The translations under genes were made by a program, and so were the position numbers. 64,000 bases of DNA, taken from positions 109,840 to 173,839 of the forward strand of contig JAMPGO010000001.1 of the NCBI GenBank assembly GCA_023663905.1, read 5' to 3'. Positions 1 to 64,000 of this stretch are shown piece after piece; positions within the stretch are counted from its first letter, which is position 1; each line of letters starts with the position of its first letter. Below the pieces are notes generated by a model, which saw only the letters and a list, made by a program, of their open reading frames with translations, ran no database searches and was not told the origin of the DNA. Source of the DNA: Ruminococcus flavefaciens. GTDB lineage: Bacteria > Bacillota > Clostridia > Oscillospirales > Ruminococcaceae.

Positions 1-1470
1 GTTGCAATCCACATCAACGATACTCACCCGACTCTTGCTATTCCCGAGCTTATGCGTGTTCTCCTCGATGACTGCGGATATTCGTGGGAAAAATCGTGGG
101 ATATTGTTACAAAGACATTTGCTTATACAAACCACACTGTTATGGCTGAGGCTCTTGAAAAGTGGGATGTCAACCTTGTAAGAACAGTTATCCCGAGAAT
201 CTTCTCTATCATCGTTGAAATCAATAACAGATACTGCCAGTCCCTTATGGAAAGCAACGGCAACGACAGCGCAAAGACAACACGTATGTCAATCATCAAG
301 GACAATATGATTCATATGGCTACTCTCTGTGTTGCAGCTTCACACAGCGTAAACGGCGTATCCAAGCTTCACTCCGAAATCATCAAGGATTCCGTATTCC
401 ACGAAGAGTACGAGAACACTCCCGAGAAGTTCAAGAACGTCACAAACGGTATCGCATACAGAAGATGGCTCTATCAGTCCAACCCCGGACTTACAAATCT
501 TCTTAAGGAAACAATCGGCGACAAGTTCATCAAGGACGGCTCAGAGCTTGAAAAGTTCCGTGCATTTGAAAACGACAACTCTGTCCTCACAAAGCTTATG
601 GCTGTAAAGAAGGACAACAAGCAGAAGTTTGCAAAATATGTCAAGTCCCAGTCAGGAATTATCCTCGATACAGACAGAATCTTCGACGTACAGGTTAAGC
701 GTCTCCACGAATACAAGAGACAGCACCTCAACGTTATGAATATTCTTGCCGACTATTCATATCTCCTTGCAAATCCCGACGCACCGTTTACACCCAAGAC
801 CTATATCTTCGCTGCAAAGGCTGCTCCGGGCTACTATCTTGCAAAGCAGATTATCAAGATGATTTGGGCAATCTCCGAGGAAATCAGAAAGAACCCGAAA
901 ATCAGCAAGAAGCTTCAGGTTGTATTCCTCGAAAACTACTGCGTAACACTCTCCGAACACCTTATGCCTGCTTCCGATATTTCTGAGCAGATTTCACTTG
1001 CAGGAACAGAAGCTTCAGGTACAGGAAATATGAAGTTTATGCTTAACGGCGCAGTTACTCTCGGTACTCTTGACGGTGCAAACATCGAAATCAAGGAAGC
1101 CTGCGGTGATGACAACATCGTTATCTTCGGTATGACAACTCCCGAGGTAAACGCACTCAAGGCAAGAGGCTATAATCCTAACAACTACTTCAATTCCGAC
1201 GGCAGAATCAAGGAAGCTATCGAGCGTATGTATCACGGAATCAACGGCTGTACTTTCAACGACGTTGCAAACTCGCTCAAAGACCGTGACCCGTATATGG
1301 TTCTTGCTGACTTCGACAGCTACCGCAAGGCTCAGGCTTATATTACAGAATGCTACAACGACAAGATGAAGTGGGCTAAAATGTCGCTCAACAACATCGC
1401 AGGCGCAGGAATCTTCTCTGCTGACCGTGCCGTTACTGAGTATGCTGACAATATCTGGCACCTCCGCTAA
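1..1470 (+). CDS. glgP: Glycogen/starch phosphorylase, 5'-truncated by the window
   Basis: Releases glucose-1-phosphate from alpha-1,4-glucan ends in the cytoplasm, using pyridoxal phosphate. The frame is open from base 1 and begins inside the HINDTHP motif of GT35 phosphorylases, so roughly the last 489 residues of a protein of about 800 are present. The PLP-lysine segment (EASGTGNMKF, Lys codon 1033-1035) and the following LDGANIEI are intact. The GH13 gene follows on the same strand after a terminator, consistent with storage-glucan breakdown. The 5' end and regulation lie outside the window. Confidence 0.96.
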   Translation, partial: VAIHINDTHPTLAIPELMRVLLDDCGYSWEKSWDIVTKTFAYTNHTVMAEALEKWDVNLVRTVIPRIFSIIVEINNRYCQSLMESNGNDSAKTTRMSIIKDNMIHMATLCVAASHSVNGVSKLHSEIIKDSVFHEEYENTPEKFKNVTNGIAYRRWLYQSNPGLTNLLKETIGDKFIKDGSELEKFRAFENDNSVLTKLMAVKKDNKQKFAKYVKSQSGIILDTDRIFDVQVKRLHEYKRQHLNVMNILADYSYLLANPDAPFTPKTYIFAAKAAPGYYLAKQIIKMIWAISEEIRKNPKISKKLQVVFLENYCVTLSEHLMPASDISEQISLAGTEASGTGNMKFMLNGAVTLGTLDGANIEIKEACGDDNIVIFGMTTPEVNALKARGYNPNNYFNSDGRIKEAIERMYHGINGCTFNDVANSLKDRDPYMVLADFDSYRKAQAYITECYNDKMKWAKMSLNNIAGAGIFSADRAVTEYADNIWHLR

Positions 1471-1490
1471 GATTTAACCCGAAATTCCAT

Positions 1491-1527
1491 AAAGGGAACG
1501 AATTGTTTCAGTCCGTTCCCTTTTTTG
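1491..1527 (+). terminator. Intrinsic terminator after glgP
   Basis: AAGGGAACG and its complement CGTTCCCTT flank a short loop and are followed by a T run, 20 bp past the glgP stop. Confidence 0.85.
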
Positions 1528-1574
1528 CGATATTGAAAAACTTACAAAAATATACTTGATTATGGAGAAAAATT

Positions 1575-3464
1575 ATGAAACCTATTTATGATACCTGGCA
1601 TCTGGACTACAAGTCTATTTTCGGTGCAATCAGACAGTATGAAACCTGCCGTTTTTCTATAAGACTTTCAAAAGACATCCGTCCCGATTTTCCGCCTGTT
1701 ATGGTGCTTTTCCGTACAGGATTCAAGGAACGCTTCCTGCCGATGAACGTAACCGCCGAAGAAAAGGACTGCTTCGTATATTCCTGCGAGTTTACGGCAC
1801 GCTATGCTGACGTACACTATTATTACTTCTCATATACAAGCGACGGCACAAGGCATTATATCAAGAAGATAAACTGCCACGAGGGTGCGGTACAGGACGG
1901 CGGACTTTTCCAGCTTACCGTATATTCACAGGACTACAATACGCCTGATTTCCTCAAAGGCGGAGTTATGTATCAGATTTTCCCCGACAGATTCTGCAAG
2001 AGCGGTAAAGCTCACGAGAATATTCCCGAAGGACGTGTTATGCGTGACGACTGGGACGGTACTCCTTGGTATAAGCCCGACCACAACGGTCACGTATGGA
2101 ACAACGACTATTTCGGCGGTGATTTTGCAGGAATCCAGTCCAAATTGCAGTACCTCAGCAATCTCGGAGTAACCTGCATTTATCTCAACCCGATTTTTGA
2201 ATCCCACGAAAACCACAGATACAACACAGCCGACTATATGAATGCCGACCCTCTTCTCGGTACTAACGACGACTTTGAGGAACTCTGCAAGGAAGCTAAA
2301 AAATACGGCATTTCCGTGATTCTTGATGGTGTATTCTCACACACGGGCGCTGACAGCCGTTACTTCAACAAATTCGGACGTTACAAGGATGAGCCGGGCG
2401 CATATCAGTCCAAGGAAAGCAAATACTATGAGTGGTACAGCTTTGTAAACTACCCCGATACCTATGAAGCGTGGTGGGGAATTGATACGCTTCCGAACGT
2501 ATGGGAGAACAACGAGGCATACACGGAATTTATCTGCGGAGACGAGGGTGTGCTTCACTACTGGATGAGCAAGGGTGCGGCAGGATTCCGTCTTGACGTT
2601 GCGGATGAGCTTCCCGACCAGTTCCTTAACAACCTGAGAAAATCGGTAAAGAAATACGGCGACGACAAGATAATCATCGGCGAAGTATGGGAGGACGCAT
2701 CAAACAAAGAGAGCTACGGAATCAAGAGACGTTATCTTCTCGGCGAACAGCTTGACAGCGTAATGAACTATCCGTTCCGTGAAGCTATCATCAACTTCGT
2801 CAAGGGCGGTACTCCGAGAGACTTTATTTATTCCATAATGACAATTCTCGAAAACTATCCCAAGCCCTCTATTGACATCCTTATGAACTTTGTTTCAACT
2901 CACGATATTGAGCGAGCAATAAACCGTCTTGGCGGTGATTACTGCGACGACAAGAGCAAGGACTGGATGGCTGAACGCTATCTCACTCCCGAACAGTACG
3001 AGAAGGGCAAGAATATGCTTAAATCCGCTATGGCACTTATGTTCTTCCTTCCGGGCGTACCCAGTATTTACTACGGCGACGAAGCAGGACTTCAGGGCTA
3101 CAAAGACCCGTTCAACCGCCGTTGTTATCCTTGGGGCAACGAGGACCACGAGCTTATCAGCTATGTTGCTGAACTCAGCCGTGTGAGAAAATCCATTCCC
3201 AATATGAAGGGCGGAAGAACCTATTTTGTCATCAACGACGGACAGATAGTTGACGAGCGTGTTATTGCATTCACAAGGCAGGGCGAAGATGTTGACTATA
3301 TTGTTTTTGTCAACAGAACGGCAGACGTTGTAAAAATCGGCAATATTTCGCAGAACCTCAGCCGTTTCACTGACTTCGAGGAATTTAACGGCGAATTTGC
3401 AGATGACTGCGTGACTGTAAATCCCTACGGCTACACGATTATAAAGGCAAAATTCGTCCACTGA
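1575..3464 (+). CDS. GH13 alpha-glycosidase (neopullulanase/maltogenic amylase type)
   Basis: Predicted cytoplasmic alpha-glucan hydrolase of 629 residues. There is no signal peptide. The N-terminal 110 or so residues resemble the beta-sandwich (CBM34-like) domain of neopullulanases and cyclomaltodextrinases. The (beta/alpha)8 domain shows the GH13 signatures: GFRLDVADE with nucleophile Asp341, GEVWEDA with acid/base Glu370, and STHD with His443-Asp444. The start ATG follows GGAGA. Its position after glgP suggests it trims maltodextrins or branched limit dextrins for the phosphorylase. Exact specificity (neopullulanase, cyclodextrinase or alpha-glucosidase) cannot be read from the sequence. 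Confidence 0.9.
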   Translation: MKPIYDTWHLDYKSIFGAIRQYETCRFSIRLSKDIRPDFPPVMVLFRTGFKERFLPMNVTAEEKDCFVYSCEFTARYADVHYYYFSYTSDGTRHYIKKINCHEGAVQDGGLFQLTVYSQDYNTPDFLKGGVMYQIFPDRFCKSGKAHENIPEGRVMRDDWDGTPWYKPDHNGHVWNNDYFGGDFAGIQSKLQYLSNLGVTCIYLNPIFESHENHRYNTADYMNADPLLGTNDDFEELCKEAKKYGISVILDGVFSHTGADSRYFNKFGRYKDEPGAYQSKESKYYEWYSFVNYPDTYEAWWGIDTLPNVWENNEAYTEFICGDEGVLHYWMSKGAAGFRLDVADELPDQFLNNLRKSVKKYGDDKIIIGEVWEDASNKESYGIKRRYLLGEQLDSVMNYPFREAIINFVKGGTPRDFIYSIMTILENYPKPSIDILMNFVSTHDIERAINRLGGDYCDDKSKDWMAERYLTPEQYEKGKNMLKSAMALMFFLPGVPSIYYGDEAGLQGYKDPFNRRCYPWGNEDHELISYVAELSRVRKSIPNMKGGRTYFVINDGQIVDERVIAFTRQGEDVDYIVFVNRTADVVKIGNISQNLSRFTDFEEFNGEFADDCVTVNPYGYTIIKAKFVH

Positions 3465-3548
3465 TTTAAGATTATTTTAAGGAAAGAAATATATAATATA
3501 AGAGGATTGAATCAAATCCCCCAATTCCCCTTCTATAATTTTTTTACA

Positions 3549-3580
3549 GGCTGTATTTTCTATGATACAGCCGATTTTTT
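3549..3580 (+). terminator. Intrinsic terminator after the GH13 gene
   Basis: GGCTGTA and TACAGCC form a hairpin followed by GATTTTTT. It lies directly upstream of the next promoter. Confidence 0.8.
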
Positions 3581-3581
3581 C

Positions 3582-3610
3582 TTGACAAATACAACAGCAG
3601 GATTTATAAT
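3582..3610 (+). promoter_or_regulatory. Sigma-A promoter producing an apparently leaderless mRNA
   Basis: TTGACA (3582-3587), a 17 bp spacer and TATAAT (3605-3610). The expected transcription start, about 7 bp past the -10, coincides with the ATG at 3617, so there is no room for a ribosome binding site. Confidence 0.85.
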
Positions 3611-3616
3611 TTATAT

Positions 3617-5437
3617 ATGAAACAAAATTTTTTCAAATCATTCAGTATATTCTACCGTGCCTTACCGCACTTCATACTGTTTGAACTTCTTTTCAAGCTG
3701 ATGATAACAGCGTTCGGTATTCCTGTACTCACACTGCTTTTAAAGCTGACTATGAAAATCTCGGGAGTAAATTACATCTCCGACGAAAAAGCGTGGATAT
3801 ACCTGAAAAATCCTGTATTTCTGGTTGTTGCGGTACTGGTGCTGTTTTTCACGGCGATATTCACATTCACGGAACTCTCGGCACTCACCGCCTGTTTCTC
3901 CTGCTATGAAAAGGGCGGAAAAATAACAGTCGGCGGAATGTTCCGCTCGGGATTCACCGCACTGAGAAAATCATTCAGAAAAGGCGGATTTTTCAGCTTT
4001 CTTAAATTTATGGCATTTATGCCTCTCGTACAATTCACGCTGTCGTCGGGTGCATTTATGCTTCCGATTATGCCGATTTTAAAAACAGCGTTCAAATCAA
4101 TAGGAACAGCTCCGGCAGTTATAGTCTATGCGGTTTTGCAGGCTCTTCTTGTATTATTTACAGTAAACTACAGCTATAGCCTGCACTATCTTCTGCTGAC
4201 GGACAGACCGTTCAGGGAATGCACGAAAAAAAGCCGTCAGATTATCAGCGGAAAAAAATATGAGCAGACTTTTTCCGTGATTATCTGGGGTTTATTTATG
4301 ATTGCCATTACTGCGCTGGCGACGTTTGCGGTAAGCTTTATAATACTGCTGTTTATCAAGGGCTTTTCCAATCCCGACAAAGCATTTCTGTCCGCCTTAA
4401 AAGTACTGCGCTATGCTAAAAGCGTTTTTTCGGCGGTATCATCATTCCTGATAGCTCCTGCTATAATGTGCATAATCACAGGCAAATTCTTCGGCGATAT
4501 TCCTGACAGCGAGGATATAAAACTTCCCGATATAAAACGCACGGAAATGAAAAAACTGCCAAAATTTATCCTGATAACATCGACTATAGTCGTAACCGTC
4601 CTGCTTAATTACAAATATCTCGATTCGCTTTACAAGGGCAATATAAGCCTGATTACAGGAGTATTTTCGCAGACTCAGATTACAGCGCACAGAGGTTTTT
4701 CATATAATGCGCCCGAAAATACTATGTACGCTTTTGAATACGCTGTTGCAAGCGGTGCGGATTATATTGAGCTTGACGTTCAGCTTACAGCAGATGAGCA
4801 GGTAGTGGTATTCCACGACGAAAAGCTTGACCGTGTTACAGACGGCACAGGCAAGCTTTCCGACTATGATTATTCCGAACTGCAAAAGCTCTCCGCAGGC
4901 TGTAAATTCAGAAAAACAGATGAATTTATTGACGCTGAAATACCGCTTCTTTCCGATGTTTTTGAAACTATAGGCGACGATATTCTTTACAACATCGAAA
5001 TCAAGGACAAGGGAAACGCACTGCTGACCACGCAGAAAACCGTCGCACTCGTTGAAGAGTACGGCATTGAAAATTCGTGCTATATAACATCGTTTTCCTA
5101 TAATGTACTTAAAGAAGTCAAGAAAATCAATCCCGAAATCAAAACAGGACTTATAGCCAACTCTTCCGCTGTAACATCCTTTTCACGTCTCAGGAATATC
5201 GACGCACTCAGTCTTAACTATATCTTCGTTAATTCCGCAACAGTCAATACGGCTCACCAGAACGGCAAGCGTGTTTTCGTCTGGACTGTTGACAATGCAA
5301 ACGACATTCAGAAAATGACCTCTCTCGGCGTTGACAATATAATAACAAACCGTCCCGACAAGGCAACGGAGCTTGTTTATTCCAAAAGTATCAGCAGTAA
5401 AATTCTTATGATTCTCAAATCAATATTCAGCACATAA
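3617..5437 (+). CDS. Membrane-fused glycerophosphodiester phosphodiesterase
   Basis: 606 residues. The first 340 or so are hydrophobic and contain several membrane segments, matching the membrane domain found at the N-terminus of some GDPDs. Residues 355-590 are a GDPD catalytic barrel: TAHRG (His358), PENT, ELDVQ and FHDEKLDR, the usual acid/base and metal-binding residues. It probably hydrolyses glycerophosphodiesters or polyglycerolphosphate (lipid or teichoic acid breakdown) at the membrane. No Shine-Dalgarno precedes the ATG, and the promoter -10 ends 6 bp before it, so translation is probably leaderless. It converges on the dockerin gene across a shared terminator. Confidence 0.9.
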   Translation: MKQNFFKSFSIFYRALPHFILFELLFKLMITAFGIPVLTLLLKLTMKISGVNYISDEKAWIYLKNPVFLVVAVLVLFFTAIFTFTELSALTACFSCYEKGGKITVGGMFRSGFTALRKSFRKGGFFSFLKFMAFMPLVQFTLSSGAFMLPIMPILKTAFKSIGTAPAVIVYAVLQALLVLFTVNYSYSLHYLLLTDRPFRECTKKSRQIISGKKYEQTFSVIIWGLFMIAITALATFAVSFIILLFIKGFSNPDKAFLSALKVLRYAKSVFSAVSSFLIAPAIMCIITGKFFGDIPDSEDIKLPDIKRTEMKKLPKFILITSTIVVTVLLNYKYLDSLYKGNISLITGVFSQTQITAHRGFSYNAPENTMYAFEYAVASGADYIELDVQLTADEQVVVFHDEKLDRVTDGTGKLSDYDYSELQKLSAGCKFRKTDEFIDAEIPLLSDVFETIGDDILYNIEIKDKGNALLTTQKTVALVEEYGIENSCYITSFSYNVLKEVKKINPEIKTGLIANSSAVTSFSRLRNIDALSLNYIFVNSATVNTAHQNGKRVFVWTVDNANDIQKMTSLGVDNIITNRPDKATELVYSKSISSKILMILKSIFST

Positions 5438-5440
5438 AAA

Positions 5441-5468
5441 CGACGGCATATCCCAGCCGTCGCTTTTT
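5441..5468. terminator. Bidirectional terminator between convergent genes
   Basis: CGACGGC and GCCGTCG around a short loop, with an A run on the left and a T run on the right. It serves the glycerophosphodiesterase (+) and the dockerin protein (-). Confidence 0.85.
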
Positions 5469-7219
5469 TATTCTGTAATATTCTGTCTCAGCGCAATAAC
5501 ATCCAGAACATCAACTCTGCCGTCGCCGTTTAAATCCCAGTCGGGGTTGAAGCTGTCCGTTTTGCCGAGAATCCAGTCACTCATAAGTTGCAGGTCGTCA
5601 CTGTAAGGAATATCGTTGTTTTTTCCGGCAATAAGCCCACGCATTTTAATAACATCGAAAATATCCACATCGCCATTAAAATCGAGGTCGAACAGCACGG
5701 AATCATCGGGGCTAATATCAACAGCGCCAAGAATATACCTGTTCATCTTAACGATGTCGGCAACGGAAATCTCGCCGTCAGTATTGCAGTAACCCATAGA
5801 ATAGGCGCATTCAGGCATTGTATCGCCCTGAAAGCTGTGCAGAGATGAGGGTACTGACAAATTCCATTCGCTGTGGGAACTGGTCTCGGTTCTGATTTCG
5901 TCGTCTGATTTCAGAAACCACGCTGTTGAGTCAGCCTCAGAGTCATTCCAAGTTGAATCAACGTGAAAATAATGACCGCCAAGCTTAACGATATTCCAGA
6001 TGTGGTTATTACTGCGGACGTAGTAGGTCTCCATCCCAGCCTCATTCAGCAAGAGATTCAGCGCTCTCCCATAGCCGTCGCAGACCGTGATACCTGTTAA
6101 AAACGGCGATAAATCGTTGTGATTGATTGAATCGGACAGTGTATCGGGGCTGTAGGATACATTATCACACACCCAGTCGTGCAGGATTTTAACCTTCTCC
6201 ATATCGCTCATACTGTCATCTGTGTATTGACTGACAATATCACGGACGTGCCACATAACGTACTCGTTAAGAAAACCGACATCATCAGAACCGCCGAAGC
6301 TTTTTATTATAAAGTCCCTGTATTCGGGGTTGAAATCGCCCGTAGTCTCGTCAAAAGCAAGCTCGTTATTTATATACCTGACATTTGTGCAGTATTTGAA
6401 AAATCGTCCGTTAACCTCTTTTGAAGTATCGAATGAGAAGTTCTCAAGCGATGAGCAGTCCTTGAATGCATAGCTCTGCATATCCACATTGCCTTTGAAC
6501 TCAACGCTTTTAATGGCAGTGCAGTTGCTGAACGGATTTCCCGTCATACTCACATTATTTCCGAAAGTAACTGTCTCAAGATTTTTGCAGTTATCAAAAG
6601 CACCGTCTTTAAGCTCAACCGCAGGGCTGATTTCAAGATTGACAAGACCCGTATTGGCAAAAGCGTTGCTTTCTATTGAAACAGAAGAATTGCAGTCCAG
6701 AAAAGACAGCTCAGTCAGGGCAGTACAACCCTCAAAAAGCGACTTTTCAACTTCGGAAACAGAACCGCTGTATACAACCCTTTTCAGACTTTTGCAATTC
6801 ATAAAAGCCTGTTTGCTGACACGAGTAACACTTGGAAAAACCAGTTCTTCAATGCCTGTTCCTGAAATATTTCCGTTAAAGCTGATTCTGTCGGCAAGAA
6901 ATGTAACTTTTTTTAAGGACGGCTGATTATAAAGAATACCTGCCTCGTTCAAAGGAATAACAACGGAAGTCGCAGAGCCTTGTATAAATCTGCTGTTCAT
7001 ATATATTACAGGAACGCCGTCAATTGTCGCAGGGACAACTATATCGGTATTTGTGCCGTCATACGAATTAATAACAACTCCTTCCGAGCCGTCAGTTACG
7101 TAGTGAAAACCGTCGTCCGTAATACCTTCAATAAGTTCAGCGTGCGAAACAGCCGATACGGGCATAGACATAAGCGCAAGAGCAGTTATTGCCGAAATAA
7201 TCTTTTTAAAATTTTTCAT
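5468..7219 (-). CDS. Secreted LRR/transglutaminase-like/dockerin protein
   Basis: 583 residues from the ATG behind GAGAGGA. A signal peptide (KKIISAITALALMSMPVSA) is followed by BspA-type leucine-rich repeats (about residues 30-290). A transglutaminase-like cysteine-protease fold comes next, with Cys380 in VCDGYG, His406 in NNHIW and Asp421 in HVDSTW. The C-terminus from residue 476 carries dockerin calcium loops NTDGEISVADIV and DFNGDVDIFDVI. An extra third loop, DLNGDGRVDVLDVI, follows. It probably docks onto a cohesin scaffold (cellulosome or amylosome) outside the cell. The enzymatic substrate is unknown. It has its own sigma-A promoter. Confidence 0.88.
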   Translation of the reverse strand: MKNFKKIISAITALALMSMPVSAVSHAELIEGITDDGFHYVTDGSEGVVINSYDGTNTDIVVPATIDGVPVIYMNSRFIQGSATSVVIPLNEAGILYNQPSLKKVTFLADRISFNGNISGTGIEELVFPSVTRVSKQAFMNCKSLKRVVYSGSVSEVEKSLFEGCTALTELSFLDCNSSVSIESNAFANTGLVNLEISPAVELKDGAFDNCKNLETVTFGNNVSMTGNPFSNCTAIKSVEFKGNVDMQSYAFKDCSSLENFSFDTSKEVNGRFFKYCTNVRYINNELAFDETTGDFNPEYRDFIIKSFGGSDDVGFLNEYVMWHVRDIVSQYTDDSMSDMEKVKILHDWVCDNVSYSPDTLSDSINHNDLSPFLTGITVCDGYGRALNLLLNEAGMETYYVRSNNHIWNIVKLGGHYFHVDSTWNDSEADSTAWFLKSDDEIRTETSSHSEWNLSVPSSLHSFQGDTMPECAYSMGYCNTDGEISVADIVKMNRYILGAVDISPDDSVLFDLDFNGDVDIFDVIKMRGLIAGKNNDIPYSDDLQLMSDWILGKTDSFNPDWDLNGDGRVDVLDVIALRQNITE

Positions 7220-7264
7220 ATAAAAAATCCTCTCATATAAAATTCTCAACATCTTTTTTATTTT

Positions 7265-7293
7265 ATTATAACAATTTATATTTAATATGTCAA
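7265..7293 (-). promoter_or_regulatory. Sigma-A promoter of the LRR/dockerin gene
   Basis: On the minus strand: TTGACA (7288-7293), 17 bp spacer, TATAAT (7265-7270). Confidence 0.85.
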
Positions 7294-7308
7294 CAATTTT
7301 ACAAAAAA

Positions 7309-7337
7309 ACTGCCGTATCTTTTTAAGATACAGCAGT
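7309..7337 (-). terminator. Terminator of the thrS operon
   Basis: Hairpin ACTGC-GTATCTT / AAGATAC-GCAGT with a T run on the minus strand, just past the stop of the 183-residue gene. Confidence 0.85.
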
Positions 7338-7350
7338 AATTAAATATTAA

Positions 7351-7902
7351 TTAAATTTTGTCTGCCCTGACATCGACACCGCCCAGCTGAACGGGAATAC
7401 CCTTCTGTCTGAGCAAATCATTTGCAATAGCGCATAATTCAGGCGAAGCACCCGAGACAATGCCGTTAATAACATTGTCCTTGATATTGTCGGGTATTTC
7501 CGAAGAAATAACATTAACAGCAGTATTTACAACAGCCCTGAGCTTGTCGTCCTTGATTTTATCGCCGAGCATATTCATAGCAAAACGAAGAAGCGAAGCG
7601 TAATCCTTGTATTTCAGATTAACCCTGACATCGAGACTTCTCTCGCCCGTGTTCTCTATTTCAGCATTTCCAATCATAGTATCACCATCAAAAACTTTCT
7701 TGTTCAATATAGAAATCAGACCCGGAAGAAGCGTTTTTCTTGCGATTTTGCTTGTGACTACAGAAACAATAACTTTTTCGGGGATTTTCTGAATAACAGA
7801 TAACAACCTGCCGACTTTTCCGCCTTTAATATTTCTTAAAAAGCTGAGAATGCCGTTCAGGTCGTATCTGCTGACATCAGCGTGTATATAAAGGTTTCTC
7901 AA
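7351..7902 (-). CDS. Unknown protein downstream of thrS
   Basis: 183 residues, not recognised. It has no signal peptide, no clear membrane segment and no catalytic motif that I can name. The TTG start lies one base after the thrS stop (TAA-T-TTG), and AAAGGTAAG inside the thrS end supplies the ribosome binding site, so the two are translationally coupled. It ends at a good terminator, making it the last gene of the T-box-controlled unit. Its N-terminal half is basic with hydrophobic stretches; the C-terminal part is amphipathic. Confidence 0.75.
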   Translation of the reverse strand: MRNLYIHADVSRYDLNGILSFLRNIKGGKVGRLLSVIQKIPEKVIVSVVTSKIARKTLLPGLISILNKKVFDGDTMIGNAEIENTGERSLDVRVNLKYKDYASLLRFAMNMLGDKIKDDKLRAVVNTAVNVISSEIPDNIKDNVINGIVSGASPELCAIANDLLRQKGIPVQLGGVDVRADKI

Positions 7903-7903
7903 A

Positions 7904-9850
7904 TTATCTTACCTTTTTGGCAATATCATCAGCAAGCTTTGCAAACAAATCAGCTTGAGACATTGAACCCAAATCGCCCTCACGTCTGGAAGTAACGGAA
8001 ACAGTATTGTTTTCAATTTCCTTGTCGCCGACAGTAATCCACATCGGAAGCTTTTCAAGCCTTGCGTCACGGATTTTCTTGCCGACCTTTTCAGCCCTGT
8101 CATCGATTGAACAGCGTATGCCCATAGCTTCAAGTTTAGCCATAACTTCACGGCAGTAATCAAGATGACGGTCTGCAACGGGAACTATTCTCACCTGCTC
8201 CGGAGCGAGCCACAACGGCATTGCGCCTGCATACTTCTCAATCATATATGCGAGGGTACGCTCATAACAGCCGAGCGACGTTCTGTGAATAATATACGGA
8301 CGTTTCTTTGTGCCGTCAGCGTCAATATATTCCATACCGAATTTTTCAGCAAGAAGCATATCAATCTGGAGTGTAACGAGAGTATCTTCCTTGCCGTAAA
8401 CGTTCTTGTACTGAATATCGAGCTTAGGACCATAGAAAGCAGCCTCATCGATACCTATTTCATACTCAACTCCGAGATGTTCGAGAATCTTAGCCATAAC
8501 GCTCTGCGCCTCTTCCCACTGTTCAGCCGTACCCTCATACTTATTCTTCGGATTAGTAGGGTCCCACTGCGAGAATCTGAAAGTACAATCCTCAAGAAGT
8601 CCTACAGTGCCGAGCATTTCCTTAGCGAGTTCAAGACAGTCCTTGAACTCCTCTTCGAGCTGGTCGGGACGGAGAACGATATGACCCTCAGAAATAGTGA
8701 ACTGACGAACACGGATAAGACCGTGCATTTCGCCTGAATCCTCTTTACGGAAGAGAGTTGAAGTCTCGCCCAGTCTCATCGGAAGCTCACGGTATGAACG
8801 CTGTCTGTTAAGAAATACCTGATACTGGAAAGGACAGGTCATCGGGCGGAGTGCGAAGCATTCCTTTGTCTCATCATAAGGGTCGCCGAGAATAAACATA
8901 CCGTCAAGATAGTGGTCCCAGTGACCTGAAATCTTATACAGCTCTCTCTTTGCGAGATACGGAGTTTTCGTGAGTAAATAGCCGTGCTTCTGCTCAACAT
9001 CCTCAACCCAGCGCTGAAGGGTCTGGATAACTCTTGCACCCTTTGGAAGTATAATGGGAAGACCCTGCCCTATGCAGTCAACAGTTGTGAAGTATTCAAG
9101 TTCACGACCGAGCTTGTTGTGGTCACGGAGCTTAGCCTCCTCACGCTGTTTGATGTCAGCTTCGAGGTCAGCGTTTTTGGGATAAGCAACGGCATAAACT
9201 CTTGAAAGCATCTTGTTTTTCTCAGAACCACGCCAGTAAGCGCCTGTGCAGGAGAGAAGCTTGAATGCCTTTACAGGAGCGGTAGTCATAAGGTGCGGAC
9301 CAGCACAGAGGTCAACAAATTCGCCCTGCTTATAGAAAGAAATCGGCTCGCCCTTGTCAGCGTGTTCCTCACAGAGTTCAACCTTGTAAGGCTCATCCAT
9401 TTCCTTAAGCTTGGCAACAGCCTCTTCGGGAGAGAGTTCAAACTGTTCGAGAGCAAGACCCTCCTTGACGATTTTCTTCATCTCGGCTTCAATCTTATCA
9501 AGCTCATCCTGAGTAAAGGGCTTTTCGAGGTCAAAATCGTAGTAGAAGCCGTTATCGATAGCAGGACCGATAGCAAGCTTAGCTTCGGGATAGAGTCTCT
9601 TTACAGCCTGAGCGAGAATATGGGAAGCAGTATGCCAGAAGGTCTTTTTTCCGTCGATTGAATCGAAAGTACATACTTCAAATTCGCAGTCGCTGTCAAT
9701 AACAGTGCGGAGGTCTTTAACCTCTCCGTTGATTTTAACACAGCAGGAAGCCTTATAAAGACCCATACCGATACCCTTGATGATTTCATAAGCAGGAACA
9801 GCGGATTCAATTTCCCTGATACTGCCGTCTTTTAAAGTCAGTTTTATCAT
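7904..9850 (-). CDS. thrS: Threonyl-tRNA synthetase
   Basis: 648 residues, the normal bacterial length. The start ATG (MIKLTLKDGS) follows AAAGGAGTG; longer readings of the frame run back into the preceding gene and lack support. Order: TGS domain (1-60), the editing domain with the HTASHILA zinc-site motif, class II catalytic core (TLFRKEDSGEMHGL, RVRQFTISEGH) and the C-terminal anticodon-binding domain. Charges tRNA-Thr, and hydrolyses mischarged Ser-tRNA-Thr. It lies in an operon behind a T-box leader, so uncharged tRNA-Thr should raise expression. Confidence 0.98.
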   Translation of the reverse strand: MIKLTLKDGSIREIESAVPAYEIIKGIGMGLYKASCCVKINGEVKDLRTVIDSDCEFEVCTFDSIDGKKTFWHTASHILAQAVKRLYPEAKLAIGPAIDNGFYYDFDLEKPFTQDELDKIEAEMKKIVKEGLALEQFELSPEEAVAKLKEMDEPYKVELCEEHADKGEPISFYKQGEFVDLCAGPHLMTTAPVKAFKLLSCTGAYWRGSEKNKMLSRVYAVAYPKNADLEADIKQREEAKLRDHNKLGRELEYFTTVDCIGQGLPIILPKGARVIQTLQRWVEDVEQKHGYLLTKTPYLAKRELYKISGHWDHYLDGMFILGDPYDETKECFALRPMTCPFQYQVFLNRQRSYRELPMRLGETSTLFRKEDSGEMHGLIRVRQFTISEGHIVLRPDQLEEEFKDCLELAKEMLGTVGLLEDCTFRFSQWDPTNPKNKYEGTAEQWEEAQSVMAKILEHLGVEYEIGIDEAAFYGPKLDIQYKNVYGKEDTLVTLQIDMLLAEKFGMEYIDADGTKKRPYIIHRTSLGCYERTLAYMIEKYAGAMPLWLAPEQVRIVPVADRHLDYCREVMAKLEAMGIRCSIDDRAEKVGKKIRDARLEKLPMWITVGDKEIENNTVSVTSRREGDLGSMSQADLFAKLADDIAKKVR

Positions 9851-9866
9851 TTTTAACACTCCTTTT

Positions 9867-10238
9867 TTAATTCTTACCTGTGATTTCAAATTCGCCATCA
9901 TAAAGCTCCATATCAACAGAACGCATATAGCCGTCGGTGCTTGAAACAGTAAAGCATACGACGATTTCGTCCTCGTCGATGTCAACATAAATACTTTCGA
10001 GACAGAGTAAATCCTTAAGTGCGTCGTCATCGCCGTTATAAAGAGCCTCGTCGGAAATAATCTTGGCAATAGCGGATTTTCCGCCGTTAACGGTTTCGAG
10101 CTGACTGGCAATATCGCTGAGATTCTGCATAATATCGCCCTCGCTGTCAGCATAGAAGCGGACAGTAATCATCTTGTCCCACAGCTTGTAAGGAAGTTCA
10201 AAAGCTTCCTGTTCCTCATTGTATTTTATATTGCTCAT
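9867..10238 (-). CDS. Small acidic protein between T-box and thrS
   Basis: 123 residues starting at MSNIKYNEEQ behind an excellent AGGAGGTG. A longer frame exists but would extend into the T-box terminator, so it is rejected. The protein is acidic, with no membrane segment or cysteine cluster, and I do not recognise the family. It is the first gene after the T-box, 16 bp upstream of thrS, so its expression should follow threonine-tRNA charging. A link to threonine metabolism or to tRNA is inferred from position only. Confidence 0.8.
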   Translation of the reverse strand: MSNIKYNEEQEAFELPYKLWDKMITVRFYADSEGDIMQNLSDIASQLETVNGGKSAIAKIISDEALYNGDDDALKDLLCLESIYVDIDEDEIVVCFTVSSTDGYMRSVDMELYDGEFEITGKN

Positions 10239-10253
10239 AAAATTCACCTCCTG

Positions 10254-10494
10254 AAAAAAATAATCGTCCCTTGCTGAAAAAACAGCACAAGGGACGATAG
10301 ATTTACCGTGATTCCACCCAATTTCGTGCGGAAGAATCCGCACCTCAAAAGCTCTGTAACGGGAGCAGACCGACGTGTATTAAACGCACTCGGAGGCGGT
10401 GTGCTTAGTCCTTGATATTACTGCCTTGCACCGAACGGCAGTTCTCTGAAAATATCACGGCGGAAAAAGCCTTCCTCGTCATCGATTTAAGTAT
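10254..10494 (-). promoter_or_regulatory. T-box leader (threonine specific)
   Basis: Read on the minus strand. The conserved T-box bulge region is GGGTGGAATCACGG (complement at 10307-10320). The terminator stem CGTCCCTTG/CAAGGGACG (10264-10298) ends in a T run. Upstream is a long Stem I region with GATATT...AATATC arms and a likely ACC (Thr) specifier within GCACACCGCC near 10397-10406. Uncharged tRNA-Thr should stabilise the antiterminator. The specifier assignment is less certain than the T-box itself. Confidence 0.9.
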
Positions 10495-10500
10495 ATAAAT

Positions 10501-10529
10501 ATACTAACATATTTTGAGATACTTGTCAA
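10501..10529 (-). promoter_or_regulatory. Promoter of the T-box/thrS unit
   Basis: TTGACA (10524-10529), 17 bp spacer, TAGTAT (10501-10506) on the minus strand. The -35 overlaps the last codons of the upstream zinc-ribbon gene. Confidence 0.8.
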
Positions 10530-10969
10530 GAGTTTTTTTCCGGAATATTTTTCTTGCTAACGGGCTTGGCTTTTTTGCAGTCGGCAACGTCAACAGTCTC
10601 AATCTTGACAGTTTTCGGCAGATTGATAATCTGAAGGTTCGGGCAGTCCGAGAAATCAAGGCTTTCAATGCTTCCCGCATTGATAGTTATTGATTGCAGA
10701 CCTGTACACTCGGAAAAATCAAGATTACCGATATTTTCGGCGGTGATAGTAAGCTCGTGAAGATTTTCACAGCCCGACAAATCAAGATAATCAATAGACT
10801 TTACGGTTTCGGGAACGGCTGATTTTTTATTCTCACTGCTGTTATATTCTGCGATAGCCTTTGCGGTGATAAACGGCTTGTTGCAGTAACTGCAAATCCA
10901 CACGTCTCTTGAATCATCGACAGGCAGAACAGCCGAGCAGTGAGGGCATTTAGATTCAACAAATGACAT
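10526..10969 (-). CDS. Zinc-ribbon plus short leucine-rich repeat protein
   Basis: 147 residues. The N-terminus has two CxxC pairs (CPHC and CSYC) typical of a zinc ribbon. Residues 58-130 form about four beta-type repeats of the pattern LDFSxCxxLQxI, resembling a small leucine-rich fold. There is no signal peptide, so it is probably cytoplasmic. The start is supported by GCGGAG and its own promoter. Function unknown; protein binding is plausible from the repeats. Confidence 0.8.
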   Translation of the reverse strand: MSFVESKCPHCSAVLPVDDSRDVWICSYCNKPFITAKAIAEYNSSENKKSAVPETVKSIDYLDLSGCENLHELTITAENIGNLDFSECTGLQSITINAGSIESLDFSDCPNLQIINLPKTVKIETVDVADCKKAKPVSKKNIPEKNS

Positions 10970-11004
10970 AACAATTACTCCGCATTATAAATTTTTATAA
11001 TAAT

Positions 11005-11033
11005 ATTATACAGTAACAAGTGCGGTTTGTCAA
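11005..11033 (-). promoter_or_regulatory. Promoter of the zinc-ribbon/LRR gene
   Basis: TTGACA (11028-11033), 17 bp spacer, TATAAT (11005-11010), minus strand. Confidence 0.85.
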
Positions 11034-11050
11034 GATTTTTATTGAAAAAA

Positions 11051-11072
11051 ATCCCTGCTGAAAAAGCAGGGA
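11051..11072 (-). terminator. Terminator of the yfhO-like gene
   Basis: ATCCCTGC / GCAGGGAT hairpin followed by a T run on the minus strand. Confidence 0.85.
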
Positions 11073-11080
11073 TAAAAAGA

Positions 11081-14000
11081 TTAGTTTTTATTTTCTTCCG
11101 AATCGTCTGCGGATTCCTCCGAAAGCTCGAAATCAGTGGGAGCGAGCGAGTCATCGTCGTCGGATTTTTTCTCCTCGGACTTTATATCGACCTCCGCCAC
11201 AGCACCTTTGGATTTTATAATATCCTTCACAGGCTTTTTAGCCTCGGTTTTCGGCGGATTGTAATCAATCGCAAGACCCTGTTTCCTGAGAATATAAACC
11301 TGATTGTTTTTTCTGTCCCAGAGGAAGAACAGGACAACTACAGCTATACCGAGAATAAGAAGAATCACACCCATTTTGAATCCGGGCGGAGAATATTTCA
11401 TCTCGATTGTATGGTGACCCTCAGAAAGTCTTATACCCATAAGTGCGTTGAGAACAACGACCTGCCCGGGTTTGCTGTTGTCGTACTGCTCATCGTTGGC
11501 AGTAAAGTTGCGCATAATGCTTGTGCCGTCATCGGAGAAAGTTTCCTCAAACTGCTCGTCAATCTTTTTGCCGTCAACCTTTACAGTCCAGCCGGGTTCA
11601 TACGGAATAGAAGTGTAGAAAATCTGACCGTCCTGAGCGTCAATATCGCCGACAAGACGAGTTGACTTAGTTTTTGAGAGGTCGAGATTCCAAGTATTCT
11701 GCTTAAGCTTTTCAATATCCTCGTGGAAAGCTTCGTAATCAAGATGATAGAACTGGAAATCCTTAATCATAATATACTCGTTGTTTCCGCTCTTATCCTG
11801 CTGGAGAATAGTGAGACGTACTTCAAGCTCCGTGCCTGCGGGATAAGTGCCGATATTGACGATAGAGTAGTCATAACCGTCGTAGTAGCTTCCGTAGCCG
11901 TCAAAAGAATTTGCAGCAAACTCGCCTGTTTCAGGGTCTTTGGTAGAAGAAACCCAGAGATTGCACTTTTTGGGGTTATCGGATTTGAGATACATATAAA
12001 CGGGCGACTCATCCTCAACAGTGATATGGATTCTGACAGTCGGGTCAACCGCATTTGTATTTGCATTATAGCAGTGCTGATTATTGTAGTTTGATTCCCA
12101 GCACTCATTCAGTACGATTTCGGGATACTGAGAGCCTGAAATTCTCTTGAAATACTCTTTAGGCTGTAAGTCGGAATAATCCTCTGTGCTTCCTGTCATA
12201 GAGCTGAGGAAGTTATTCATACTGTTGAACGGATTATCATTTCCGAGGAAGCTGAGCCTTAAAATATCATCATCAGCCATAAAGCCGATAGGAAGAGCGT
12301 CGGGATTCTCGTAAATGTCAAGAGCTTTCTCGCCATTTTCAGTCTCGTAAGTTGTTGACTCAACAAGATTGTAGTAAGGGCTGAGAAGGGATTCATTATC
12401 GTTTTTGACTTGGTTATCAAGGACATACTTGATACCGAGAAGCGAATCGGCAACCGGAGTATTTCCGTCATATCTTGTTTCATAGCTCTTTGTGGTATAG
12501 CCGAGAGTTTCAATAAATCTGATAATTCTGGCATTCATAACCGAGCTTGAATGCGAGATACCCTTAAGACCGTAAGCCTGATTATCGTTTACATTACGGA
12601 AGAATGTTTTTTCCGCACGGTAGAAGCCGTCGTCAATATCCTCGAGCTTCTGTGCAATGTCTTTAGCACCCATAATAGTGGAATATGATTTCCTTGACGA
12701 ATAGTAAACTTCCTTGTCTATCTTGAAGATAGTATCAAAAGCGTTATATCCTGCCTCAAAGAATACAATAACAGCCATAACAGCCGAAACGATATTATAG
12801 GTTGATTTCTTTTTGGAGTGGCTCAATAACCAGAGCAGGAGCAGATAAACAGCCGACAGCACCGCACCGAATACGATAGTACCGAGGAAGAGGTGATTTG
12901 TTGATTCGCCGTTAATAGTAACCTGGTCTGAGTAAGGCATAATAGCGGCATACTTATATCTGTCCTCATTGTAGTTGAAATTGGGCTGAACAGCGTCGTA
13001 TACAAAGCAGAGAACAGCGATTCCTGCAAAAACGCCGAAAACGTGCTTGAACTCCAGTTTATAGCCCTCCAGATTCGAGAATGCCTCCGCAGCCATAGAA
13101 ACGAGTACGAAAGAAACGATGAATGAGTATCTGTAGGGAAGCCAGTTAGGGTCTTGTCCGCCGTGCCACATCATATTAAGTGGCTTAATCCACATACTTA
13201 TGAACATAACAGCGAGAATAAACGAATAGCCGATTTTGCGGTTTTTCTTGATATTCTTGTTGAAGTAGTACAGCGGAACGAGTACGAACGAGAGAACACC
13301 GCAGTAAATTTCGGGTCTGCCGTACATTCTCGTACCCTCGTCAACGTTTACGGAGTAATACTGGTTCGGGAAAAGAGTCGGGAGAAGCTCGACGGGGTTG
13401 AACATAGTGCGCATAGAGTAATCAGGCTGAGAGAAATCGAACTTTCCGAGAGCGAGCGCATTATATACAGGCATAATCATAATATAACTGCACATAAGGA
13501 CAACACCCGTTGAAAGCACCATTCTGCCTGTTACCTTTGCATAGTCCATAACACCGTTGAACTTTCTCTTTGCGCCGAAAAACAGGTAGTAAACGAAGTA
13601 GAAGGCGACGAATATTGCAATCATAAAGCCGATGTAGAAGTTGGCGATGAACATAATTGCAAGCGGAATGATATAGTTGATTTTTCTTCCGTCATCCACA
13701 AGATATTCAAGACCGAGTATAACGAGCGGAAGGAAGATAGGACCGTCAATCCACATAGGGTCGATGAGCTGAATAGCAACATATGACATCTGAGCGTACA
13801 TCGTTGCGAAAATCACAGCCTGAAGCGGTTTGACGTTTTTGGAGTGATATGCAAAGGCGAAGAACGAAGCACCGCACGCACCGACTTTGCACAACTGCAT
13901 AATCATAAGGCTTTCGATTATCATACTTCTTGGAAGCAGGATAACAATAAAAGTGAACGGACTTGCGAGATAGTATCCGATAACACCCTGATAACCTCCC

Positions 14001-14281
14001 GAAAGGTTTCTGGACCAGCTGTAAAGCGGACTTTCTCCGCTCCAGAAGCAGTCACGGATATTCTCGAAGTAGTACACATACTGACCGTTTAAGTCAAGGG
14101 TCAGCACAGAGCGCTCTCCGAAAGGATAAACTCCGAAGATAGCATAGGCGATTAGGGTCAGCAGAGCGGGAATCAGGAAAGCAGCGACATAGTATACAGG
14201 CAACAGCTTTACTTTTTCCGCAGGTTTAGTCGGCAGTGCTCCGACAGGAACTTTCTGACTGACGGCTTTTGTTTTGGACAA
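11081..14281 (-). CDS. YfhO-family polytopic membrane protein
   Basis: 1066 residues with a TTG start behind AGGAGG. After a short cytoplasmic N-terminus there are about a dozen membrane segments through roughly residue 520. A large extracellular domain follows (about 525-930), and a last membrane segment near residue 980 leads into an acidic cytoplasmic tail rich in Lys and Asp. The early LDLNGQYVYYFENIRD and WSRNLSGGYQG segments match the YfhO family. In other Firmicutes YfhO has been linked to glycosylation of lipoteichoic acid; that role is inferred here. It is a single-gene unit with its own promoter and terminator. Confidence 0.88.
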   Translation of the reverse strand: MSKTKAVSQKVPVGALPTKPAEKVKLLPVYYVAAFLIPALLTLIAYAIFGVYPFGERSVLTLDLNGQYVYYFENIRDCFWSGESPLYSWSRNLSGGYQGVIGYYLASPFTFIVILLPRSMIIESLMIMQLCKVGACGASFFAFAYHSKNVKPLQAVIFATMYAQMSYVAIQLIDPMWIDGPIFLPLVILGLEYLVDDGRKINYIIPLAIMFIANFYIGFMIAIFVAFYFVYYLFFGAKRKFNGVMDYAKVTGRMVLSTGVVLMCSYIMIMPVYNALALGKFDFSQPDYSMRTMFNPVELLPTLFPNQYYSVNVDEGTRMYGRPEIYCGVLSFVLVPLYYFNKNIKKNRKIGYSFILAVMFISMWIKPLNMMWHGGQDPNWLPYRYSFIVSFVLVSMAAEAFSNLEGYKLEFKHVFGVFAGIAVLCFVYDAVQPNFNYNEDRYKYAAIMPYSDQVTINGESTNHLFLGTIVFGAVLSAVYLLLLWLLSHSKKKSTYNIVSAVMAVIVFFEAGYNAFDTIFKIDKEVYYSSRKSYSTIMGAKDIAQKLEDIDDGFYRAEKTFFRNVNDNQAYGLKGISHSSSVMNARIIRFIETLGYTTKSYETRYDGNTPVADSLLGIKYVLDNQVKNDNESLLSPYYNLVESTTYETENGEKALDIYENPDALPIGFMADDDILRLSFLGNDNPFNSMNNFLSSMTGSTEDYSDLQPKEYFKRISGSQYPEIVLNECWESNYNNQHCYNANTNAVDPTVRIHITVEDESPVYMYLKSDNPKKCNLWVSSTKDPETGEFAANSFDGYGSYYDGYDYSIVNIGTYPAGTELEVRLTILQQDKSGNNEYIMIKDFQFYHLDYEAFHEDIEKLKQNTWNLDLSKTKSTRLVGDIDAQDGQIFYTSIPYEPGWTVKVDGKKIDEQFEETFSDDGTSIMRNFTANDEQYDNSKPGQVVVLNALMGIRLSEGHHTIEMKYSPPGFKMGVILLILGIAVVVLFFLWDRKNNQVYILRKQGLAIDYNPPKTEAKKPVKDIIKSKGAVAEVDIKSEEKKSDDDDSLAPTDFELSEESADDSEENKN

Positions 14282-14350
14282 TGTTTTTCCTCCTCAATAT
14301 AAAAAATTTAATTTACAGTCATATTGTCAACAGTAAATTATACATTAACA

Positions 14351-14379
14351 ATTATACTATACTTTTCTGCCTTTTGCAA
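14351..14379 (-). promoter_or_regulatory. Promoter of the yfhO-like gene
   Basis: TTGCAA (14374-14379), 17 bp spacer, TATAAT (14351-14356), minus strand. Confidence 0.75.
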
Positions 14380-14411
14380 GAGTTATATACATTTTTTTTA
14401 ATAAAAAACAA

Positions 14412-14441
14412 AAAATCCGCCGGGATTTCCCTGACGGATTT
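14412..14441 (-). terminator. Terminator of the proS-M23 operon
   Basis: AATCCG-C-GGG / CCC-G-CGGATT hairpin with an A-rich flank that reads as T on the minus strand. Confidence 0.8.
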
Positions 14442-14445
14442 ATTT

Positions 14446-15726
14446 TTACATCATTCTCTCATAAACCTTCTGTCTCATATCAACCATATCAAAAACATCA
14501 ACGACAGAATCCCTGTTTATATCTGCGGAAGCATACTGTTCAGCAGTAAAAGCGTCGCCGTTGAGGAGATATTTCTGAAGAAGAACGAGGTCGGCAATAT
14601 TTACATCGCCGTCGGCATTAATATCGCCTGTTTTTTCGCTGTTATTTTCGCCAACATAGAACACCGAGCTTATAAGCGTGAATTTCTGCCCTGCTTCGTC
14701 CTCAGCCTCAACTTTATATATATAAGAACCTGCGCCGAGACTGTTAAAAGTAATCTGCCTGTCAAATTCGCCCGACAAATCATAGCTCAGCGAATGCGGA
14801 TTTTTCTCGGCGATAACAACAGGAGTTGAGCCGTCGCACCGATAAACACCGCCCCAGACCCTTTCAAGAGGAAGCTGTGAATTTATAACACCCTTTATGC
14901 CGAATTTCGCACCCACATCAAAAGTACCCTGCGGAACGTTTGCACCGGAAATAGTCATATCCGATGATAAGCTTCCTGTTTTCTGTAGATACTCCATAGC
15001 ACAGCATCCGACCGTGCCGTTGTACTCAATATGCGCCCATATGCCGTCGGATTTGGTAACAAGTATCTCCGAACCCGGAGGAATACTTCCGACAACCTCA
15101 GAATCCGTGCTGTGACCGTTTCTTATATTAAGATACGTATCAACACCGTAAGTAGTATAAACGCCTGCATAGCTGTTACTGCAAGCGCAGTCGTCGGGAA
15201 CATTGCTTTTGCTGTCATCGTATGTAAAACAGGTAAGAGGGTCGTAGTAAGTAACATACGGCGCACCGCCTAGCAGAGTATCGCAGATACCGAAATGGAG
15301 GTGACTGCCATATGAAAGCCCCGTATTTCCGACATAGCCGATAACATCGCCCTTGTTAACAGTCTGACCGCTGTATACATTCATAGCAGAGCAGTGCGCA
15401 TAGAACGTATAGAGATTCAGTTCCTCGTGCCACAGGATAATAAGATAGCCGTATGAATCGTGCCATTGAGCCGAAACGCATTCACCGTCGCAGACAGCGT
15501 AGATATTTGCGCCATAGTCGGCAGGAAGGTCAATTGCATTATGTGCGGAAGAGTTGCCGTAGTTTCTGCTTTCGTCGAAATACGTGGAAATATCTGTATA
15601 TATATCATCAAGAGGCCACAGCGCATTATTTGAAGCGCAGGCACTCAGCCCTGCCGTATTGCAGACAGACAGGGCGAGAACTGCGACCGATAAAACCGAA
15701 GCCGATTTCTTCAATATATTAATCAT
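14446..15726 (-). CDS. Secreted M23 peptidase with SH3 and dockerin domains
   Basis: 426 residues. The export signal ends in LSAC, so either a Sec or a lipoprotein signal is possible. Residues 35-170 form an M23 (LytM-type) metallopeptidase with zinc ligands His62 and Asp66 and the HLHFG motif (His142, His144). An SH3-like domain follows (about 187-250), then a beta-sandwich region. The dockerin (365-426) has two calcium loops, DINADGDVNIAD and DINRDSVVDVFD. It probably cleaves peptidoglycan cross-bridges, possibly while attached to a scaffold. The ATG overlaps the proS stop by one base (TGATG), and GGTAAGG supplies the binding site. Confidence 0.88.
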   Translation of the reverse strand: MINILKKSASVLSVAVLALSVCNTAGLSACASNNALWPLDDIYTDISTYFDESRNYGNSSAHNAIDLPADYGANIYAVCDGECVSAQWHDSYGYLIILWHEELNLYTFYAHCSAMNVYSGQTVNKGDVIGYVGNTGLSYGSHLHFGICDTLLGGAPYVTYYDPLTCFTYDDSKSNVPDDCACSNSYAGVYTTYGVDTYLNIRNGHSTDSEVVGSIPPGSEILVTKSDGIWAHIEYNGTVGCCAMEYLQKTGSLSSDMTISGANVPQGTFDVGAKFGIKGVINSQLPLERVWGGVYRCDGSTPVVIAEKNPHSLSYDLSGEFDRQITFNSLGAGSYIYKVEAEDEAGQKFTLISSVFYVGENNSEKTGDINADGDVNIADLVLLQKYLLNGDAFTAEQYASADINRDSVVDVFDMVDMRQKVYERMM

Positions 15727-17168
15727 CAATATGCCTTACCCCAGTAAACCATATGTTTTGCAGGCTTTCCGCAGCATACGCAAACACCTGCGATTTTTTC
15801 CTGCATAAAGGGAATACAGCGTGAACCCACACCTGTTTTCTCCTTGACTTCATCCTCGCAGGCTTCTTCTCCGCACCACATAGCCTTGACAAATCCGTCG
15901 CCGTTTTCAGCAAGAGCGCTGTTGATTTCGTCAACAGTAGTGCAGGAATAAGTGCGGTTATTCATATTGTCAAGAGCCTTCTGATACATACCGTCGTGAG
16001 CCTCTTTGAGCTTCTGAGCAACAGCTGATTCAAGCTCGTCAAGTGAAACGGTAACTTTCTCGCCGTTCCAGCGTGAAGCAATAACGCACTGACCTGCTTC
16101 AATATCCTTAGGACCGATTTCAACACGAACAGGCACGCCCTTCATCTCGTATTCAGCGAACTTCCAGCCGGGTGAATTTTCGCTGTCATCGAGCTTAACA
16201 CGCAGACCTGTATTTTTAAGACGTTCCATAAGCTCGTTAGCCTTATCGAGTACACCCTCTTTGTGCTGAGCAATCGGAATAATAACAGCCTGAATCGGAG
16301 CGACAGCAGGCGGAAGCACAAGACCATTGTCATCGCCGTGAGTCATAATAACAGCACCGATAAGACGTGTAGTAACACCCCAGCTTGTCTGGTGCGGGAA
16401 TACACGCTTGTTTTCCTTGTCAGTGTATTCGATACCGAAAGCCTTGGCGAAACCGTCGCCGAAGTAATGGGAAGTACCTGCCTGAAGAGCCTTACCGTCG
16501 TGCATAAGAGCCTCGATAGCATAAGTAGCAACAGCACCTGCAAACTTGTCGCTCTCGGTTTTCTTACCCTTTACAACAGGCATAGCAAGGGATTCCTCGC
16601 AGAACTGGGCATATACGTTGAGCATTTTTTCTGTCTCGATAACAGCTTCCTCAGCGGTTGCGTGAATAGTATGACCTTCCTGCCAGAGAAATTCTCTTGA
16701 GCGGAGGAACGGACGGGTAGTTTTCTCCCAGCGCACAACGTTTACCCACTGATTATAGAGCTTGGGAAGGTCACGGTAGGAGTGAACGATATTAGCGTAA
16801 TGCTCGCAGAAAAGGGTCTCGGAAGTCGGGCGGACGCAGAGTCTGTCCTCAAGCTTTTCGCTTCCGCCGTGAGTAACCCAAGCAACCTCGGGAGCGAAGC
16901 CCTCAACGTGGTCTTTTTCTTTCTGGAGAAGGCTTTCGGGGATAAACATAGGCATACACACATTCTCGTGACCTGTAGCCTTGAACATTCCATCAAGGAT
17001 GTGCTGTATATTCTCCCATATAGCGTAACCGTAAGGGCGGATAACCATACAGCCCTTTACGCTTGTATATTCAATAAGTTCTGCTTTTTTGCAGATGTCA
17101 GTATACCACTGTGCAAAATCTTCTTCCATAGAAGTAATAGCAGTAACCATTTTTTTATCTTTTGCCAT
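15726..17168 (-). CDS. proS: Prolyl-tRNA synthetase, archaeal/eukaryotic-type
   Basis: 480 residues, the size of the short type lacking the bacterial editing insertion. Start [10 protein letters not shown] follows AAGGAAG; a longer frame has no binding site. Class II core motifs [12 protein letters not shown] and [19 protein letters not shown] are clear, and the C-terminus ends in Tyr as is usual for this type. Charges tRNA-Pro. Its cotranscription with a secreted dockerin peptidase is unusual. No T-box is visible upstream. Confidence 0.97.
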
Positions 17169-17202
17169 TAAAAATACTTCCTTTCTTGTTATGATGATAT
17201 AT

Positions 17203-17231
17203 ATTATAGCATAACAAACAGAAAATGTCAA
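17203..17231 (-). promoter_or_regulatory. Promoter of proS
   Basis: TTGACA (17226-17231), 17 bp spacer, TATAAT (17203-17208), minus strand. Confidence 0.85.
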
Positions 17232-17284
17232 TCAGCGGATTTTTTAAATAAAAGTCCCGTAATATGAAAATATTGGTAATAAAG

Positions 17285-17752
17285 CTAAAAAATCACGGTA
17301 TAATTGTCATAAAAGGGCTTTACAATCTGCGGATTTTCGTCGGCAAAGGCAAAAATCTTCTTGGCGAGACCGTTTTCAAGAAAATTCCTTAGCCTGTCGT
17401 GATTCTGTCCGTGAACGGCTTCGCAGAGCGTGGAAACGGCAATAACACGCTGACCGTCCTTTTCCATAATCCTGAACGGATAGATACGGCAGTCAAAAGG
17501 CTTGTCGTCGCCCAGAATACAGCCGTTTTCCGTGAGTGCGGGGCAGGTAAACAAATCGCCCTCCGCAAGTTCGCCTGCACTGAGCATATAACCCTCGCCG
17601 ACCTTTGCGAATTTCGCCTGCGGATTAAATTCAAGGACTTTGTTTTTAGTCTCCTCATCAAAAACAGGAGTTTCCCATATATCGTACCTGTCGAAGATAC
17701 AGCACATTCTGCACTCCGCACAGGTTGACCTGTTGAGTATTTCTTTTAACAT
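17285..17752 (-). CDS. YkgJ-like cysteine-cluster protein
   Basis: 155 residues with the pattern of the YkgJ family: CAECRMCC near the N-terminus, then TCPALTENGC and FDCRIYPF, and a further Cys in STLCEA. Such cysteines are thought to bind zinc or an iron-sulfur cluster. No membrane segment. The start follows AAGGTGATG, 9 bp after the cytidine deaminase stop, so the two form an operon. Biochemical role unknown. Confidence 0.85.
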   Translation of the reverse strand: MLKEILNRSTCAECRMCCIFDRYDIWETPVFDEETKNKVLEFNPQAKFAKVGEGYMLSAGELAEGDLFTCPALTENGCILGDDKPFDCRIYPFRIMEKDGQRVIAVSTLCEAVHGQNHDRLRNFLENGLAKKIFAFADENPQIVKPFYDNYTVIF

Positions 17753-17761
17753 ATCATCACC

Positions 17762-18154
17762 TTATATCCACCATTCAGGCGTAAGCTGTCCCAGCCTGAT
17801 TATTTTTTCGTTTTCATAGTCAAGCATTATCTCAATGTCCCTGTATTTATCGGGCATAAGCTGAACCATAAGTTCACGGCAAGCACCGCACGGAGCGACT
17901 GTTTTTCCGTCGGGAAGAATTGCAAGCACTTTTTCTATTTCATATTCGCCGTTGGTAATCATATTGAATATTGCATTGCGTTCCGCACATATACCGAGCG
18001 TTGAACAGGTATCAATACATACTCCCGTATATATTTTTCCTGACGACGAAAGGACTGAGGCAGATACTTCACCTGCGGTTATATAATCAGAAATTTTTCT
18101 GTAATTCTGTGCATTTTTCGCCGACCAATAAAGAGTCTCCCATATTTTATCCAT
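17762..18154 (-). CDS. cdd: Cytidine deaminase-like protein
   Basis: 130 residues with the zinc-dependent deaminase signatures CAERNA (metal ligand plus catalytic Glu) and PCGACR. It is expected to convert cytidine or deoxycytidine to uridine or deoxyuridine in pyrimidine salvage. The sequence is somewhat divergent, and a blasticidin-S-deaminase-like activity cannot be excluded. The ATG follows AAGGAG. First gene of a two-gene unit with the cysteine-cluster protein. Confidence 0.88.
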   Translation of the reverse strand: MDKIWETLYWSAKNAQNYRKISDYITAGEVSASVLSSSGKIYTGVCIDTCSTLGICAERNAIFNMITNGEYEIEKVLAILPDGKTVAPCGACRELMVQLMPDKYRDIEIMLDYENEKIIRLGQLTPEWWI

Positions 18155-18181
18155 ATATATCTCCTTAACTTATAATTTTAA

Positions 18182-18210
18182 AACTGCACCGAAAATTTTT
18201 CAGTGCAGTT
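18182..18210 (-). terminator. Terminator of the TM2 gene
   Basis: AACTGCAC / GTGCAGTT hairpin, nearly identical to the one after carB at 18845-18873. Confidence 0.75.
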
Positions 18211-18224
18211 TTTCAGATAATTCA

Positions 18225-18647
18225 TTATACATAATAGGGATTTGGTTTTGTAAGAAGTATTATAATATCAATTATCCAACCTATGCCCAACAATCCGACG
18301 GTACATAAATAAATAATTCCCATTTTTGTATTTCCTTCATAAAATTTGTGCGCTCCAAAAAATCCCAAAAATAAACAAAGACAAAATGCAACCCATTTGT
18401 TTTTAGCTTTTCCTTTTATGTAAACTCTTCCGCCATTGATATTCGTATTTTTATTTACCGCACTTGCATTGCTGACACTTTGACTGGAATTATTAATTAC
18501 AATTTGAGGTTGCGGCTGATTTTGATTAACTAAGTTTTCTACTTGTCTGCCGCACGCTGTACAGATTACAGCATCAACAGGGATTTTTGCACCACAATGC
18601 TTACAAAATTTTGTAGGTGTATCGGATTGATTTGTTTGAATTTCCAT
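18225..18647 (-). CDS. Zinc-ribbon/TM2-domain membrane protein
   Basis: 140 residues from the ATG behind GAGGA (an upstream in-frame ATG has no binding site). The N-terminus is a zinc ribbon (CKHCG and CTACG). A Gln/Asn-rich linker of about 50 residues follows. The C-terminus is a TM2 domain: two membrane helices joined by a turn, with GFFGAHKFYEGN and a second helix ending in KPNPYYV. The role of TM2 proteins in bacteria is unknown. The gene and its leader are more AT-rich than their neighbours and are flanked by near-identical terminators. Confidence 0.85.
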   Translation of the reverse strand: MEIQTNQSDTPTKFCKHCGAKIPVDAVICTACGRQVENLVNQNQPQPQIVINNSSQSVSNASAVNKNTNINGGRVYIKGKAKNKWVAFCLCLFLGFFGAHKFYEGNTKMGIIYLCTVGLLGIGWIIDIIILLTKPNPYYV

Positions 18648-18800
18648 AATATTCCTCATTTCAAATAAAAGGCAATAATTAATTCTTAAATTAAGTTTTG
18701 ATGATTCAGCATAAATACTATGAAATAGTCGCCCAAACTCCCAACCGGTCGGCTATTTCGCAAACTTTTGAGGGAGAAGCCGCTTATCGCAGTGCCCTCT
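18648..18800 (-). promoter_or_regulatory. Structured 5' leader of the TM2 gene
   Basis: About 150 nt between the promoter and ATG. In the minus-strand RNA, GAAATAGCCG (18750-18759) pairs with CGACTATTTC (18722-18731). CTCCC (18772-18776) can pair with GGGAG in that hairpin loop (18738-18742), giving a pseudoknot. The overlapping CCCTC can pair instead with the 5' GAGGG near 18793-18797. The two alternatives are mutually exclusive. It does not match a riboswitch class I recognise. Confidence 0.5.
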
Positions 18801-18806
18801 TTATAT

Positions 18807-18835
18807 ATTATAGCACATCTTCTGAAATATGTCAA
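18807..18835 (-). promoter_or_regulatory. Promoter of the TM2 gene
   Basis: TTGACA (18830-18835), 17 bp spacer, TATAAT (18807-18812) with an extended TGC before the -10. Confidence 0.88.
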
Positions 18836-18844
18836 GTAAAAATC

Positions 18845-18873
18845 AACTGCACTGAAAAATTTTCAGTGCAGTT
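18845..18873 (-). terminator. Terminator of carB
   Basis: AACTGCACTGAAAA / TTTTCAGTGCAGTT hairpin just past the carB stop. T-richness on the 3' side is modest. Confidence 0.75.
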
Positions 18874-18885
18874 TTGTTGTTTATA

Positions 18886-21800
18886 TTACTTTATATCGCC
18901 GTGATGAGCCTGAAGCGACTTAACCTCGATGTGGTTATTCTGCTTGATAGCACGGATACCCTCAACGCTAGCCTTAGCCGCAGCCATAGTAGTGATATAA
19001 GGAATGCGGTGCTTGATAGCAGCCTTGCGGATGTAGCTGTCGTCGTGGATAGAGGACTTGCCGGCAGGAGTATTGATAATAAGCTGGATTTCGCCGTTGG
19101 CGATTTCGTCAGCGATATTCGGTCTGCCCTCGTAAATCTTGAAGATTCTCTCGCAGGGAATACCCTCCTGAACAAGAAGCTTGTAGCACTTGTGAGTAGC
19201 GAGAATCTTAAAGCCGATTTCATTGAATCCCTTAGCGATTTCGAGAAGCTCGGGCTTATCTCTGTCGCAGATACTGAGAAGAACAGTACCCTCACTGGGA
19301 AGAGCAGTTTTGGTAGCCTCCTGAGCCTTGTAGTAAGCCTCGCCAAACGATTTTGAAATACCGAGAACTTCGCCTGTCGAGCGCATTTCAGGTCCGAGAA
19401 CAGGGTCAACTTCGGGGAACATATTGAACGGGAACACAGCTTCCTTAACACCGTAGTGGTTAATCTGTCTGTCCTTGAGTTCAGGAACAGGAGACGGCTT
19501 GCCTGTGAGTGAAGAAGTGATAATCTCGGTAGCAATCTTAACCATATTGATGTCGCATACTTTTGATACAAGCGGAACGGTTCTCGAAGCACGAGGATTA
19601 GCCTCCAGCACATAGACTGTATCGCCCTCAATAGCATACTGCATATTCATAAGACCGCATACGTTCATTTCAACAGCGATTTTTCTTGTATATTCCTTGA
19701 TAGTCTCAACCTGCTTGTCGGTAAGATTCTTTGAAGGAAGAATGCAGGCGGAATCACCCGAATGAACACCTGCAAGCTCGATATGCTCCATAACAGCAGG
19801 AACAAAGCAGTGTGTGCCGTCGGAAATAGCGTCAGCCTCGCACTCTGTAGCGTGATTGAGGAAGCGGTCGATAAGAATCGGTCTGTCAGGAGTTACACCG
19901 ACAGCGGCATTCATATAAACACGCATCATTTCGTCATCGTGAACGATTTCCATACCACGACCGCCGAGAACGTAGGACGGGCGAACCATAACAGGATAGC
20001 CGATTTTGTTTGCGATTTCGATAGCTTCGTCGGCATTTACAGCCATACCTGCTTCAGGCATAGGAATACCGAGCTTATCCATCATTGCACGGAAATGGTC
20101 ACGGTCTTCAGCGAGGTCAATAGTTTCGGGAGTAGTACCGAGAATATTAACGCCGTATTTCTTGAGGTCGTTTGCGAGATTAAGCGGAGTCTGACCGCCG
20201 AACTGTGCAATAACACCAACAGGCTTTTCCTTGTCGTGGATTGCAAGAACATCTTCGAGAGTAAGCGGTTCAAAATAGAGCTTATCGGAAGTATCGTAGT
20301 CGGTTGAAACAGTCTCGGGGTTGCAGTTTACGATGATTGACTCAAAGCCGAGTTTTTTGAGAGCGAGAGCAGCGTGAACACAGCAGTAGTCGAACTCAAT
20401 ACCCTGACCGATTCTGTTAGGACCACCGCCGAGAATCATAATCTTGGGCTTATCCTCATTGACAGGGCTGTTGTCCTCATCAAGATGATATGTAGAGTAA
20501 TAATAAGCAGCGTTCTGAGTACCGCTTACGTGAACACCCTCCCAAGCTTCTTTAATACCGAAACCGATACGAGCGTTGCGGATTTCCTCTTCTGTAACTT
20601 CGAGAATCGAGCTTAAATATCTGTCCGAGAAGCCGTCAAGCTTAGCCTGTTTGAGAACATCTTTTTCGGGAACAGAGCCTTTCATAGCGAGAAGCTTTTC
20701 TTCTTCCTGAACAAGCTCTGACATCTGTTCAAGGAAATAGTGCTTGATTTTAGTAAGCTCAAAAATCTCGTCAATAGTAGCACCCTTGCGGAGAGCCTCG
20801 TAAATAACGAACTGACGTTCGCTTGTGGGATAGCGGAGCTGAGCGAGAAGCTCATCTTTGGACATAGAGTTGAAATTCTTTGCAAAACCGAGACCATAGC
20901 GACCAGTTTCGAGACTTCTGATAGCCTTCTGGAACGCTTCTTTATAGGTCTTGCCGATACTCATAACTTCGCCGACAGCACGCATCTGAGTACCGAGCTT
21001 ATCCTCTGCGCCCTTGAATTTCTCGAATGCCCAGCGAGCGAACTTGATAACAACATAGTCGCCGTCGGGAACATACTTGTCAAGAGTACCGTATTTTCCG
21101 CAGGGAATCTCATCGAGAGTAAGACCGCAGGCGAGCATAGCAGAAACGAGCGCAATCGGGAAACCTGTAGCCTTTGAAGCGAGAGCGGAAGAACGTGACG
21201 TTCTCGGATTAATTTCGATAACAACGATACGACCTGTTTCAGGGTCACGGGCAAACTGGCAGTTACAACCGCCGATAACTTCAATGCTCTCAATAATTTT
21301 ATATGACATCTCCTGAAGTTCCTTCTGAACGTCCTCTGGGATAGTCAGCATAGGAGCAGAGCAGAATGAATCGCCTGTATGAACACCGATAGGGTCAATA
21401 TTTTCGATAAAGCAGATAGTGATTTTATTATTTGCGGAGTCACGTACAACTTCGAGTTCAAGCTCTTCCCAGCCGAAAATACACTCTTCAACGAGAACCT
21501 GACCGACGAGGGAAGCCTGTAAACCTCTTGCGCATACAACCTTGAGTTCGTCAACGTTGTAGACCATACCGCCTCCTGCTCCGCCCATAGTATAAGCAGG
21601 ACGAAGAACGACAGGATATTTGAGCTTTTCAGCGATTTTAACAGCCTCGTCAACGGAATATGCAACCTCGCTTCTGGGCATACCGATACCGAGTGCGCTC
21701 ATAGCGTTTTTAAATTCGATTCTGTCCTCGCCACGCTCGATAGCGTCAACCTGAACACCGATAACCTTAACACCGTATTTTTCAAGCACACCAGCCTTGT

Positions 21801-22107
21801 CGAGTTCCGAGCAGAGATTAAGACCTGACTGACCGCCGAGATTCGGGAGAAGAGCGTCGGGACGTTCTTTTTCGATAATCTGAGTAAGTCTGTCGAGATT
21901 GAGCGGTTCAATATAAGTGATGTCCGCAACGTCAGGGTCAGTCATAATAGTAGCGGGATTGGAGTTGACGAGAACAATCTCATAGCCGAGATTTCTGAGA
22001 GCCTTGCAGGCCTGAGTTCCGGAATAGTCAAACTCGCACGCCTGACCGATAATAATCGGACCTGAGCCGATAATAATAATCTTGTTGATATCCTGTTTCT
22101 TTGGCAT
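18886..22107 (-). CDS. carB: Carbamoyl-phosphate synthase large subunit
   Basis: 1073 residues, full length. Two homologous ATP-grasp halves are visible: GSGPIIIGQACEFDYSG at the start and GGGPNRIGQGIEFDYC from about residue 560. A C-terminal MGS-like allosteric domain follows (from about 935). Makes carbamoyl phosphate for pyrimidine and arginine synthesis, using ammonia delivered by the small subunit CarA. No carA is adjacent; the neighbours are unrelated and on separate transcripts, so carA must be elsewhere. The start follows AAAAGGAG. Confidence 0.98.
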   Translation of the reverse strand: MPKKQDINKIIIIGSGPIIIGQACEFDYSGTQACKALRNLGYEIVLVNSNPATIMTDPDVADITYIEPLNLDRLTQIIEKERPDALLPNLGGQSGLNLCSELDKAGVLEKYGVKVIGVQVDAIERGEDRIEFKNAMSALGIGMPRSEVAYSVDEAVKIAEKLKYPVVLRPAYTMGGAGGGMVYNVDELKVVCARGLQASLVGQVLVEECIFGWEELELEVVRDSANNKITICFIENIDPIGVHTGDSFCSAPMLTIPEDVQKELQEMSYKIIESIEVIGGCNCQFARDPETGRIVVIEINPRTSRSSALASKATGFPIALVSAMLACGLTLDEIPCGKYGTLDKYVPDGDYVVIKFARWAFEKFKGAEDKLGTQMRAVGEVMSIGKTYKEAFQKAIRSLETGRYGLGFAKNFNSMSKDELLAQLRYPTSERQFVIYEALRKGATIDEIFELTKIKHYFLEQMSELVQEEEKLLAMKGSVPEKDVLKQAKLDGFSDRYLSSILEVTEEEIRNARIGFGIKEAWEGVHVSGTQNAAYYYSTYHLDEDNSPVNEDKPKIMILGGGPNRIGQGIEFDYCCVHAALALKKLGFESIIVNCNPETVSTDYDTSDKLYFEPLTLEDVLAIHDKEKPVGVIAQFGGQTPLNLANDLKKYGVNILGTTPETIDLAEDRDHFRAMMDKLGIPMPEAGMAVNADEAIEIANKIGYPVMVRPSYVLGGRGMEIVHDDEMMRVYMNAAVGVTPDRPILIDRFLNHATECEADAISDGTHCFVPAVMEHIELAGVHSGDSACILPSKNLTDKQVETIKEYTRKIAVEMNVCGLMNMQYAIEGDTVYVLEANPRASRTVPLVSKVCDINMVKIATEIITSSLTGKPSPVPELKDRQINHYGVKEAVFPFNMFPEVDPVLGPEMRSTGEVLGISKSFGEAYYKAQEATKTALPSEGTVLLSICDRDKPELLEIAKGFNEIGFKILATHKCYKLLVQEGIPCERIFKIYEGRPNIADEIANGEIQLIINTPAGKSSIHDDSYIRKAAIKHRIPYITTMAAAKASVEGIRAIKQNNHIEVKSLQAHHGDIK

Positions 22108-22158
22108 ATTATATTCTCCTTTTAATATAATTAAGAATTTAAAATTCCATTACCTTAT

Positions 22159-22187
22159 ATAATACCATATAATTAACAAAAAAGCAA
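22159..22187 (-). promoter_or_regulatory. Likely carB promoter
   Basis: TTGCTT (22182-22187), 17 bp spacer, TATTAT (22159-22164), minus strand. Weaker match than most in the window. Confidence 0.55.
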
Positions 22188-22215
22188 GTAAAAAGTTACA
22201 AATCCGACAAAAAAA

Positions 22216-22929
22216 TTACCTGCTTATCTCAACTGCGGTATCAAGGGCAATTTCCATCATAGTTCGGAAGGAAGTCTGACGTTCCTCCGCAGAGGTTGAA
22301 AGACCTTTAAGAGGGCAGTCGGAGACAGTGAGAATGCAGAGGGCATTTTTCCCTGTTCTCGAAGCGTTCATATAGAGAGCGGCGGATTCCATTTCAATAG
22401 CAAGCACACCCATTTTCTGCCACTTTGCAAGGCTGTCGGAATCATCATAGAACGTATCGCTGGAGAGGATATTTCCGACGTGATAAGGAACATTATTTCT
22501 TTCCGCCGTATTTACAGCAGTGGAAATCAGCTTCCAAGAAGCGGTCGGGGCATAAGTTCCTGGAAGATTATACTGATTTGCATAAGCGGAGTTAGTGCTT
22601 GCGCTCATAGCTATAACAATATCCCTGAGACTGACATTATCGGCAATCGAACCTGCCGTGCCTATTCTGATGATATTGTCAACATCGTATTCGCAGTAGA
22701 GTTCGTGGGAATAAATCGCCATAGAGGGCATACCCATACCGCTTCCCTGTACAGAAACAGGAACACCCTTGTAAGTACCCGTAAATCCGAGCATACCACG
22801 TACTTCATTATAGCATACAGGGTTTTCGAGGTAATTTTCGGCGATAAACTTAGCACGCAGAGGGTCGCCCGGCATAAGAACGGTTCTGGCAATATCGCCC
22901 TTTTTTGCATTGTTGTGAGGTGTAGGCAT
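22216..22929 (-). CDS. deoD: Purine-nucleoside phosphorylase
   Basis: 237 residues from MPTPHNNAKKGD behind AAGGAGTG; a longer frame overlaps the upstream gene. Family 1 (hexameric, PNP/UDP type) signatures: MPGDPLRAKFIAE, the GSGMGMPSM phosphate site, GTAGS and EMESAALY. Phosphorolyses purine (deoxy)nucleosides to base and (deoxy)ribose-1-phosphate. It is the last gene of the birA-flippase-Uma2-deoD run, 4 bp after the preceding stop. Confidence 0.96.
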   Translation of the reverse strand: MPTPHNNAKKGDIARTVLMPGDPLRAKFIAENYLENPVCYNEVRGMLGFTGTYKGVPVSVQGSGMGMPSMAIYSHELYCEYDVDNIIRIGTAGSIADNVSLRDIVIAMSASTNSAYANQYNLPGTYAPTASWKLISTAVNTAERNNVPYHVGNILSSDTFYDDSDSLAKWQKMGVLAIEMESAALYMNASRTGKNALCILTVSDCPLKGLSTSAEERQTSFRTMMEIALDTAVEISR

Positions 22930-22933
22930 AAAA

Positions 22934-23449
22934 TCACTCCTTAATAAATATTTCAAGTTTTCCGTCATATATATTTACAGGAACAGCATTTCCGAAAGGA
23001 TATATGACAGGGAAATCGCTTTTTTCAAAGAAATACACAAGAATCTCCTTGTTGTTTGTATCTATAATCCAGTATTCACGCACGCCCGAGTTTTTATATA
23101 AAAACAGCTTGTCAACATAATCGTGCCTGTAGTTTGACGACGTTACTTCGGCGATGAAATCGGGAACACCGTTGCATATTCTGCCATTTATTTTTGAGCT
23201 GTCGCATACGATAAACACATCGGGCTGAACGACATTGGAATCATCAAGACGGACATCAAGCGGAGCGAAAAAAGGCTCGCATTTTCCGTCATTTGACTGA
23301 ATAAAGCTGTAAATCTGGGCAAAAACAGCTCCTGTAATGCGCTGATGTGAAACGGACGGCGAAGCAAGCAGAACTATTCTGCCGTTTATCAGCTCACAGC
23401 GCTCATTTTCGTCAGCAACGGCAGAAAAATATTCGTCTGCCGTATACAT
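22934..23449 (-). CDS. Uma2-family (DUF820) putative endonuclease
   Basis: 171 residues. The order CELINGRIV, VQPDVFIV, FIAEVTSSN and REYWIID is that of the Uma2/DUF820 family, which has a PD-(D/E)xK nuclease-like fold; VQPD and the AEVTS segment hold the likely metal ligands. Cellular role unknown. The Shine-Dalgarno and start (AAGGAGTGATTTTATG) are identical, base for base, to those of deoD. It lies 12 bp after the flippase stop. Confidence 0.85.
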   Translation of the reverse strand: MYTADEYFSAVADENERCELINGRIVLLASPSVSHQRITGAVFAQIYSFIQSNDGKCEPFFAPLDVRLDDSNVVQPDVFIVCDSSKINGRICNGVPDFIAEVTSSNYRHDYVDKLFLYKNSGVREYWIIDTNNKEILVYFFEKSDFPVIYPFGNAVPVNIYDGKLEIFIKE

Positions 23450-23461
23450 AAAATCACTCCT

Positions 23462-24889
23462 TTATTTTCTTATAACTTTTTTCAATGTCAGCAGAAGCGC
23501 CTTGCTGTTGAGGACGAGAACGACGGCAAACAGCACAACAGTCCACATCTGCCACAGAGGCTGAACGGTTATAATAAGCCAGCTCATAAGAGCGACTATA
23601 GCCGTATTGCAGACAGACCTTACAGCGTTGAACTTAAACGGCACGTAATATCTCGAATCAATCATTCTTGCCCAGTAGCAGATATAATAGCTGAGGAACG
23701 TTGCAAGCGCCGCACCCTGCAAGCCCCATTCAGGTATGAGGAAGAAATTCATAACCAGATTCACGCTACAGGCGACAACGCTTGTCCAAAAGCTGTTTTT
23801 GGATAATTTTTTTGCGTTATAGATACCGCTGAGGAACTGGTTGAGCGACATAAACACAACCGCCATTATCAGAACGGGCGTATAAATATAGATAGTGCCG
23901 TATTCTGCATAGTTTGAGCTGTTTGTGAGGAACGACGAGACAGGCTTTATCAGCATAAGCAGACCTGCGGAAGCTATAAACAGAATGGATTCATAGGCAC
24001 TGTACACACGTTCATAGAATTTGCTTACACCCTTTGAATCGTTTTCATTTATAGCGGACATATTCCAAGCCTGAAAGAAGATAGTCGAGACCATAGAGAG
24101 GAGATTAGGTATCTTGTTAGCAACGGCATAAAGTCCCGCAGTATCCTCGCCGAGTTCAACACGAGTGCTGTGCATATTAGTAATAAAGAGCCTGTCGGAG
24201 AGACTTGTGACCGTCCACATAACTATTGTGGGAATAAGCGGAAGAGCGAATCTCATCATAGCCTTAGCCAGTTTTGCGCTGAAATATCTTGGTCGGAAGA
24301 ATCCGCCGAGCTTAGCCGTGCTGAACAGGAATATTGACGAACACAGGTCCGAGAGGATGACGGAAATCATAAAACCCTTTACACCCATACCGAGGTGAGC
24401 AATAAATATCACGTTGAATACAAAGAGCATAAGCGTGGCGAGAATACCGTCGAGGGAGAACAGCTTAACCATATCCCTTGACCTGACGAACTGCTGGAAC
24501 AGCATTCTGACGGATGACATAGCGACATACAGGGCGAGAAGCATAGCGTTTCCGCTTATAAAGCGTAGGAACGGTATGAACCGCAATCCGGGTACAATAA
24601 GTATAACTCCTGCAAGACCGACAGCGGTAATGCACACGGAAGTCGAGAACACAGCCTTTTTGCTGTATTTTTTATCAAGCCCGAAGCGGATGAGATACTC
24701 CTGAAGAGCGAATGTAAAAATCGGCTGAAGAAAAAGAGCGGTTGTTTCAAGAAGCTCCTTTGTATTCATATCAGTCGGGCTGATGTGCTTGGTGTAGAGT
24801 CTTGTGAGAAGCAGAACAAGTATCTTTGAGCCGAAGTTGCCGATTGCGAAGACAATGGTATTAAAGGCAAGTTTTTTGTATTTATTCAT
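23462..24889 (-). CDS. Polysaccharide/lipid-oligosaccharide flippase (MATE-like)
   Basis: 475 residues with about 12-14 predicted membrane helices. The N-terminal NTIVFAIGNFGSKILVLLLT segment is typical of Wzx/RfbX-type exporters of the MOP superfamily. Probably moves lipid-linked glycans across the membrane for surface polysaccharide or wall glycan assembly. No glycosyltransferases are adjacent, so the substrate is unknown. The ATG overlaps the end of birA by 8 bp. Confidence 0.85.
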   Translation of the reverse strand: MNKYKKLAFNTIVFAIGNFGSKILVLLLTRLYTKHISPTDMNTKELLETTALFLQPIFTFALQEYLIRFGLDKKYSKKAVFSTSVCITAVGLAGVILIVPGLRFIPFLRFISGNAMLLALYVAMSSVRMLFQQFVRSRDMVKLFSLDGILATLMLFVFNVIFIAHLGMGVKGFMISVILSDLCSSIFLFSTAKLGGFFRPRYFSAKLAKAMMRFALPLIPTIVMWTVTSLSDRLFITNMHSTRVELGEDTAGLYAVANKIPNLLSMVSTIFFQAWNMSAINENDSKGVSKFYERVYSAYESILFIASAGLLMLIKPVSSFLTNSSNYAEYGTIYIYTPVLIMAVVFMSLNQFLSGIYNAKKLSKNSFWTSVVACSVNLVMNFFLIPEWGLQGAALATFLSYYICYWARMIDSRYYVPFKFNAVRSVCNTAIVALMSWLIITVQPLWQMWTVVLFAVVLVLNSKALLLTLKKVIRK

Positions 24890-25832
24890 TCATAAAATTC
24901 TCCATTCTTATCAGATTAGCCTCGCCTGAAGCGAGCGTTCTTATGCCGTCATCGGTCTGTACGATAAGATTGGCATTGTCATCAATACCGAGAGCCTTTC
25001 CGCAGATACTTTCACCGCCGACATTTGCGGAAATCATATTCCCTGTGAGGATTTCCCTGCGCCTGTAGTCATTGAGATAAGCCTTTGATTCAATCTGAGC
25101 GATACGCAGGCTGATATTTTTCAGAACCGTTCCGCAGAGCCTGTTTCTGCTGATTACCTTCCCTGTTTCCTGCTGAATGGAAGTAATCCTGTAGCTGAGT
25201 TCGCCGAAATCGTGCGAGAGAACATTTATTCCTATACCGACGACAGCATAATCGAGGGTATTGTATTCCAGCCCGAGCGAAGCCTCCGTAAGTATACCGC
25301 ATATTTTTTTCCCGTTCATATAAACATCATTAACCCATTTAATCTGTGCAGGGCAGCCCGAGAGCGTCTCAACCGATTCCGCAACGGCAACCGAAACGGC
25401 GGAAGTAATCAGCGGAGCAAACTCGAGGGCAAAACCTGGTCGGACTATAACGCTCATATACAAGCCCTTTTCTTTTGGCGAAACAAAAGTTCTGCCGAGC
25501 CTTCCCTTTCCGGCGTTCTGTGATTCCGCAAGCACCACAGTACCGGCTTCCGCACCCTGCGAGGCAAGCGTTTTGGCATAGTTGTTTGTTGAATCCGTTT
25601 CATCAAGAACAATAATTCTGCCGTCGTGAGATATAAGCTCTGCCGAGAGCTTATTATTTTCGGGCGAAATCCTGTAGCCCTTTGAAGTAACCGAATCTAT
25701 AATAAAGCCGTCATTTCTGAGTGACTGAACAACTTTCCAGACGGCATTTCTGCTCACGCCGAGAGAATCCGCAATCTCCGCACCCGAGACGAACTCACCC
25801 GAAGCAAGTCTTTTCAGCAATATATTTTTCAT
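24882..25832 (-). CDS. birA: Biotin-protein ligase with HTH repressor domain
   Basis: 316 residues. An N-terminal winged-helix domain (1-60, SGAEIADSLGVSRNAVWKVV) precedes the ligase core, with the biotinoyl-AMP loop NAGKGRLGR and the KWVNDVYMNGKKICGIL motif, then a C-terminal SH3-like domain. Attaches biotin to carboxylase or decarboxylase subunits and probably represses biotin genes. The start follows AAAGGAGG. It leads the four-gene operon ending in deoD. Confidence 0.96.
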   Translation of the reverse strand: MKNILLKRLASGEFVSGAEIADSLGVSRNAVWKVVQSLRNDGFIIDSVTSKGYRISPENNKLSAELISHDGRIIVLDETDSTNNYAKTLASQGAEAGTVVLAESQNAGKGRLGRTFVSPKEKGLYMSVIVRPGFALEFAPLITSAVSVAVAESVETLSGCPAQIKWVNDVYMNGKKICGILTEASLGLEYNTLDYAVVGIGINVLSHDFGELSYRITSIQQETGKVISRNRLCGTVLKNISLRIAQIESKAYLNDYRRREILTGNMISANVGGESICGKALGIDDNANLIVQTDDGIRTLASGEANLIRMENFMNE

Positions 25833-25853
25833 AAAAAAATCCTCCTTTCAGAT

Positions 25854-25882
25854 ATTATAGCACAGTTTTATGAAAAATACAA
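25854..25882 (-). promoter_or_regulatory. Promoter of the birA operon
   Basis: TTGTAT (25877-25882), 17 bp spacer, TATAAT (25854-25859) with extended TGC, minus strand. Divergent from the FNT promoter. Confidence 0.7.
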
Positions 25883-25887
25883 GACAG

Positions 25888-25916
25888 TTGACAATTATTA
25901 ATTAATAATGTATAAT
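25888..25916 (+). promoter_or_regulatory. Promoter of the FNT/ADP-ribosylglycohydrolase/GNAT operon
   Basis: TTGACA (25888-25893), 17 bp spacer, TATAAT (25911-25916). Confidence 0.88.
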
Positions 25917-25953
25917 ATTATAAAAACCATATCCAGAGAGGAAGTATATTTTT

Positions 25954-26574
25954 ATGCTAAAAACATTCACAAAAGCAATTCTCGCAGGACTTATGATAGG
26001 CATAGGCGGAATAGTCTATCTTTCGGCGGAAAACAAGGTTGTCGGAGCATTCCTGTTCAGTTTCGGGCTTTTCACGATAGTCCGTGCGGGATTTGCGCTG
26101 TACACGGGAAAAGTGGGATATATTCCCGAGAACAAGCCGAAGTACATCCTTGAAGTGCTTGTGACTTTTGCAGGAAACGTTGCAGGAACAGGACTTACAG
26201 CCCTGATTCTCAGCTTCACACGTATCTGGGACAAAATCCACACCACAGCGCTCGGAATAATGGAGGGCAAGATTGCGGACAGCATACCGAGCAGATTTGT
26301 ACTGGGCATATTCTGCGGAATGCTGATGTACCTTGCGGTAGAGAACGGAAAGAACTGCCGTGACAAGTCGGATGTATCGTTCGTTTTCGGAATCTGCGTA
26401 CCTGTAATGATATTCATACTCAGCGGATTCAACCACTCCGTAGCGGACTGCTTCTATTATTTCTCCGCAAGTCCGAATCTTCAGGGTGCGCTGTACATCC
26501 TTACCGTTGCGCTTGGAAATGCTGTCGGCGGAATGCTCATCCCTGCCACAAAGAAGTACATAATCAAAGAATAA
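25954..26574 (+). CDS. Formate/nitrite transporter-family channel
   Basis: 206 residues with six predicted membrane helices. AGLMIGIGGIVYLSAEN, AGNVAGTG, and FNHSVADCFYY followed by GNAVGGML match the FocA/NirC fold; the FNHSVAD segment corresponds to the conserved pore-histidine region. It is shorter than typical FocA (about 280), matching the compact clostridial subgroup. The substrate is a small monovalent anion such as formate, nitrite or hydrosulfide. The next gene starts immediately after its stop (TAA-ATG). Confidence 0.85.
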   Translation: MLKTFTKAILAGLMIGIGGIVYLSAENKVVGAFLFSFGLFTIVRAGFALYTGKVGYIPENKPKYILEVLVTFAGNVAGTGLTALILSFTRIWDKIHTTALGIMEGKIADSIPSRFVLGIFCGMLMYLAVENGKNCRDKSDVSFVFGICVPVMIFILSGFNHSVADCFYYFSASPNLQGALYILTVALGNAVGGMLIPATKKYIIKE

Positions 26575-27390
26575 ATGTTCGGCTCACTTTTCGGGGATAT
26601 AATCGGCTCATACTATGAACTTCACTGCACAAAGGACTACGATTTTCCGTTCGCCCGTGAAAGCACATTCACAGACGACAGCGTTATGACTTGTGCGGTA
26701 TGCCGAGCGATTTTGCTTAACGGCAACGGTACAAGGCATATCAGACAGCGTGCAAAGGAATATGCGGTGCAGTACAAGCAGTTTTACTCATATTTTCCTC
26801 ACGCAGGCTATGGGAATATGTTCACGGAATGGGCAAGGAATCCCCGTAATATGCGCAAAGTACGAAGCTACGGCAACGGCGGAGCAATGCGGGCAGTCCC
26901 GATAGGCTATGCCTGTGAAACGCTTGAAGAGGTACTTTTTCAGGCGAAAGCGAGCTGTCTCTGTACGCACAACAGCCGTGAAGCAATACACGGCGCACAG
27001 GCGGTGGCGAGTGCTGTGTGGCTGGCAGGTCAGGGCGAAACGAAATCGGGTATCAGGAAATTTATAAGCCGTAAATTCAGATACAACCTTGATTTCACGC
27101 TCAAAAGCCTGCGACCGCACTATGTATTCGACAGCAGTACAGCCTACAGCGTACCGCCGTCCATAGTATCGTTTCTAGAATCGGACGACTATGAAAGTGC
27201 GGTAAGAAATGCAGTATCGCTGGGCGGAGACGCAGACACAATGGCGTGCATAGCAGGCGGAATTGCGGAAGCCTATTATAAAAGTATACCAAAACATATC
27301 GAGAGATTCTGCTACAGCCGACTTGACTGCACGCTCAAGACCACAGCACACAAGTTCTGCAAAAAATACGGCATAGACAGTTTCAGATAA
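26575..27390 (+). CDS. ADP-ribosylglycohydrolase family protein
   Basis: 271 residues with the family metal-binding signatures FGDIIGSYYE, FTDDSVMT and GGDADTMACIAGGIA, the last two giving the Asp ligands of the two Mg ions. Removes ADP-ribose from modified proteins, nucleic acids or small molecules (DraG/ARH type). It starts directly at the stop of the FNT channel, so the pair is translationally coupled. The target is unknown; coupling to a transporter suggests regulation by reversible ADP-ribosylation, but no transferase gene is visible here. Confidence 0.9.
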   Translation: MFGSLFGDIIGSYYELHCTKDYDFPFARESTFTDDSVMTCAVCRAILLNGNGTRHIRQRAKEYAVQYKQFYSYFPHAGYGNMFTEWARNPRNMRKVRSYGNGGAMRAVPIGYACETLEEVLFQAKASCLCTHNSREAIHGAQAVASAVWLAGQGETKSGIRKFISRKFRYNLDFTLKSLRPHYVFDSSTAYSVPPSIVSFLESDDYESAVRNAVSLGGDADTMACIAGGIAEAYYKSIPKHIERFCYSRLDCTLKTTAHKFCKKYGIDSFR

Positions 27391-27407
27391 AATCAGGAGG
27401 TTAGATA

Positions 27408-27851
27408 TTGGATTTCAAGCTGATAACATCAGAAAGTGATGAATGGACCAATGCAATTGAATTTGCAGATACCTGTTCGTGGAGAGCAGGAAAATTTCTC
27501 GCAGACAGAATGCGCAGGAACTGTTTCAGTGACTGGGAAAGAGTAATAATCGCAAAAGAGCAGAATAACATCGCCGGATATTGCACAGTTGCCAAAACGG
27601 ACTGTATTCCGGAACTTCCATACACACCATATATATGCTTTATATTTGTTAGTGAAGAGTATCGTGGTAACAGGCTAAGTGAGAAGATGATAATTTTTGC
27701 AACATCATATCTGAAAAATCTTGGATTTGATAAAGTCTATCTGGTCAGCGACCATATAAATCTATATGAAAAATATGGATTTGAAGTAATAGACAGACAG
27801 CCTTCTCCGTGGGGAGAAGAAGAAAAAATTTATATGCAGTCATTAAATTGA
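27408..27851 (+). CDS. GNAT-family N-acetyltransferase
   Basis: 147 residues with a TTG start after AGGAGG. The acetyl-CoA-binding region is visible as FIFVSEEYRGNRLSEKMI (Q/RxxGxG/A-like loop) and the C-terminal YEKYGFEVIDR segment is typical of GNAT enzymes. Substrate unknown. It is the third gene of the FNT/ADP-ribosylglycohydrolase unit and is followed by a terminator. Confidence 0.88.
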   Translation: MDFKLITSESDEWTNAIEFADTCSWRAGKFLADRMRRNCFSDWERVIIAKEQNNIAGYCTVAKTDCIPELPYTPYICFIFVSEEYRGNRLSEKMIIFATSYLKNLGFDKVYLVSDHINLYEKYGFEVIDRQPSPWGEEEKIYMQSLN

Positions 27852-27854
27852 CAA

Positions 27855-27880
27855 AAGCCCTCGGAATAATCTGAGGGCTT
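27855..27880 (+). terminator. Terminator after the GNAT gene
   Basis: AAGCCCTC / GAGGGCTT hairpin followed by CTTAC; the T run is short. Confidence 0.65.
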
Positions 27881-27891
27881 CTTACATATAC

Positions 27892-27931
27892 AAAACAGGC
27901 ACTTTCCCGAATCCGAGAAAATGCCTGTTTT
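27892..27931 (-). terminator. Terminator of tRNA-Thr
   Basis: AAAACAGGCA / TGCCTGTTTT stem 12 bp downstream of the tRNA on the minus strand. Confidence 0.75.
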
Positions 27932-27943
27932 ACGTTATTTTTA

Positions 27944-28019
27944 TGGAGCTTGTGACGGGACTCGAACCTGCGACCTGCTCATTACGAATGAGCTGCACTA
28001 CCAACTGTGCTACACAAGC
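27944..28019 (-). tRNA. tRNA-Thr (anticodon CGU)
   Basis: 76 nt including an encoded CCA. Acceptor GCTTGTG/CACAAGC, D-arm with TAGCACAGTTGGTAGTGC, anticodon stem GCTCA/TGAGC with loop TTCGTAA, and T-loop GGTTCGAGTCC. Anticodon CGT (complement at 27984-27986) reads ACG. Confidence 0.96.
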
Positions 28020-28164
28020 ATATATCAGCGCAAAAAAACCATAAAGATATTGACAAACATCAATAAAAATGGTATAATTATTGTATCACATAAAAACAGA
28101 TTTGTCAAGAGCTAATTTTCATCCGACAGGCTTAAAATCAGGTATTTTTTGAAAAAGCACTGTT

Positions 28165-28223
28165 GAAAACCTGTTAGTTTAGGGCAAAAAAGCTGTTGAA
28201 ACACGGTGGAAAACCTGTTGAAA
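28165..28223 (+). repeat. 59 bp exact direct repeat, copy 1
   Basis: Identical to 28442-28500. Contains TGTTGAAAC, GGTGGAAAA and CTGTTGAAA motifs and the unique string TTAGTTTAGGGCAAAAAAGC. Confidence 0.95.
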
Positions 28224-28441
28224 CTATGTGAAAAACTTTGTTGAAAACTTTCTGCGCACTTTTGAAGTTTCACCAAATGCGATGCAGAGCCCTCGAATTT
28301 TTCGAAGGCAAAAATGTTGAAAATTTTGTGGAAAACTCTGTTGAAAATTTTGTGGAAAAACTGTTGAAATGTGTTGAAAAACTCATTCAAATCCCAGTAA
28401 TACGTTACTCTTAAAATTGGGGTTTCAACAATGCCTATGTG

Positions 28442-28500
28442 GAAAACCTGTTAGTTTAGGGCAAAAAAGCTGTTGAAACACGGTGGAAAACCTGTTGAAA
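28442..28500 (+). repeat. 59 bp exact direct repeat, copy 2
   Basis: Identical to 28165-28223, offset 277 bp; indicates duplication inside the array. Confidence 0.95.
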
Positions 28501-28868
28501 AGTGTTGAAAGTTTACTTAACTAATTCACAAATGTTGCACCAATCAGTGTGCAGACTCTCTTAATTTTTCCGACCTCAAATTGTTGAAAACTCTGTGGAA
28601 AATTTTGTTGAAAACAGCCTGAAAAATTAACAGAAAGTTCATAAACTCGCCATTAATAATTTTTTAACGTCATATTAACCAAATGTAACTTTGTAAACAT
28701 ATTTATCTTCAATTTCAGCGCATTTCATACAATTTCCGTCAGCTATCCGAAACTTATGTTCTTGTTTTTGCATTAACAAATTTTACAAATCATAAAATCA
28801 CTGACTGCGAGGATAATAAATCATATTGCAGTTAATGCAATAACTCAAAATGTGAATGGAATGATAAT

Positions 28869-29216
28869 ATGAAAAAATCTTTAACTATACTTCCTCTCTG
28901 CATTCTGGCGGCGACATTATGCACAGCCTGCGGAGATAAAGGGAACAATAGTTCTGATTCAGGCTCATACTACGAGGACCACGACTACGGCTATGGCAAT
29001 TCCGACCGTGATACCAATGATAGCCGTGACAATCGTGATGACAGGGACGGCAACGATATTTCCGACGACTTTTCCGACGTAGGAGAGGGCATAAGGGATA
29101 CGGTTGACGACGTTGTAGACGAGGTCGAGGATGCAGGCGAGGGCATTGTAAGCGGTGCGGAGTCGGCAATGGACGATATGACAGGCAGTGACAGAACAAC
29201 TCAGACGGCAGAATAG
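28869..29216 (+). CDS. Small acidic lipoprotein
   Basis: 115 residues. The signal peptide ends in a lipobox, LCTAC, so Cys20 should be lipidated. The mature part is almost entirely Asp, Gly, Ser and Asn with two low-complexity stretches (DRDTNDSRDNRDDRDGND and later VDDVVDEVEDAGEG) and no recognisable domain. Probably a disordered surface or membrane-outer-face protein. No strong Shine-Dalgarno is visible; TGGAATG lies 6 bp upstream. Confidence 0.75.
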   Translation: MKKSLTILPLCILAATLCTACGDKGNNSSDSGSYYEDHDYGYGNSDRDTNDSRDNRDDRDGNDISDDFSDVGEGIRDTVDDVVDEVEDAGEGIVSGAESAMDDMTGSDRTTQTAE

Positions 29217-29224
29217 CAAAAAAA

Positions 29225-29249
29225 CCCTGCTTTCATTCAGAAAGCAGGG
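29225..29249 (-). terminator. Terminator of the dipeptidase gene
   Basis: CCCTGCTTTC / GAAAGCAGGG with a T run on the minus strand; it also lies just after the lipoprotein stop on the plus strand. Confidence 0.85.
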
Positions 29250-29292
29250 AGCTACTTATATGTTCGATTGTTCACTTGTTCATATGTTTTTA

Positions 29293-30546
29293 CTATCCGC
29301 AGATTTCGATTATCGCTTCAGCCATAATTTCGGCATTTTTCAACAGACTTTCCTCCGTAATAAACTCGCCACAGCCGTGGATATTGCAGTTCTCGCCGGG
29401 AAAAGCAGGACCGAAAGCCACACCGCCGACAACATCGTGTACATAAGTACCACCGCCGATAGTAATGCAGTAGCCCTTATCCCCGGTAACTTTTTCGTAC
29501 ACACGAAGCAGAGCCTGTACAAAACTGCTGTTTTCGTCAGTATAATGCGGTTCAGAGCCGTCGCAGGAATCGATTTCAAAGCCGATTTCCGTAAGTTTTC
29601 CGCAGATAATTCCGCCGATTTCGGACTTCGTCCTGTCCATAGGAAATCTTATATCGATACCGCCCTTAAGCCGACCGCACTCCGTGTTAATCAGAGAAAG
29701 AACGCAGGTAATGTCAGGAATATCGCCGAAAATGGATTTTCCGTTGCATTCGCCGTGCGGAAATAGCCGTGCCAGACCGTTAAGAAGCTTATTATGAGTA
29801 CCGCTATGAGCAAGGCAGTCCGTAATAGCATTCTCGCCCATTTCGGGAGTAGAAGCGTGAGCGGATTTTCCGCTGTAAAGCTCACAGCACCTGTCGCCGT
29901 CAGCGATAGAACAATGCTGAGGGACAGCATTGATAACCTCACCGCCGTTAATTGACCAACCGCTGTATTCGGCGGAAAAATAGACTCTGAGCATACCTTT
30001 TTCGCCGTTGATTACAGGATATTCGCCGTCGGGAGTAAAAACCATAGGCGGAAGATTTCTTTTTGTGCGGTAATAAGCGAGGTCGGCAGACCCGTTTTCC
30101 TCATTCGTGCCGAAGATAAGGCGAACGCTCTTTTTCAGGGGAATACCGAGTTCCTTGACAGCCCTGAGAGCGAACAGAGAAGCAACCGCAGGACCTTTGT
30201 CATCGCTTGTGCCACGACCAATAAGCCTGCCGTTCTCACGTTTCAGAACGAAAGGGTCATTTTCCCAGCCGTTGCCTTCGGGAACAACATCGAGGTGAGA
30301 GAGTATACCAAGAACAGGTTCACCCTCGCCGAAATCGGCAGAACCTGCAAACCAGTCGATATTTTCGGTACTGAAGCCGAACTCAGAACATTTTTCCAGC
30401 ATTTTCTCGAGAGCCTTTGCAGGTTTTTTGCCGAACGGAAACTGTCCGTTTGGTTCATTCTGCACGCTTCTCACGGCAACAAGCTCCGCAAGGAAGCTGA
30501 ACATTTCTTCCTTATGGGATTCAAGATATTCTGTTATTCTGCTCAA
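29293..30546 (-). CDS. M20-family dipeptidase (PepV/Sapep type)
   Basis: 417 residues with a TTG start behind GGTGAT. Metal-site motifs of the M20 family: LSHLDVVPEGNGW (His/Asp) and GRGTSDDKGP (bridging Asp), then NEENGSADL (catalytic Glu and metal Glu) and a C-terminal HGCGEF (last His ligand). Cytoplasmic; hydrolyses dipeptides with a broad N-terminal preference in characterised relatives. Single gene with its own terminator. Confidence 0.92.
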   Translation of the reverse strand: MSRITEYLESHKEEMFSFLAELVAVRSVQNEPNGQFPFGKKPAKALEKMLEKCSEFGFSTENIDWFAGSADFGEGEPVLGILSHLDVVPEGNGWENDPFVLKRENGRLIGRGTSDDKGPAVASLFALRAVKELGIPLKKSVRLIFGTNEENGSADLAYYRTKRNLPPMVFTPDGEYPVINGEKGMLRVYFSAEYSGWSINGGEVINAVPQHCSIADGDRCCELYSGKSAHASTPEMGENAITDCLAHSGTHNKLLNGLARLFPHGECNGKSIFGDIPDITCVLSLINTECGRLKGGIDIRFPMDRTKSEIGGIICGKLTEIGFEIDSCDGSEPHYTDENSSFVQALLRVYEKVTGDKGYCITIGGGTYVHDVVGGVAFGPAFPGENCNIHGCGEFITEESLLKNAEIMAEAIIEICG

Positions 30547-30623
30547 AAGAAATCACCACGCATAAAAATCACGCAGGGCAGACAGGCTGATAACAAGCAG
30601 TCCCGTAACTTACCGCCGAATCG

Positions 30624-30655
30624 CAGCCGGAGCTAAAGCCCCGGGCTGATTTTTT
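30624..30655 (+). terminator. Orphan terminator-like hairpin
   Basis: CAGCCGG-GC TAAA GC-CCGGGCTG followed by TTTTTT, oriented on the plus strand although both neighbouring genes are on the minus strand. Confidence 0.5.
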
Positions 30656-30737
30656 GATTTGAATAAAAGGATGTTATCATTTAATGGCGATAAAAGGACA
30701 CATCTGCCCCGCATATATTCAGTTAATCACAGACCAA

Positions 30738-31868
30738 TCAGTTGATGATAGTCTTTTCAGTCTCCTTGTCGAAGAGGTGGATTCTGTTCGGGTCGATAGC
30801 AATCTTAATCTGGTCGCCGATTCTTGCAGTTGAACGAGGGCTTACTCTGGCAGTAAGGCTGTTGCCCTGGCAAGTGAGGTACAGATAAACTTCAGCGCCC
30901 ATCATTTCAGTAAGCTCAACGTTAGCGTCGATAACGCCTGTTGTAGCATTTGAGAGGTACATTTCCTCATCGTGAATGCTCTCGGGACGGATACCGAGGA
31001 TAACTTCGCTGTTTACATAGCGAGCGAGTTCGTCATTAACCTTTGACTCGGGAACGATAATCTCGTACTTTTGACCGCCTCTTTCAGTTCCGCCGAATTC
31101 AACGATATACTGACCGTAATCCTGACGGAGAACAGCGTCGATGAAGTTCATCTGCGGAGAACCGAGGAATCCTGCAACGAACTTGTTAACGGGCTGTTCG
31201 TAAAGCTTCTGAGGAGTATCAACCTGCTGAATCCAGCCGTCCTTCATACAAACGATTCTGTCGCCCATTGTCATAGCCTCAGTCTGGTCGTGGGTTACGT
31301 AGATGAATGTAGTACCGAGTCTCTTATGAATCTTGGAGATTTCGGTTCTCATCTGCGCACGGAGCTTAGCGTCGAGGTTTGAGAGAGGCTCGTCGAGAAG
31401 GAATACCTTAGGTGAACGAACGATACAACGACCGAGCGCAACACGCTGACACTGACCGCCTGACATAGCTCTCGGCTTTCTGTCGAGAAGATGAGCGAGG
31501 TCAAGAATCTTAGCAGCTTCATTAACCTTTCTCTCGATTTCGTCCTTAGGCACTTTACGGAGCTTAAGTCCGAAAGCCATATTCTCGAAAACGGTCATAT
31601 GCGGATAAAGAGCATAGTTCTGGAAAACCATCGCAATGTCTCTGTCCTTAGGTGCAATATCGTTTACAAGGCGGTCGCCGATATAAAGCTCGCCCTCTGA
31701 AATTTCCTCAAGACCGGCAATCATACGAAGCGTTGTGGATTTACCACAGCCTGACGGTCCTACCAAAACTATAAATTCCTTGTCTCTGATTTCTAAGTTA
31801 ACATCGTGAACAGCGTGGAAGCCGCCGGGATATTTTTTCTGAATATTTTTGAGTGTTAAGCCTGCCAT
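30738..31868 (-). CDS. Sugar ABC transporter ATPase (MsmK/UgpC type)
   Basis: 376 residues. Walker A GPSGCGKST, Q-loop, signature MSGGQCQR, Walker B VFLLDEP, D-loop SNLDAKLR and H-loop THD, followed by the C-terminal OB-fold regulatory domain (about 240-376) of the CUT1 ATPases. The signature has Cys where LSGGQRQR is usual. No permease or binding protein is adjacent, fitting a shared ATPase that energises several oligosaccharide importers, as MsmX does. The ATG follows GGAGG. Confidence 0.92.
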   Translation of the reverse strand: MAGLTLKNIQKKYPGGFHAVHDVNLEIRDKEFIVLVGPSGCGKSTTLRMIAGLEEISEGELYIGDRLVNDIAPKDRDIAMVFQNYALYPHMTVFENMAFGLKLRKVPKDEIERKVNEAAKILDLAHLLDRKPRAMSGGQCQRVALGRCIVRSPKVFLLDEPLSNLDAKLRAQMRTEISKIHKRLGTTFIYVTHDQTEAMTMGDRIVCMKDGWIQQVDTPQKLYEQPVNKFVAGFLGSPQMNFIDAVLRQDYGQYIVEFGGTERGGQKYEIIVPESKVNDELARYVNSEVILGIRPESIHDEEMYLSNATTGVIDANVELTEMMGAEVYLYLTCQGNSLTARVSPRSTARIGDQIKIAIDPNRIHLFDKETEKTIIN

Positions 31869-31932
31869 TTATTCTTGTCCTCCAGTACAAAATTTCTTGC
31901 TGATATGTGAACGCAGTATCAGCTATAATAAT

Positions 31933-31961
31933 ATAATAACATTTTTTTTAAAATATTTCAA
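31933..31961 (-). promoter_or_regulatory. Likely promoter of the ABC ATPase gene
   Basis: TTGAAA (31956-31961), 17 bp spacer, TATTAT (31933-31938), minus strand. Confidence 0.6.
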
Positions 31962-31985
31962 GATGCTAAATTGCCAAAGTTGACT

Positions 31986-32765
31986 TTATTTGTTTATTGG
32001 AATTGCCGAAAATTCGCTAAAAAAATTATCGCAGAAACGGTCAAAATCGAGGGGTCTGAACAAGTTTTCAACATCTTTGTGCAATAATTCCATACACTCT
32101 CCGAATCTCAGTTTTTCGGGAAGAACAAGACCGCCGACTGAAATTCTCATCAACTTTTCAACACGGTTTTCAACACTGGCGAACATCCTCTTGACCTGAT
32201 GATATTTTCCCTCGTGCAGTTCTACAAATGCCATATTATCGCAGTTTCCGATGCTTCTTACCCTCGCAGGAAGGCACTTCTCTCCGTCTCCGAGGACTAT
32301 CCCTCTCCAGAATAAGTCAACATATTTACTTTGGAAGGATTCAGCAAGTTTCACAATATAAATTTTGGGTATATGATTCTTCGGCGACAGAATCCTGTGT
32401 GCAAGCTCGCCGTCGTTCGTGATAAGAAGCGCCCCGACAGAATCCTTGTCAAGCCGTCCGGCAGGGAAAAGACCCTTCGCCCTCATCTCCTGCGGAACAA
32501 GCTCCAGAACGCTTGGACCGTCGCTGTCGTCAGTCGAGCTTACATAACCCTCGGGCTTATTCATCAGGATATAGCGCAGAACATCATTCCTGACCCTTTC
32601 GCCTGCAACGCATACGCAAGCCTCATCGGGATTGATTTTGCAGTCGGATTTCCGCACAGCCCTGCCGTCAACCGTAATCTTGCCCTGCCCTGCGAGTTCC
32701 TTAATCCGAGAGCGTGAAAACTCCGTTCTGTCGGAAATAAATTTGTCCAGTCTGATTTGTGGCAT
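31986..32765 (-). CDS. RsuA/RluF-family rRNA pseudouridine synthase
   Basis: 259 residues from MPQIRLDKF, whose binding site GGAGGA overlaps an upstream in-frame ATG that is therefore rejected. An S4 RNA-binding domain (1-55) precedes the catalytic domain, with PAGRLDKDSVGALLITNDG holding the catalytic Asp and HQVKRMF near the end. Isomerises a uridine in 16S or 23S rRNA; the subfamily (RsuA position 516 or RluF) is not certain. Confidence 0.92.
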   Translation of the reverse strand: MPQIRLDKFISDRTEFSRSRIKELAGQGKITVDGRAVRKSDCKINPDEACVCVAGERVRNDVLRYILMNKPEGYVSSTDDSDGPSVLELVPQEMRAKGLFPAGRLDKDSVGALLITNDGELAHRILSPKNHIPKIYIVKLAESFQSKYVDLFWRGIVLGDGEKCLPARVRSIGNCDNMAFVELHEGKYHQVKRMFASVENRVEKLMRISVGGLVLPEKLRFGECMELLHKDVENLFRPLDFDRFCDNFFSEFSAIPINK

Positions 32766-32871
32766 ATTGTCCTCCATAGGATTTTTATTTTCATCCGGAA
32801 ATTATCTGCATATTTCTCGAACCGTGATGAATAATAATTATCAGTCATTAATTGTCAAGGAGTGATTAACT

Positions 32872-33294
32872 ATGTCAAAAAAATTCGTCATCACAGCCAT
32901 ATCTGTGGCACTGATTCTCTGCGCCGTCATCATCATCTTCCCCGATAACAGAGATACGGAGAACACCGCAGGAAATGCCGTCACGGACGCTTCCGACGAA
33001 GCGCACAGAACCGCCTATTTCGAGTCGCACGGCTGGGAGGTTGAAGAAATCTCGGTAAAAAGCGTAACAATCCCGACGGATTTTTCCGAAGCCTACGAAG
33101 AATACGCAGTAATGCAGGATAAGCAGGGACTTCCTCTGCGTGAATATGCGGGACGTGAAGCGAGCGTATACACATACGACGTAATGAACTACAGCCCCGA
33201 CAACCGTAAAATGCACGCCGAGCTTCTTGTGTGCGACGATACGGCAATAGCCTCCATAGTATACGGCAACGGCGGAAAACTTCCCGTAAGCTGA
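32872..33294 (+). CDS. Membrane-anchored or exported DUF4830-like protein
   Basis: 140 residues with an N-terminal hydrophobic segment (residues 5-22) that is a signal anchor or signal peptide. The body (AYFESHGWEVEEISVKSVTI, then a tyrosine-rich segment and LVCDDTAIASIVY) resembles the small DUF4830 family of Firmicutes; this match is from memory and moderate. Function unknown. GGAGTG precedes the ATG. It converges on the isomerase-like gene, 2 bp apart. Confidence 0.7.
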   Translation: MSKKFVITAISVALILCAVIIIFPDNRDTENTAGNAVTDASDEAHRTAYFESHGWEVEEISVKSVTIPTDFSEAYEEYAVMQDKQGLPLREYAGREASVYTYDVMNYSPDNRKMHAELLVCDDTAIASIVYGNGGKLPVS

Positions 33295-33296
33295 TT

Positions 33297-34079
33297 TTAC
33301 TTGACAGAGCGAATCATCCTGTCGAGGATAACATAGCTGTGAACGAGTTCGCTTATACCGCTGAAACTGCTCCTGTAAAGCTCAACAATCACGTTTGCTT
33401 CGGGATTATACCCGTTAAGCCTTTCAAGGAACTGCCTGAATCTGAAATTCCCTTTGCCGATAAGCAGACAGTCGCCCATTTCGCCCGAATCGCTTATATG
33501 AACGTGAACAGTCTTTTTTCCTGCGGATTCGAGAAAAGCGAACGGAGATTCGCCCGACCGCACCGCCTGTTTTGTATCAAGCACAAAGGCAAATTCATCG
33601 CCGAGCATACCTGATATATCGTGAATGAACGCAGACGAAGCACTCTGACAGCGTGAAACGTTCTCAACAGCAACAGTAATGCCGAACTCTTTTCCTAGCC
33701 TGAACAGCCTTGAATAGCGTTCGCAGTAGAAGTCCTTGCCTCTGTCAGCCTTACCGCCGTGAAACACAAAGACCTCTGCCCCGACAATATTCATAAACTG
33801 AAAATAGCTCTTGTAATACTCAAGTGAATCCGTCAGCCTTCTCTCATAATCGGAGAAGAGCATAAGCGGTTCAATCTCGCTTGTAAACGGGTGAACGGAA
33901 ACGCACTGCACATCGAACCTGCACATCATATCCTTAAGACCGAGGGCATAACCTCTCCTCAGCTCAGAATTGGTATTCACAAAGATTTCGGTACACTGCA
34001 CACCGCTGACAGCGAGCCTGTAAAGGCTGTCTTCAAGAAGTTCGGGATAAAGACACGCTGTTGAAACTCCGGCTCTCAA
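33297..34079 (-). CDS. Sugar phosphate isomerase/epimerase-like TIM-barrel protein
   Basis: 260 residues from a TTG behind AGGTGAG (MRAGVSTACLYPE). Features of the xylose-isomerase/AP-endonuclease-2 fold: VSVHPFTSE, VFVFHGGKADR, VAVENVSRC (metal Glu), VLDTKQA (metal Asp), VHVHISD and VELYR. Likely a metal-dependent isomerase, epimerase or nuclease-like enzyme; the substrate cannot be assigned. Own promoter. Confidence 0.85.
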   Translation of the reverse strand: MRAGVSTACLYPELLEDSLYRLAVSGVQCTEIFVNTNSELRRGYALGLKDMMCRFDVQCVSVHPFTSEIEPLMLFSDYERRLTDSLEYYKSYFQFMNIVGAEVFVFHGGKADRGKDFYCERYSRLFRLGKEFGITVAVENVSRCQSASSAFIHDISGMLGDEFAFVLDTKQAVRSGESPFAFLESAGKKTVHVHISDSGEMGDCLLIGKGNFRFRQFLERLNGYNPEANVIVELYRSSFSGISELVHSYVILDRMIRSVK

Positions 34080-34109
34080 AATACTCACCTGCCTTGTTAT
34101 TATAAATAT

Positions 34110-34139
34110 ATTATAGCACATATAATAACCGCTTGTCAA
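34110..34139 (-). promoter_or_regulatory. Promoter of the isomerase-like gene
   Basis: TTGACA (34134-34139), 18 bp spacer, TATAAT (34110-34115) with extended TGTGC, minus strand. Confidence 0.8.
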
Positions 34140-34153
34140 TTGCAGATTGAAAA

Positions 34154-34804
34154 TTATTCCTGCGCTTTTCTACTGATAGCCTCTTTGCATTTTATGAAAG
34201 CTTCTTTACCCACTTTGCATTTACTGCTGTATGATATGCTCAGATTTGAACATTCATAAAAAGCCCTTTCACCAATTTCTGTAATAGTATCATCAAGATA
34301 CAGCTTCACAAGACTTGTATTGTTAAAAAATGCCCAGCCTCCGATTTCCGTGAGACCATCTGGCAATTTAATTCTTTTCAGTCTTGTGCATTGTTCAAAA
34401 GTACCTTGAGCAATTTTAGTAATTTCCTTCGGAATGCTGATTTTTTCAATACTTGTATGAAATAATGCATATCTTCCCAATTTTTCAAGAGAATCAGGCA
34501 AAGTAATTTCTCCAAGACTTGGACAATAATAAAAAGCATTGTCATCTATTATCTTCAGCATTTTGGGTAAAACGACTTTTTTCAAATTTTTACAATTTCT
34601 GAAAGCCTCATTGCCTATTCTCGTCACGCTGTCGGGCATATGCACCTCGGTAATCTCATCATTACCTCTGAAAGCCCAGTCTTTGATTTCCTTAACGCCG
34701 TCGGGAATATTAACCGCACCGCCGTCGCCGTAATAATCGCAGAGAACGCCGTTTCTTATATCGAAATCGTCCTCATTGTAAGTTCTTGTGGCACTGTTGT
34801 CCAT
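34154..34804 (-). CDS. Intracellular BspA-type leucine-rich repeat protein
   Basis: 216 residues, without signal peptide. Six or so LRR_5 repeats of about 23 residues run from residue 30, each with the pattern xxAFxxCxxLxxIxLPxxLxxI. Probably a binding scaffold; such proteins are abundant in ruminococci. The start may be the ATG (34804) or a TTG two codons earlier; AAGGAG is 10 or 4 bp away respectively. Confidence 0.8.
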   Translation of the reverse strand: MDNSATRTYNEDDFDIRNGVLCDYYGDGGAVNIPDGVKEIKDWAFRGNDEITEVHMPDSVTRIGNEAFRNCKNLKKVVLPKMLKIIDDNAFYYCPSLGEITLPDSLEKLGRYALFHTSIEKISIPKEITKIAQGTFEQCTRLKRIKLPDGLTEIGGWAFFNNTSLVKLYLDDTITEIGERAFYECSNLSISYSSKCKVGKEAFIKCKEAISRKAQE

Positions 34805-34894
34805 AAACAATCAACTCCTTAATTTTTTAAAATAATAAATATAACAATCACCGATTCCGCTGAAAAAGCATACAATACAGCGGAGGTGAAGCCC

Positions 34895-35524
34895 TTGAAT
34901 CAGGAAATACTTCTAGCCTTGATAGTAAGCGCCGATACATTTCTGACATCCGCAACATATCGAAGCAGTGACATAAAAATCCCGATATTGTCGGCATTTG
35001 TAATAAACATCACAGGAGCAGTCGTCCTGACCCTGTCTCTCCTGCTCTCGGAAATACTCAGCCGTTTCATAAGCCCGAGCATATGCAGTATAGCAGGATT
35101 CATAATACTTACAGCGATAGGACTTGTGACAATATTCAAGAGCATAATAAGAACTCTTGTGCGGAAGCTGTCTGAGAGGGGCTGTGTGGCGCTTAAATCG
35201 AGCGCAACGGGTATCATAGTCAAACTATACCTTGACGACACGTCGGCTGATTCTGACGGCTCACAGACGCTCTCAGCGTACGAAGCGTTGGCGCTGGCAC
35301 TTGCAGGCTCTTTAGATTCCGCCTCAACGGGATTGAGCTGTGGCTTTAATAACATAAATCCGTTGCTTGCGGGAACGCTTGCATTTGTAACAGGATTCAC
35401 AGCCCTTGCGCTTGGAACGCTTTTCGGAAAGAAAATATCGACCCTGAAACACGACCTGTCGTGGCTTGGCGGAGTATTCCTGATAGCGTTTGCAGTATTC
35501 GAGTTTGTCAAATCGTATAGATAA
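34895..35524 (+). CDS. YtaF/MntP-family membrane protein
   Basis: 209 residues from the TTG 6 bp after GGAGGTGA. A GTG inside the Shine-Dalgarno is not used. Six membrane helices, with paired Asp-containing motifs SADTFLTSATYR and GSLDSASTGLS in the first and second halves, as in MntP/YtaF transporters. YtaF is a sporulation-associated membrane protein; MntP exports Mn. The function here could be either. The last 17 bp overlap the convergent metallophosphoesterase. Confidence 0.82.
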   Translation: MNQEILLALIVSADTFLTSATYRSSDIKIPILSAFVINITGAVVLTLSLLLSEILSRFISPSICSIAGFIILTAIGLVTIFKSIIRTLVRKLSERGCVALKSSATGIIVKLYLDDTSADSDGSQTLSAYEALALALAGSLDSASTGLSCGFNNINPLLAGTLAFVTGFTALALGTLFGKKISTLKHDLSWLGGVFLIAFAVFEFVKSYR

Positions 35525-36308
35525 CGATTTCGGGCGGATTGAACATCCTGAGCTTGCCTACACCGCCTGAAACGCACAGTTTCATTCTGCCGACATTGTA
35601 AATGCCCTTTGAGTATCTGGGAAAGAGTTTTCTCTCGGGCGAAAGAATACCCTTACCGAAAATTCTTACCACACCGCCGTGAACGTGACCGCTGAACGTA
35701 TAATCCGCACCCCAGCGTGAATAAACCTCAGCCCATAGCGGATTATGAGCGAGCAGAAGCGTAAGGCATTCAGGCGCATTTCCGAGAGCGTTATTCATAT
35801 CCTCGTCAGTAAACACATCAAGATTTCTGTAGCTGTCATTTTTCTTGTAAGTAGAGTATTTCTGCTGAACACCGCCGACCCATATTTTCCGACCTTTCAG
35901 GCGAATATATTCGCCCTGATTGACAAGAAGCCTTGCGTGTGATTTCCCGAGCATATCAAAGAACTGAGCCTGCTGAACAGACGGCAGGCTTTGTTCGTGA
36001 TTTCCTTGGATAATATAAACAGGAGCGACCCTGCACAGCTGTTCAAGAAGAATCTGCGCCGATGAGAAGTCTGTTTCAGTCCTTGAAACAAGGTCGCCTG
36101 TAATAAAAATCAAATCGGGGCATTCCTTTTCCGCCATACCGGAAATACGGCAGTTATGCAGACCTTTATGGCTTTTATGAATATCAGATATATGCATAAT
36201 TTTAATACCTCCGCCCGTGTTTTCACGACGCAGGCGGAGAATAAATTTATTTTCGATGATAATTATGGCAACAATAGCTGTAAATAAAATCAGGATAATA
36301 GTATTCAA
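35508..36308 (-). CDS. Membrane-anchored metallophosphoesterase (YkuE-like)
   Basis: 266 residues. One N-terminal membrane helix (2-20), then calcineurin-type motifs HISDIHKSH, ITGDLV, GNHE and SGHVHGG with the bimetal ligands. Relatives act on phospholipid-linked or UDP-linked substrates at the membrane. The TTG start overlaps the gyrA stop (TTGA), so it is translationally coupled to gyrA. Its 3' end overlaps the ytaF-like gene by 17 bp on the opposite strand. Confidence 0.88.
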   Translation of the reverse strand: MNTIILILFTAIVAIIIIENKFILRLRRENTGGGIKIMHISDIHKSHKGLHNCRISGMAEKECPDLIFITGDLVSRTETDFSSAQILLEQLCRVAPVYIIQGNHEQSLPSVQQAQFFDMLGKSHARLLVNQGEYIRLKGRKIWVGGVQQKYSTYKKNDSYRNLDVFTDEDMNNALGNAPECLTLLLAHNPLWAEVYSRWGADYTFSGHVHGGVVRIFGKGILSPERKLFPRYSKGIYNVGRMKLCVSGGVGKLRMFNPPEIVIYTI

Positions 36309-38938
36309 TTTTCGGGCATATCCTCATCGTCGGGAAGCACATCGTCAGCGATTATTTCATTCTTTTCAGCTTCCTGAGCGGCTTCTTCTTCCTGTCGGAG
36401 CTGTTCGTCGGTAAGCTTTTCAATCTTCTGTGTTTCGGCGGAATCATCGTGTTCTGCACGGGTAAAGGCAACAACCTTAGCGCCTTCGCCGACCCTCATA
36501 ACACGCACACCCTTAGCATAACGGCTGATAATATTTATATCGCTTGCAAGGATTCTGATAATAACGCCGTCGCTCGAAACGAGAATAATATCATCATCGT
36601 TATCGACAATCTTGATACCGCAGACGTGACCACGCACATCATCGACCTTGTAATTCATAAGACCGTAACCGCCACGGTTCTGTATTCTGTAGCTGTCGAT
36701 TTCTGAACGTCTGCCGTAGCCGTTTTCGGTAACAGTAAGGAGAGTAGCGCCCTCACGCACCTTAGCGATACCGACAACATAATCGCCCTCACGCAGAGTA
36801 ATAACCTTAACACCGTGAGCCGAACGTGACAGCGCTCTACCGCCCTCAGCAATGCGTATAGCCATACCGTTATGCGTAGCAACAAAAATCTGGTCATTTC
36901 CGTTAGTCATACGTACACCCGCAATCTCGTCGCCCTCATCAAGCCCGATAGCGATAAGACCGTTCTTGCGGACATTTTTGTAAAGCGACAGATTAGTACG
37001 CTTAATCTTGCCGTTTTTGGTAACGATAGTAATAAAACGCTGGTCGCTGAAATCTGTGGTCTTAATCATAGCAGTAATTTTTTCATTTTCAGTCAGCGGA
37101 AGTAGATTTATGATATTGAAACCACGGGAAGCCTTAGAGCCGTCGGGAATCTCGAAGCACTTGAGCTTATACATAATGCCCTTGTTGGAGATAAAGAGGA
37201 TATTATCGTGGGTACTGCAAATAAACATCTCCTCAACGAAATCCTCCTCACGCTGTTTCATACCCGTAATACCACGACCGCCACGCTTCTGGGTCTTGTA
37301 TTCGCTTACAGGCATACGCTTGATGTAGCCGTTATTTGTGAGCGTAACAACGCAGTCCTCAACAGGGATAAGGTCAGCAACATCAACCTCACCGCTTACA
37401 GCTTCGATGTCCGTACGTCTCTTGTCGCTGAATTTCTTGCGGATATTATTGAGGTCAGCCATAATAATACCATAAACCCTGTTTATATCGGCAAGAATAT
37501 CCTCGTAGTCGGAGATTTTGGTAAGCAGACCGTAAAGCTCATCGGATATTTTCTGTCTTTCGAGACCTGTCAGCGCACCGAGTCTCATCTGAACGATAGC
37601 CTCCGCCTGCTCATCTGACAGCCCTGTCTGTTCATCGAGATGTATTCCTGTGAAGTCGTACTGTGAGCGGTCAAGCAGAGCAGTCATATCAGTCTCCTTG
37701 AAGCGTTCCATAAGAGCGGTCTTAGCCTCAGGAATAGCCTTACTGTTTCTGATTATGGCAATAACCTCGTCGGTATAATCGGCAGCGAGAATAAAGCCCT
37801 GTAAGATATGCGCCCTTTCGAGAGCCTTATTGAGGTCAAATCTTGTACGTCTCTGAATGACATCGACCTGAAAATCGAGATAATGGGAGAGCATTTCCTT
37901 CAGCGTAAGGATTTTAGGTTCGCCGTTGACGAGAGCGAGCATAATAATGCCTACAGTATCCTGAAGCTTGGTAAGAGCGAAGAGCTTGTTAAGGACAATT
38001 TGCGGAACAGCGTCCTTTTTGAGTTCAATAACGATACGCATACCGTCCTTGTCGGATTCGTCACGGAGGTAATAGATACCGTCAATCCTCTTGTCCTTGC
38101 AGAGCTGATTAATATTTTTGAGGATAAGGGTTTTGTTAATCATATAGGGGATTTCGTCAACAATAATGCAGTTTCTTCCGCCTATTTCCTCAAAATGAGT
38201 ACGGCTTCTGAGCGTAATTTTGCCACGACCCGTACCGTAAGCGGCACGAATACCGGCCTTGCCCATAACAATACCGCCTGTCGGGAAGTCAGGACCTTGA
38301 ATGCACTCCATAAGCTGGTCAAGAGTGCAGTCGGGGTCGTCAATCAGGAGCTGTAATGCGTCAATAACCTCGCCGAGATTATGCGGAGGGATATTCGTCG
38401 CCATACCGACCGCAATACCTGTAGAGCCGTTGCAGAGCAGATTCGGGAAACGTGAGGGCAGAACAACAGGTTCTTTAAGTCTGTCATCGTAGTTTGATTC
38501 ATAATCAACGGTTTCTTTGTTTATATCAGCGAGCATATCGAGGGAAATTCTCGCCATTTTCGCCTCTGTGTAACGATAAGCGGCAGCCTTGTCGCCGTCA
38601 ATCGAGCCGAAGTTGCCGTGACCGTCAACGAGCGGATATCGCATAGAAAAATCCTGAGCGAGGCGGACGAGAGCGTCATAGACGGAAGCGTCGCCGTGCG
38701 GATGATAGCGACCCAGCACAGCGCCGACAGTATCGGCACATTTTCTGTAAGCCTTTTCGGGAGTAAGACCGTTTTCGTGAAGCGTGTAGAGAATGCGCCT
38801 GTGAACAGGCTTAAGACCGTCTCTCACGTCGGGCAAGGCACGGGAAACGATAACCGACATTGCATATTGAAGCATAGAATTTTCCATCTCGTCAACAATT
38901 TCGGAATGTATAACCTTTGAGTTGTCATTGTAAAGCAA
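36305..38938 (-). CDS. gyrA: DNA gyrase subunit A
   Basis: 877 residues, TTG start behind GGAGGT. The catalytic Tyr lies in [11 protein letters not shown], the breakage-reunion domain is about 1-500, and beta-pinwheel repeats follow, with the GyrA box QKRGGRGI. The C-terminal tail is very acidic. The quinolone-determining region reads [11 protein letters not shown], so the position equivalent to E. coli Ser83 is Ala. Lies downstream of gyrB with one small gene between, in the order typical for Firmicutes oriC regions. Confidence 0.98.
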
Positions 38939-38950
38939 AGCACTGACCTC

Positions 38951-39481
38951 CTAATTTTTATCAAGATTTCTGATTATTTCCGTTTCGGATTCTGAAAATA
39001 CGTTTTTCGGGACAATAAAGAACATCGCCCTGCCGTCGAGGAAGAGAAAAAAGCCGTCATATTCGAGTATTTTGAGCGTTTCGGCGCTGATTCTCGTAGG
39101 CGGAAGGGGATTGTTTTCAACATTTCCCTGTTCAATTGTGGAAAATTCGGCATAGTCCTCGCCGACCCTGATTCTGTATTCCGTTCCCTCAATATCCTGC
39201 ATAGCCTCGATGACATTACGTCTCAGTTTTCTGGGATTATACCATTCTCTGACAGCGAGCGCAATGCACACGACAATCATCATATAAGCGAAGTAATTAT
39301 CGGGAGCTTTCACCGCACCGTAGATAAAATTCAGGGCAAGCACGATAAAAACCGCCATAAAAGCGTAGCTTTTGGGATATATAAATTTTTTCTGATAAGC
39401 ATCGAAGCCCTCACGCATAATATCGCCGGGAACAGTATAATCTTTTTCAAAACCGTTATATTTCAATTTATCACCTGTCAT
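38951..39481 (-). CDS. YcxB-like membrane protein between gyrB and gyrA
   Basis: 176 residues. Two membrane helices (about 37-57 and 62-80) followed by a beta-rich cytoplasmic domain ([36 protein letters not shown]) typical of YcxB-like proteins. The ATG overlaps the gyrB stop (ATGA); a TTG seven codons in has a better binding site (AGGTGAT) and is an alternative. Function unknown. Confidence 0.8.
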
Positions 39482-41397
39482 ACGTCAAGATTCTGAACGA
39501 ATCTGGCATTTTTCTCAATGAATTTTCTTCTCGGCTCAACCTTGTCGCCCATAAGAATCGAGAAAGTCTCATCCGCCTTGAGAGCGTCCTCCATTTCGAT
39601 TTTGATAATCGTACGTCTCTCGGGGTCCATAGTAGTTTCCCATAACTGCATAGGGTCCATTTCACCGAGACCCTTGTAGCGCTGAATCTCGACCTTATGT
39701 TTGCCGTTCTCTGAAAGTTCTGCAATATACTTGTCTCTCTCATCGTCGGAAAAGGCATAACGTTCCTGCTTGCCTCTCCAGACCTTGAAAAGCGGCGGCT
39801 GAGCGATATAAACGTTGCCGTTGGTAATAAGCGGGCGCATATAGCGGAAGAAGAACGTCAGCAGAAGCGTTCTGATGTGCATACCGTCAACATCAGCGTC
39901 CGCCATAATAATAACCTTGCCGTAGCGGAGCTTCTCGATATCGAAATCCTCGCCGATACCGGTGCCTAGAGCAGTAACAACAGGTTCAAGCTTGTCATTG
40001 CCGTAAATTTTATCAATTCTCGCCTTCTCAACGTTAAGCATTTTACCCCAGAGAGAAAGAATAGCCTGATATTTTCTGTCACGACCCTGTTTAGCAGAAC
40101 CGCCAGCGGAATCACCCTCAACGATGTAGATTTCCGTATATCTCGAATCCTTTTCAGCGCAGTCGGCGAGCTTTTCGGGAAGAGCGGACTTGCCGAAAGC
40201 GTTCTTGCTTCTCTCGGCCTCACGGGCTTTTTTGGCAGCTTCACGAGCCTTGAGAGCCGAAATGCTCTTATCGAAAATAGTCTTAGCCGTATCGGGATTC
40301 TCCTCGAGGAAATTCATAAGCTTTTCCATAACGAGCTTTTCGATAAAAGGCTTGACCTCGGGATTACCGAGACGACCCTTAGTCTGCCCCTCGAACTCGC
40401 ATTCCGTAAGCTTGACGGAGATGATAGCAGTCAGACCCTCACGCACGTCGTCGCCCGTAAGCTTCTCCTTGTCTTTAAGCAGACCCATTTTCCTGCCGTA
40501 CTCGTTAATGACCTTAGTGAGGGCATTTTTGAAGCCTGTCTCGTGCGAACCGCCGTCCTTGGTGCGGATATTGTTTGCGAACGAGAGAATAATCTCGTTG
40601 TAGCTGTCATTGTACTGCAAAGCGATTTCAGCGAAGGAGTCGCCCTGAGTACCCGAAATATAGATAACATCACCGCTGAGTGATTCAAAACCTCTTGTCT
40701 CGTGGATATGCTCGACGAACTGACGGATACCGCCCTCATAGTGCAGGATTTCGGACTGAACGTTATCCTCATCACGCAGGTCAATGAAATTGATTCTTAT
40801 ACCGGCGTTCAGGAAAGCCTGTTCCCTGAGTCTTTTGAGGAGGATTTCGTAATCGTAAACAGTTTCCTCGAATATTTCGCCGTCAGCCTTGAACATAACG
40901 CTCGTACCTGTTTCAGAGGTTTTGCCGACAGCCTTAAGCTCCTCGCTGTAATGACCACGTTCAAAGCGCTGGAAGTAGACATTTTCGCCGTCCATTACAG
41001 TAAGCTCGAGCCATTCGGAGAGCGCATTAACGACAGAAGCTCCAACACCGTGCAGACCGCCCGATACTTTGTAACCACCACCGCCGAATTTACCGCCTGC
41101 GTGGAGAATAGTGTAAACGACCGTCGCAGCGGAGATACCCTCTTTTGGGTGAATACCGACAGGAATACCACGACCGTTATCTGAAACACGAATAATATCG
41201 CCCTTTAAGATTTCGACCTTGATTTCAGTGCAGTACCCTGCGAGAGCCTCATCAATGGAGTTGTCCACGATTTCATAGACAAGATGATGCAGACCGCCCG
41301 AGCCGGTAGAACCGATGTACATACCGGGTCTTTTGCGGACGGCTTCTAGACCCTCCAGAATCTGTATATCATTTTCGTCATAATTATTATTTTGCAT
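39478..41397 (-). CDS. gyrB: DNA gyrase subunit B
   Basis: 639 residues from the ATG 4 bp after GGAGGAAATT; an ATG four codons upstream overlaps that site and is rejected. GHKL ATPase motifs ([39 protein letters not shown]), transducer domain and TOPRIM ([27 protein letters not shown]) are all present. It is the ATPase subunit of gyrase. Confidence 0.98.
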
Positions 41398-41423
41398 AAT
41401 TTCCTCCATAATAATTTTAATTT

Positions 41424-41651
41424 TTAACTATATCTTCCCATAAAACTTGCAACTTCAGCAAAAAGCCTGATTACAGAAACAGCGAACGGAAGAATAAAAA
41501 CAAGCCATATAATGAGTCTTAACCAGAATTTTCTTAATTTTTTCTTTTCCTGCTCCTGTATTTTCTGCTGTTCGTACTCATAATCAACGAGTTCCCCATC
41601 TACAACAGAAATATTGTCCATACTTGACAAGTTACAGTCTTTGTTATCCAT
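41424..41651 (-). CDS. Small single-pass membrane protein
   Basis: 75 residues. The N-terminal half is acidic then rich in Gln, Glu and Lys (a likely short coiled coil, [16 protein letters not shown]); the C-terminal half is one membrane helix. Excellent AGGAGG 5 bp before the ATG. It sits between remB and gyrB in the oriC operon. Function unknown. Confidence 0.8.
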
Positions 41652-41663
41652 AAGACCTCCTGA

Positions 41664-41924
41664 TTAACCCAGACCGCCTCCGTTTTGCAGACGTTTTTTC
41701 AGCGTACTTGCGGAAAGCTGAGAAAGATACACCCTGTCGTTGGTGATGATAAACGTTTTGGGCAGTTCATACGTAGCGAGGAAGATTTTCTTATTTTTCT
41801 CGGCATTATCGAGCAGTTTTTTTGTACAGCCCGTGACGGTAGTGTTATCCATATCGAAAATTCCGATAATCTCACGTATATCAACGGAATAGTTGTTGCC
41901 GATATGCAGATAAACGGTATTCAT
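41664..41924 (-). CDS. remB: RemB/YaaB-like DUF370 protein
   Basis: 86 residues. Position between recF and gyrB and the sequence YLHIGNNYSVDIREIIGIFD match the Bacillus subtilis YaaB/RemB (DUF370) family. RemA/RemB are DNA-binding regulators of matrix genes in B. subtilis; a role here is by analogy. The ATG overlaps the recF stop (ATGA). Confidence 0.85.
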   Translation of the reverse strand: MNTVYLHIGNNYSVDIREIIGIFDMDNTTVTGCTKKLLDNAEKNKKIFLATYELPKTFIITNDRVYLSQLSASTLKKRLQNGGGLG

Positions 41925-43027
41925 ACAATGCGCCCTTCTTTCATCCGCATAATCCTGCCCTTGATTTCAGGCAGAATAGCGCCCTCATTGGGAGTAGTCA
42001 TAAAAACCTGCATATCCCTGACAATATCGAAAATAAAGCGCTGTCTGTTCTCATCGAGTTCGCCCATAACATCATCAAGGAAAACGACAGGAGCGTCCTT
42101 TGATTTTTTCATAAATATTTCCGCCTGAGCTAGCTTCATAACAAGCGCAATGGACTTAATCTGCCCCTGCGAGCCGTATTCCTTGGCGCTCACACCGTTA
42201 ATCTTGATTAAAACATCGTCCCTGTTAACACCTGTGTGAGTAGTTCCCGTGCGTATATCATACTCCGCAGATTCACGGAGTTTATTGAAATATTTCTCCA
42301 CCGTCTGATTTCCGCAGGGCGAATCGAAATCGGAAGCCTTGAAGACATTTGACTTGTATTCAAGCTCCAGCAGTTCATTACCGCCCGAAATAGTCCTGTA
42401 AAGCTCACCGCATATATGATTTATTTTTTTAACATAGTCATTGCGCATAAAGGAGATAACCGCCCCGACCTGAGAAGCCTGCCTGTCCCATACCTCGAGC
42501 AAATCCGAACTGCCCTTGCCCTGTAGGGATTTCAACAAAGCATTGCGCTGATTGATGACAGCATTGTTTCTGTTTATGTGAACCACCGAAGCGGGATTAA
42601 GCTGGGAATAAGCCATATCAATAAAATTCCGTCTTTTTTCGGGCGACCCTTTGATAATATCCGTATCGTCGGGAATAAACGCAATACACTTGAACACATC
42701 GAACACCGCCCGAGTACCCTTTTGCTTCACACCGTTCAGGGTAATGACCTTGTTTGCGTTCCTGAGCATATCAAACTCGATTTTCTGTTCACGAACGCTG
42801 TCAAGGATTTTAATTTTTGCGGACATTCTGTCGCTGTTGAAGGGAATGAAATCTTTTTCCTTTGAGCCACGGAAGCTTTTACAGCCCGAAAGAATCCATA
42901 AAGCCTCCAGCAGATTGGTCTTACCCTGAGCATTATCGCCGACTATGATATTATACTTCCTGTCAGGAGCGAAAGAGATACCCGACAGATTTCTGAAACC
43001 GTCGATTTGGGCAAAAGTAATCAGCAA
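41921..43027 (-). CDS. recF: DNA repair/replication protein RecF
   Basis: 368 residues. Walker [18 protein letters not shown]-type signature region [12 protein letters not shown] and Walker [16 protein letters not shown]. RecF loads RecA at gaps with RecO and RecR. TTG start overlapping the rlbA end. It is in the usual dnaA-dnaN-rlbA-recF-remB-gyrB order. Confidence 0.97.
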
Positions 43028-43230
43028 ACCACCTTTACCTCATCACCGCCGACGGAAACGACATCGCCCTCACGGATTTTCTTACCTCTCATCGTGCAGA
43101 CCTCGCCGTTAACGAGAACCTGACCGTCCTGAATAATCGCCTTAGCCTCACCGCCGGAGCTTACGAGCGAAGCGAATTTAAGCAGAGCGTCGAGCTTTAT
43201 GAACTCCGTATTTATTTTTATTTCAGTCAT
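43021..43230 (-). CDS. rlbA: S4-domain RNA-binding protein (YaaA/RlbA type)
   Basis: 69 residues; a complete S4 domain ([38 protein letters not shown]). The ATG behind AAAGGTGA is chosen; an upstream GTG lies inside that site. Found between dnaN and recF in many Firmicutes; thought to act in ribosome assembly. Confidence 0.9.
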
Positions 43231-43250
43231 AACAGTCACCTTTCGTTCAA

Positions 43251-44357
43251 TCAGCCTCTGAGCTGAATAGGCATAACGAGGAAGATATAATCCTCACCCA
43301 TAGGAGGAAGAATTTCAATAACTTTCATTGCGCCGTTGAATCTTATTCTTACCTTATCGCCCTCAGCAGCCCTGAGAGCCTCCAGAACGAGCTTGTGATT
43401 GAAGCCAATGGTAACACCTTCACCCTTGATGTCAGCGCCTATAGCGTCGCTCACACGTCCAATAGAGGTCTTACAGCTTATCTTCATAACACCACCGCTG
43501 ACTTCACAGCGAACAGGCGACTTGTTTTTGTCGTCAACGATAAGGGAACAGCGTTCGAGACTGCTGGCGAAGTCTTTTTTATTAACAAACACCTCAGTCT
43601 TACAGCTGTTGGGAATACTAAGCTTGTAGTTATGGAACGCACCTTCAAGGAGTCTGGAGATTACGAAGAAGTTGTTTATCTCGAAGATAATATGGCGGTC
43701 GTTCACGCTTATGGTGCATTCTTTTTCGTCAGCGTCCTCACGGATAAGGGTAGATACCTCCTGAAGAGCCTTTTTGGGAACAACAAAGTGGTACTTCTCG
43801 CTAGTACCTGTCTCTTCCGTCCTGATAGCAAGGCGGAAGCCGTCAATAGCAACGAGAGTAAACTTGCCGTCCTCGATATCAAAAAGCTCGCCTGTAAAAA
43901 TGGGCTTGCTTTCGTTCTGTGAAACAGCATAGCTTGTCATATTAATCATAGATTTAAGCACAGACTGCTGAACGTGGAAGCTTCTCTGGGAATCAACGAC
44001 AGGAAGGTCGGGATATTCATCAGCAGAGATAGCAGAGAAACTGCACTCCGTGGTATTGCTTGACAGTCTGACAACATTATTGCCGTCAACCTCAACAGTA
44101 ATATCCTCGCCGTTCATTTTCTTGGTAAACTCACTGAACAGTCTGGAGCTTGCTACAAACTCGTAATCCGAATCCGTATCAGCCTTGATAGTAGTCTTGA
44201 TACCCATCTCGAGATTATAAGCAGTGAGTTCGACCTCACCATCCGAGACCTTAACCTTGATACCTTCAAGAGCCTGAATGGTAGACTTCTGAGGAACAGC
44301 TTTAGAGACACTGCTGATAGCCTCACTGAGTTCATTTTTGTTGCAGGTAAATTTCAT
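43251..44357 (-). CDS. dnaN: DNA polymerase III beta clamp
   Basis: 368 residues starting [13 protein letters not shown]; three clamp domains; ends VMPIQLRG with the conserved MP.R-type C-terminus. It forms the sliding clamp dimer. GGAGG lies 12 bp upstream, rather far. It is separated from dnaA by a 1 kb gap containing the poly(A) tract and box array, which is large for this gene pair. Confidence 0.97.
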
Positions 44358-44433
44358 AGTGATATAAAACCTCCGATAAGATAATTTCATTCTGGATTTT
44401 ATTTTTTATCATCGGATTGAAAATCCGTGAGTG

Positions 44434-44478
<45 letters not shown>

Positions 44479-44519
44479 ATAAAAATTGTAAAGATATATA
44501 TTGTTGTTGTTGTTGGGGC

Positions 44520-45318
44520 TGTGGAAAAGTTGAAATGTGCCTCAAACGACGTAATATCGGGCAGAATTTTTCAACAATGGGGTGTTGATAAATTGTGGAA
44601 AAATGTTGAAAACTTTTGGCTTTCAAAAATTGCTGTTGAATTGTGTGGAGAAAATGTGGAGAAAAAGTTGAAAACTTGTTGAAACACAACTGATTTAACC
44701 AAATACCCCGAAATTTATCAACAATCTGTTGAAAGAGCTATGTGGAAACTGTTGAAACATGATTTGATTAATTATTTTAAATTGCATTTCACGGCTTCAC
44801 ATAGCCACAAACAGACCGCAAAAGTTTTCAACGTTGAAAGCGCAAATTGTTGAAAGTCTGTGGAAAGAGCAATTTTTTCTCAATTTTGTAAATCTTTTAC
44901 AAAATCACCTCTGTTGAGAAATTTTTACCGTTTTGTAATATTTGCATTTTCCGATTTTTTGTTGAAAACCACCCCAAAGTTTTCAACACACCATTTTTGA
45001 ATTTCGCCGTTTCTGCTCAGTACATAGCCCTAAACTTGAAATCCCAAAATTGTTGAAAACCTGTTGAAATGTGTTGAAACAGCTTTTTTGAAACCAATCG
45101 AACAAATTTTCGTTTTGTAATTGTTTTGTAGTTAATATGCCGTTCATATTTACGACTTGTTGAAACTGTTGAATTTGTTGAAAGATTCCGTTAACATATT
45201 TAACAACACCTTTAATTTTTCCCTGTAAATAGGGCAGAATGAGCATTTTGAAATTTGGTTTTTTCATTTAATTATATGTTGAAAACCTGTTGAAAACCTG
45301 TTGAAACAGTGTTGAAAG
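44520..45318 (+). repeat. oriC array of DnaA-box-like repeats (dnaA-dnaN intergenic)
   Basis: About 22 TGTTGAAA/TGTGGAAA motifs, mostly on the plus strand. Includes TGTTGATAA (44583-44591) and TTATCAACA (44715-44723), each one base from the canonical box. Phased runs: 44583, 44594, 44604; 45051, 45062, 45072; 45277, 45288, 45299, 45310 (exactly 11 bp apart). No gene is supported in 44358-45384; AT-rich stretches around 44880-44960 could be the unwinding element. Confidence 0.82.
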
Positions 45319-45384
45319 CGATTTTTCAAGTAAAATGAATTAACCAAAAAGGCATATAATCAAAAATTTTAATTTGAGCGGTTT

Positions 45385-46758
45385 TTACGGTTTTCCCTTG
45401 TCCCTGATATTCTTGATAATGTCATTTACAAGGTTCGCCATACTCGAATCTTTTTGTATAGCCTCAGTGATACTGTTGACTGAATAAACGATAGTCGAGT
45501 GGTCACGACCGCCGAACTCAGTGCCGATAGAAGCAAGAGGCATCTGTGTAATTTCACGCACCACATAGATAGCAACTTTTCTGGCAATAGAAATCTGCTG
45601 TGAGCGTTTATTTGAGCGCAGGTCCTCGGGCGAGACGCCGTAGACGGACGAAACCTCCGAAATAATCTTCTCAACGGTAATCGGCACAGGCTGTTCATTG
45701 GTAAGCACATCACGGATAACGCTCTGCGCCATAGAAATCGTAATAGGACTGCCTGCGAAGTGATTGAGCGCCTTAAGCCTGATAGTCGCACCCTCGAGCT
45801 GTCTGATATTTGATTTCAGCCTGTTCGCCATAAACTCGGAAACCTCGGCAGGCATTTTGAGGTCGAGCAGTTCGCTCTTGCGGTTGATGATAGCGAGACG
45901 GGTTTCATAGTCAGGAGCAGAAATATCGGCAATGAGACCGCCTTCAAACCTGGTTCTCAGACGTGCTTCCAGCGTAATAAGCTCCTTGGGAGGCTTATCG
46001 GAAGTGATAACAATCTGCTTGCCCTCCTGGTGGAGTTTATAGAACGTGTGGAAGAACTCCTCCTGCATACGTTCTTTTCCTGCAAAGAACTGAACATCGT
46101 CAATCAGAAGCACGTCAGCAGTCCTGTATTTTTCCTGAAAGTCATTGATAAGATTGGTTTTGAGTGCAGCAACGAGGTCGTTGGCGAACACCTCGCTTGT
46201 TATGTAAACGATATTGAACTCGGGATGAGTTTTTCTTATCTCATTTGCGATAGCGGTAATAAGATGAGTCTTGCCCATACCTGACGGACCGTAGATAAAC
46301 AGCGGATTATAGCCTGAAACTTCCTTGTTTCCGCAGTTTTTGGCAACGGACTTACTGCAAGCCAGAGCGAAGCTGTTTGAAGGACCTTCAATGAAAGTAT
46401 CGAAAGTGTAATCATAGTTGGCGAATTTATACGTAGCCTGAAGCTCGGCATTTTTCTGGTCAAGCTCAGCGTCCGTCGGAATGGGTCTAATCAACATATC
46501 ATCATCCGTCTTGACATTGATAATAATATTGACTTTAAGCCCAAGCACATTGAGAAAAGCGTCGCTCAGAACCGAAGCATAAGTCGTCATAACAATATTC
46601 TTCTGAAATTCCGTACCCACACTGAAAACAGCGTCCGAGCCGTTGAAGCTCACAGGCTTTAGCGGGTCTATCCACGTCTTGACACCGATAGCCGGAATCC
46701 TGTTGTTGCTTAGACAATAGTTCTTGACTTTCTCAAAAACTTCTTCAAAAGAGTTCAT
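45385..46758 (-). CDS. dnaA: Replication initiator DnaA
   Basis: 457 residues. Domain I (1-80), short linker, AAA+ domain with Walker A YGPSGMGKTHL and Walker B VLLIDDVQFF, and domain IV ending with the DNA-recognition helix GGRDHSTIVY. Most bacteria have DHTT at that place; here it is DHST. Start ATG is 11 bp after GGAGGT. Origin firing should involve the box arrays on both sides. Confidence 0.98.
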   Translation of the reverse strand: MNSFEEVFEKVKNYCLSNNRIPAIGVKTWIDPLKPVSFNGSDAVFSVGTEFQKNIVMTTYASVLSDAFLNVLGLKVNIIINVKTDDDMLIRPIPTDAELDQKNAELQATYKFANYDYTFDTFIEGPSNSFALACSKSVAKNCGNKEVSGYNPLFIYGPSGMGKTHLITAIANEIRKTHPEFNIVYITSEVFANDLVAALKTNLINDFQEKYRTADVLLIDDVQFFAGKERMQEEFFHTFYKLHQEGKQIVITSDKPPKELITLEARLRTRFEGGLIADISAPDYETRLAIINRKSELLDLKMPAEVSEFMANRLKSNIRQLEGATIRLKALNHFAGSPITISMAQSVIRDVLTNEQPVPITVEKIISEVSSVYGVSPEDLRSNKRSQQISIARKVAIYVVREITQMPLASIGTEFGGRDHSTIVYSVNSITEAIQKDSSMANLVNDIIKNIRDKGKP

Positions 46759-46842
46759 TTTCAGTTTTTACCTCCATACATAGAATTTTTTTACATCTTG
46801 TGATAAAAATTTTATATCTGATTTCTTACAAGGATTCAGTCA

Positions 46843-46892
46843 GAGAACGCACCTGCATTTTTTATATCATTTAACAGCATACATCCGTTCTC
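46843..46892 (-). promoter_or_regulatory. Hairpin in the dnaA 5' UTR
   Basis: GAGAACG (46843-46849) and CGTTCTC (46886-46892) are complementary and lie inside the 150 nt dnaA leader. The inner loop is 36 nt. Confidence 0.35.
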
Positions 46893-46917
46893 CGACGTAT
46901 AACATTATAATAAGTAT

Positions 46918-46946
46918 ATTATATCACAGAATTTAAAAAAAAGCAA
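46918..46946 (-). promoter_or_regulatory. Likely dnaA promoter
   Basis: TTGCTT (46941-46946), 17 bp spacer, TATAAT (46918-46923), minus strand. Confidence 0.65.
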
Positions 46947-47007
46947 GATATTTCACTTGTAAAAAAGATAAAAAATGAGACTTTTTTCAGCCCTTAAATT
47001 GACATAT

Positions 47008-47125
47008 TGTTGAATCTGATGTTGAAAACTTTTTGATTTTGAAATCATCCTGATTTTCAGCAATACAGCCAAAAATCCTTCTCGCCCGAAAAATCTCTCA
47101 ACACTCTTTCAACAGCCTTTCAACA
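47008..47125. repeat. Third DnaA-box-like cluster, between dnaA and rpmH
   Basis: TGTTGAATC (47008) and TGTTGAAAA (47020) on the plus strand. Then three inverted copies, TCTCAACA (47096), TTTCAACA (47107) and TTTCAACA (47118), at exact 11 bp spacing. The 46759-47444 gap otherwise holds only the two promoters and the dnaA leader. Confidence 0.7.
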
Positions 47126-47300
47126 CTTTTTCCGCCCCGTTATTCCCTCCTCCGTCTGCCTCCCATATGCAAAAAATATACCCCTTTTTATTTCTGCCGA
47201 CCCTTATTATAAAAAATATGAAACTTTACCATATAAACCACCGTATAATTGGTGAAAATTATCAAAATTCGTGAATTTGAAAAAATTTTTTTAAAATCCC

Positions 47301-47329
47301 TTGACAGATTTATTTTTTTGAAGTATAAT
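47301..47329 (+). promoter_or_regulatory. Promoter of rpmH
   Basis: TTGACA (47301-47306), 17 bp spacer, TATAAT (47324-47329); about 115 nt upstream of rpmH. Confidence 0.88.
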
Positions 47330-47444
47330 CTTATAGTGTAATACTTGTCAGGTTTATTCCCTGTACAGTCATTATCAGTCACTCAGAGCAGATTCACTAT
47401 CGGCTCTTGTATATCACCACGTTTAAGAGAGGAGGGCTTGCAAT

Positions 47445-47579
47445 ATGAAAAGAACATATCAGCCTAAGAAGCTCCACAGAAAAAAGGAGCACGGTTTTAT
47501 GAAAAGAATGTCTACTAAGAACGGCAGAAAGGTTTTAGCTCGTAGAAGAACTAAGGGCAGAGCAAGATTAACTCACTGA
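47445..47579 (+). CDS. rpmH: Ribosomal protein bL34
   Basis: 44 residues: [18 protein letters not shown] at the start and [12 protein letters not shown] at the end, the standard bL34 sequence. AGAGGAGG precedes the ATG. Divergent from dnaA, as in most Firmicutes. Confidence 0.98.
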
Positions 47580-47587
47580 CGACGCTG

Positions 47588-47618
47588 ACCACAAAAATCA
47601 ATTTTTGTGGTCTTTTTT
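47588..47618 (+). terminator. Terminator between rpmH and rnpA
   Basis: GACCACAAAAAT / ATTTTTGTGGTC hairpin followed by TTTTTT. Partial read-through would let rnpA share the rpmH promoter at lower level. Confidence 0.88.
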
Positions 47619-47683
47619 GTTAAGCTGATTATTCTTGACCCTTTTTCTTCGGGACTTCCCACTGTCCCGCTTAGGTTATTATT

Positions 47684-48049
47684 ATGCTTTATACAGAAAT
47701 ACTCAAAGATAACAGAAATTTCCTGACTATCTACAAAAAAGGCAGATATATCGCCTCAAAATATTCCGTTATCTACGTTATGCCAAACAACCGTCCCTAC
47801 AACCGCTTCGGCATAACCGCAGGCAAAAAAATCGGCAATGCCGTCTGTCGCAACCGTGCCAAAAGACTTATCCGCCTCGCCTACAGAGAATCGGAAGTAA
47901 GCCTTCCAATCGGTATCGATATAGTCATTGTCGCCCGAAAACCGCTCTGCGAGATTAAATCAGACGAATATTGCGCCTATATGTCCGGATATGCCGTCAG
48001 GGAAATTCATAAGGCAATCGAAAAAACCATTGGAAAGCTGAAAAAATAG
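47684..48049 (+). CDS. rnpA: Ribonuclease P protein component
   Basis: 121 residues with the conserved RNR motif [17 protein letters not shown]. Assists the RNase P RNA in 5' tRNA maturation. Weak Shine-Dalgarno (TTAGG), as is common for this gene. The yidD ATG lies 2 bp after its stop. Confidence 0.96.
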
Positions 48050-48051
48050 AG

Positions 48052-48345
48052 ATGAGAAGATTATTTATTCTTTTGATTAGATTTTATCAGAAATTTATTT
48101 CTCCCTTAACTCCGCCTTTGTGCAAATACTATCCCACGTGCAGCTGCTACGCCCTCACAGCCGTCAGAAAATTCGGCGCTGTCAAAGGTTCAGCCCTTGC
48201 CGTCTGGCGGATTCTGCGGTGCAATCCGTGGTCTCTGGGAGGAATTGACTACGTCCCTGAAAAATTTACATTCAAAGTGAAAAAATACGACTACTCACAT
48301 CTGCACTCCGATGACCAGACAACACAGACGAATGAAGAGGTATAA
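48052..48345 (+). CDS. yidD: Membrane protein insertion efficiency factor YidD
   Basis: 97 residues. Family signature [20 protein letters not shown] and [12 protein letters not shown]. Located between rnpA and yidC in the normal order. The C-terminal 20 residues are polar and less conserved. Confidence 0.95.
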
Positions 48346-48348
48346 AAA

Positions 48349-49491
48349 TTGAATTTATATGATATAATCGGTATCCCGTTCGGCTATCTGATGAGCTGGA
48401 TTTACCAGCTTGTGCCTAACTATGCAATAGCCATAATTATTTTCACGCTTGTTACGAAACTCATCCTCCTGCCTGTCAACTACAAAACGCAGAAAGACGC
48501 AGCCCGTACACGACTGCTCCAGCCGAAGCTTGAAAAAATCAAGAAGAGCTTCGCAACCAATCCGACCCGACAGCAGGAAGAGACAATGAAACTCTATCAG
48601 GAGGAGGGCATAAATCAGATGGCTTCCTGCCTGCCGATGTTTGTGCAGATGATTCTGCTTTTCGGCGTAATCGACGTAGTATACAAGCCCATTACCCACA
48701 TCCTGCACATCACCAAATCCGTGCGTACAGTGGCAATAGAGAAAGCCTCAGAGCTTGCCCAGCAGTTCGGAGTAATCAACGGCGGAAAGGCAATCGCCTC
48801 GGGCAACCTGCGAAACGAGCTTTTCACAATCGAAGCGCTCAATAAATATCCCGACGAGTTCAGCAATTTTTCCGAGAATTTCGCACAGAAAGTATCTGAA
48901 TTTTCAGCCAAGTTTACTGTTTTCGGAGCGAATTTAGGCAAAACACCCACTCTTCATCCCGAAGTGTGGGATAAGGAAGCCGTAATCCTCGCCCTCATTC
49001 CGTTCCTTGCAGGAATAGCACAGCTTCTCGTCTCCATTTATTCAATGATTCACCAGAAAAAGACCAACCCGACAATGCAGTCAGGCGGTGGCTGTATGTG
49101 GGTTATGATGCTTGGAATGCCCTTGTGGTCTATATGGCTTGCATTCGCAGTCCCTGCAGGTGTAGGCTACTATTGGATTTGGTCATCTATAATCTCATTC
49201 CTCATCACCCTCGGACTCAATGCCTACTTCACCAACGACAGAATCGTGGCAATCAACGAGAAGGAGAAGGAGAAAGCACGTATCAGAGCTGAAAAGCACC
49301 CTGAGCGCAAGACCTTTATGCAGAGAATGATGGAAGCGGCAGAAATGGAACAGCAGCAGAATGCCGTAAACCTCGACAAGAACGGCGGAAAGAAATCCCG
49401 TTCCGAGCAGAACAGAGCCAACAGCGACGCACTCAAGGAAGCACGTCGTCGAATGGCAGAAAAATACAACGACGAATACGACGATGATTAA
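48349..49491 (+). CDS. yidC: Membrane protein insertase YidC/Oxa1
   Basis: 380 residues with a TTG start behind GAGGT. Core helices: NYAIAIIIFTLVTKLILLP after the first segment, the CLPMFVQMILLFGVIDVVY helix, and two further C-terminal helices (GGGCMWVMMLGMPLWSIW and after). An insert of about 100 residues occupies the region between core helices. The charged C-terminal tail is typical for ribosome binding. Inserts proteins into the cytoplasmic membrane. Confidence 0.95.
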   Translation: MNLYDIIGIPFGYLMSWIYQLVPNYAIAIIIFTLVTKLILLPVNYKTQKDAARTRLLQPKLEKIKKSFATNPTRQQEETMKLYQEEGINQMASCLPMFVQMILLFGVIDVVYKPITHILHITKSVRTVAIEKASELAQQFGVINGGKAIASGNLRNELFTIEALNKYPDEFSNFSENFAQKVSEFSAKFTVFGANLGKTPTLHPEVWDKEAVILALIPFLAGIAQLLVSIYSMIHQKKTNPTMQSGGGCMWVMMLGMPLWSIWLAFAVPAGVGYYWIWSSIISFLITLGLNAYFTNDRIVAINEKEKEKARIRAEKHPERKTFMQRMMEAAEMEQQQNAVNLDKNGGKKSRSEQNRANSDALKEARRRMAEKYNDEYDDD

Positions 49492-49507
49492 TTAGGGAGG
49501 TAATGAA

Positions 49508-50665
49508 ATGACTGAAATTTTCACAGCAAAAACAGTAGAAGAAGCCAAAGCGCTTGCAGTAAAGAAATTTGGCAGAAGAGCTTCTGAAATACGATTTGAG
49601 GTTATCGAAGAGGGCAGAAAAGGATTCCTCGGTATCGGACAGGTCGATGCAAAAGTAAAAGCCACATATATCGCACCTGCGCCGAAGCCCGAGCCTAAGA
49701 AGCAGGCGGTAGCAAAACCCGCACCTGTCAAGAAATCGCCCGAGCCGGAAGTTATAGCCAAGCCCGAGCCTGTCCCGGTAGTAGAAGAAGCACCCAAGCC
49801 CGCACCGATTCCCGAGCCTGTAGCTCCTGTGGAAGCCGTTGCCGAGGAGGTTGTGCCTGTATCTGTCGAAGAAACAGCAGAGCCTGTAGCGCAGGAAGTA
49901 CCTGTATCATCAGAGCCTGTTGCCGAAGTTAAAGTGCCTGTTTCTGCTATTGAAAAGGACGATGAAATCGGCTTTACACTTGACGACTTCACAGTTATCG
50001 AAGATGAAACACTCCTGCACGAGAAGGTGAAGATAGCAAGGGACTACATAATCAGCATACTCAAAGCAATGGACGTTGAAGCTGAATTTGTCATCTACCA
50101 GAACGAGACAGGGGCAGTTATTGATATTAAGAGCAACAACAACGGCACAATCATCGGCAGACGTGGCGAAACGCTTGATTCAATCCAGTATCTCTGTTCA
50201 ATCATCGCAAACAAGGGCGACAAGGACTATTTCCGTATCACGATTGACTGTCTCGGCTACAGAAACAAGCGTAAGGAGACACTCCAGCAGCTTGCGGCAA
50301 AGGTAGCGAAGTCGGTATTAAGAACAGGCAGGTCACAGCAGCTTGAGCCTATGAACCCGTATGAAAGACGAGTTATCCACTCCGCAGTATCGGAAATCGA
50401 GGGAGTATCCTCACGTTCAGTAGGCGAAGAGCCTTACAGAAAGATAATTATTTCGTCCAACACACCGAAGAACGGCAAGCGCAGGGGCGCTCGCAGGGAC
50501 GACAAAAAGGGTGGCGGAAGAAGAAATGACAGACCGAGAACACCGAGAGAGCCGTTGGAGGTAAAAGAGATTGACCTCTCCACGAGTTTTGAAAAGGACT
50601 ACAAGAAGCCCAAGCCGGAGGACACAATGGAAGGCGGACTTTACGGAAAGATTGAATTATTCTGA
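49508..50665 (+). CDS. khpB: Jag/KhpB-family RNA-binding protein
   Basis: 385 residues. Jag-N domain (1-52, KKFGRRASEIRFEV, GFLGIG), then a low-complexity linker of about 110 residues rich in Pro, Ala, Glu and Val. A KH domain follows with NGTIIGRRGETLDSIQYL and then an R3H domain (YERRVIHSAVSE, SVGEEPYRKIIIS). A basic tail (KRRGARRDDKKGGGRRNDR) adds RNA-binding potential. KhpB/EloR controls cell elongation and division with KhpA in Firmicutes. AGGGAGG precedes the ATG. Confidence 0.94.
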   Translation: MTEIFTAKTVEEAKALAVKKFGRRASEIRFEVIEEGRKGFLGIGQVDAKVKATYIAPAPKPEPKKQAVAKPAPVKKSPEPEVIAKPEPVPVVEEAPKPAPIPEPVAPVEAVAEEVVPVSVEETAEPVAQEVPVSSEPVAEVKVPVSAIEKDDEIGFTLDDFTVIEDETLLHEKVKIARDYIISILKAMDVEAEFVIYQNETGAVIDIKSNNNGTIIGRRGETLDSIQYLCSIIANKGDKDYFRITIDCLGYRNKRKETLQQLAAKVAKSVLRTGRSQQLEPMNPYERRVIHSAVSEIEGVSSRSVGEEPYRKIIISSNTPKNGKRRGARRDDKKGGGRRNDRPRTPREPLEVKEIDLSTSFEKDYKKPKPEDTMEGGLYGKIELF

Positions 50666-50672
50666 TACAGAA

Positions 50673-50700
50673 ACAACGGCTTGAATGCCGTTGTTTTTTT
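50673..50700 (+). terminator. Terminator/attenuator before mnmE
   Basis: ACAACGGC / GCCGTTGT hairpin and seven T, abutting the mnmE Shine-Dalgarno AGGAGG. Confidence 0.85.
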
Positions 50701-50712
50701 AGGAGGGAAAAA

Positions 50713-52077
50713 ATGTCAACAGTTGCAGCAATATCAACACCGAATGCAGTCGGAGGGCTGGCGGTTATCAGAATTTCTGGTGAAAATGCGCTCACAGTAG
50801 CAGAAAGAATCTTCCGACCGTTTGGAAATGGAAAGAAACCTACGGAAATGTCGGGCTACACCTGCGCATACGGCATTGCGCACGACAACGGCGAGCATAT
50901 AGACGATTGTATCTTGACGGTCTTTAAATCGCCTCACAGCTACACAGGCGAGGACACGGCAGAAATCTCCTGTCACGGAGGCTTGTTTGTATCGAGAAAG
51001 ATTCTGAGACTTGCGTTGCAGAACGGAGCAGAGCCGGCGGAAGCAGGGGAATTTACAAAGCGTGCATTTCTGAACGGCAAGCTTGACCTTACGCAGGCAG
51101 AATCAGTAATGGACGTAATATCGGCGAAAGGCGAGCTTGAGCTGAAAATGTCATCGAGCCTGAAAGAGGGCGCAGTATACAAAAAGGCGAAGCGGAGTTC
51201 AGAGCGTTTGCTTGCGCTTTTGAGCGGACTTGCAGCGTGGACGGACTATCCTGACGATGACATACCCGAAGTTGAGCCGGAGCATATTCTTGCGGAACTG
51301 AAAGGTGTATCGTCGGAACTTTTTTCGCTGATAGAGAGTTACGACGACGGCAGGATAATCCGAGAGGGCATATCAACGGCGATAATCGGGCGACCGAACG
51401 TAGGCAAGTCAACGCTTTTCAACTGTCTTAGCGGATGTGAGCGAAGCATAGTGACGGACATAGCTGGAACGACCCGAGACATCGTGGAGGAGACGGTAAA
51501 GCTTGGGGATATAGTCCTGCGCCTGTCCGATACGGCAGGAATCCACGAAACGGAAGATGTGATAGAGGGAATCGGAGTAGAGATAGCAGAAAAGACCTTG
51601 GAATCTGCGGAACTTATCATCGCAGTATTTGACGGAAGCTGTCCGCCTACGGAGGACGATTTTGATTTGATTAATAAAATTAATAATAAAAAATGTGTAG
51701 CGGTAATCAACAAAACCGATGCAGGAACGGTATCGGAATTTGCAGAAATCGAGGATAAATTTATACACAGAGTATATATATCTGCCCGTGAGAACACAGG
51801 AATTGAGTCACTTGAAAAGGCAATAGAGAGTCTTTTTGAAATATCGCCCGACAGTTTTTCGTCGGTATCGGTAGCGAACGAGCGCCAGAAGCACTGTATA
51901 GAGCAGGCACTTTCGAGCATAAACAGTGCAATTTGCGCATTGGAATCGGGCGAAATGCTTGACGCAGTGAATGTGCTTATAGACGAAGCTGAACAGCACA
52001 TCCTGGAACTTACAGGCGAAAGAATCACAGAAGCGGTAGTAAACGAAGTATTTTCACGTTTTTGCGTAGGAAAATGA
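50713..52077 (+). CDS. mnmE: tRNA modification GTPase MnmE
   Basis: 454 residues. N-terminal folate-binding domain, helical domain, and an inserted G domain with GRPNVGKSTLFN, DIAGTTRD, DTAG and NKTD. C-terminal catalytic FCVGK. With MnmG it makes the 5-carboxymethylaminomethyl group of tRNA wobble U34. A parS-like site starts 7 bp after its stop. Confidence 0.98.
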   Translation: MSTVAAISTPNAVGGLAVIRISGENALTVAERIFRPFGNGKKPTEMSGYTCAYGIAHDNGEHIDDCILTVFKSPHSYTGEDTAEISCHGGLFVSRKILRLALQNGAEPAEAGEFTKRAFLNGKLDLTQAESVMDVISAKGELELKMSSSLKEGAVYKKAKRSSERLLALLSGLAAWTDYPDDDIPEVEPEHILAELKGVSSELFSLIESYDDGRIIREGISTAIIGRPNVGKSTLFNCLSGCERSIVTDIAGTTRDIVEETVKLGDIVLRLSDTAGIHETEDVIEGIGVEIAEKTLESAELIIAVFDGSCPPTEDDFDLINKINNKKCVAVINKTDAGTVSEFAEIEDKFIHRVYISARENTGIESLEKAIESLFEISPDSFSSVSVANERQKHCIEQALSSINSAICALESGEMLDAVNVLIDEAEQHILELTGERITEAVVNEVFSRFCVGK

Positions 52078-52084
52078 AATAAAA

Positions 52085-52100
52085 TGTTCCACGTGGAACA
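52085..52100. other. parS-like site 1
   Basis: TGTTCCACGTGGAACA, perfect palindrome, 7 bp past the mnmE stop. Confidence 0.9.
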
Positions 52101-52121
52101 ATTTTTTGCGAGGGAAAAAAT

Positions 52122-53996
52122 ATGTCATATAAAATGGGCGAATTTGATATAGCGGTAATAGGTGCAGGACACGCAGGAGTTGAATCTGCACTTGCGGCGG
52201 CAAGGCTTGGCTGTAAAACGGTAATGTTCACGATTTCGCTTGACCAGATAGCGAATATGCCCTGTAATCCGTCGATTGGCGGAACAGCAAAGGGACATCT
52301 GGTAAGAGAAATTGACGCACTTGGCGGAGAAATGGGCAAAGCTGCGGACGAATGCTTTATCCAGAGCAGAATGCTTAACAGAGGCAAAGGACCTGCGGTA
52401 CATAGTCTCAGGGTGCAGGCGGACAGGGTAAAGTATCATAATTATATGAAAAACGTGTGTGAAAATCAGGAAATGTTGCACGTGAAACAGGCAGAAATTT
52501 CGGAAATCATAGTTGAGGACGGCAGAGTAACAGGAGTTGTAACGTCTTTGGGAGCGGAATACTCAGTAAAATCGGCAATTATAGCGACAGGAACATATCT
52601 GAAGGGCAAGATACACATCGGCGAGACATCATTTGAAAGCGGACCTGATTCAGCATTGCCGAGCAGAGGACTTTCCAAAAGCCTTATAGAAAACGGTGTG
52701 GAACTTCGACGTTTCAAGACAGGAACACCCTGCCGAGTTCACAGAAGGAGCATTGATTTTGGCGCAATGGAGAAGCAGGACGGCGACGAAAAGATAGTAC
52801 CGTTTTCATTTGAAACCTGTCCTGACAATCTTGATAACAAGGTGAGCTGTTATGTAACTTATACAAATAGTAAAACGCACGAAGTAATACTCTCCAACCT
52901 TGACAGGTCGCCGTTGTATTCAGGAAGGATTGAAGGAGTAGGACCGAGATACTGTCCGTCAATCGAGGACAAGGTGGTGCGTTTTTCGGACAAGCCGAGA
53001 CACCAGTTATTTGTTGAGCCAATGGGACTAAGCACAGAGGAATACTATTTGCAGGGAATGTCATCATCATTGCCCGAGGACGTACAGCTTGCATTTCTGC
53101 GGACGATAAAAGGGCTTGAGAATGTCGAGATTATGCGCCCTGCTTATGCAATAGAGTACGACTGCTGTAACCCGATCCAGCTTCTGCCGACATTGGAGTT
53201 CAAGCAGATACAGGGATTATATGGGGCAGGGCAGTTCAACGGAAGCTCGGGCTATGAGGAAGCGGCGGCGCAGGGCTTGGTTGCGGGAATAAACTCTGCC
53301 CTGAAAATTCTGGGAAGAGAACCGCTGATTCTCCGACGTGAAAGCTCGTACATCGGCACGCTCATAGACGATTTGGTAACGAAGGGCTGTTCAGACCCAT
53401 ACAGAATGATGACATCGAGGAGCGAGTACAGGCTGATTCTGAGGCAGGACAATGCCGACCAGCGACTTATGCCGACGGGCTATAAAATCGGGCTGATTTC
53501 GCAGGAACGGCTTGATAAGCTGAACGAAAAAATCAGGCTAACGGAGGAAGAGATAAAGCGTGTTTCACGTGGAACAATTTCGCCGACGGCAGAGCTTAAC
53601 GCATTTCTTGAAAGCAGGGGAACATCTGCGTTAAAAACGGGCTGTAAGATAGCGGATTTAATCAGGCGACCGCAGTTGACATACAGTGACATAGCGGAAT
53701 TTGACCTTAACCGCCCTGCGCTTCCCGACGATGTATGCGAGCAGGTAGAGCTTCAGATAAAGTACAAGGGCTACATTGAGAAACAGCTTGCGCAGATTGA
53801 AACCGCCCATAAGCTGGAGGAGAAGATATTACCGCAGAACACGGACTATAGCCGTGTACACGGTCTGCGACTTGAAGCGGTTGAGAAGCTGAATAAAATC
53901 CAGCCGTTATCAATCGGGCAGGCATCGAGAATATCGGGAGTATCTCCTGCGGATGTTTCAATGCTGATAGTGTGGCTTAAAAAGGAAAAGGGGTGA
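52122..53996 (+). CDS. mnmG: tRNA U34 carboxymethylaminomethyl enzyme MnmG
   Basis: 624 residues. FAD-binding GAGHAGVESALAAARLG, the NPSIGG motif, and family signatures PRYCPSIEDK and QGLVAGINSA. Partner of MnmE. Two parS-like sites are embedded in its coding sequence (52474 and 53561), apparently without disturbing the protein. Confidence 0.98.
   Translation: MSYKMGEFDIAVIGAGHAGVESALAAARLGCKTVMFTISLDQIANMPCNPSIGGTAKGHLVREIDALGGEMGKAADECFIQSRMLNRGKGPAVHSLRVQADRVKYHNYMKNVCENQEMLHVKQAEISEIIVEDGRVTGVVTSLGAEYSVKSAIIATGTYLKGKIHIGETSFESGPDSALPSRGLSKSLIENGVELRRFKTGTPCRVHRRSIDFGAMEKQDGDEKIVPFSFETCPDNLDNKVSCYVTYTNSKTHEVILSNLDRSPLYSGRIEGVGPRYCPSIEDKVVRFSDKPRHQLFVEPMGLSTEEYYLQGMSSSLPEDVQLAFLRTIKGLENVEIMRPAYAIEYDCCNPIQLLPTLEFKQIQGLYGAGQFNGSSGYEEAAAQGLVAGINSALKILGREPLILRRESSYIGTLIDDLVTKGCSDPYRMMTSRSEYRLILRQDNADQRLMPTGYKIGLISQERLDKLNEKIRLTEEEIKRVSRGTISPTAELNAFLESRGTSALKTGCKIADLIRRPQLTYSDIAEFDLNRPALPDDVCEQVELQIKYKGYIEKQLAQIETAHKLEEKILPQNTDYSRVHGLRLEAVEKLNKIQPLSIGQASRISGVSPADVSMLIVWLKKEKG
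52474..52489. other. parS-like site 2 (inside mnmG)
   Basis: TGTTGCACGTGAAACA; matches the B. subtilis consensus TGTTNCACGTGAAACA. Confidence 0.75.
53561..53576. other. parS-like site 3 (inside mnmG)
   Basis: TGTTTCACGTGGAACA; one base from the consensus. Confidence 0.8.
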
Positions 53997-54000
53997 TTTT

Positions 54001-54705
54001 ATGCTTCCTGAATTTGAAATCTGCCACAGGGAATTTTCGTCATACGGTCTCGAGCTGACAGAAGAGCAGTACCGCAGGTTTGATAAGTATGCGGAATTTC
54101 TTGTGGAGTACAACAAAAACGTGAATCTCACGGCAATCACAGAGCCGAGAGAGATACTTGTGAAGCATTTCATAGACAGCGTGCTTTTATCGAAATATGC
54201 GGATATTCCCGAAAAATCGGCGCTTATCGATGTCGGCACGGGCGCCGGATTTCCGTCTGTTCCGTTAAAAATCGTGAGGAGCGACATAAAAATCACGCTT
54301 CTTGACAGTCTGGCGAAGAGGATTACGTTTCTGGAAAAGCTGTGTGATATGCTTGAAATCGAGGCTGAATTTATACACGGACGTGCGGAGGACATCGCAC
54401 GGATGGCGGAATACAGGGAAAAATTTGATTTTTCCTGCGCAAGGGCGGTAGCGAATCTTGCGGTATTGTCGGAATACTGTATGCCGTTTGTAAAAGAGGG
54501 CGGATTTTTTCTGTCAATGAAAGGACCGAGCGAGGAGATTTCCACAGCAGGGAATGCCGTGAAGATACTGGGCGGAGAAATCAGCGATATAGCCGAATAC
54601 AGCCTTGAATCTGACTCCAGAAAAATCATTTTGATAAAAAAAATATCGCAGACTCTGACAAAATACCCGAGAAACAGCGGTCAGATTAAGAAAAAACCGC
54701 TCTGA
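54001..54705 (+). CDS. rsmG: 16S rRNA G527 N7-methyltransferase
   Basis: 234 residues. SAM-binding motif LIDVGTGAGFPSVPL, then LLDSLAKRITFLEKL and ARAVANL. Methylates G527 of 16S rRNA with SAM. AAGGGGTG 5 bp before the ATG lies in the mnmG end. Typical mnmE-mnmG-rsmG-noc order. Confidence 0.97.
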   Translation: MLPEFEICHREFSSYGLELTEEQYRRFDKYAEFLVEYNKNVNLTAITEPREILVKHFIDSVLLSKYADIPEKSALIDVGTGAGFPSVPLKIVRSDIKITLLDSLAKRITFLEKLCDMLEIEAEFIHGRAEDIARMAEYREKFDFSCARAVANLAVLSEYCMPFVKEGGFFLSMKGPSEEISTAGNAVKILGGEISDIAEYSLESDSRKIILIKKISQTLTKYPRNSGQIKKKPL

Positions 54706-54785
54706 TTTTGTCGTAAAATGTCTGATTTCGGGATATATCGGCGGATTCTGTCGAAATTTTTCTATAGATTTTATTTCCGAAGTAT

Positions 54786-54826
54786 GCTAATATTAACTTA
54801 CAGAGCTAAGCTCAAGTAATATTAGC
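54786..54826. promoter_or_regulatory. 41 bp imperfect dyad upstream of the noc-like gene
   Basis: Outer arms GCTAATATTA and TAATATTAGC, inner CTT/AAG and GAGC/GCTC. It ends 14 bp before the ATG and abuts the GAGG ribosome binding site, so it could be an operator or an RNA hairpin. Confidence 0.6.
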
Positions 54827-54839
54827 GAGGAAATAAAAA

Positions 54840-55418
54840 ATGGCAGTATTAAATTTAGCGGACAAGGAAATCACACAGACAGACGACCGTGAAAAGGCGA
54901 TAATTTCAATTGTTGAGCATATCAGAAGTCAGGAGCTTTCATTTTTTGAGGAAGCGACGGCGATACAGAATCTTATTGAGCATTACGGACTTACGCAGGA
55001 AGAGGCGGCGGCGAAGCTGGGAAGGGTGCAGAGTACGATAGCGAACAAACTGCGACTTCTCCGCCTTACTTCCGACGAGCAGGCGACCATAATGCAGTTC
55101 AGCCTTACGGAACGTCACGCAAGGGCATTGCTCAGGATAGCAAGTCCCGAGGACAGAGCGCTGATTCTTGATAAAATTATTGACGAAGGGCTTAACGTTG
55201 ACAAGACGGAACAGCTTATTGACAAATTCATCGGCAGTGAGAATCACCGTCGGAAATGCAGGAAGCGTTCGGGCGTATTCAGAAGCGTTACTATTTTTGC
55301 GAATACTATCAGCAAGGCGGTTGAGTCTATGAAATCGGCAGGAGTTTCCGCAGATTCACAGGAAATAAAGGGCGACGACTACATAGAATACAGGGTGAGA
55401 ATACCTGTGAGCAAGTGA
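54840..55418 (+). CDS. Noc-position ParB-like protein lacking the CTP-binding domain
   Basis: 192 residues in the place where noc lies in Bacillus. It aligns by eye with Noc from the helix before the HTH onward: GLTQEEAAAKLGRVQSTIANKLRLLRL (recognition region, written here in part), SLTERHARALLRI, and a C-terminal dimerisation segment ending VRIPVSK. The N-terminal ParB/CTPase domain with GERRW (about 95 residues in Noc) is missing. It is not encoded upstream in any frame that I can see, and a Shine-Dalgarno (GAGGAAA) supports this start. Confidence 0.82.
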   Translation: MAVLNLADKEITQTDDREKAIISIVEHIRSQELSFFEEATAIQNLIEHYGLTQEEAAAKLGRVQSTIANKLRLLRLTSDEQATIMQFSLTERHARALLRIASPEDRALILDKIIDEGLNVDKTEQLIDKFIGSENHRRKCRKRSGVFRSVTIFANTISKAVESMKSAGVSADSQEIKGDDYIEYRVRIPVSK

Positions 55419-55422
55419 AAAA

Positions 55423-55438
55423 TGTTCCACGTGGAACA
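55423..55438. other. parS-like site 4
   Basis: TGTTCCACGTGGAACA, 4 bp past the noc-like stop. Confidence 0.9.
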
Positions 55439-55463
55439 TCTCCGTCCGTAATCAGATAATTTA

Positions 55464-55479
55464 TGTTTCACGTGGAACA
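55464..55479. other. parS-like site 5
   Basis: TGTTTCACGTGGAACA, in the noc-parA intergenic region. Confidence 0.85.
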
Positions 55480-55501
55480 TTTCTGTTGTTTGCATATGCA
55501 G

Positions 55502-55517
55502 TGTTCCACGTGGAACA
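55502..55517. other. parS-like site 6
   Basis: TGTTCCACGTGGAACA, 28 bp upstream of the parA -35. Confidence 0.9.
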
Positions 55518-55545
55518 TTTTTTTGTAAAAAAGCGTGATTATGTA

Positions 55546-55574
55546 TTTACAAACAGGAAAAAAAGTGCTATAAT
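55546..55574 (+). promoter_or_regulatory. Promoter of parAB
   Basis: TTTACA (55546-55551), 17 bp spacer, TATAAT (55569-55574) with extended TGC. ParB spreading from sites 4-6 could affect it. Confidence 0.8.
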
Positions 55575-55605
55575 AAAAATATCTTGTAACGAAAGGAAGA
55601 ATCTT

Positions 55606-56424
55606 ATGGGGAAAATTATAGTTGTTGCCAACCAGAAAGGCGGTGTAGGAAAAACTACCACTGTAGTTAATCTCTCGGCTTATCTCGGCTTGCGTGACAA
55701 AAAAGTTCTTTGTATAGACGCAGACCCTCAGGGCAATTCCACAACCGCTTTCGGAGTCAGAAAAAAGTCAGTCAGTGCCACTACTTATGAAGTTCTTATA
55801 GGAAAGGCTAGGATTCAGGATGCTGTTATTGCGACTGAATTTAAGAACGTTTCCATAGTTCCTGCAACAGAATCGCTTGCAGGAGTTGAAATTGAGCTGA
55901 TAAACATTGAAAACCGTGTTAACAGGCTTAAAATGCAGTTGCTCACGATTAAAAACGACTATGATTATATATTCATTGACTGTCCGCCCGCACTCGGTTC
56001 GCTGACTATCAATGCACTTGTGGCAAGCGATAGCATTATCGTGCCTATGCTTGCTGAATTTTTTGCACTGGAGGGCTTGTCCCAGCTTGTGAATACAATC
56101 AGAATAGTTAAAACAAATTACAATCCATCTCTTGAAATCGAGGGCATACTGTTCACGATGTTTGATGGCAGACTTAACACCGCCAATGAAGTTGTGGCAG
56201 AGGTTGAAAAATATTTTCCTGATAAGGTATTCAAGACAAAAATTCCTCGCAACGTGCGTATTTCCGAAGCACCCAGTCACGGCAAGCCTATTATGTACTA
56301 TGACAGGAACTCGAAGGGAACTGATTCATATACGCTTCTGGGACTTGAAATTCTGGGCGAACCGCTAAAGCTTCCGCCGAAAAAGATGAGGGGTATTTTC
56401 TCGTTCAGGAAAAAAGATAATTAA
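55606..56424 (+). CDS. parA: Chromosome partition ATPase ParA/Soj
   Basis: 272 residues from MGKIIVVANQKGG behind AAAGGAAG; a longer frame crosses the promoter and is rejected. Deviant Walker A KGGVGKTT, DADPQGN and IDCPPALG are typical of ParA. Works with ParB and parS in origin segregation and influences DnaA in B. subtilis. Confidence 0.97.
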   Translation: MGKIIVVANQKGGVGKTTTVVNLSAYLGLRDKKVLCIDADPQGNSTTAFGVRKKSVSATTYEVLIGKARIQDAVIATEFKNVSIVPATESLAGVEIELINIENRVNRLKMQLLTIKNDYDYIFIDCPPALGSLTINALVASDSIIVPMLAEFFALEGLSQLVNTIRIVKTNYNPSLEIEGILFTMFDGRLNTANEVVAEVEKYFPDKVFKTKIPRNVRISEAPSHGKPIMYYDRNSKGTDSYTLLGLEILGEPLKLPPKKMRGIFSFRKKDN

Positions 56425-56442
56425 CAGAAAGGCGGAGATTTT

Positions 56443-57279
56443 ATGGCTAAAGGTGGATTAGGTGCGGGTCTCGATTCGCTTTTCAGCGACAATTCCAGCG
56501 AAGTGCAGATAAAGACGAAACTGCGTGTATCTGAAATTGAACCGAACCGTGACCAGCCCCGAAAATATTTCAGCGAGGAAGCTATATCCGCTCTTGCTGA
56601 ATCAATCCGTGAACACGGTATGCTTCAGCCGATTCTTGTACGTCCGCTTTCAACCGGAAATTATCAGATTGTTGCAGGCGAAAGGCGCTGGAGGGCAGCG
56701 AGAAGGCTCGGGCTTAGTGAAGTACCTGTTAATATAAGAGAGATGTCCGATATTGAAACGGCGCAGATTGCCATTATCGAGAATCTTCAGCGAGAGAATC
56801 TCAATCCCATTGAAGAGGCAAAAGGCTATCGGGATTTGATTGACAAATACGGTATGACGCAGGAGCAGATAGCGAAGATGATAGGAAAATCACGCTCGGC
56901 TGTTGCAAATTCCATAAGAATATTATCGCTTCCCGAAGCTGTACACAGAATGATTGAGGACGGCGATTTGTCGGTCGGTCACGCAAAAGCGCTTCTTGCC
57001 TTTGAGGATACATATACTGTTGTTGATTTGGCAGAAAAAGCCTGCAACGGCGGAATGACTGTAAGGCAGATTGAAAAGCTTGCCCAGAAGGAAAATGTTC
57101 CACGTGAAACAAAGTCGGACAAGAAGATTGATAACTATTTCACGGAAATGGAAATCTCGCTTAAAGAGAGACTCGGGCGCAAGGTTAAAGTTGACTACGG
57201 CAAGAATAAGGGTGTTCTGGTTCTTGAATTTTATGACAAGGACGATTTGAAAACCATCGCCGAAAAATTAGCTGAATAA
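56443..57279 (+). CDS. parB: Chromosome partition protein ParB/Spo0J
   Basis: 278 residues, full length. CTP-binding domain with PRKYF, GERRWRAARRLG and ENLQRENLNPIEEA; HTH with MTQEQIAKMIGKSRSAVANSIR; C-terminal dimerisation domain. Binds parS and slides as a clamp. Contains a parS-like site in its own coding sequence. Confidence 0.97.
   Translation: MAKGGLGAGLDSLFSDNSSEVQIKTKLRVSEIEPNRDQPRKYFSEEAISALAESIREHGMLQPILVRPLSTGNYQIVAGERRWRAARRLGLSEVPVNIREMSDIETAQIAIIENLQRENLNPIEEAKGYRDLIDKYGMTQEQIAKMIGKSRSAVANSIRILSLPEAVHRMIEDGDLSVGHAKALLAFEDTYTVVDLAEKACNGGMTVRQIEKLAQKENVPRETKSDKKIDNYFTEMEISLKERLGRKVKVDYGKNKGVLVLEFYDKDDLKTIAEKLAE
57096..57111. other. parS-like site 7 (inside parB)
   Basis: TGTTCCACGTGAAACA, identical to a B. 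subtilis-type parS. Confidence 0.9.
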
Positions 57280-57282
57280 AAT

Positions 57283-57298
57283 TGTTCCACGTGGAACA
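57283..57298. other. parS-like site 8
   Basis: TGTTCCACGTGGAACA, 3 bp past the parB stop. Confidence 0.9.
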
Positions 57299-57322
57299 TC
57301 AATAAAAAAGGAGTAATTAATA

Positions 57323-58612
57323 ATGATAGACATTAAATTTCTCAGAGAGAATCCGGAAGTTGTAAAGGAGAATATCAAAAAGAAGTTTCAGGACGAGAAG
57401 CTTGAGCTTGTTGACAAGGTGATTGCGCTTGACAGCCAGTACAGGGCTACAAAGCTGGAGTGCGATACTCTGCGTGGCGAAAGAAACAGCAAGAGCAAGA
57501 CTATCGGCGGATTTATGGCTAAGGGTCAGAAGGATGAGGCTGAAAAGGTCAAGGCTGAGGTCGGCGAAATCAATGCCAAGCTTGCCGAGCTTGAAGAGCT
57601 TGAAGTTAAGCTTGAAGGCGAAATCCGTGAGATTATGCTTGTCATCCCGAATATCATCGACGACAGCGTACCTGTAGGCAAGGACGACAGCGAGAATGTT
57701 GAGGTTGAGAAGTTCGGCGAGCCTGCTGTGCCTGATTTTGAAGTGCCGTATCACGTTGATATTATGGAAAAAGTCAACGGTATCGACCTTGACAGCGCAA
57801 GAAAAACGAGCGGTAACGGATTCTATTATCTCTGCGGAGACATTGCACAGCTCCAGTCCTGCATACTCTCTTATGCAAGGGATTTTATGATTGACAAGGG
57901 CTTTATATACTATATTCCGCCGTTTATGATTAGAAGCAACGTTGTTACAGGCGTTATGAGCTTTGACGATATGGAAAATATGATGTACAAGATTGAGGGC
58001 GAGGACTTGTATCTCATCGGCACAAGCGAGCATTCTATGATTGGCAAGTTCATTGATACTATTATTCCCGAAGGTGAGCTTCCGAAAACGCTTACAAGCT
58101 ATTCGCCGTGTTTCCGCAAGGAAGTTGGTTCACGTGGAATCGAAGAGCGTGGTGTTTACCGCATTCACCAGTTTGAAAAGCAGGAAATGATTGTTGTGTG
58201 CAAGCCCGAAGAGAGTATGGAATGGTTTCACAAGCTTTACAGCTATACGGTTGAATTTTTCCGCACACTTGATATTCCTGTCCGCACGCTTGAATGCTGT
58301 TCGGGCGATTTGGCTGACCTTAAGGTGAAGAGCATTGACGTTGAAGCGTGGTCGCCACGTCAGAAGAAGTATTTTGAAGTAGGAAGCTGTTCAAATCTCG
58401 GCGACGCTCAGGCAAGACGTCTCCAGATTCGTGTAAAAGGCGAGGACGGCAAAAAGTATCTTCCGCACACTCTCAATAATACTGTTGTTGCTCCGCCGAG
58501 AATGCTTATCGCTTTCCTTGAAAACAACGTGAATGAGGACGGAAGCATAAGAATCCCCGAAGCACTCCGCCCGTATATGAGAAAAGATATTATCACTGTT
58601 CCCGAAAAGTAA
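57323..58612 (+). CDS. serS: Seryl-tRNA synthetase
   Basis: 429 residues. N-terminal coiled-coil arm (about 30-105) that binds the tRNA-Ser variable arm, then the class II core with FRKEVGSRGIEERGVYRIHQF and the C-terminal motif 3 (PPRMLIAFLEN region). AAAAAGGAG precedes the ATG. Follows parAB directly; a location here is seen in several Firmicutes. No T-box. Confidence 0.98.
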   Translation: MIDIKFLRENPEVVKENIKKKFQDEKLELVDKVIALDSQYRATKLECDTLRGERNSKSKTIGGFMAKGQKDEAEKVKAEVGEINAKLAELEELEVKLEGEIREIMLVIPNIIDDSVPVGKDDSENVEVEKFGEPAVPDFEVPYHVDIMEKVNGIDLDSARKTSGNGFYYLCGDIAQLQSCILSYARDFMIDKGFIYYIPPFMIRSNVVTGVMSFDDMENMMYKIEGEDLYLIGTSEHSMIGKFIDTIIPEGELPKTLTSYSPCFRKEVGSRGIEERGVYRIHQFEKQEMIVVCKPEESMEWFHKLYSYTVEFFRTLDIPVRTLECCSGDLADLKVKSIDVEAWSPRQKKYFEVGSCSNLGDAQARRLQIRVKGEDGKKYLPHTLNNTVVAPPRMLIAFLENNVNEDGSIRIPEALRPYMRKDIITVPEK

Positions 58613-58614
58613 AA

Positions 58615-58630
58615 TGTTCCACGTGGAACA
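58615..58630. other. parS-like site 9
   Basis: TGTTCCACGTGGAACA, 2 bp past the serS stop. Confidence 0.9.
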
Positions 58631-58640
58631 TTGATAAACA

Positions 58641-58675
58641 AAAAGACTGTCGGAAAAAATCCGGCAGTCTTTTTT
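58641..58675. terminator. Bidirectional terminator after serS
   Basis: AAAAGACTGTCGG / CCGGCAGTCTTTT hairpin with A and T runs on either side. Confidence 0.88.
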
Positions 58676-58774
58676 CTATTCGGGATAGTCGCCCCATTTT
58701 GCAGCGGTGCAGAAACACATTGTTATAACTCCGACAGTTCCGCCGAACATACTTCCGAGAATAAAATTAATCAT
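58676..58774 (-). CDS. 32-residue DUF3789-like membrane peptide
   Basis: MINFILGSMFGGTVGVITMC, then a short polar tail ending KWGDYPE. One hydrophobic helix with two Cys. The Shine-Dalgarno GGGAGGTG is perfect and correctly spaced. The pattern FLLG.FGG..GV.TMC..TAA resembles the small DUF3789 proteins often found on Firmicutes mobile elements; recognition is from memory. Function unknown. Confidence 0.7.
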   Translation of the reverse strand: MINFILGSMFGGTVGVITMCFCTAAKWGDYPE

Positions 58775-58825
58775 AAAAAACACCTCCCTTTATATTATGC
58801 ACAGAAAAGGGAGGTGTTAAACATT

Positions 58826-59137
58826 TTATGCTTCAATCATCTTGATTATATCAGCCTTTTCACGGTAGCCGACTGACATATTGTGAATTGCGCCGTCCTT
58901 GACGAGAACGAGCAGGGGAATATTTTCACAGCGGAATGCGGCGGCAAGTTCGGGCTGTTCGTCAACGTTGATTTTTCCGACCTTCACCTTGCCGTCGTAT
59001 TCGTCGGCGATTTCCTCAACTATGGGTGCGAGCATCATACACGGACCGCACCATTCTGCCCATAAATCAAGCAGGACAGTACCTTTATAGTTGCGCACTT
59101 CTTCATCGAAGTTCTCTTTTGTAATCGTTATCTCCAT
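58826..59137 (-). CDS. trxA: Thioredoxin
   Basis: 103 residues with WAEWCGPCMM active site and the cis-Pro loop ENIPLLV. Start behind GGAGTG. It lies immediately downstream of an FTR-like gene and a flavodiiron protein, suggesting that ferredoxin-derived electrons may reduce it. Confidence 0.95.
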   Translation of the reverse strand: MEITITKENFDEEVRNYKGTVLLDLWAEWCGPCMMLAPIVEEIADEYDGKVKVGKINVDEQPELAAAFRCENIPLLVLVKDGAIHNMSVGYREKADIIKMIEA

Positions 59138-59157
59138 ATTATCACTCCATTCAGGAA

Positions 59158-59173
59158 TGTTCCACGTGGAACA
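59158..59173. other. parS-like site 10
   Basis: TGTTCCACGTGGAACA; directly abuts the FTR-like gene stop (59174-59176). Confidence 0.9.
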
Positions 59174-59380
59174 TTATTTTGATTTATAGTACAGCATACA
59201 GTGACAGAAGCCTTCAAAATCAGGGTCGGCAATCTGTTCACGAAATTCCTTGCACATACATTTGTTTTCAGGTATTCTCGCAAGCTTACAGGGGCAGTAG
59301 CCGTCCTTGCGTGCGAGTCCCTCTTTCAGTCTTGCGACAACTTCCTTGTCGGGATTGAGAGTTACTTTTATAGAAATCAC
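59174..59380 (-). CDS. Ferredoxin-thioredoxin reductase catalytic-chain-like protein
   Basis: 68 residues with three CxC motifs, CPC, CMC and CHC, in the order of the FTR beta chain, which carries a 4Fe-4S cluster next to a redox disulfide. Adjacent to thioredoxin. The only in-frame canonical start upstream is GTG (59380), but it lies inside the Shine-Dalgarno AAGGAGTG. The properly spaced codon is ATA (59369-59371), leading to KVTLNPDKEV. No FTR alpha chain is visible nearby. Confidence 0.82.
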   Translation of the reverse strand: MISIKVTLNPDKEVVARLKEGLARKDGYCPCKLARIPENKCMCKEFREQIADPDFEGFCHCMLYYKSK

Positions 59381-59383
59381 TCC

Positions 59384-60541
59384 TTATTTTACAAGCTCCT
59401 CAGCCATAGAGTCTATCTGCTCAATATTCTCAGCCTTTACAGCGGATTTGATTGTTACGGTTGTATCAAGCCAGCTTATATTCTTGGACTTCTCAAACTT
59501 GCCCTTGATATATTTTCCCGCAGTTATTGCCCACGTACCGTTTTCGATGATACCGATTGTGCGGTTCTGATAGTTTCGCTCGGTGAGTTCATCGATAAAG
59601 CGGTTCATAAACGGGAAAATCTCGCCGTTGTATGTTGTTGTGGCAAGTACGATTCTGCCGTATCTGAATGCGTCCTCAACAGCTTCCGCCATATCTTCAC
59701 GGGCAAGGTCTGCTACTGCAACCTTAGGACAGCCTTTCTCGATAAGCTTATCCCTGAGAATTTCCACAGCCTTCTTGGTGTTGCCGTAAACGGAAGTATA
59801 TGCAATAAATACTCCCTCGGATTCCACGCCGTAAGATGACCAGGTATCGTAGAGGTTGAGATAATAGCCGAGATTTTCAGTGAGAACCGGTCCGTGAAGC
59901 GGACAGATTGTCTGTATGTCAAGTGCGGAGGCTTTCTTGAGAAGAGCCTGAACGGGTGCGCCGTATTTGCCCACGATTCCGAAGTAATAACGGCGAGCTT
60001 CGCAAGCCCAGTCCTCATCGGCATCCAGTGCGCCGAATTTGCCGAAGCCGTCGGCGGAGAAAAGTACCTTGTCCTTGCTGTCGTATGTCACCATAACTTC
60101 AGGCCAGTGTACCATTGGTGCGAATACAAATGTAAGCTCGTGGCTTCCGAGATTAAGCGATTCGCCGTCCTTTACGGTAAGCTTGCCTGCGATTTCAAGT
60201 TCAGGGAAAAATGCCGAAATCATCGTGAATGTCTTTGCATTTCCGACAACTGTCGTTTCGGGAAATTCCTCCAGAAATTTTGCGATGTTTGCGGAATGGT
60301 CGGGTTCCATATGCTGTACTATGAGATAATCGGGATTCTTTCCGCCAAGCACTTCCCTGAGATTCGCAAGCCACTCATCGCCGAAATTTATATCGACTGT
60401 ATCAAGGACAGCAGTTTTTTCATCCATAATCACATAGGAGTTGTATGCCATTCCGTTAGGCACGTCAAACTGTCCCTCGAATAAATCAACCTTATGGTCG
60501 TTTACACCGATATAGAAAATATCTTCCGTTACGTTCTTCAT
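59384..60541 (-). CDS. Flavodiiron protein (FprA family)
   Basis: 385 residues from MKNVTEDIFY, 9 bp after GAGG. The metallo-beta-lactamase-like domain has diiron ligands in HMEPDH, MVHWPE, SADGFG and PLHGPV. The flavodoxin domain (from about 245) has the FMN loop YTSVYGNTKK. Reduces O2 or NO to water or N2O, protecting anaerobes. It is followed within 4 bp by the FTR-like gene and then thioredoxin. Confidence 0.95.
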   Translation of the reverse strand: MKNVTEDIFYIGVNDHKVDLFEGQFDVPNGMAYNSYVIMDEKTAVLDTVDINFGDEWLANLREVLGGKNPDYLIVQHMEPDHSANIAKFLEEFPETTVVGNAKTFTMISAFFPELEIAGKLTVKDGESLNLGSHELTFVFAPMVHWPEVMVTYDSKDKVLFSADGFGKFGALDADEDWACEARRYYFGIVGKYGAPVQALLKKASALDIQTICPLHGPVLTENLGYYLNLYDTWSSYGVESEGVFIAYTSVYGNTKKAVEILRDKLIEKGCPKVAVADLAREDMAEAVEDAFRYGRIVLATTTYNGEIFPFMNRFIDELTERNYQNRTIGIIENGTWAITAGKYIKGKFEKSKNISWLDTTVTIKSAVKAENIEQIDSMAEELVK

Positions 60542-60584
60542 TTTTATATTCCTCATTTCTATTGTGATATTTAATGGTATAATT

Positions 60585-60590
60585 ATTATA
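60585..60590 (-). promoter_or_regulatory. Extended -10 upstream of the flavodiiron gene
   Basis: TGTGCTATAAT on the minus strand; no good -35 at 17 bp. Confidence 0.5.
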
Positions 60591-60648
60591 GCACATTTCA
60601 GGAAATAATGATAGTAGTTTTTGTAAATTTTTGCGGATTGTAAAAAAA

Positions 60649-60664
60649 TGTTCCACGTGGAACA
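60649..60664. other. parS-like site 11
   Basis: TGTTCCACGTGGAACA, 7 bp upstream of the SLC13-like -35, between divergent genes. The only perfect palindrome besides site 6 that is not near a stop codon. Confidence 0.9.
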
Positions 60665-60670
60665 TTTATG

Positions 60671-60699
60671 TTGACAGGGAAATGGTTTTGTGATAGAAT
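60671..60699 (+). promoter_or_regulatory. Promoter of the SLC13-like permease
   Basis: TTGACA (60671-60676), 17 bp spacer, TAGAAT (60694-60699). Confidence 0.82.
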
Positions 60700-60713
60700 A
60701 AGTAGGGTAAATA

Positions 60714-60740
60714 ATACGGCGGATTCGTTCTGCCGTTTTT
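60714..60740 (+). terminator. Terminator-like hairpin between promoter and permease gene
   Basis: ACGGC / GCCGT hairpin followed by TTTTTT, starting about 8 bp past the expected transcription start and ending next to the ribosome binding site. Confidence 0.6.
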
Positions 60741-60753
60741 TGTGGAGTATGAT

Positions 60754-61848
60754 ATGAAAAAAATAATCGGATTTTTTAAGGCTCAGCCTGTTCTTGTGAT
60801 TGCTTTCGCCGCCGCACTTATAACCGTGTTTATTATTCCGCCCGACGCTCAGTATTCGGGATATATCAATTCTACTGTGCTGATACAGCTCTTCTGCCTT
60901 ATGGCTTCTGTGGGCGGTTTCAGAAGTATCGGAGTTTTCGAGAACGTCGCAGGGTTTGTGATGAAAAAAGCAGGAAATATACGACGGCTGGGTTTTATTT
61001 TTATGCTGGTCTGCTTTTTCAGCTCGATGTTTGTCACGAACGATGTCGCACTTCTCACGTTCGTTCCGCTTACGCTTATGGTGTATAATAAAATCAGCGA
61101 CGAAAAAAGCAGGATTGTTACTGTTGTGCTGGAAACAGCCGCCGCAAATCTCGGAAGTATGATTACTCCGTTCGGAAATCCGCAGAATCTCTATATTTAT
61201 GATATGTACAAGCTTTCTGTCGGGGATTTCTTCCGCACTATGCTTCCGACGGGTATTGCAAGTCTCGTTATGCTCACTATGCTGTGCTTTTTACTGCCGA
61301 CAACAGAATGCAGGGCAGAGACTTCGGGAAAAAAAGAGGTGCATAAAATTTACTTCGGGATTTATACCGCACTGTTTGTGCTGTGCCTGCTGACTGTGTT
61401 CAGAATAGTTCCGCCTGCAATATGCCTGCTCGCTACGTTCGTGTTTGTGCCGATGAAACAGCTCGAAAAGGTAGATTACTGCCTGCTGGCGACGTTTGTA
61501 TGCTTCTTTGTGTTCGTCGGAAATATTGCACGCATTGAAACTGTCAGCGGATTCTTTTCCGAAATCCTCAACGGCAGGGAAGTAATTGTTTCCGCACTGC
61601 TCTCGCAGGTGATAAGCAATGTTCCCGCTTCTGTTATGCTCTCGGGATTTACCGATAACGGCAAGGCTCTTCTGCTGGGTGTTAATCTCGGAGGACTGGG
61701 TACGGTAATCGCTTCGCTCGCAAGTCTTATCTCATTCCAGTTCTACAGAAATTCAGAGGATGCGAAATCGGGAAAATATATGCTCGTGTTTTCTGCCGTC
61801 AACTTCGGTATGCTCGCTGTACTCCTCGCACTCGCTCTTTTAAGATAA
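60754..61848 (+). CDS. SLC13/ArsB-like ion permease
   Basis: 364 residues from the ATG behind GTGGAG. About ten membrane helices. Conserved pieces FVTNDVALLTFVPL and SNVPASVMLSG form the two reentrant motifs seen in the ion-transporter (IT) superfamily, and NLGSMITPFGNPQNLYIY is typical of ArsB/CitMHS-like permeases. The substrate could be arsenite, a dicarboxylate or another anion. The stop is followed immediately by a parS-like site. Confidence 0.85.
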   Translation: MKKIIGFFKAQPVLVIAFAAALITVFIIPPDAQYSGYINSTVLIQLFCLMASVGGFRSIGVFENVAGFVMKKAGNIRRLGFIFMLVCFFSSMFVTNDVALLTFVPLTLMVYNKISDEKSRIVTVVLETAAANLGSMITPFGNPQNLYIYDMYKLSVGDFFRTMLPTGIASLVMLTMLCFLLPTTECRAETSGKKEVHKIYFGIYTALFVLCLLTVFRIVPPAICLLATFVFVPMKQLEKVDYCLLATFVCFFVFVGNIARIETVSGFFSEILNGREVIVSALLSQVISNVPASVMLSGFTDNGKALLLGVNLGGLGTVIASLASLISFQFYRNSEDAKSGKYMLVFSAVNFGMLAVLLALALLR

Positions 61849-61864
61849 TGTTCCACGTGGAACA
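61849..61864. other. parS-like site 12
   Basis: TGTTCCACGTGGAACA, starting on the base after the permease stop. Confidence 0.9.
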
Positions 61865-61868
61865 AAAA

Positions 61869-61894
61869 ATCCCGGGAATTGTTGTCCCGGGATT
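61869..61894 (-). terminator. Terminator of lipoprotein A
   Basis: AATCCCGGGA / TCCCGGGATT hairpin with a T run on the minus strand; also within reach of the plus-strand permease. Confidence 0.85.
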
Positions 61895-61900
61895 AAATTA

Positions 61901-62389
61901 TTATTCTGCAATAGCTTTATTTATTCTCTTGACGTTGACATTATCGCCTGGAGTGACAGTATATTCTGAAGAGTTTTCTCTGATAATTTCCTCAATATCG
62001 CTTGAATCAAGCAGTGAGACGGTATCAGATAAATATAATGTCGAGATTGTTATCATATTATCATAGGTATGAGCTGCTCCTGTATTTTTATCGCCTACTG
62101 AAAGTACATATACTTGGGTGCTGTCATCTTCTTCAATTTCAATGTAGCAATATTCACTTACATAGTCGGAAGGCTCGAGTAACATAAAGGGCGACTGTTC
62201 GTCTCTTTCATCGTTGGCGGTAAAAATATCACTGCACGCTGTAACAGTTATTTCTTCGCTGTAAATGTTGGACTGCTTAAGCGCCTCGGCAATTCGGTCG
62301 GAATTTTCATTTGCTTCCTTTGAAGCGCAGGATGTGAGTATTCCTGCACATAAGATAAAGCCGAGGAATGCGGATAATTTTCTTTTCAT
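61901..62389 (-). CDS. Lipoprotein A (unknown)
   Basis: 162 residues. Signal MKRKLSAFLGFILCAGI then lipobox LTSC, so Cys21 should be lipidated. The mature part is acidic and mostly beta-like with no recognised domain. The ribosome binding site AGGAGG and the first 60 bp are nearly identical to those of lipoprotein B 700 bp upstream, while the mature parts are unrelated by eye. Confidence 0.8.
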   Translation of the reverse strand: MKRKLSAFLGFILCAGILTSCASKEANENSDRIAEALKQSNIYSEEITVTACSDIFTANDERDEQSPFMLLEPSDYVSEYCYIEIEEDDSTQVYVLSVGDKNTGAAHTYDNMITISTLYLSDTVSLLDSSDIEEIIRENSSEYTVTPGDNVNVKRINKAIAE

Positions 62390-62416
62390 ATAAACCTCCT
62401 GAAATATATTGGTGAA

Positions 62417-63115
62417 TTATTTTTTAGGTGTCATTGTAAAATACGATTCACTGCCACTGGCATTGAATGTTACAACATAGGAGTAATTATCATCCTCGTA
62501 TGTTTTGTCATCGTTTTTAAGTGCTTTGCCAAATTTGTCGGTTACAAGATTTCCTGCTTCGGACTTGCTTTTTCCTGTAAGAAGTGTAAATCCAAGGTCG
62601 ATTAAGAGAATCTGGTTATTCATTGTTTCATCATTGTCTAACACATAAAATGTGGCGGTGATGGATGTGATTTCCTGATTATCAGTTATAAGCGTGCCGT
62701 TCCATTCAATCGCACCTAATTTTTCATCAAATGTAAAATCACTCGTGCCGTCGCCGTTGTCAGTGGCTGTGTAACCGTACTGGAATGCGTCAGGGTCGGT
62801 TGCTTCGTCTTTGTACTTGTCAACAAGCTCGTCGGGTGTCATACCAAAAGTCGGGGTGTTGTCAATTACATACTGCGCTCTTGAATCTTTCAGGGCATTG
62901 AGCTTTTTGGGATTGAAAGAGTCCTTGTCATCGGCGCTGAGCTTGTTGTAGGCTTCTTCAGCTTTCTGCAAATCATCGCTGATTTCCTCGGAATAGGTAC
63001 TCGGCAGTTCGTCAATCATATCCTTGACCTTCTGCGCTTCCTCGGACAGTCCGCAGGATGTGAGTATTCCAGCGCATAAGATAAAGCCGAGGATTGCGGA
63101 AATAGTTCTTTTCAT
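62417..63115 (-). CDS. Lipoprotein B (unknown)
   Basis: 232 residues. Signal MKRTISAILGFILCAGI then lipobox LTSC. A helical segment (about 25-80, rich in Lys, Glu and Asp) is followed by a beta-rich domain with a DELVDKYKD stretch and a C-terminal TFNASGSESYF. Family not recognised. Behind AGGAGG. Probably cotranscribed with lipoprotein A, 27 bp away. Confidence 0.8.
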   Translation of the reverse strand: MKRTISAILGFILCAGILTSCGLSEEAQKVKDMIDELPSTYSEEISDDLQKAEEAYNKLSADDKDSFNPKKLNALKDSRAQYVIDNTPTFGMTPDELVDKYKDEATDPDAFQYGYTATDNGDGTSDFTFDEKLGAIEWNGTLITDNQEITSITATFYVLDNDETMNNQILLIDLGFTLLTGKSKSEAGNLVTDKFGKALKNDDKTYEDDNYSYVVTFNASGSESYFTMTPKK

Positions 63116-63208
63116 ATAAACCTCCTAAAAAAGTTGTATAATGTTGTAACTATATTATACAATATTTTCAGGAAAAAAGATAGACTTAAAAAAGATGTAT
63201 TTTTGGTG

Positions 63209-63877
63209 TCATTTGTGAATCATTTCCGATTCGTTGATTATGTTGCCTATGTACGCTATATCCTCGTGAAAATCATAGTATTCAATTATTATAAGATGAC
63301 GGAGGCGATTTCTGTCAATGCAGATGAGCTTGTTTTCGCCGATGTCGCTCTGCCCTGTCCAATAAACGGCTTCCCATTTGTCGGTACGGCATTCGACGGT
63401 ATCGCATTTGCACATACCTGCAACGGATTCAAGGTCGTCGTCGGTGAATACAGGCTCGTATGTGTCGGGAATTTCCGCAAAAGGTGTGACGTGCTGTACT
63501 TTTACACGCAGATACGCTCCATATTTGTCTATTGCAAGTATTTTTTCAGAATGACAGCGCACTACTGCACATTTGTCAATATCTTCGGGATATTCGCCCC
63601 AGCCGTTGCCGAGTATTGATACAGGACTGAAAATTGCATTAAATTCACTGCCTACGGATTCAGCAAACGGACTTGCAACCTGTATGGTACGCAGTTCACC
63701 CGCTCTCGGGATTCTGTCGCTGTTCATAAATATATTTTTGGACGGAGGAGGTACTTTTTCATCGAAATCAGTCCAGATTATATTGTTGTATGCCCAGTCC
63801 GCAAAGCCTTCGGGAATGGTTCGGGTTATCCTGACAGGCTGTTTACAGCATTTACAGAGAAATTGAATACGGTTCAT
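63209..63877 (-). CDS. Unknown protein with a cysteine-rich N-terminus
   Basis: 222 residues, cytoplasmic by composition. It starts FLCKCCKQP, with further Cys in MCKCDTVEC; these might bind a metal. No family recognised. AAAGGAGTG lies 13 bp before the ATG, longer than usual. No gene is supported on the opposite strand. Confidence 0.7.
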   Translation of the reverse strand: MNRIQFLCKCCKQPVRITRTIPEGFADWAYNNIIWTDFDEKVPPPSKNIFMNSDRIPRAGELRTIQVASPFAESVGSEFNAIFSPVSILGNGWGEYPEDIDKCAVVRCHSEKILAIDKYGAYLRVKVQHVTPFAEIPDTYEPVFTDDDLESVAGMCKCDTVECRTDKWEAVYWTGQSDIGENKLICIDRNRLRHLIIIEYYDFHEDIAYIGNIINESEMIHK

Positions 63878-63910
63878 CTGAAAAAAATCACTCCTTTGGA
63901 TAAAATAAAA

Positions 63911-63940
63911 AAACTCTGTAAGTATCCTTACAGAGTTTTT
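63911..63940. terminator. Bidirectional terminator downstream of tRNA-Glu
   Basis: AAACTCTGTAAG / CTTACAGAGTTT hairpin with T run on both strands. Confidence 0.85.
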
Positions 63941-63946
63941 GTTAAG

Positions 63947-64000
63947 TGACCCGTACGGGAATTGAACCCATGATTCCGCCGTGAAAGGGCGGTGTCTTAA
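63947..64000 (-). tRNA. tRNA-Glu (anticodon UUC), 5' end beyond the window
   Basis: 3' part of the tRNA on the minus strand: anticodon stem CCGCC/GGCGG with loop CTTTCAC, T-loop GGGTTCAATTCCC, acceptor strand ACGGGTC and discriminator A. CCA is not encoded. Confidence 0.93.

Follow-up and report, generated by a model that had tools for sequence, protein, structure and literature searches.

A DnaA-box-like array upstream of a small lipoprotein gene in Ruminococcus flavefaciens and its relatives as a candidate DnaA-binding control region

Gene content of the window and the box array

The 64,000-nucleotide stretch of Ruminococcus flavefaciens DNA analyzed here (the window) harbors an array of DnaA-box-like motifs flanked by a tRNA-Thr gene and by a small gene predicted to encode an Asp/Gly-rich lipoprotein, beyond which lies the convergent gene of an M20 family dipeptidase (Table 1). 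Approximately 16 kb and many genes separate the array from the dnaA-dnaN gap, and the products encoded to the left of DnaN were recognized as RecF, GyrB, and GyrA in the NCBIfam check. A run of 43 A residues (positions 44434 to 44476), which may be real or an assembly artefact, adjoins the trio-like tract at the dnaN end of this gap.

Table 1. Features of the window that bear on the array
Feature	Position	Strand	Remarks
tRNA-Thr(CGT)	27944-28019	-	Transcription points away from the array
Sigma-70 consensus promoter-like site	28050-28078	+	12/12 matches, spacer 17; faces the array and the lipoprotein gene; consensus match only
Promoter-like site	28080-28108	-	11/12 matches; overlaps the 28050-28078 site; faces tRNA-Thr
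DnaA-box-like array	28161-28613	+	TGTKGAAA, 17 on + and 1 on -
Exact 59-bp repeat, copy 1	28165-28223	+	Inside the array
Sole reverse-orientation box in the array	28423-28430	-	Aligned reverse box in L203, L081, and L103
Exact 59-bp repeat, copy 2	28442-28500	+	277 bp downstream of copy 1
AT-rich stretch, array to start codon	28620-28868	+	GC 27%, window 44%
Short stem ATTGCA/TGCAAT ahead of the start codon	28825-28841	+	L081 has GTTGCA/TGCAAC there
Small Asp/Gly-rich lipoprotein-like gene	28869-29216	+	115 aa; one match in own genome
M20 family dipeptidase gene	29293-30546	-	Convergent neighbor; syntenic marker
DnaN	43251-44390		NCBIfam check
dnaA-dnaN intergenic region, likely origin	44391-45384	.	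21 TGTKGAAA (19 on +, 2 on -); (TTG)5 trio-like tract at 44501-44515
DnaA	45385-46758		NCBIfam check

The initial annotation had described some 17 same-orientation motifs within about 450 bp, partly in runs at intervals of 10 to 12 bp, together with a dnaA-dnaN gap filled with the same motif, and both descriptions proved accurate. The 18 TGTKGAAA motifs of the array fall within 453 bp and include runs spaced by 12, 12, 12, 11, and 10 bp and by 12 and 12 bp, against a mean of 0.45 and a maximum of 4 motifs in 1,000 dinucleotide shuffles of positions 28161 to 28620. The whole window contains 54 such motifs (mean of 6.5 and maximum of 15 in 100 dinucleotide shuffles), of which 15 lie outside the array and the gap. 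Three boxes (32066, 32156, and 32168) are located within the coding sequence of an rsuA-like gene (31986 to 32777); box groups in this gene recur in relatives (e.g., L063, L069, L073, and L077), with a peak of 2.9 per kb 2.5 to 3 kb before the peptidase stop, and may merely reflect a conserved peptide.

Within the window's own genome, a MAG of 71 contigs that is 82% complete, the paired motif TGTKGAAAN{1,6}TGTKGAAA was matched 24 times (reversed control, 0): eight times in the window array, nine times in the dnaA-dnaN gap, once each at window positions 32156 and 47107, and five times elsewhere, in groups of one or two. The latter comprise matches within open reading frames (C11, 68 and 70 kb), matches where one frame ends and at its junction with the next (226.8 kb), and a pair ahead of a reading frame recognized by eye (C53). 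Many equal arrays around the chromosome would, according to the initial annotation, have spoken against its reading; no second array of equal size was seen elsewhere in the assembled 82%. Four boxes were observed at the end and junction of a 592-aa frame approximately 70 kb from dnaA (L076:11808-11897).

The two promoter-like sites between the tRNA gene and the array (28050 to 28108) overlap as near mirror images and are retained in three relatives (L080, L081, and L103); the region contains five promoter-like sites against a chance mean of 4.4, a number not above chance. If the 28050-28078 promoter is used, the boxes would lie within a transcribed leader. Rfam yielded only tRNA at gathering score in the window, L143, L110, and L080, and a reading of the locus as a non-coding RNA was rejected on this basis. 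The predicted lipoprotein of the window carries a lipobox-like motif, CTAC, which is atypical at -3 (LTGC, FTSC, or FTAC in relatives), while most members combine a signal peptide with a lipobox, an Asp/Ser-rich linker, and DAVDGVGDAGEDIVDG-like repeats; among five members checked, no Pfam family scored above cut-off.

The box array and the lipoprotein gene in related genomes

The comparison drew on 20 stretches, of which 18 came from ten relatives and two from the window's own genome. The M20 dipeptidase was present in the stretches of nine of the ten relatives, and a cluster of at least three boxes lay beyond the 3' end of the peptidase gene in eight of these nine, the gene on the far side of the cluster being variable; in G002, no box cluster beyond the peptidase 3' end qualified. 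A search of named genomes with the peptidase alignment was represented by the best 80 of 267 loci (the named loci), mostly from R. flavefaciens (strains YL228, YAD2003, and 007c among them) and Ruminococcus sp.; carB, a birA-like gene, and the gyrA block are among the genes on the far side. Across these 80 loci, box density peaked 500 to 1,000 bp past the peptidase stop at 6.4 per kb, versus 0.39 in the reversed control, and the conserved edge of the element toward the peptidase coincided with the start of the small lipoprotein gene, which lies on the opposite strand and possesses a ribosome-binding site.

The initial annotation had named absence of the array from close relatives as an outcome that would speak against its reading, and had proposed to look for conservation relative to both tRNA-Thr and oriC. 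The array was found in relatives, in an origin-proximal place; the association with the tRNA gene was not general, as tRNA-Thr is present in four of the 80 named loci, directly adjoining the array in three (L080, L081, and L103, all close relatives of the window) and lying approximately 3 kb off in L151. Given its presence beside the array in 3/80 named loci, the proposal of a tRNA-linked locus like datA was rejected.

A lipobox sequence pattern identified the lipoprotein gene in 52 of the 80 named loci, which, with the window, constitute a 53-locus set. Among the 28 named loci with no accepted lipoprotein, some end near the peptidase (e.g., L079, L115, and L141), two (L104 and L139) possess unit-type box spacing but failed the lipoprotein pattern, and L146 was excluded because the pattern had matched an unrelated lipoprotein 7 kb away; the other pattern-negative loci contained neither a pattern match nor, where the sequence-only model R1 (see below) was run, a strong R1 match in the stretch.

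The 900 bp upstream of the start codon in the 53 loci (45.9 kb) contained 397 boxes versus 17 reversed controls, and 49 loci carried a cluster of at least four box motifs. Of the 53 loci, 37 possess a reverse box at -205 to -207 and 36 possess a forward one at -46 to -48, and at least four of seven standard positions (-47, -88, -142, -151, -163, -195, and -206) were occupied within 1 bp in 36 loci; this register was not shown by the other 17, the window among them. Array and gene were inverted together in L096, L107, L131, and L151. The register was kept in the inverted units L096, L098, and L131 and in the relocated units L112, L116, L119, and L134; the box block of the inverted L107 was offset by 7 to 8 bp, and the inverted L151 had a different arrangement. 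Some lineages retain the lipoprotein with almost no boxes in 900 bp (L086, 0; L087, 1; L090, 1) or with none (L222), and the boxes are thus not indispensable for the gene.

Twenty-eight units, selected for showing the standard geometry, were aligned (alignment A2). The consensus comprises eight forward cores (-217, -195, -183, -163, -151, -142, -88, and -47) and three reverse cores (-229, -206, and -36), and 24 of the 28 units carry a distal GCAATATAGT-like motif at a distance of 246 to 250 bp from the start codon. Identity was 0.90 in box columns and 0.68 in spacers, spacing thus being conserved where spacer letters are less so, with the proviso that the compared rows represent related, non-independent species and that some records are duplicates (L203 = L080, L221 = L087, L223 = L090, L209 = L083, and others). 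Three loci (L082, L084, and L085) displayed a box quartet near -690 to -650, compared with -254 to -219 in L083, with approximately 430 bp seemingly inserted between the quartet and the lipoprotein start.

R1, a sequence-only model built from the 28 units, found matches in 113 of 120 genomes of the genus at E <= 0.001, including 63 of 65 good ones; weaker matches represented partial units or general box clusters, and the window itself was matched weakly (24.1, 19.6, and 11.9 bits). Among 197 genomes of the family, 155 were matched, although the two same-genus relatives in this sample were the sole source of matches above 43 bits, so that spread beyond the genus was rejected; the remaining matches were weak and of a kind that any box cluster could give. 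Using the lipoprotein of L143 as a query, the gene was found in 25 of 30 genomes, including all 17 good ones, at one place each, which in three of the 25 comprised two adjacent pieces. These searches show that array and predicted gene constitute one unit over much of the genus, usually in one copy per genome. As judged by sequence comparison, the array lies upstream of, and belongs to, a small single-copy gene for a predicted Asp/Gly-rich lipoprotein, with which it moves and inverts.

The window belongs to a lineage (the window, L080 [the same as L203], L081, and L103) in which the 900 bp upstream of the start codon harbor 18 to 28 boxes. These extend from -133 to beyond -740 in L103 and L080 and from -263 to -708 in the window, where the closest box begins 263 bp before the start codon. 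The run of 12, 12, 12, 11, and 10 bp is common to the window and L081. Box offsets in the window repeat with a 277-bp period (-708/-431, -675/-398, and -653/-376), which, together with the exact 59-bp repeat at 28165 and 28442, points to enlargement of the array partly by a 277-bp tandem duplication in which the boxes were retained. The short stem ahead of the start codon in the window differs from the leader hairpin described below. Folding yielded z values of -0.83 for the window, -1.66 for L143, and -3.07 for L081; the window stretch thus folds no better than its shuffles, and its predicted fold uses pairs other than those of the short stem.

Leader hairpin and candidate proximal promoter

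A hairpin precedes the ribosome-binding site in alignment A2; 99.1% of its cells pair, and two-sided changes affect 14 cells. Its number of paired cells, number of double-changed cells, and covariation score were each reached by 0 of 500 shuffles, which take no account of relatedness among rows, while two of the five measures fell within the shuffles (double-change pairs, 158/500; further pair types, 212/500). The one-sided changes are all G-U or U-G when read on the lipoprotein strand and mismatches on the other strand, and it is, therefore, lipoprotein-strand RNA that the hairpin seems to conserve; such a covarying leader hairpin suggests that the lipoprotein strand is transcribed there. The hairpin arms are formed by the -47 forward box and the -36 reverse core, both of which may be features of the RNA instead of DnaA sites.

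The proximal box, whose A2 consensus is TGTGGATAA, was placed by eye at the would-be -35 region of a conserved -10-like GTAAACAAT. This promoter is a guess from conservation, and the position of TGTGGATAA would fit activation, the sign of control being left free. The composite pattern GGATAA-N12-18-TAAACAATA was matched once each in 6 of the 12 genomes searched, five times at the lipoprotein unit and once elsewhere (G008:C7), and was not found in the window's own genome; on account of this distribution, the regulon of a dedicated sigma factor was rejected.

Proposed DnaA-dependent control and its alternatives

We propose, with a probability of roughly 0.6, that the array serves the lipoprotein gene directly downstream of it as a control region to which DnaA binds. 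DnaA would be expected to bind the boxes since they are of the kind filling the dnaA-dnaN gap of the same genome, and is presumed to assemble on them as a defined complex, such that the lipoprotein gene would be switched on or off depending on how much free DnaA there is or on its nucleotide state. In the window lineage, this putative control region would have grown to 18 to 28 boxes between a consensus promoter and the gene, where it may, in addition, impede RNA polymerase and act in origin-near titration of DnaA.

A distinctly less probable, yet serious, alternative is that the array is mainly an origin-near DnaA reservoir of the type represented by the Bacillus subtilis clusters and Escherichia coli datA, which would titrate or inactivate DnaA soon after its own replication, the lipoprotein gene being a mere companion. 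Distances relevant to this question were derived from the first 99 R1 rows (at least 43 bits; 97 genomes, with G034 and G041 represented twice), weaker rows being left out; 53 of these units share a contig with dnaA, 38 are on other contigs, and 8 are in genomes with no accepted dnaA match, the same-contig units being biased toward short distances and including a partial dnaA match (G033) and a partial unit (G083). All 53 same-contig units lie on the dnaN side and 49 of them at 10 to 25 kb (median, 17.4 kb), with orientation being free (32 opposite and 21 same), a bias which favors a reservoir and is not needed by the lipoprotein-control model, but which may reflect stable gene order around the peptidase. 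Further in favor of a reservoir are the many boxes of the window lineage, constituting a high-density group outside oriC, and the early initiation of B. subtilis lacking six outside clusters (PMC5295017). The initial annotation had itself suggested a DnaA reservoir; its reading is partly supported, in that the array shares the motif of the genome's own dnaA-dnaN gap, is conserved in relatives at an origin-proximal place, and has no equal in the assembled 82% of the genome, but the link to the lipoprotein gene had escaped it. Against a reservoir, the box geometry follows the lipoprotein start codon, and titration alone requires neither a gene nor a fixed register. Moreover, among the units at exceptional distances from dnaA (32, 45, 53, and 82 kb), three (L208, L207, and L206, at 32, 45, and 82 kb) retain six to eight boxes within approximately 4 bp of the register, the one at 53 kb (L216) has three boxes, and the origin-proximal L222 (17.7 kb) has none. 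As distant units keep boxes and a near one lacks them, box retention seems tied to the gene rather more than to the distance from dnaA, although loosely and as judged from few cases. G115, a genome with 5% contamination, contributed two full-length dnaA matches, on contigs C27 and C57, perhaps from two strains binned together. On linkage of the boxes to the gene as opposed to the place, the observations point both ways: the register persists in inverted and relocated units, but a few genes have 0 or 1 box and most units are origin-near. DnaA-dependent control of the lipoprotein gene is ranked before titration, and both can operate together in the window lineage.

The initial annotation also raised the possibility of a second origin half. 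This reading was not borne out, and we regard it, like that of an additional origin, as very improbable. The many boxes do adjoin an AT-rich stretch, and a locally positive GC skew (0.07 and 0.05) occurs at 26 to 29 kb; there is, however, no skew switch at the array. The cumulative skew of the window reaches its minimum at 48 to 50 kb, near dnaA, with mean values of -0.030 to the left of the array, -0.068 between the array and dnaN, and +0.078 past dnaA, so that the interval between array and dnaN has the same sign as the arm beyond the array; these signs agree with those in G035 and G008 but not with the stretch beyond the unit in G031. A TAG/TTG tract of at least three units, corresponding to the clostridial trio pattern seen in Clostridioides difficile (PMC7561715), is present in six of eight dnaA-dnaN gaps, including the (TTG)5 of the window, while such trio tracts are lacking from the window array, L203, and 26 of the 28 aligned units; in the two remaining units, a tract of three units merges into a box and is as short as that of the G035 gap. 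Finally, in known bipartite origins dnaA usually lies between the two halves (PMC7561715), an arrangement that the array and the dnaA-dnaN gap do not display. In G002, the dnaA-dnaN gap contains 40 boxes (L065:8405-9717) and the lipoprotein unit (L088) 4 in 900 bp; expansion of the origin and of the unit need not go together.

It is unlikely that a different DNA-binding protein recognizing a DnaA-box-like site controls the lipoprotein gene independently of DnaA. The motif TGTTGAAA does depart from the classical DnaA box TTATCCACA, but the dnaA-dnaN gap of this genome is filled with the same motif, for the most part in a single orientation, and the proximal box consensus of A2 is TGTGGATAA. Chance or a functionless repeat expansion, to which the exact internal repeat of the array might point, can be given hardly any credence, as shuffles never yielded more than four boxes and, between the window and L203, L081, and L103, boxes are 0.95 to 0.96 identical and spacers 0.49 to 0.50, with gaps in spacers only (boxes being defined on the window, which slightly favors them).

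Certain characterized systems share elements of this arrangement. In B. subtilis, DnaA activates sda and apparently represses several operons from box regions, and the yqeG/sda region, with eight boxes, is one of eight high-affinity DnaA regions (PMC4447404); a DnaA-box cluster is thus situated upstream of a gene in both systems, while the Ruminococcus gene encodes a predicted lipoprotein under putative DnaA control, its unit is usually near the origin, and its boxes observe a fixed register in many relatives and number 18 to 28 in the window lineage. The oriC-proximal DnaA-box clusters of B. subtilis (Okumura 2012, cited in PMC5295017) likewise lie outside oriC and could lower free DnaA, removal of six clusters advancing initiation, strongly only when all are gone (PMC5295017), whereas the Ruminococcus element is one large cluster with a fixed relation to one gene. 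At E. coli datA, transcription from a tRNA promoter through the DnaA locus can matter (PMC10950094); the window likewise has DnaA boxes beside a tRNA promoter, and its 28050-28078 promoter-like site points into the array, but the tRNA neighbor is confined to the window lineage and is transcribed away from the array, so that no tRNA operon reads into it. The bipartite oriC1/oriC2 of C. difficile (PMC7561715) resembles the locus in having box clusters in the same chromosomal neighborhood, and differs in that the window array is separated from the gap by many genes and has neither a trio tract nor a skew change.

To our knowledge, DnaA regulons beyond those of E. coli and B. subtilis are little known. 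No earlier description of the element was found in literature on Ruminococcus with DnaA box or with DnaA and replication origin, as covered by titles and the starts of abstracts, with few subscription papers included. The findings describe one base-registered DnaA-box-like element that accompanies a single gene in much of a major gut genus, and the gain, loss, inversion, and relocation of its boxes offer a natural experiment for separating DnaA titration from DnaA-driven transcription. Tentatively, and as a possibility we would sooner doubt than assert, the unit may constitute a hard-wired replication-to-envelope circuit. An origin-like complex of 250 bp with approximately nine to eleven boxes would let DnaA sense how much of it is free or ATP-bound and, once in each cell cycle, adjust expression of a single secreted lipoprotein, whose gene would be retained near the origin so that its dose doubles immediately after initiation; in the window lineage, enlargement of the complex would have merged lipoprotein control and titration in one device. 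The element is also a candidate for connecting replication initiation with the cell surface, in that the replication clock may control a cell-surface protein.
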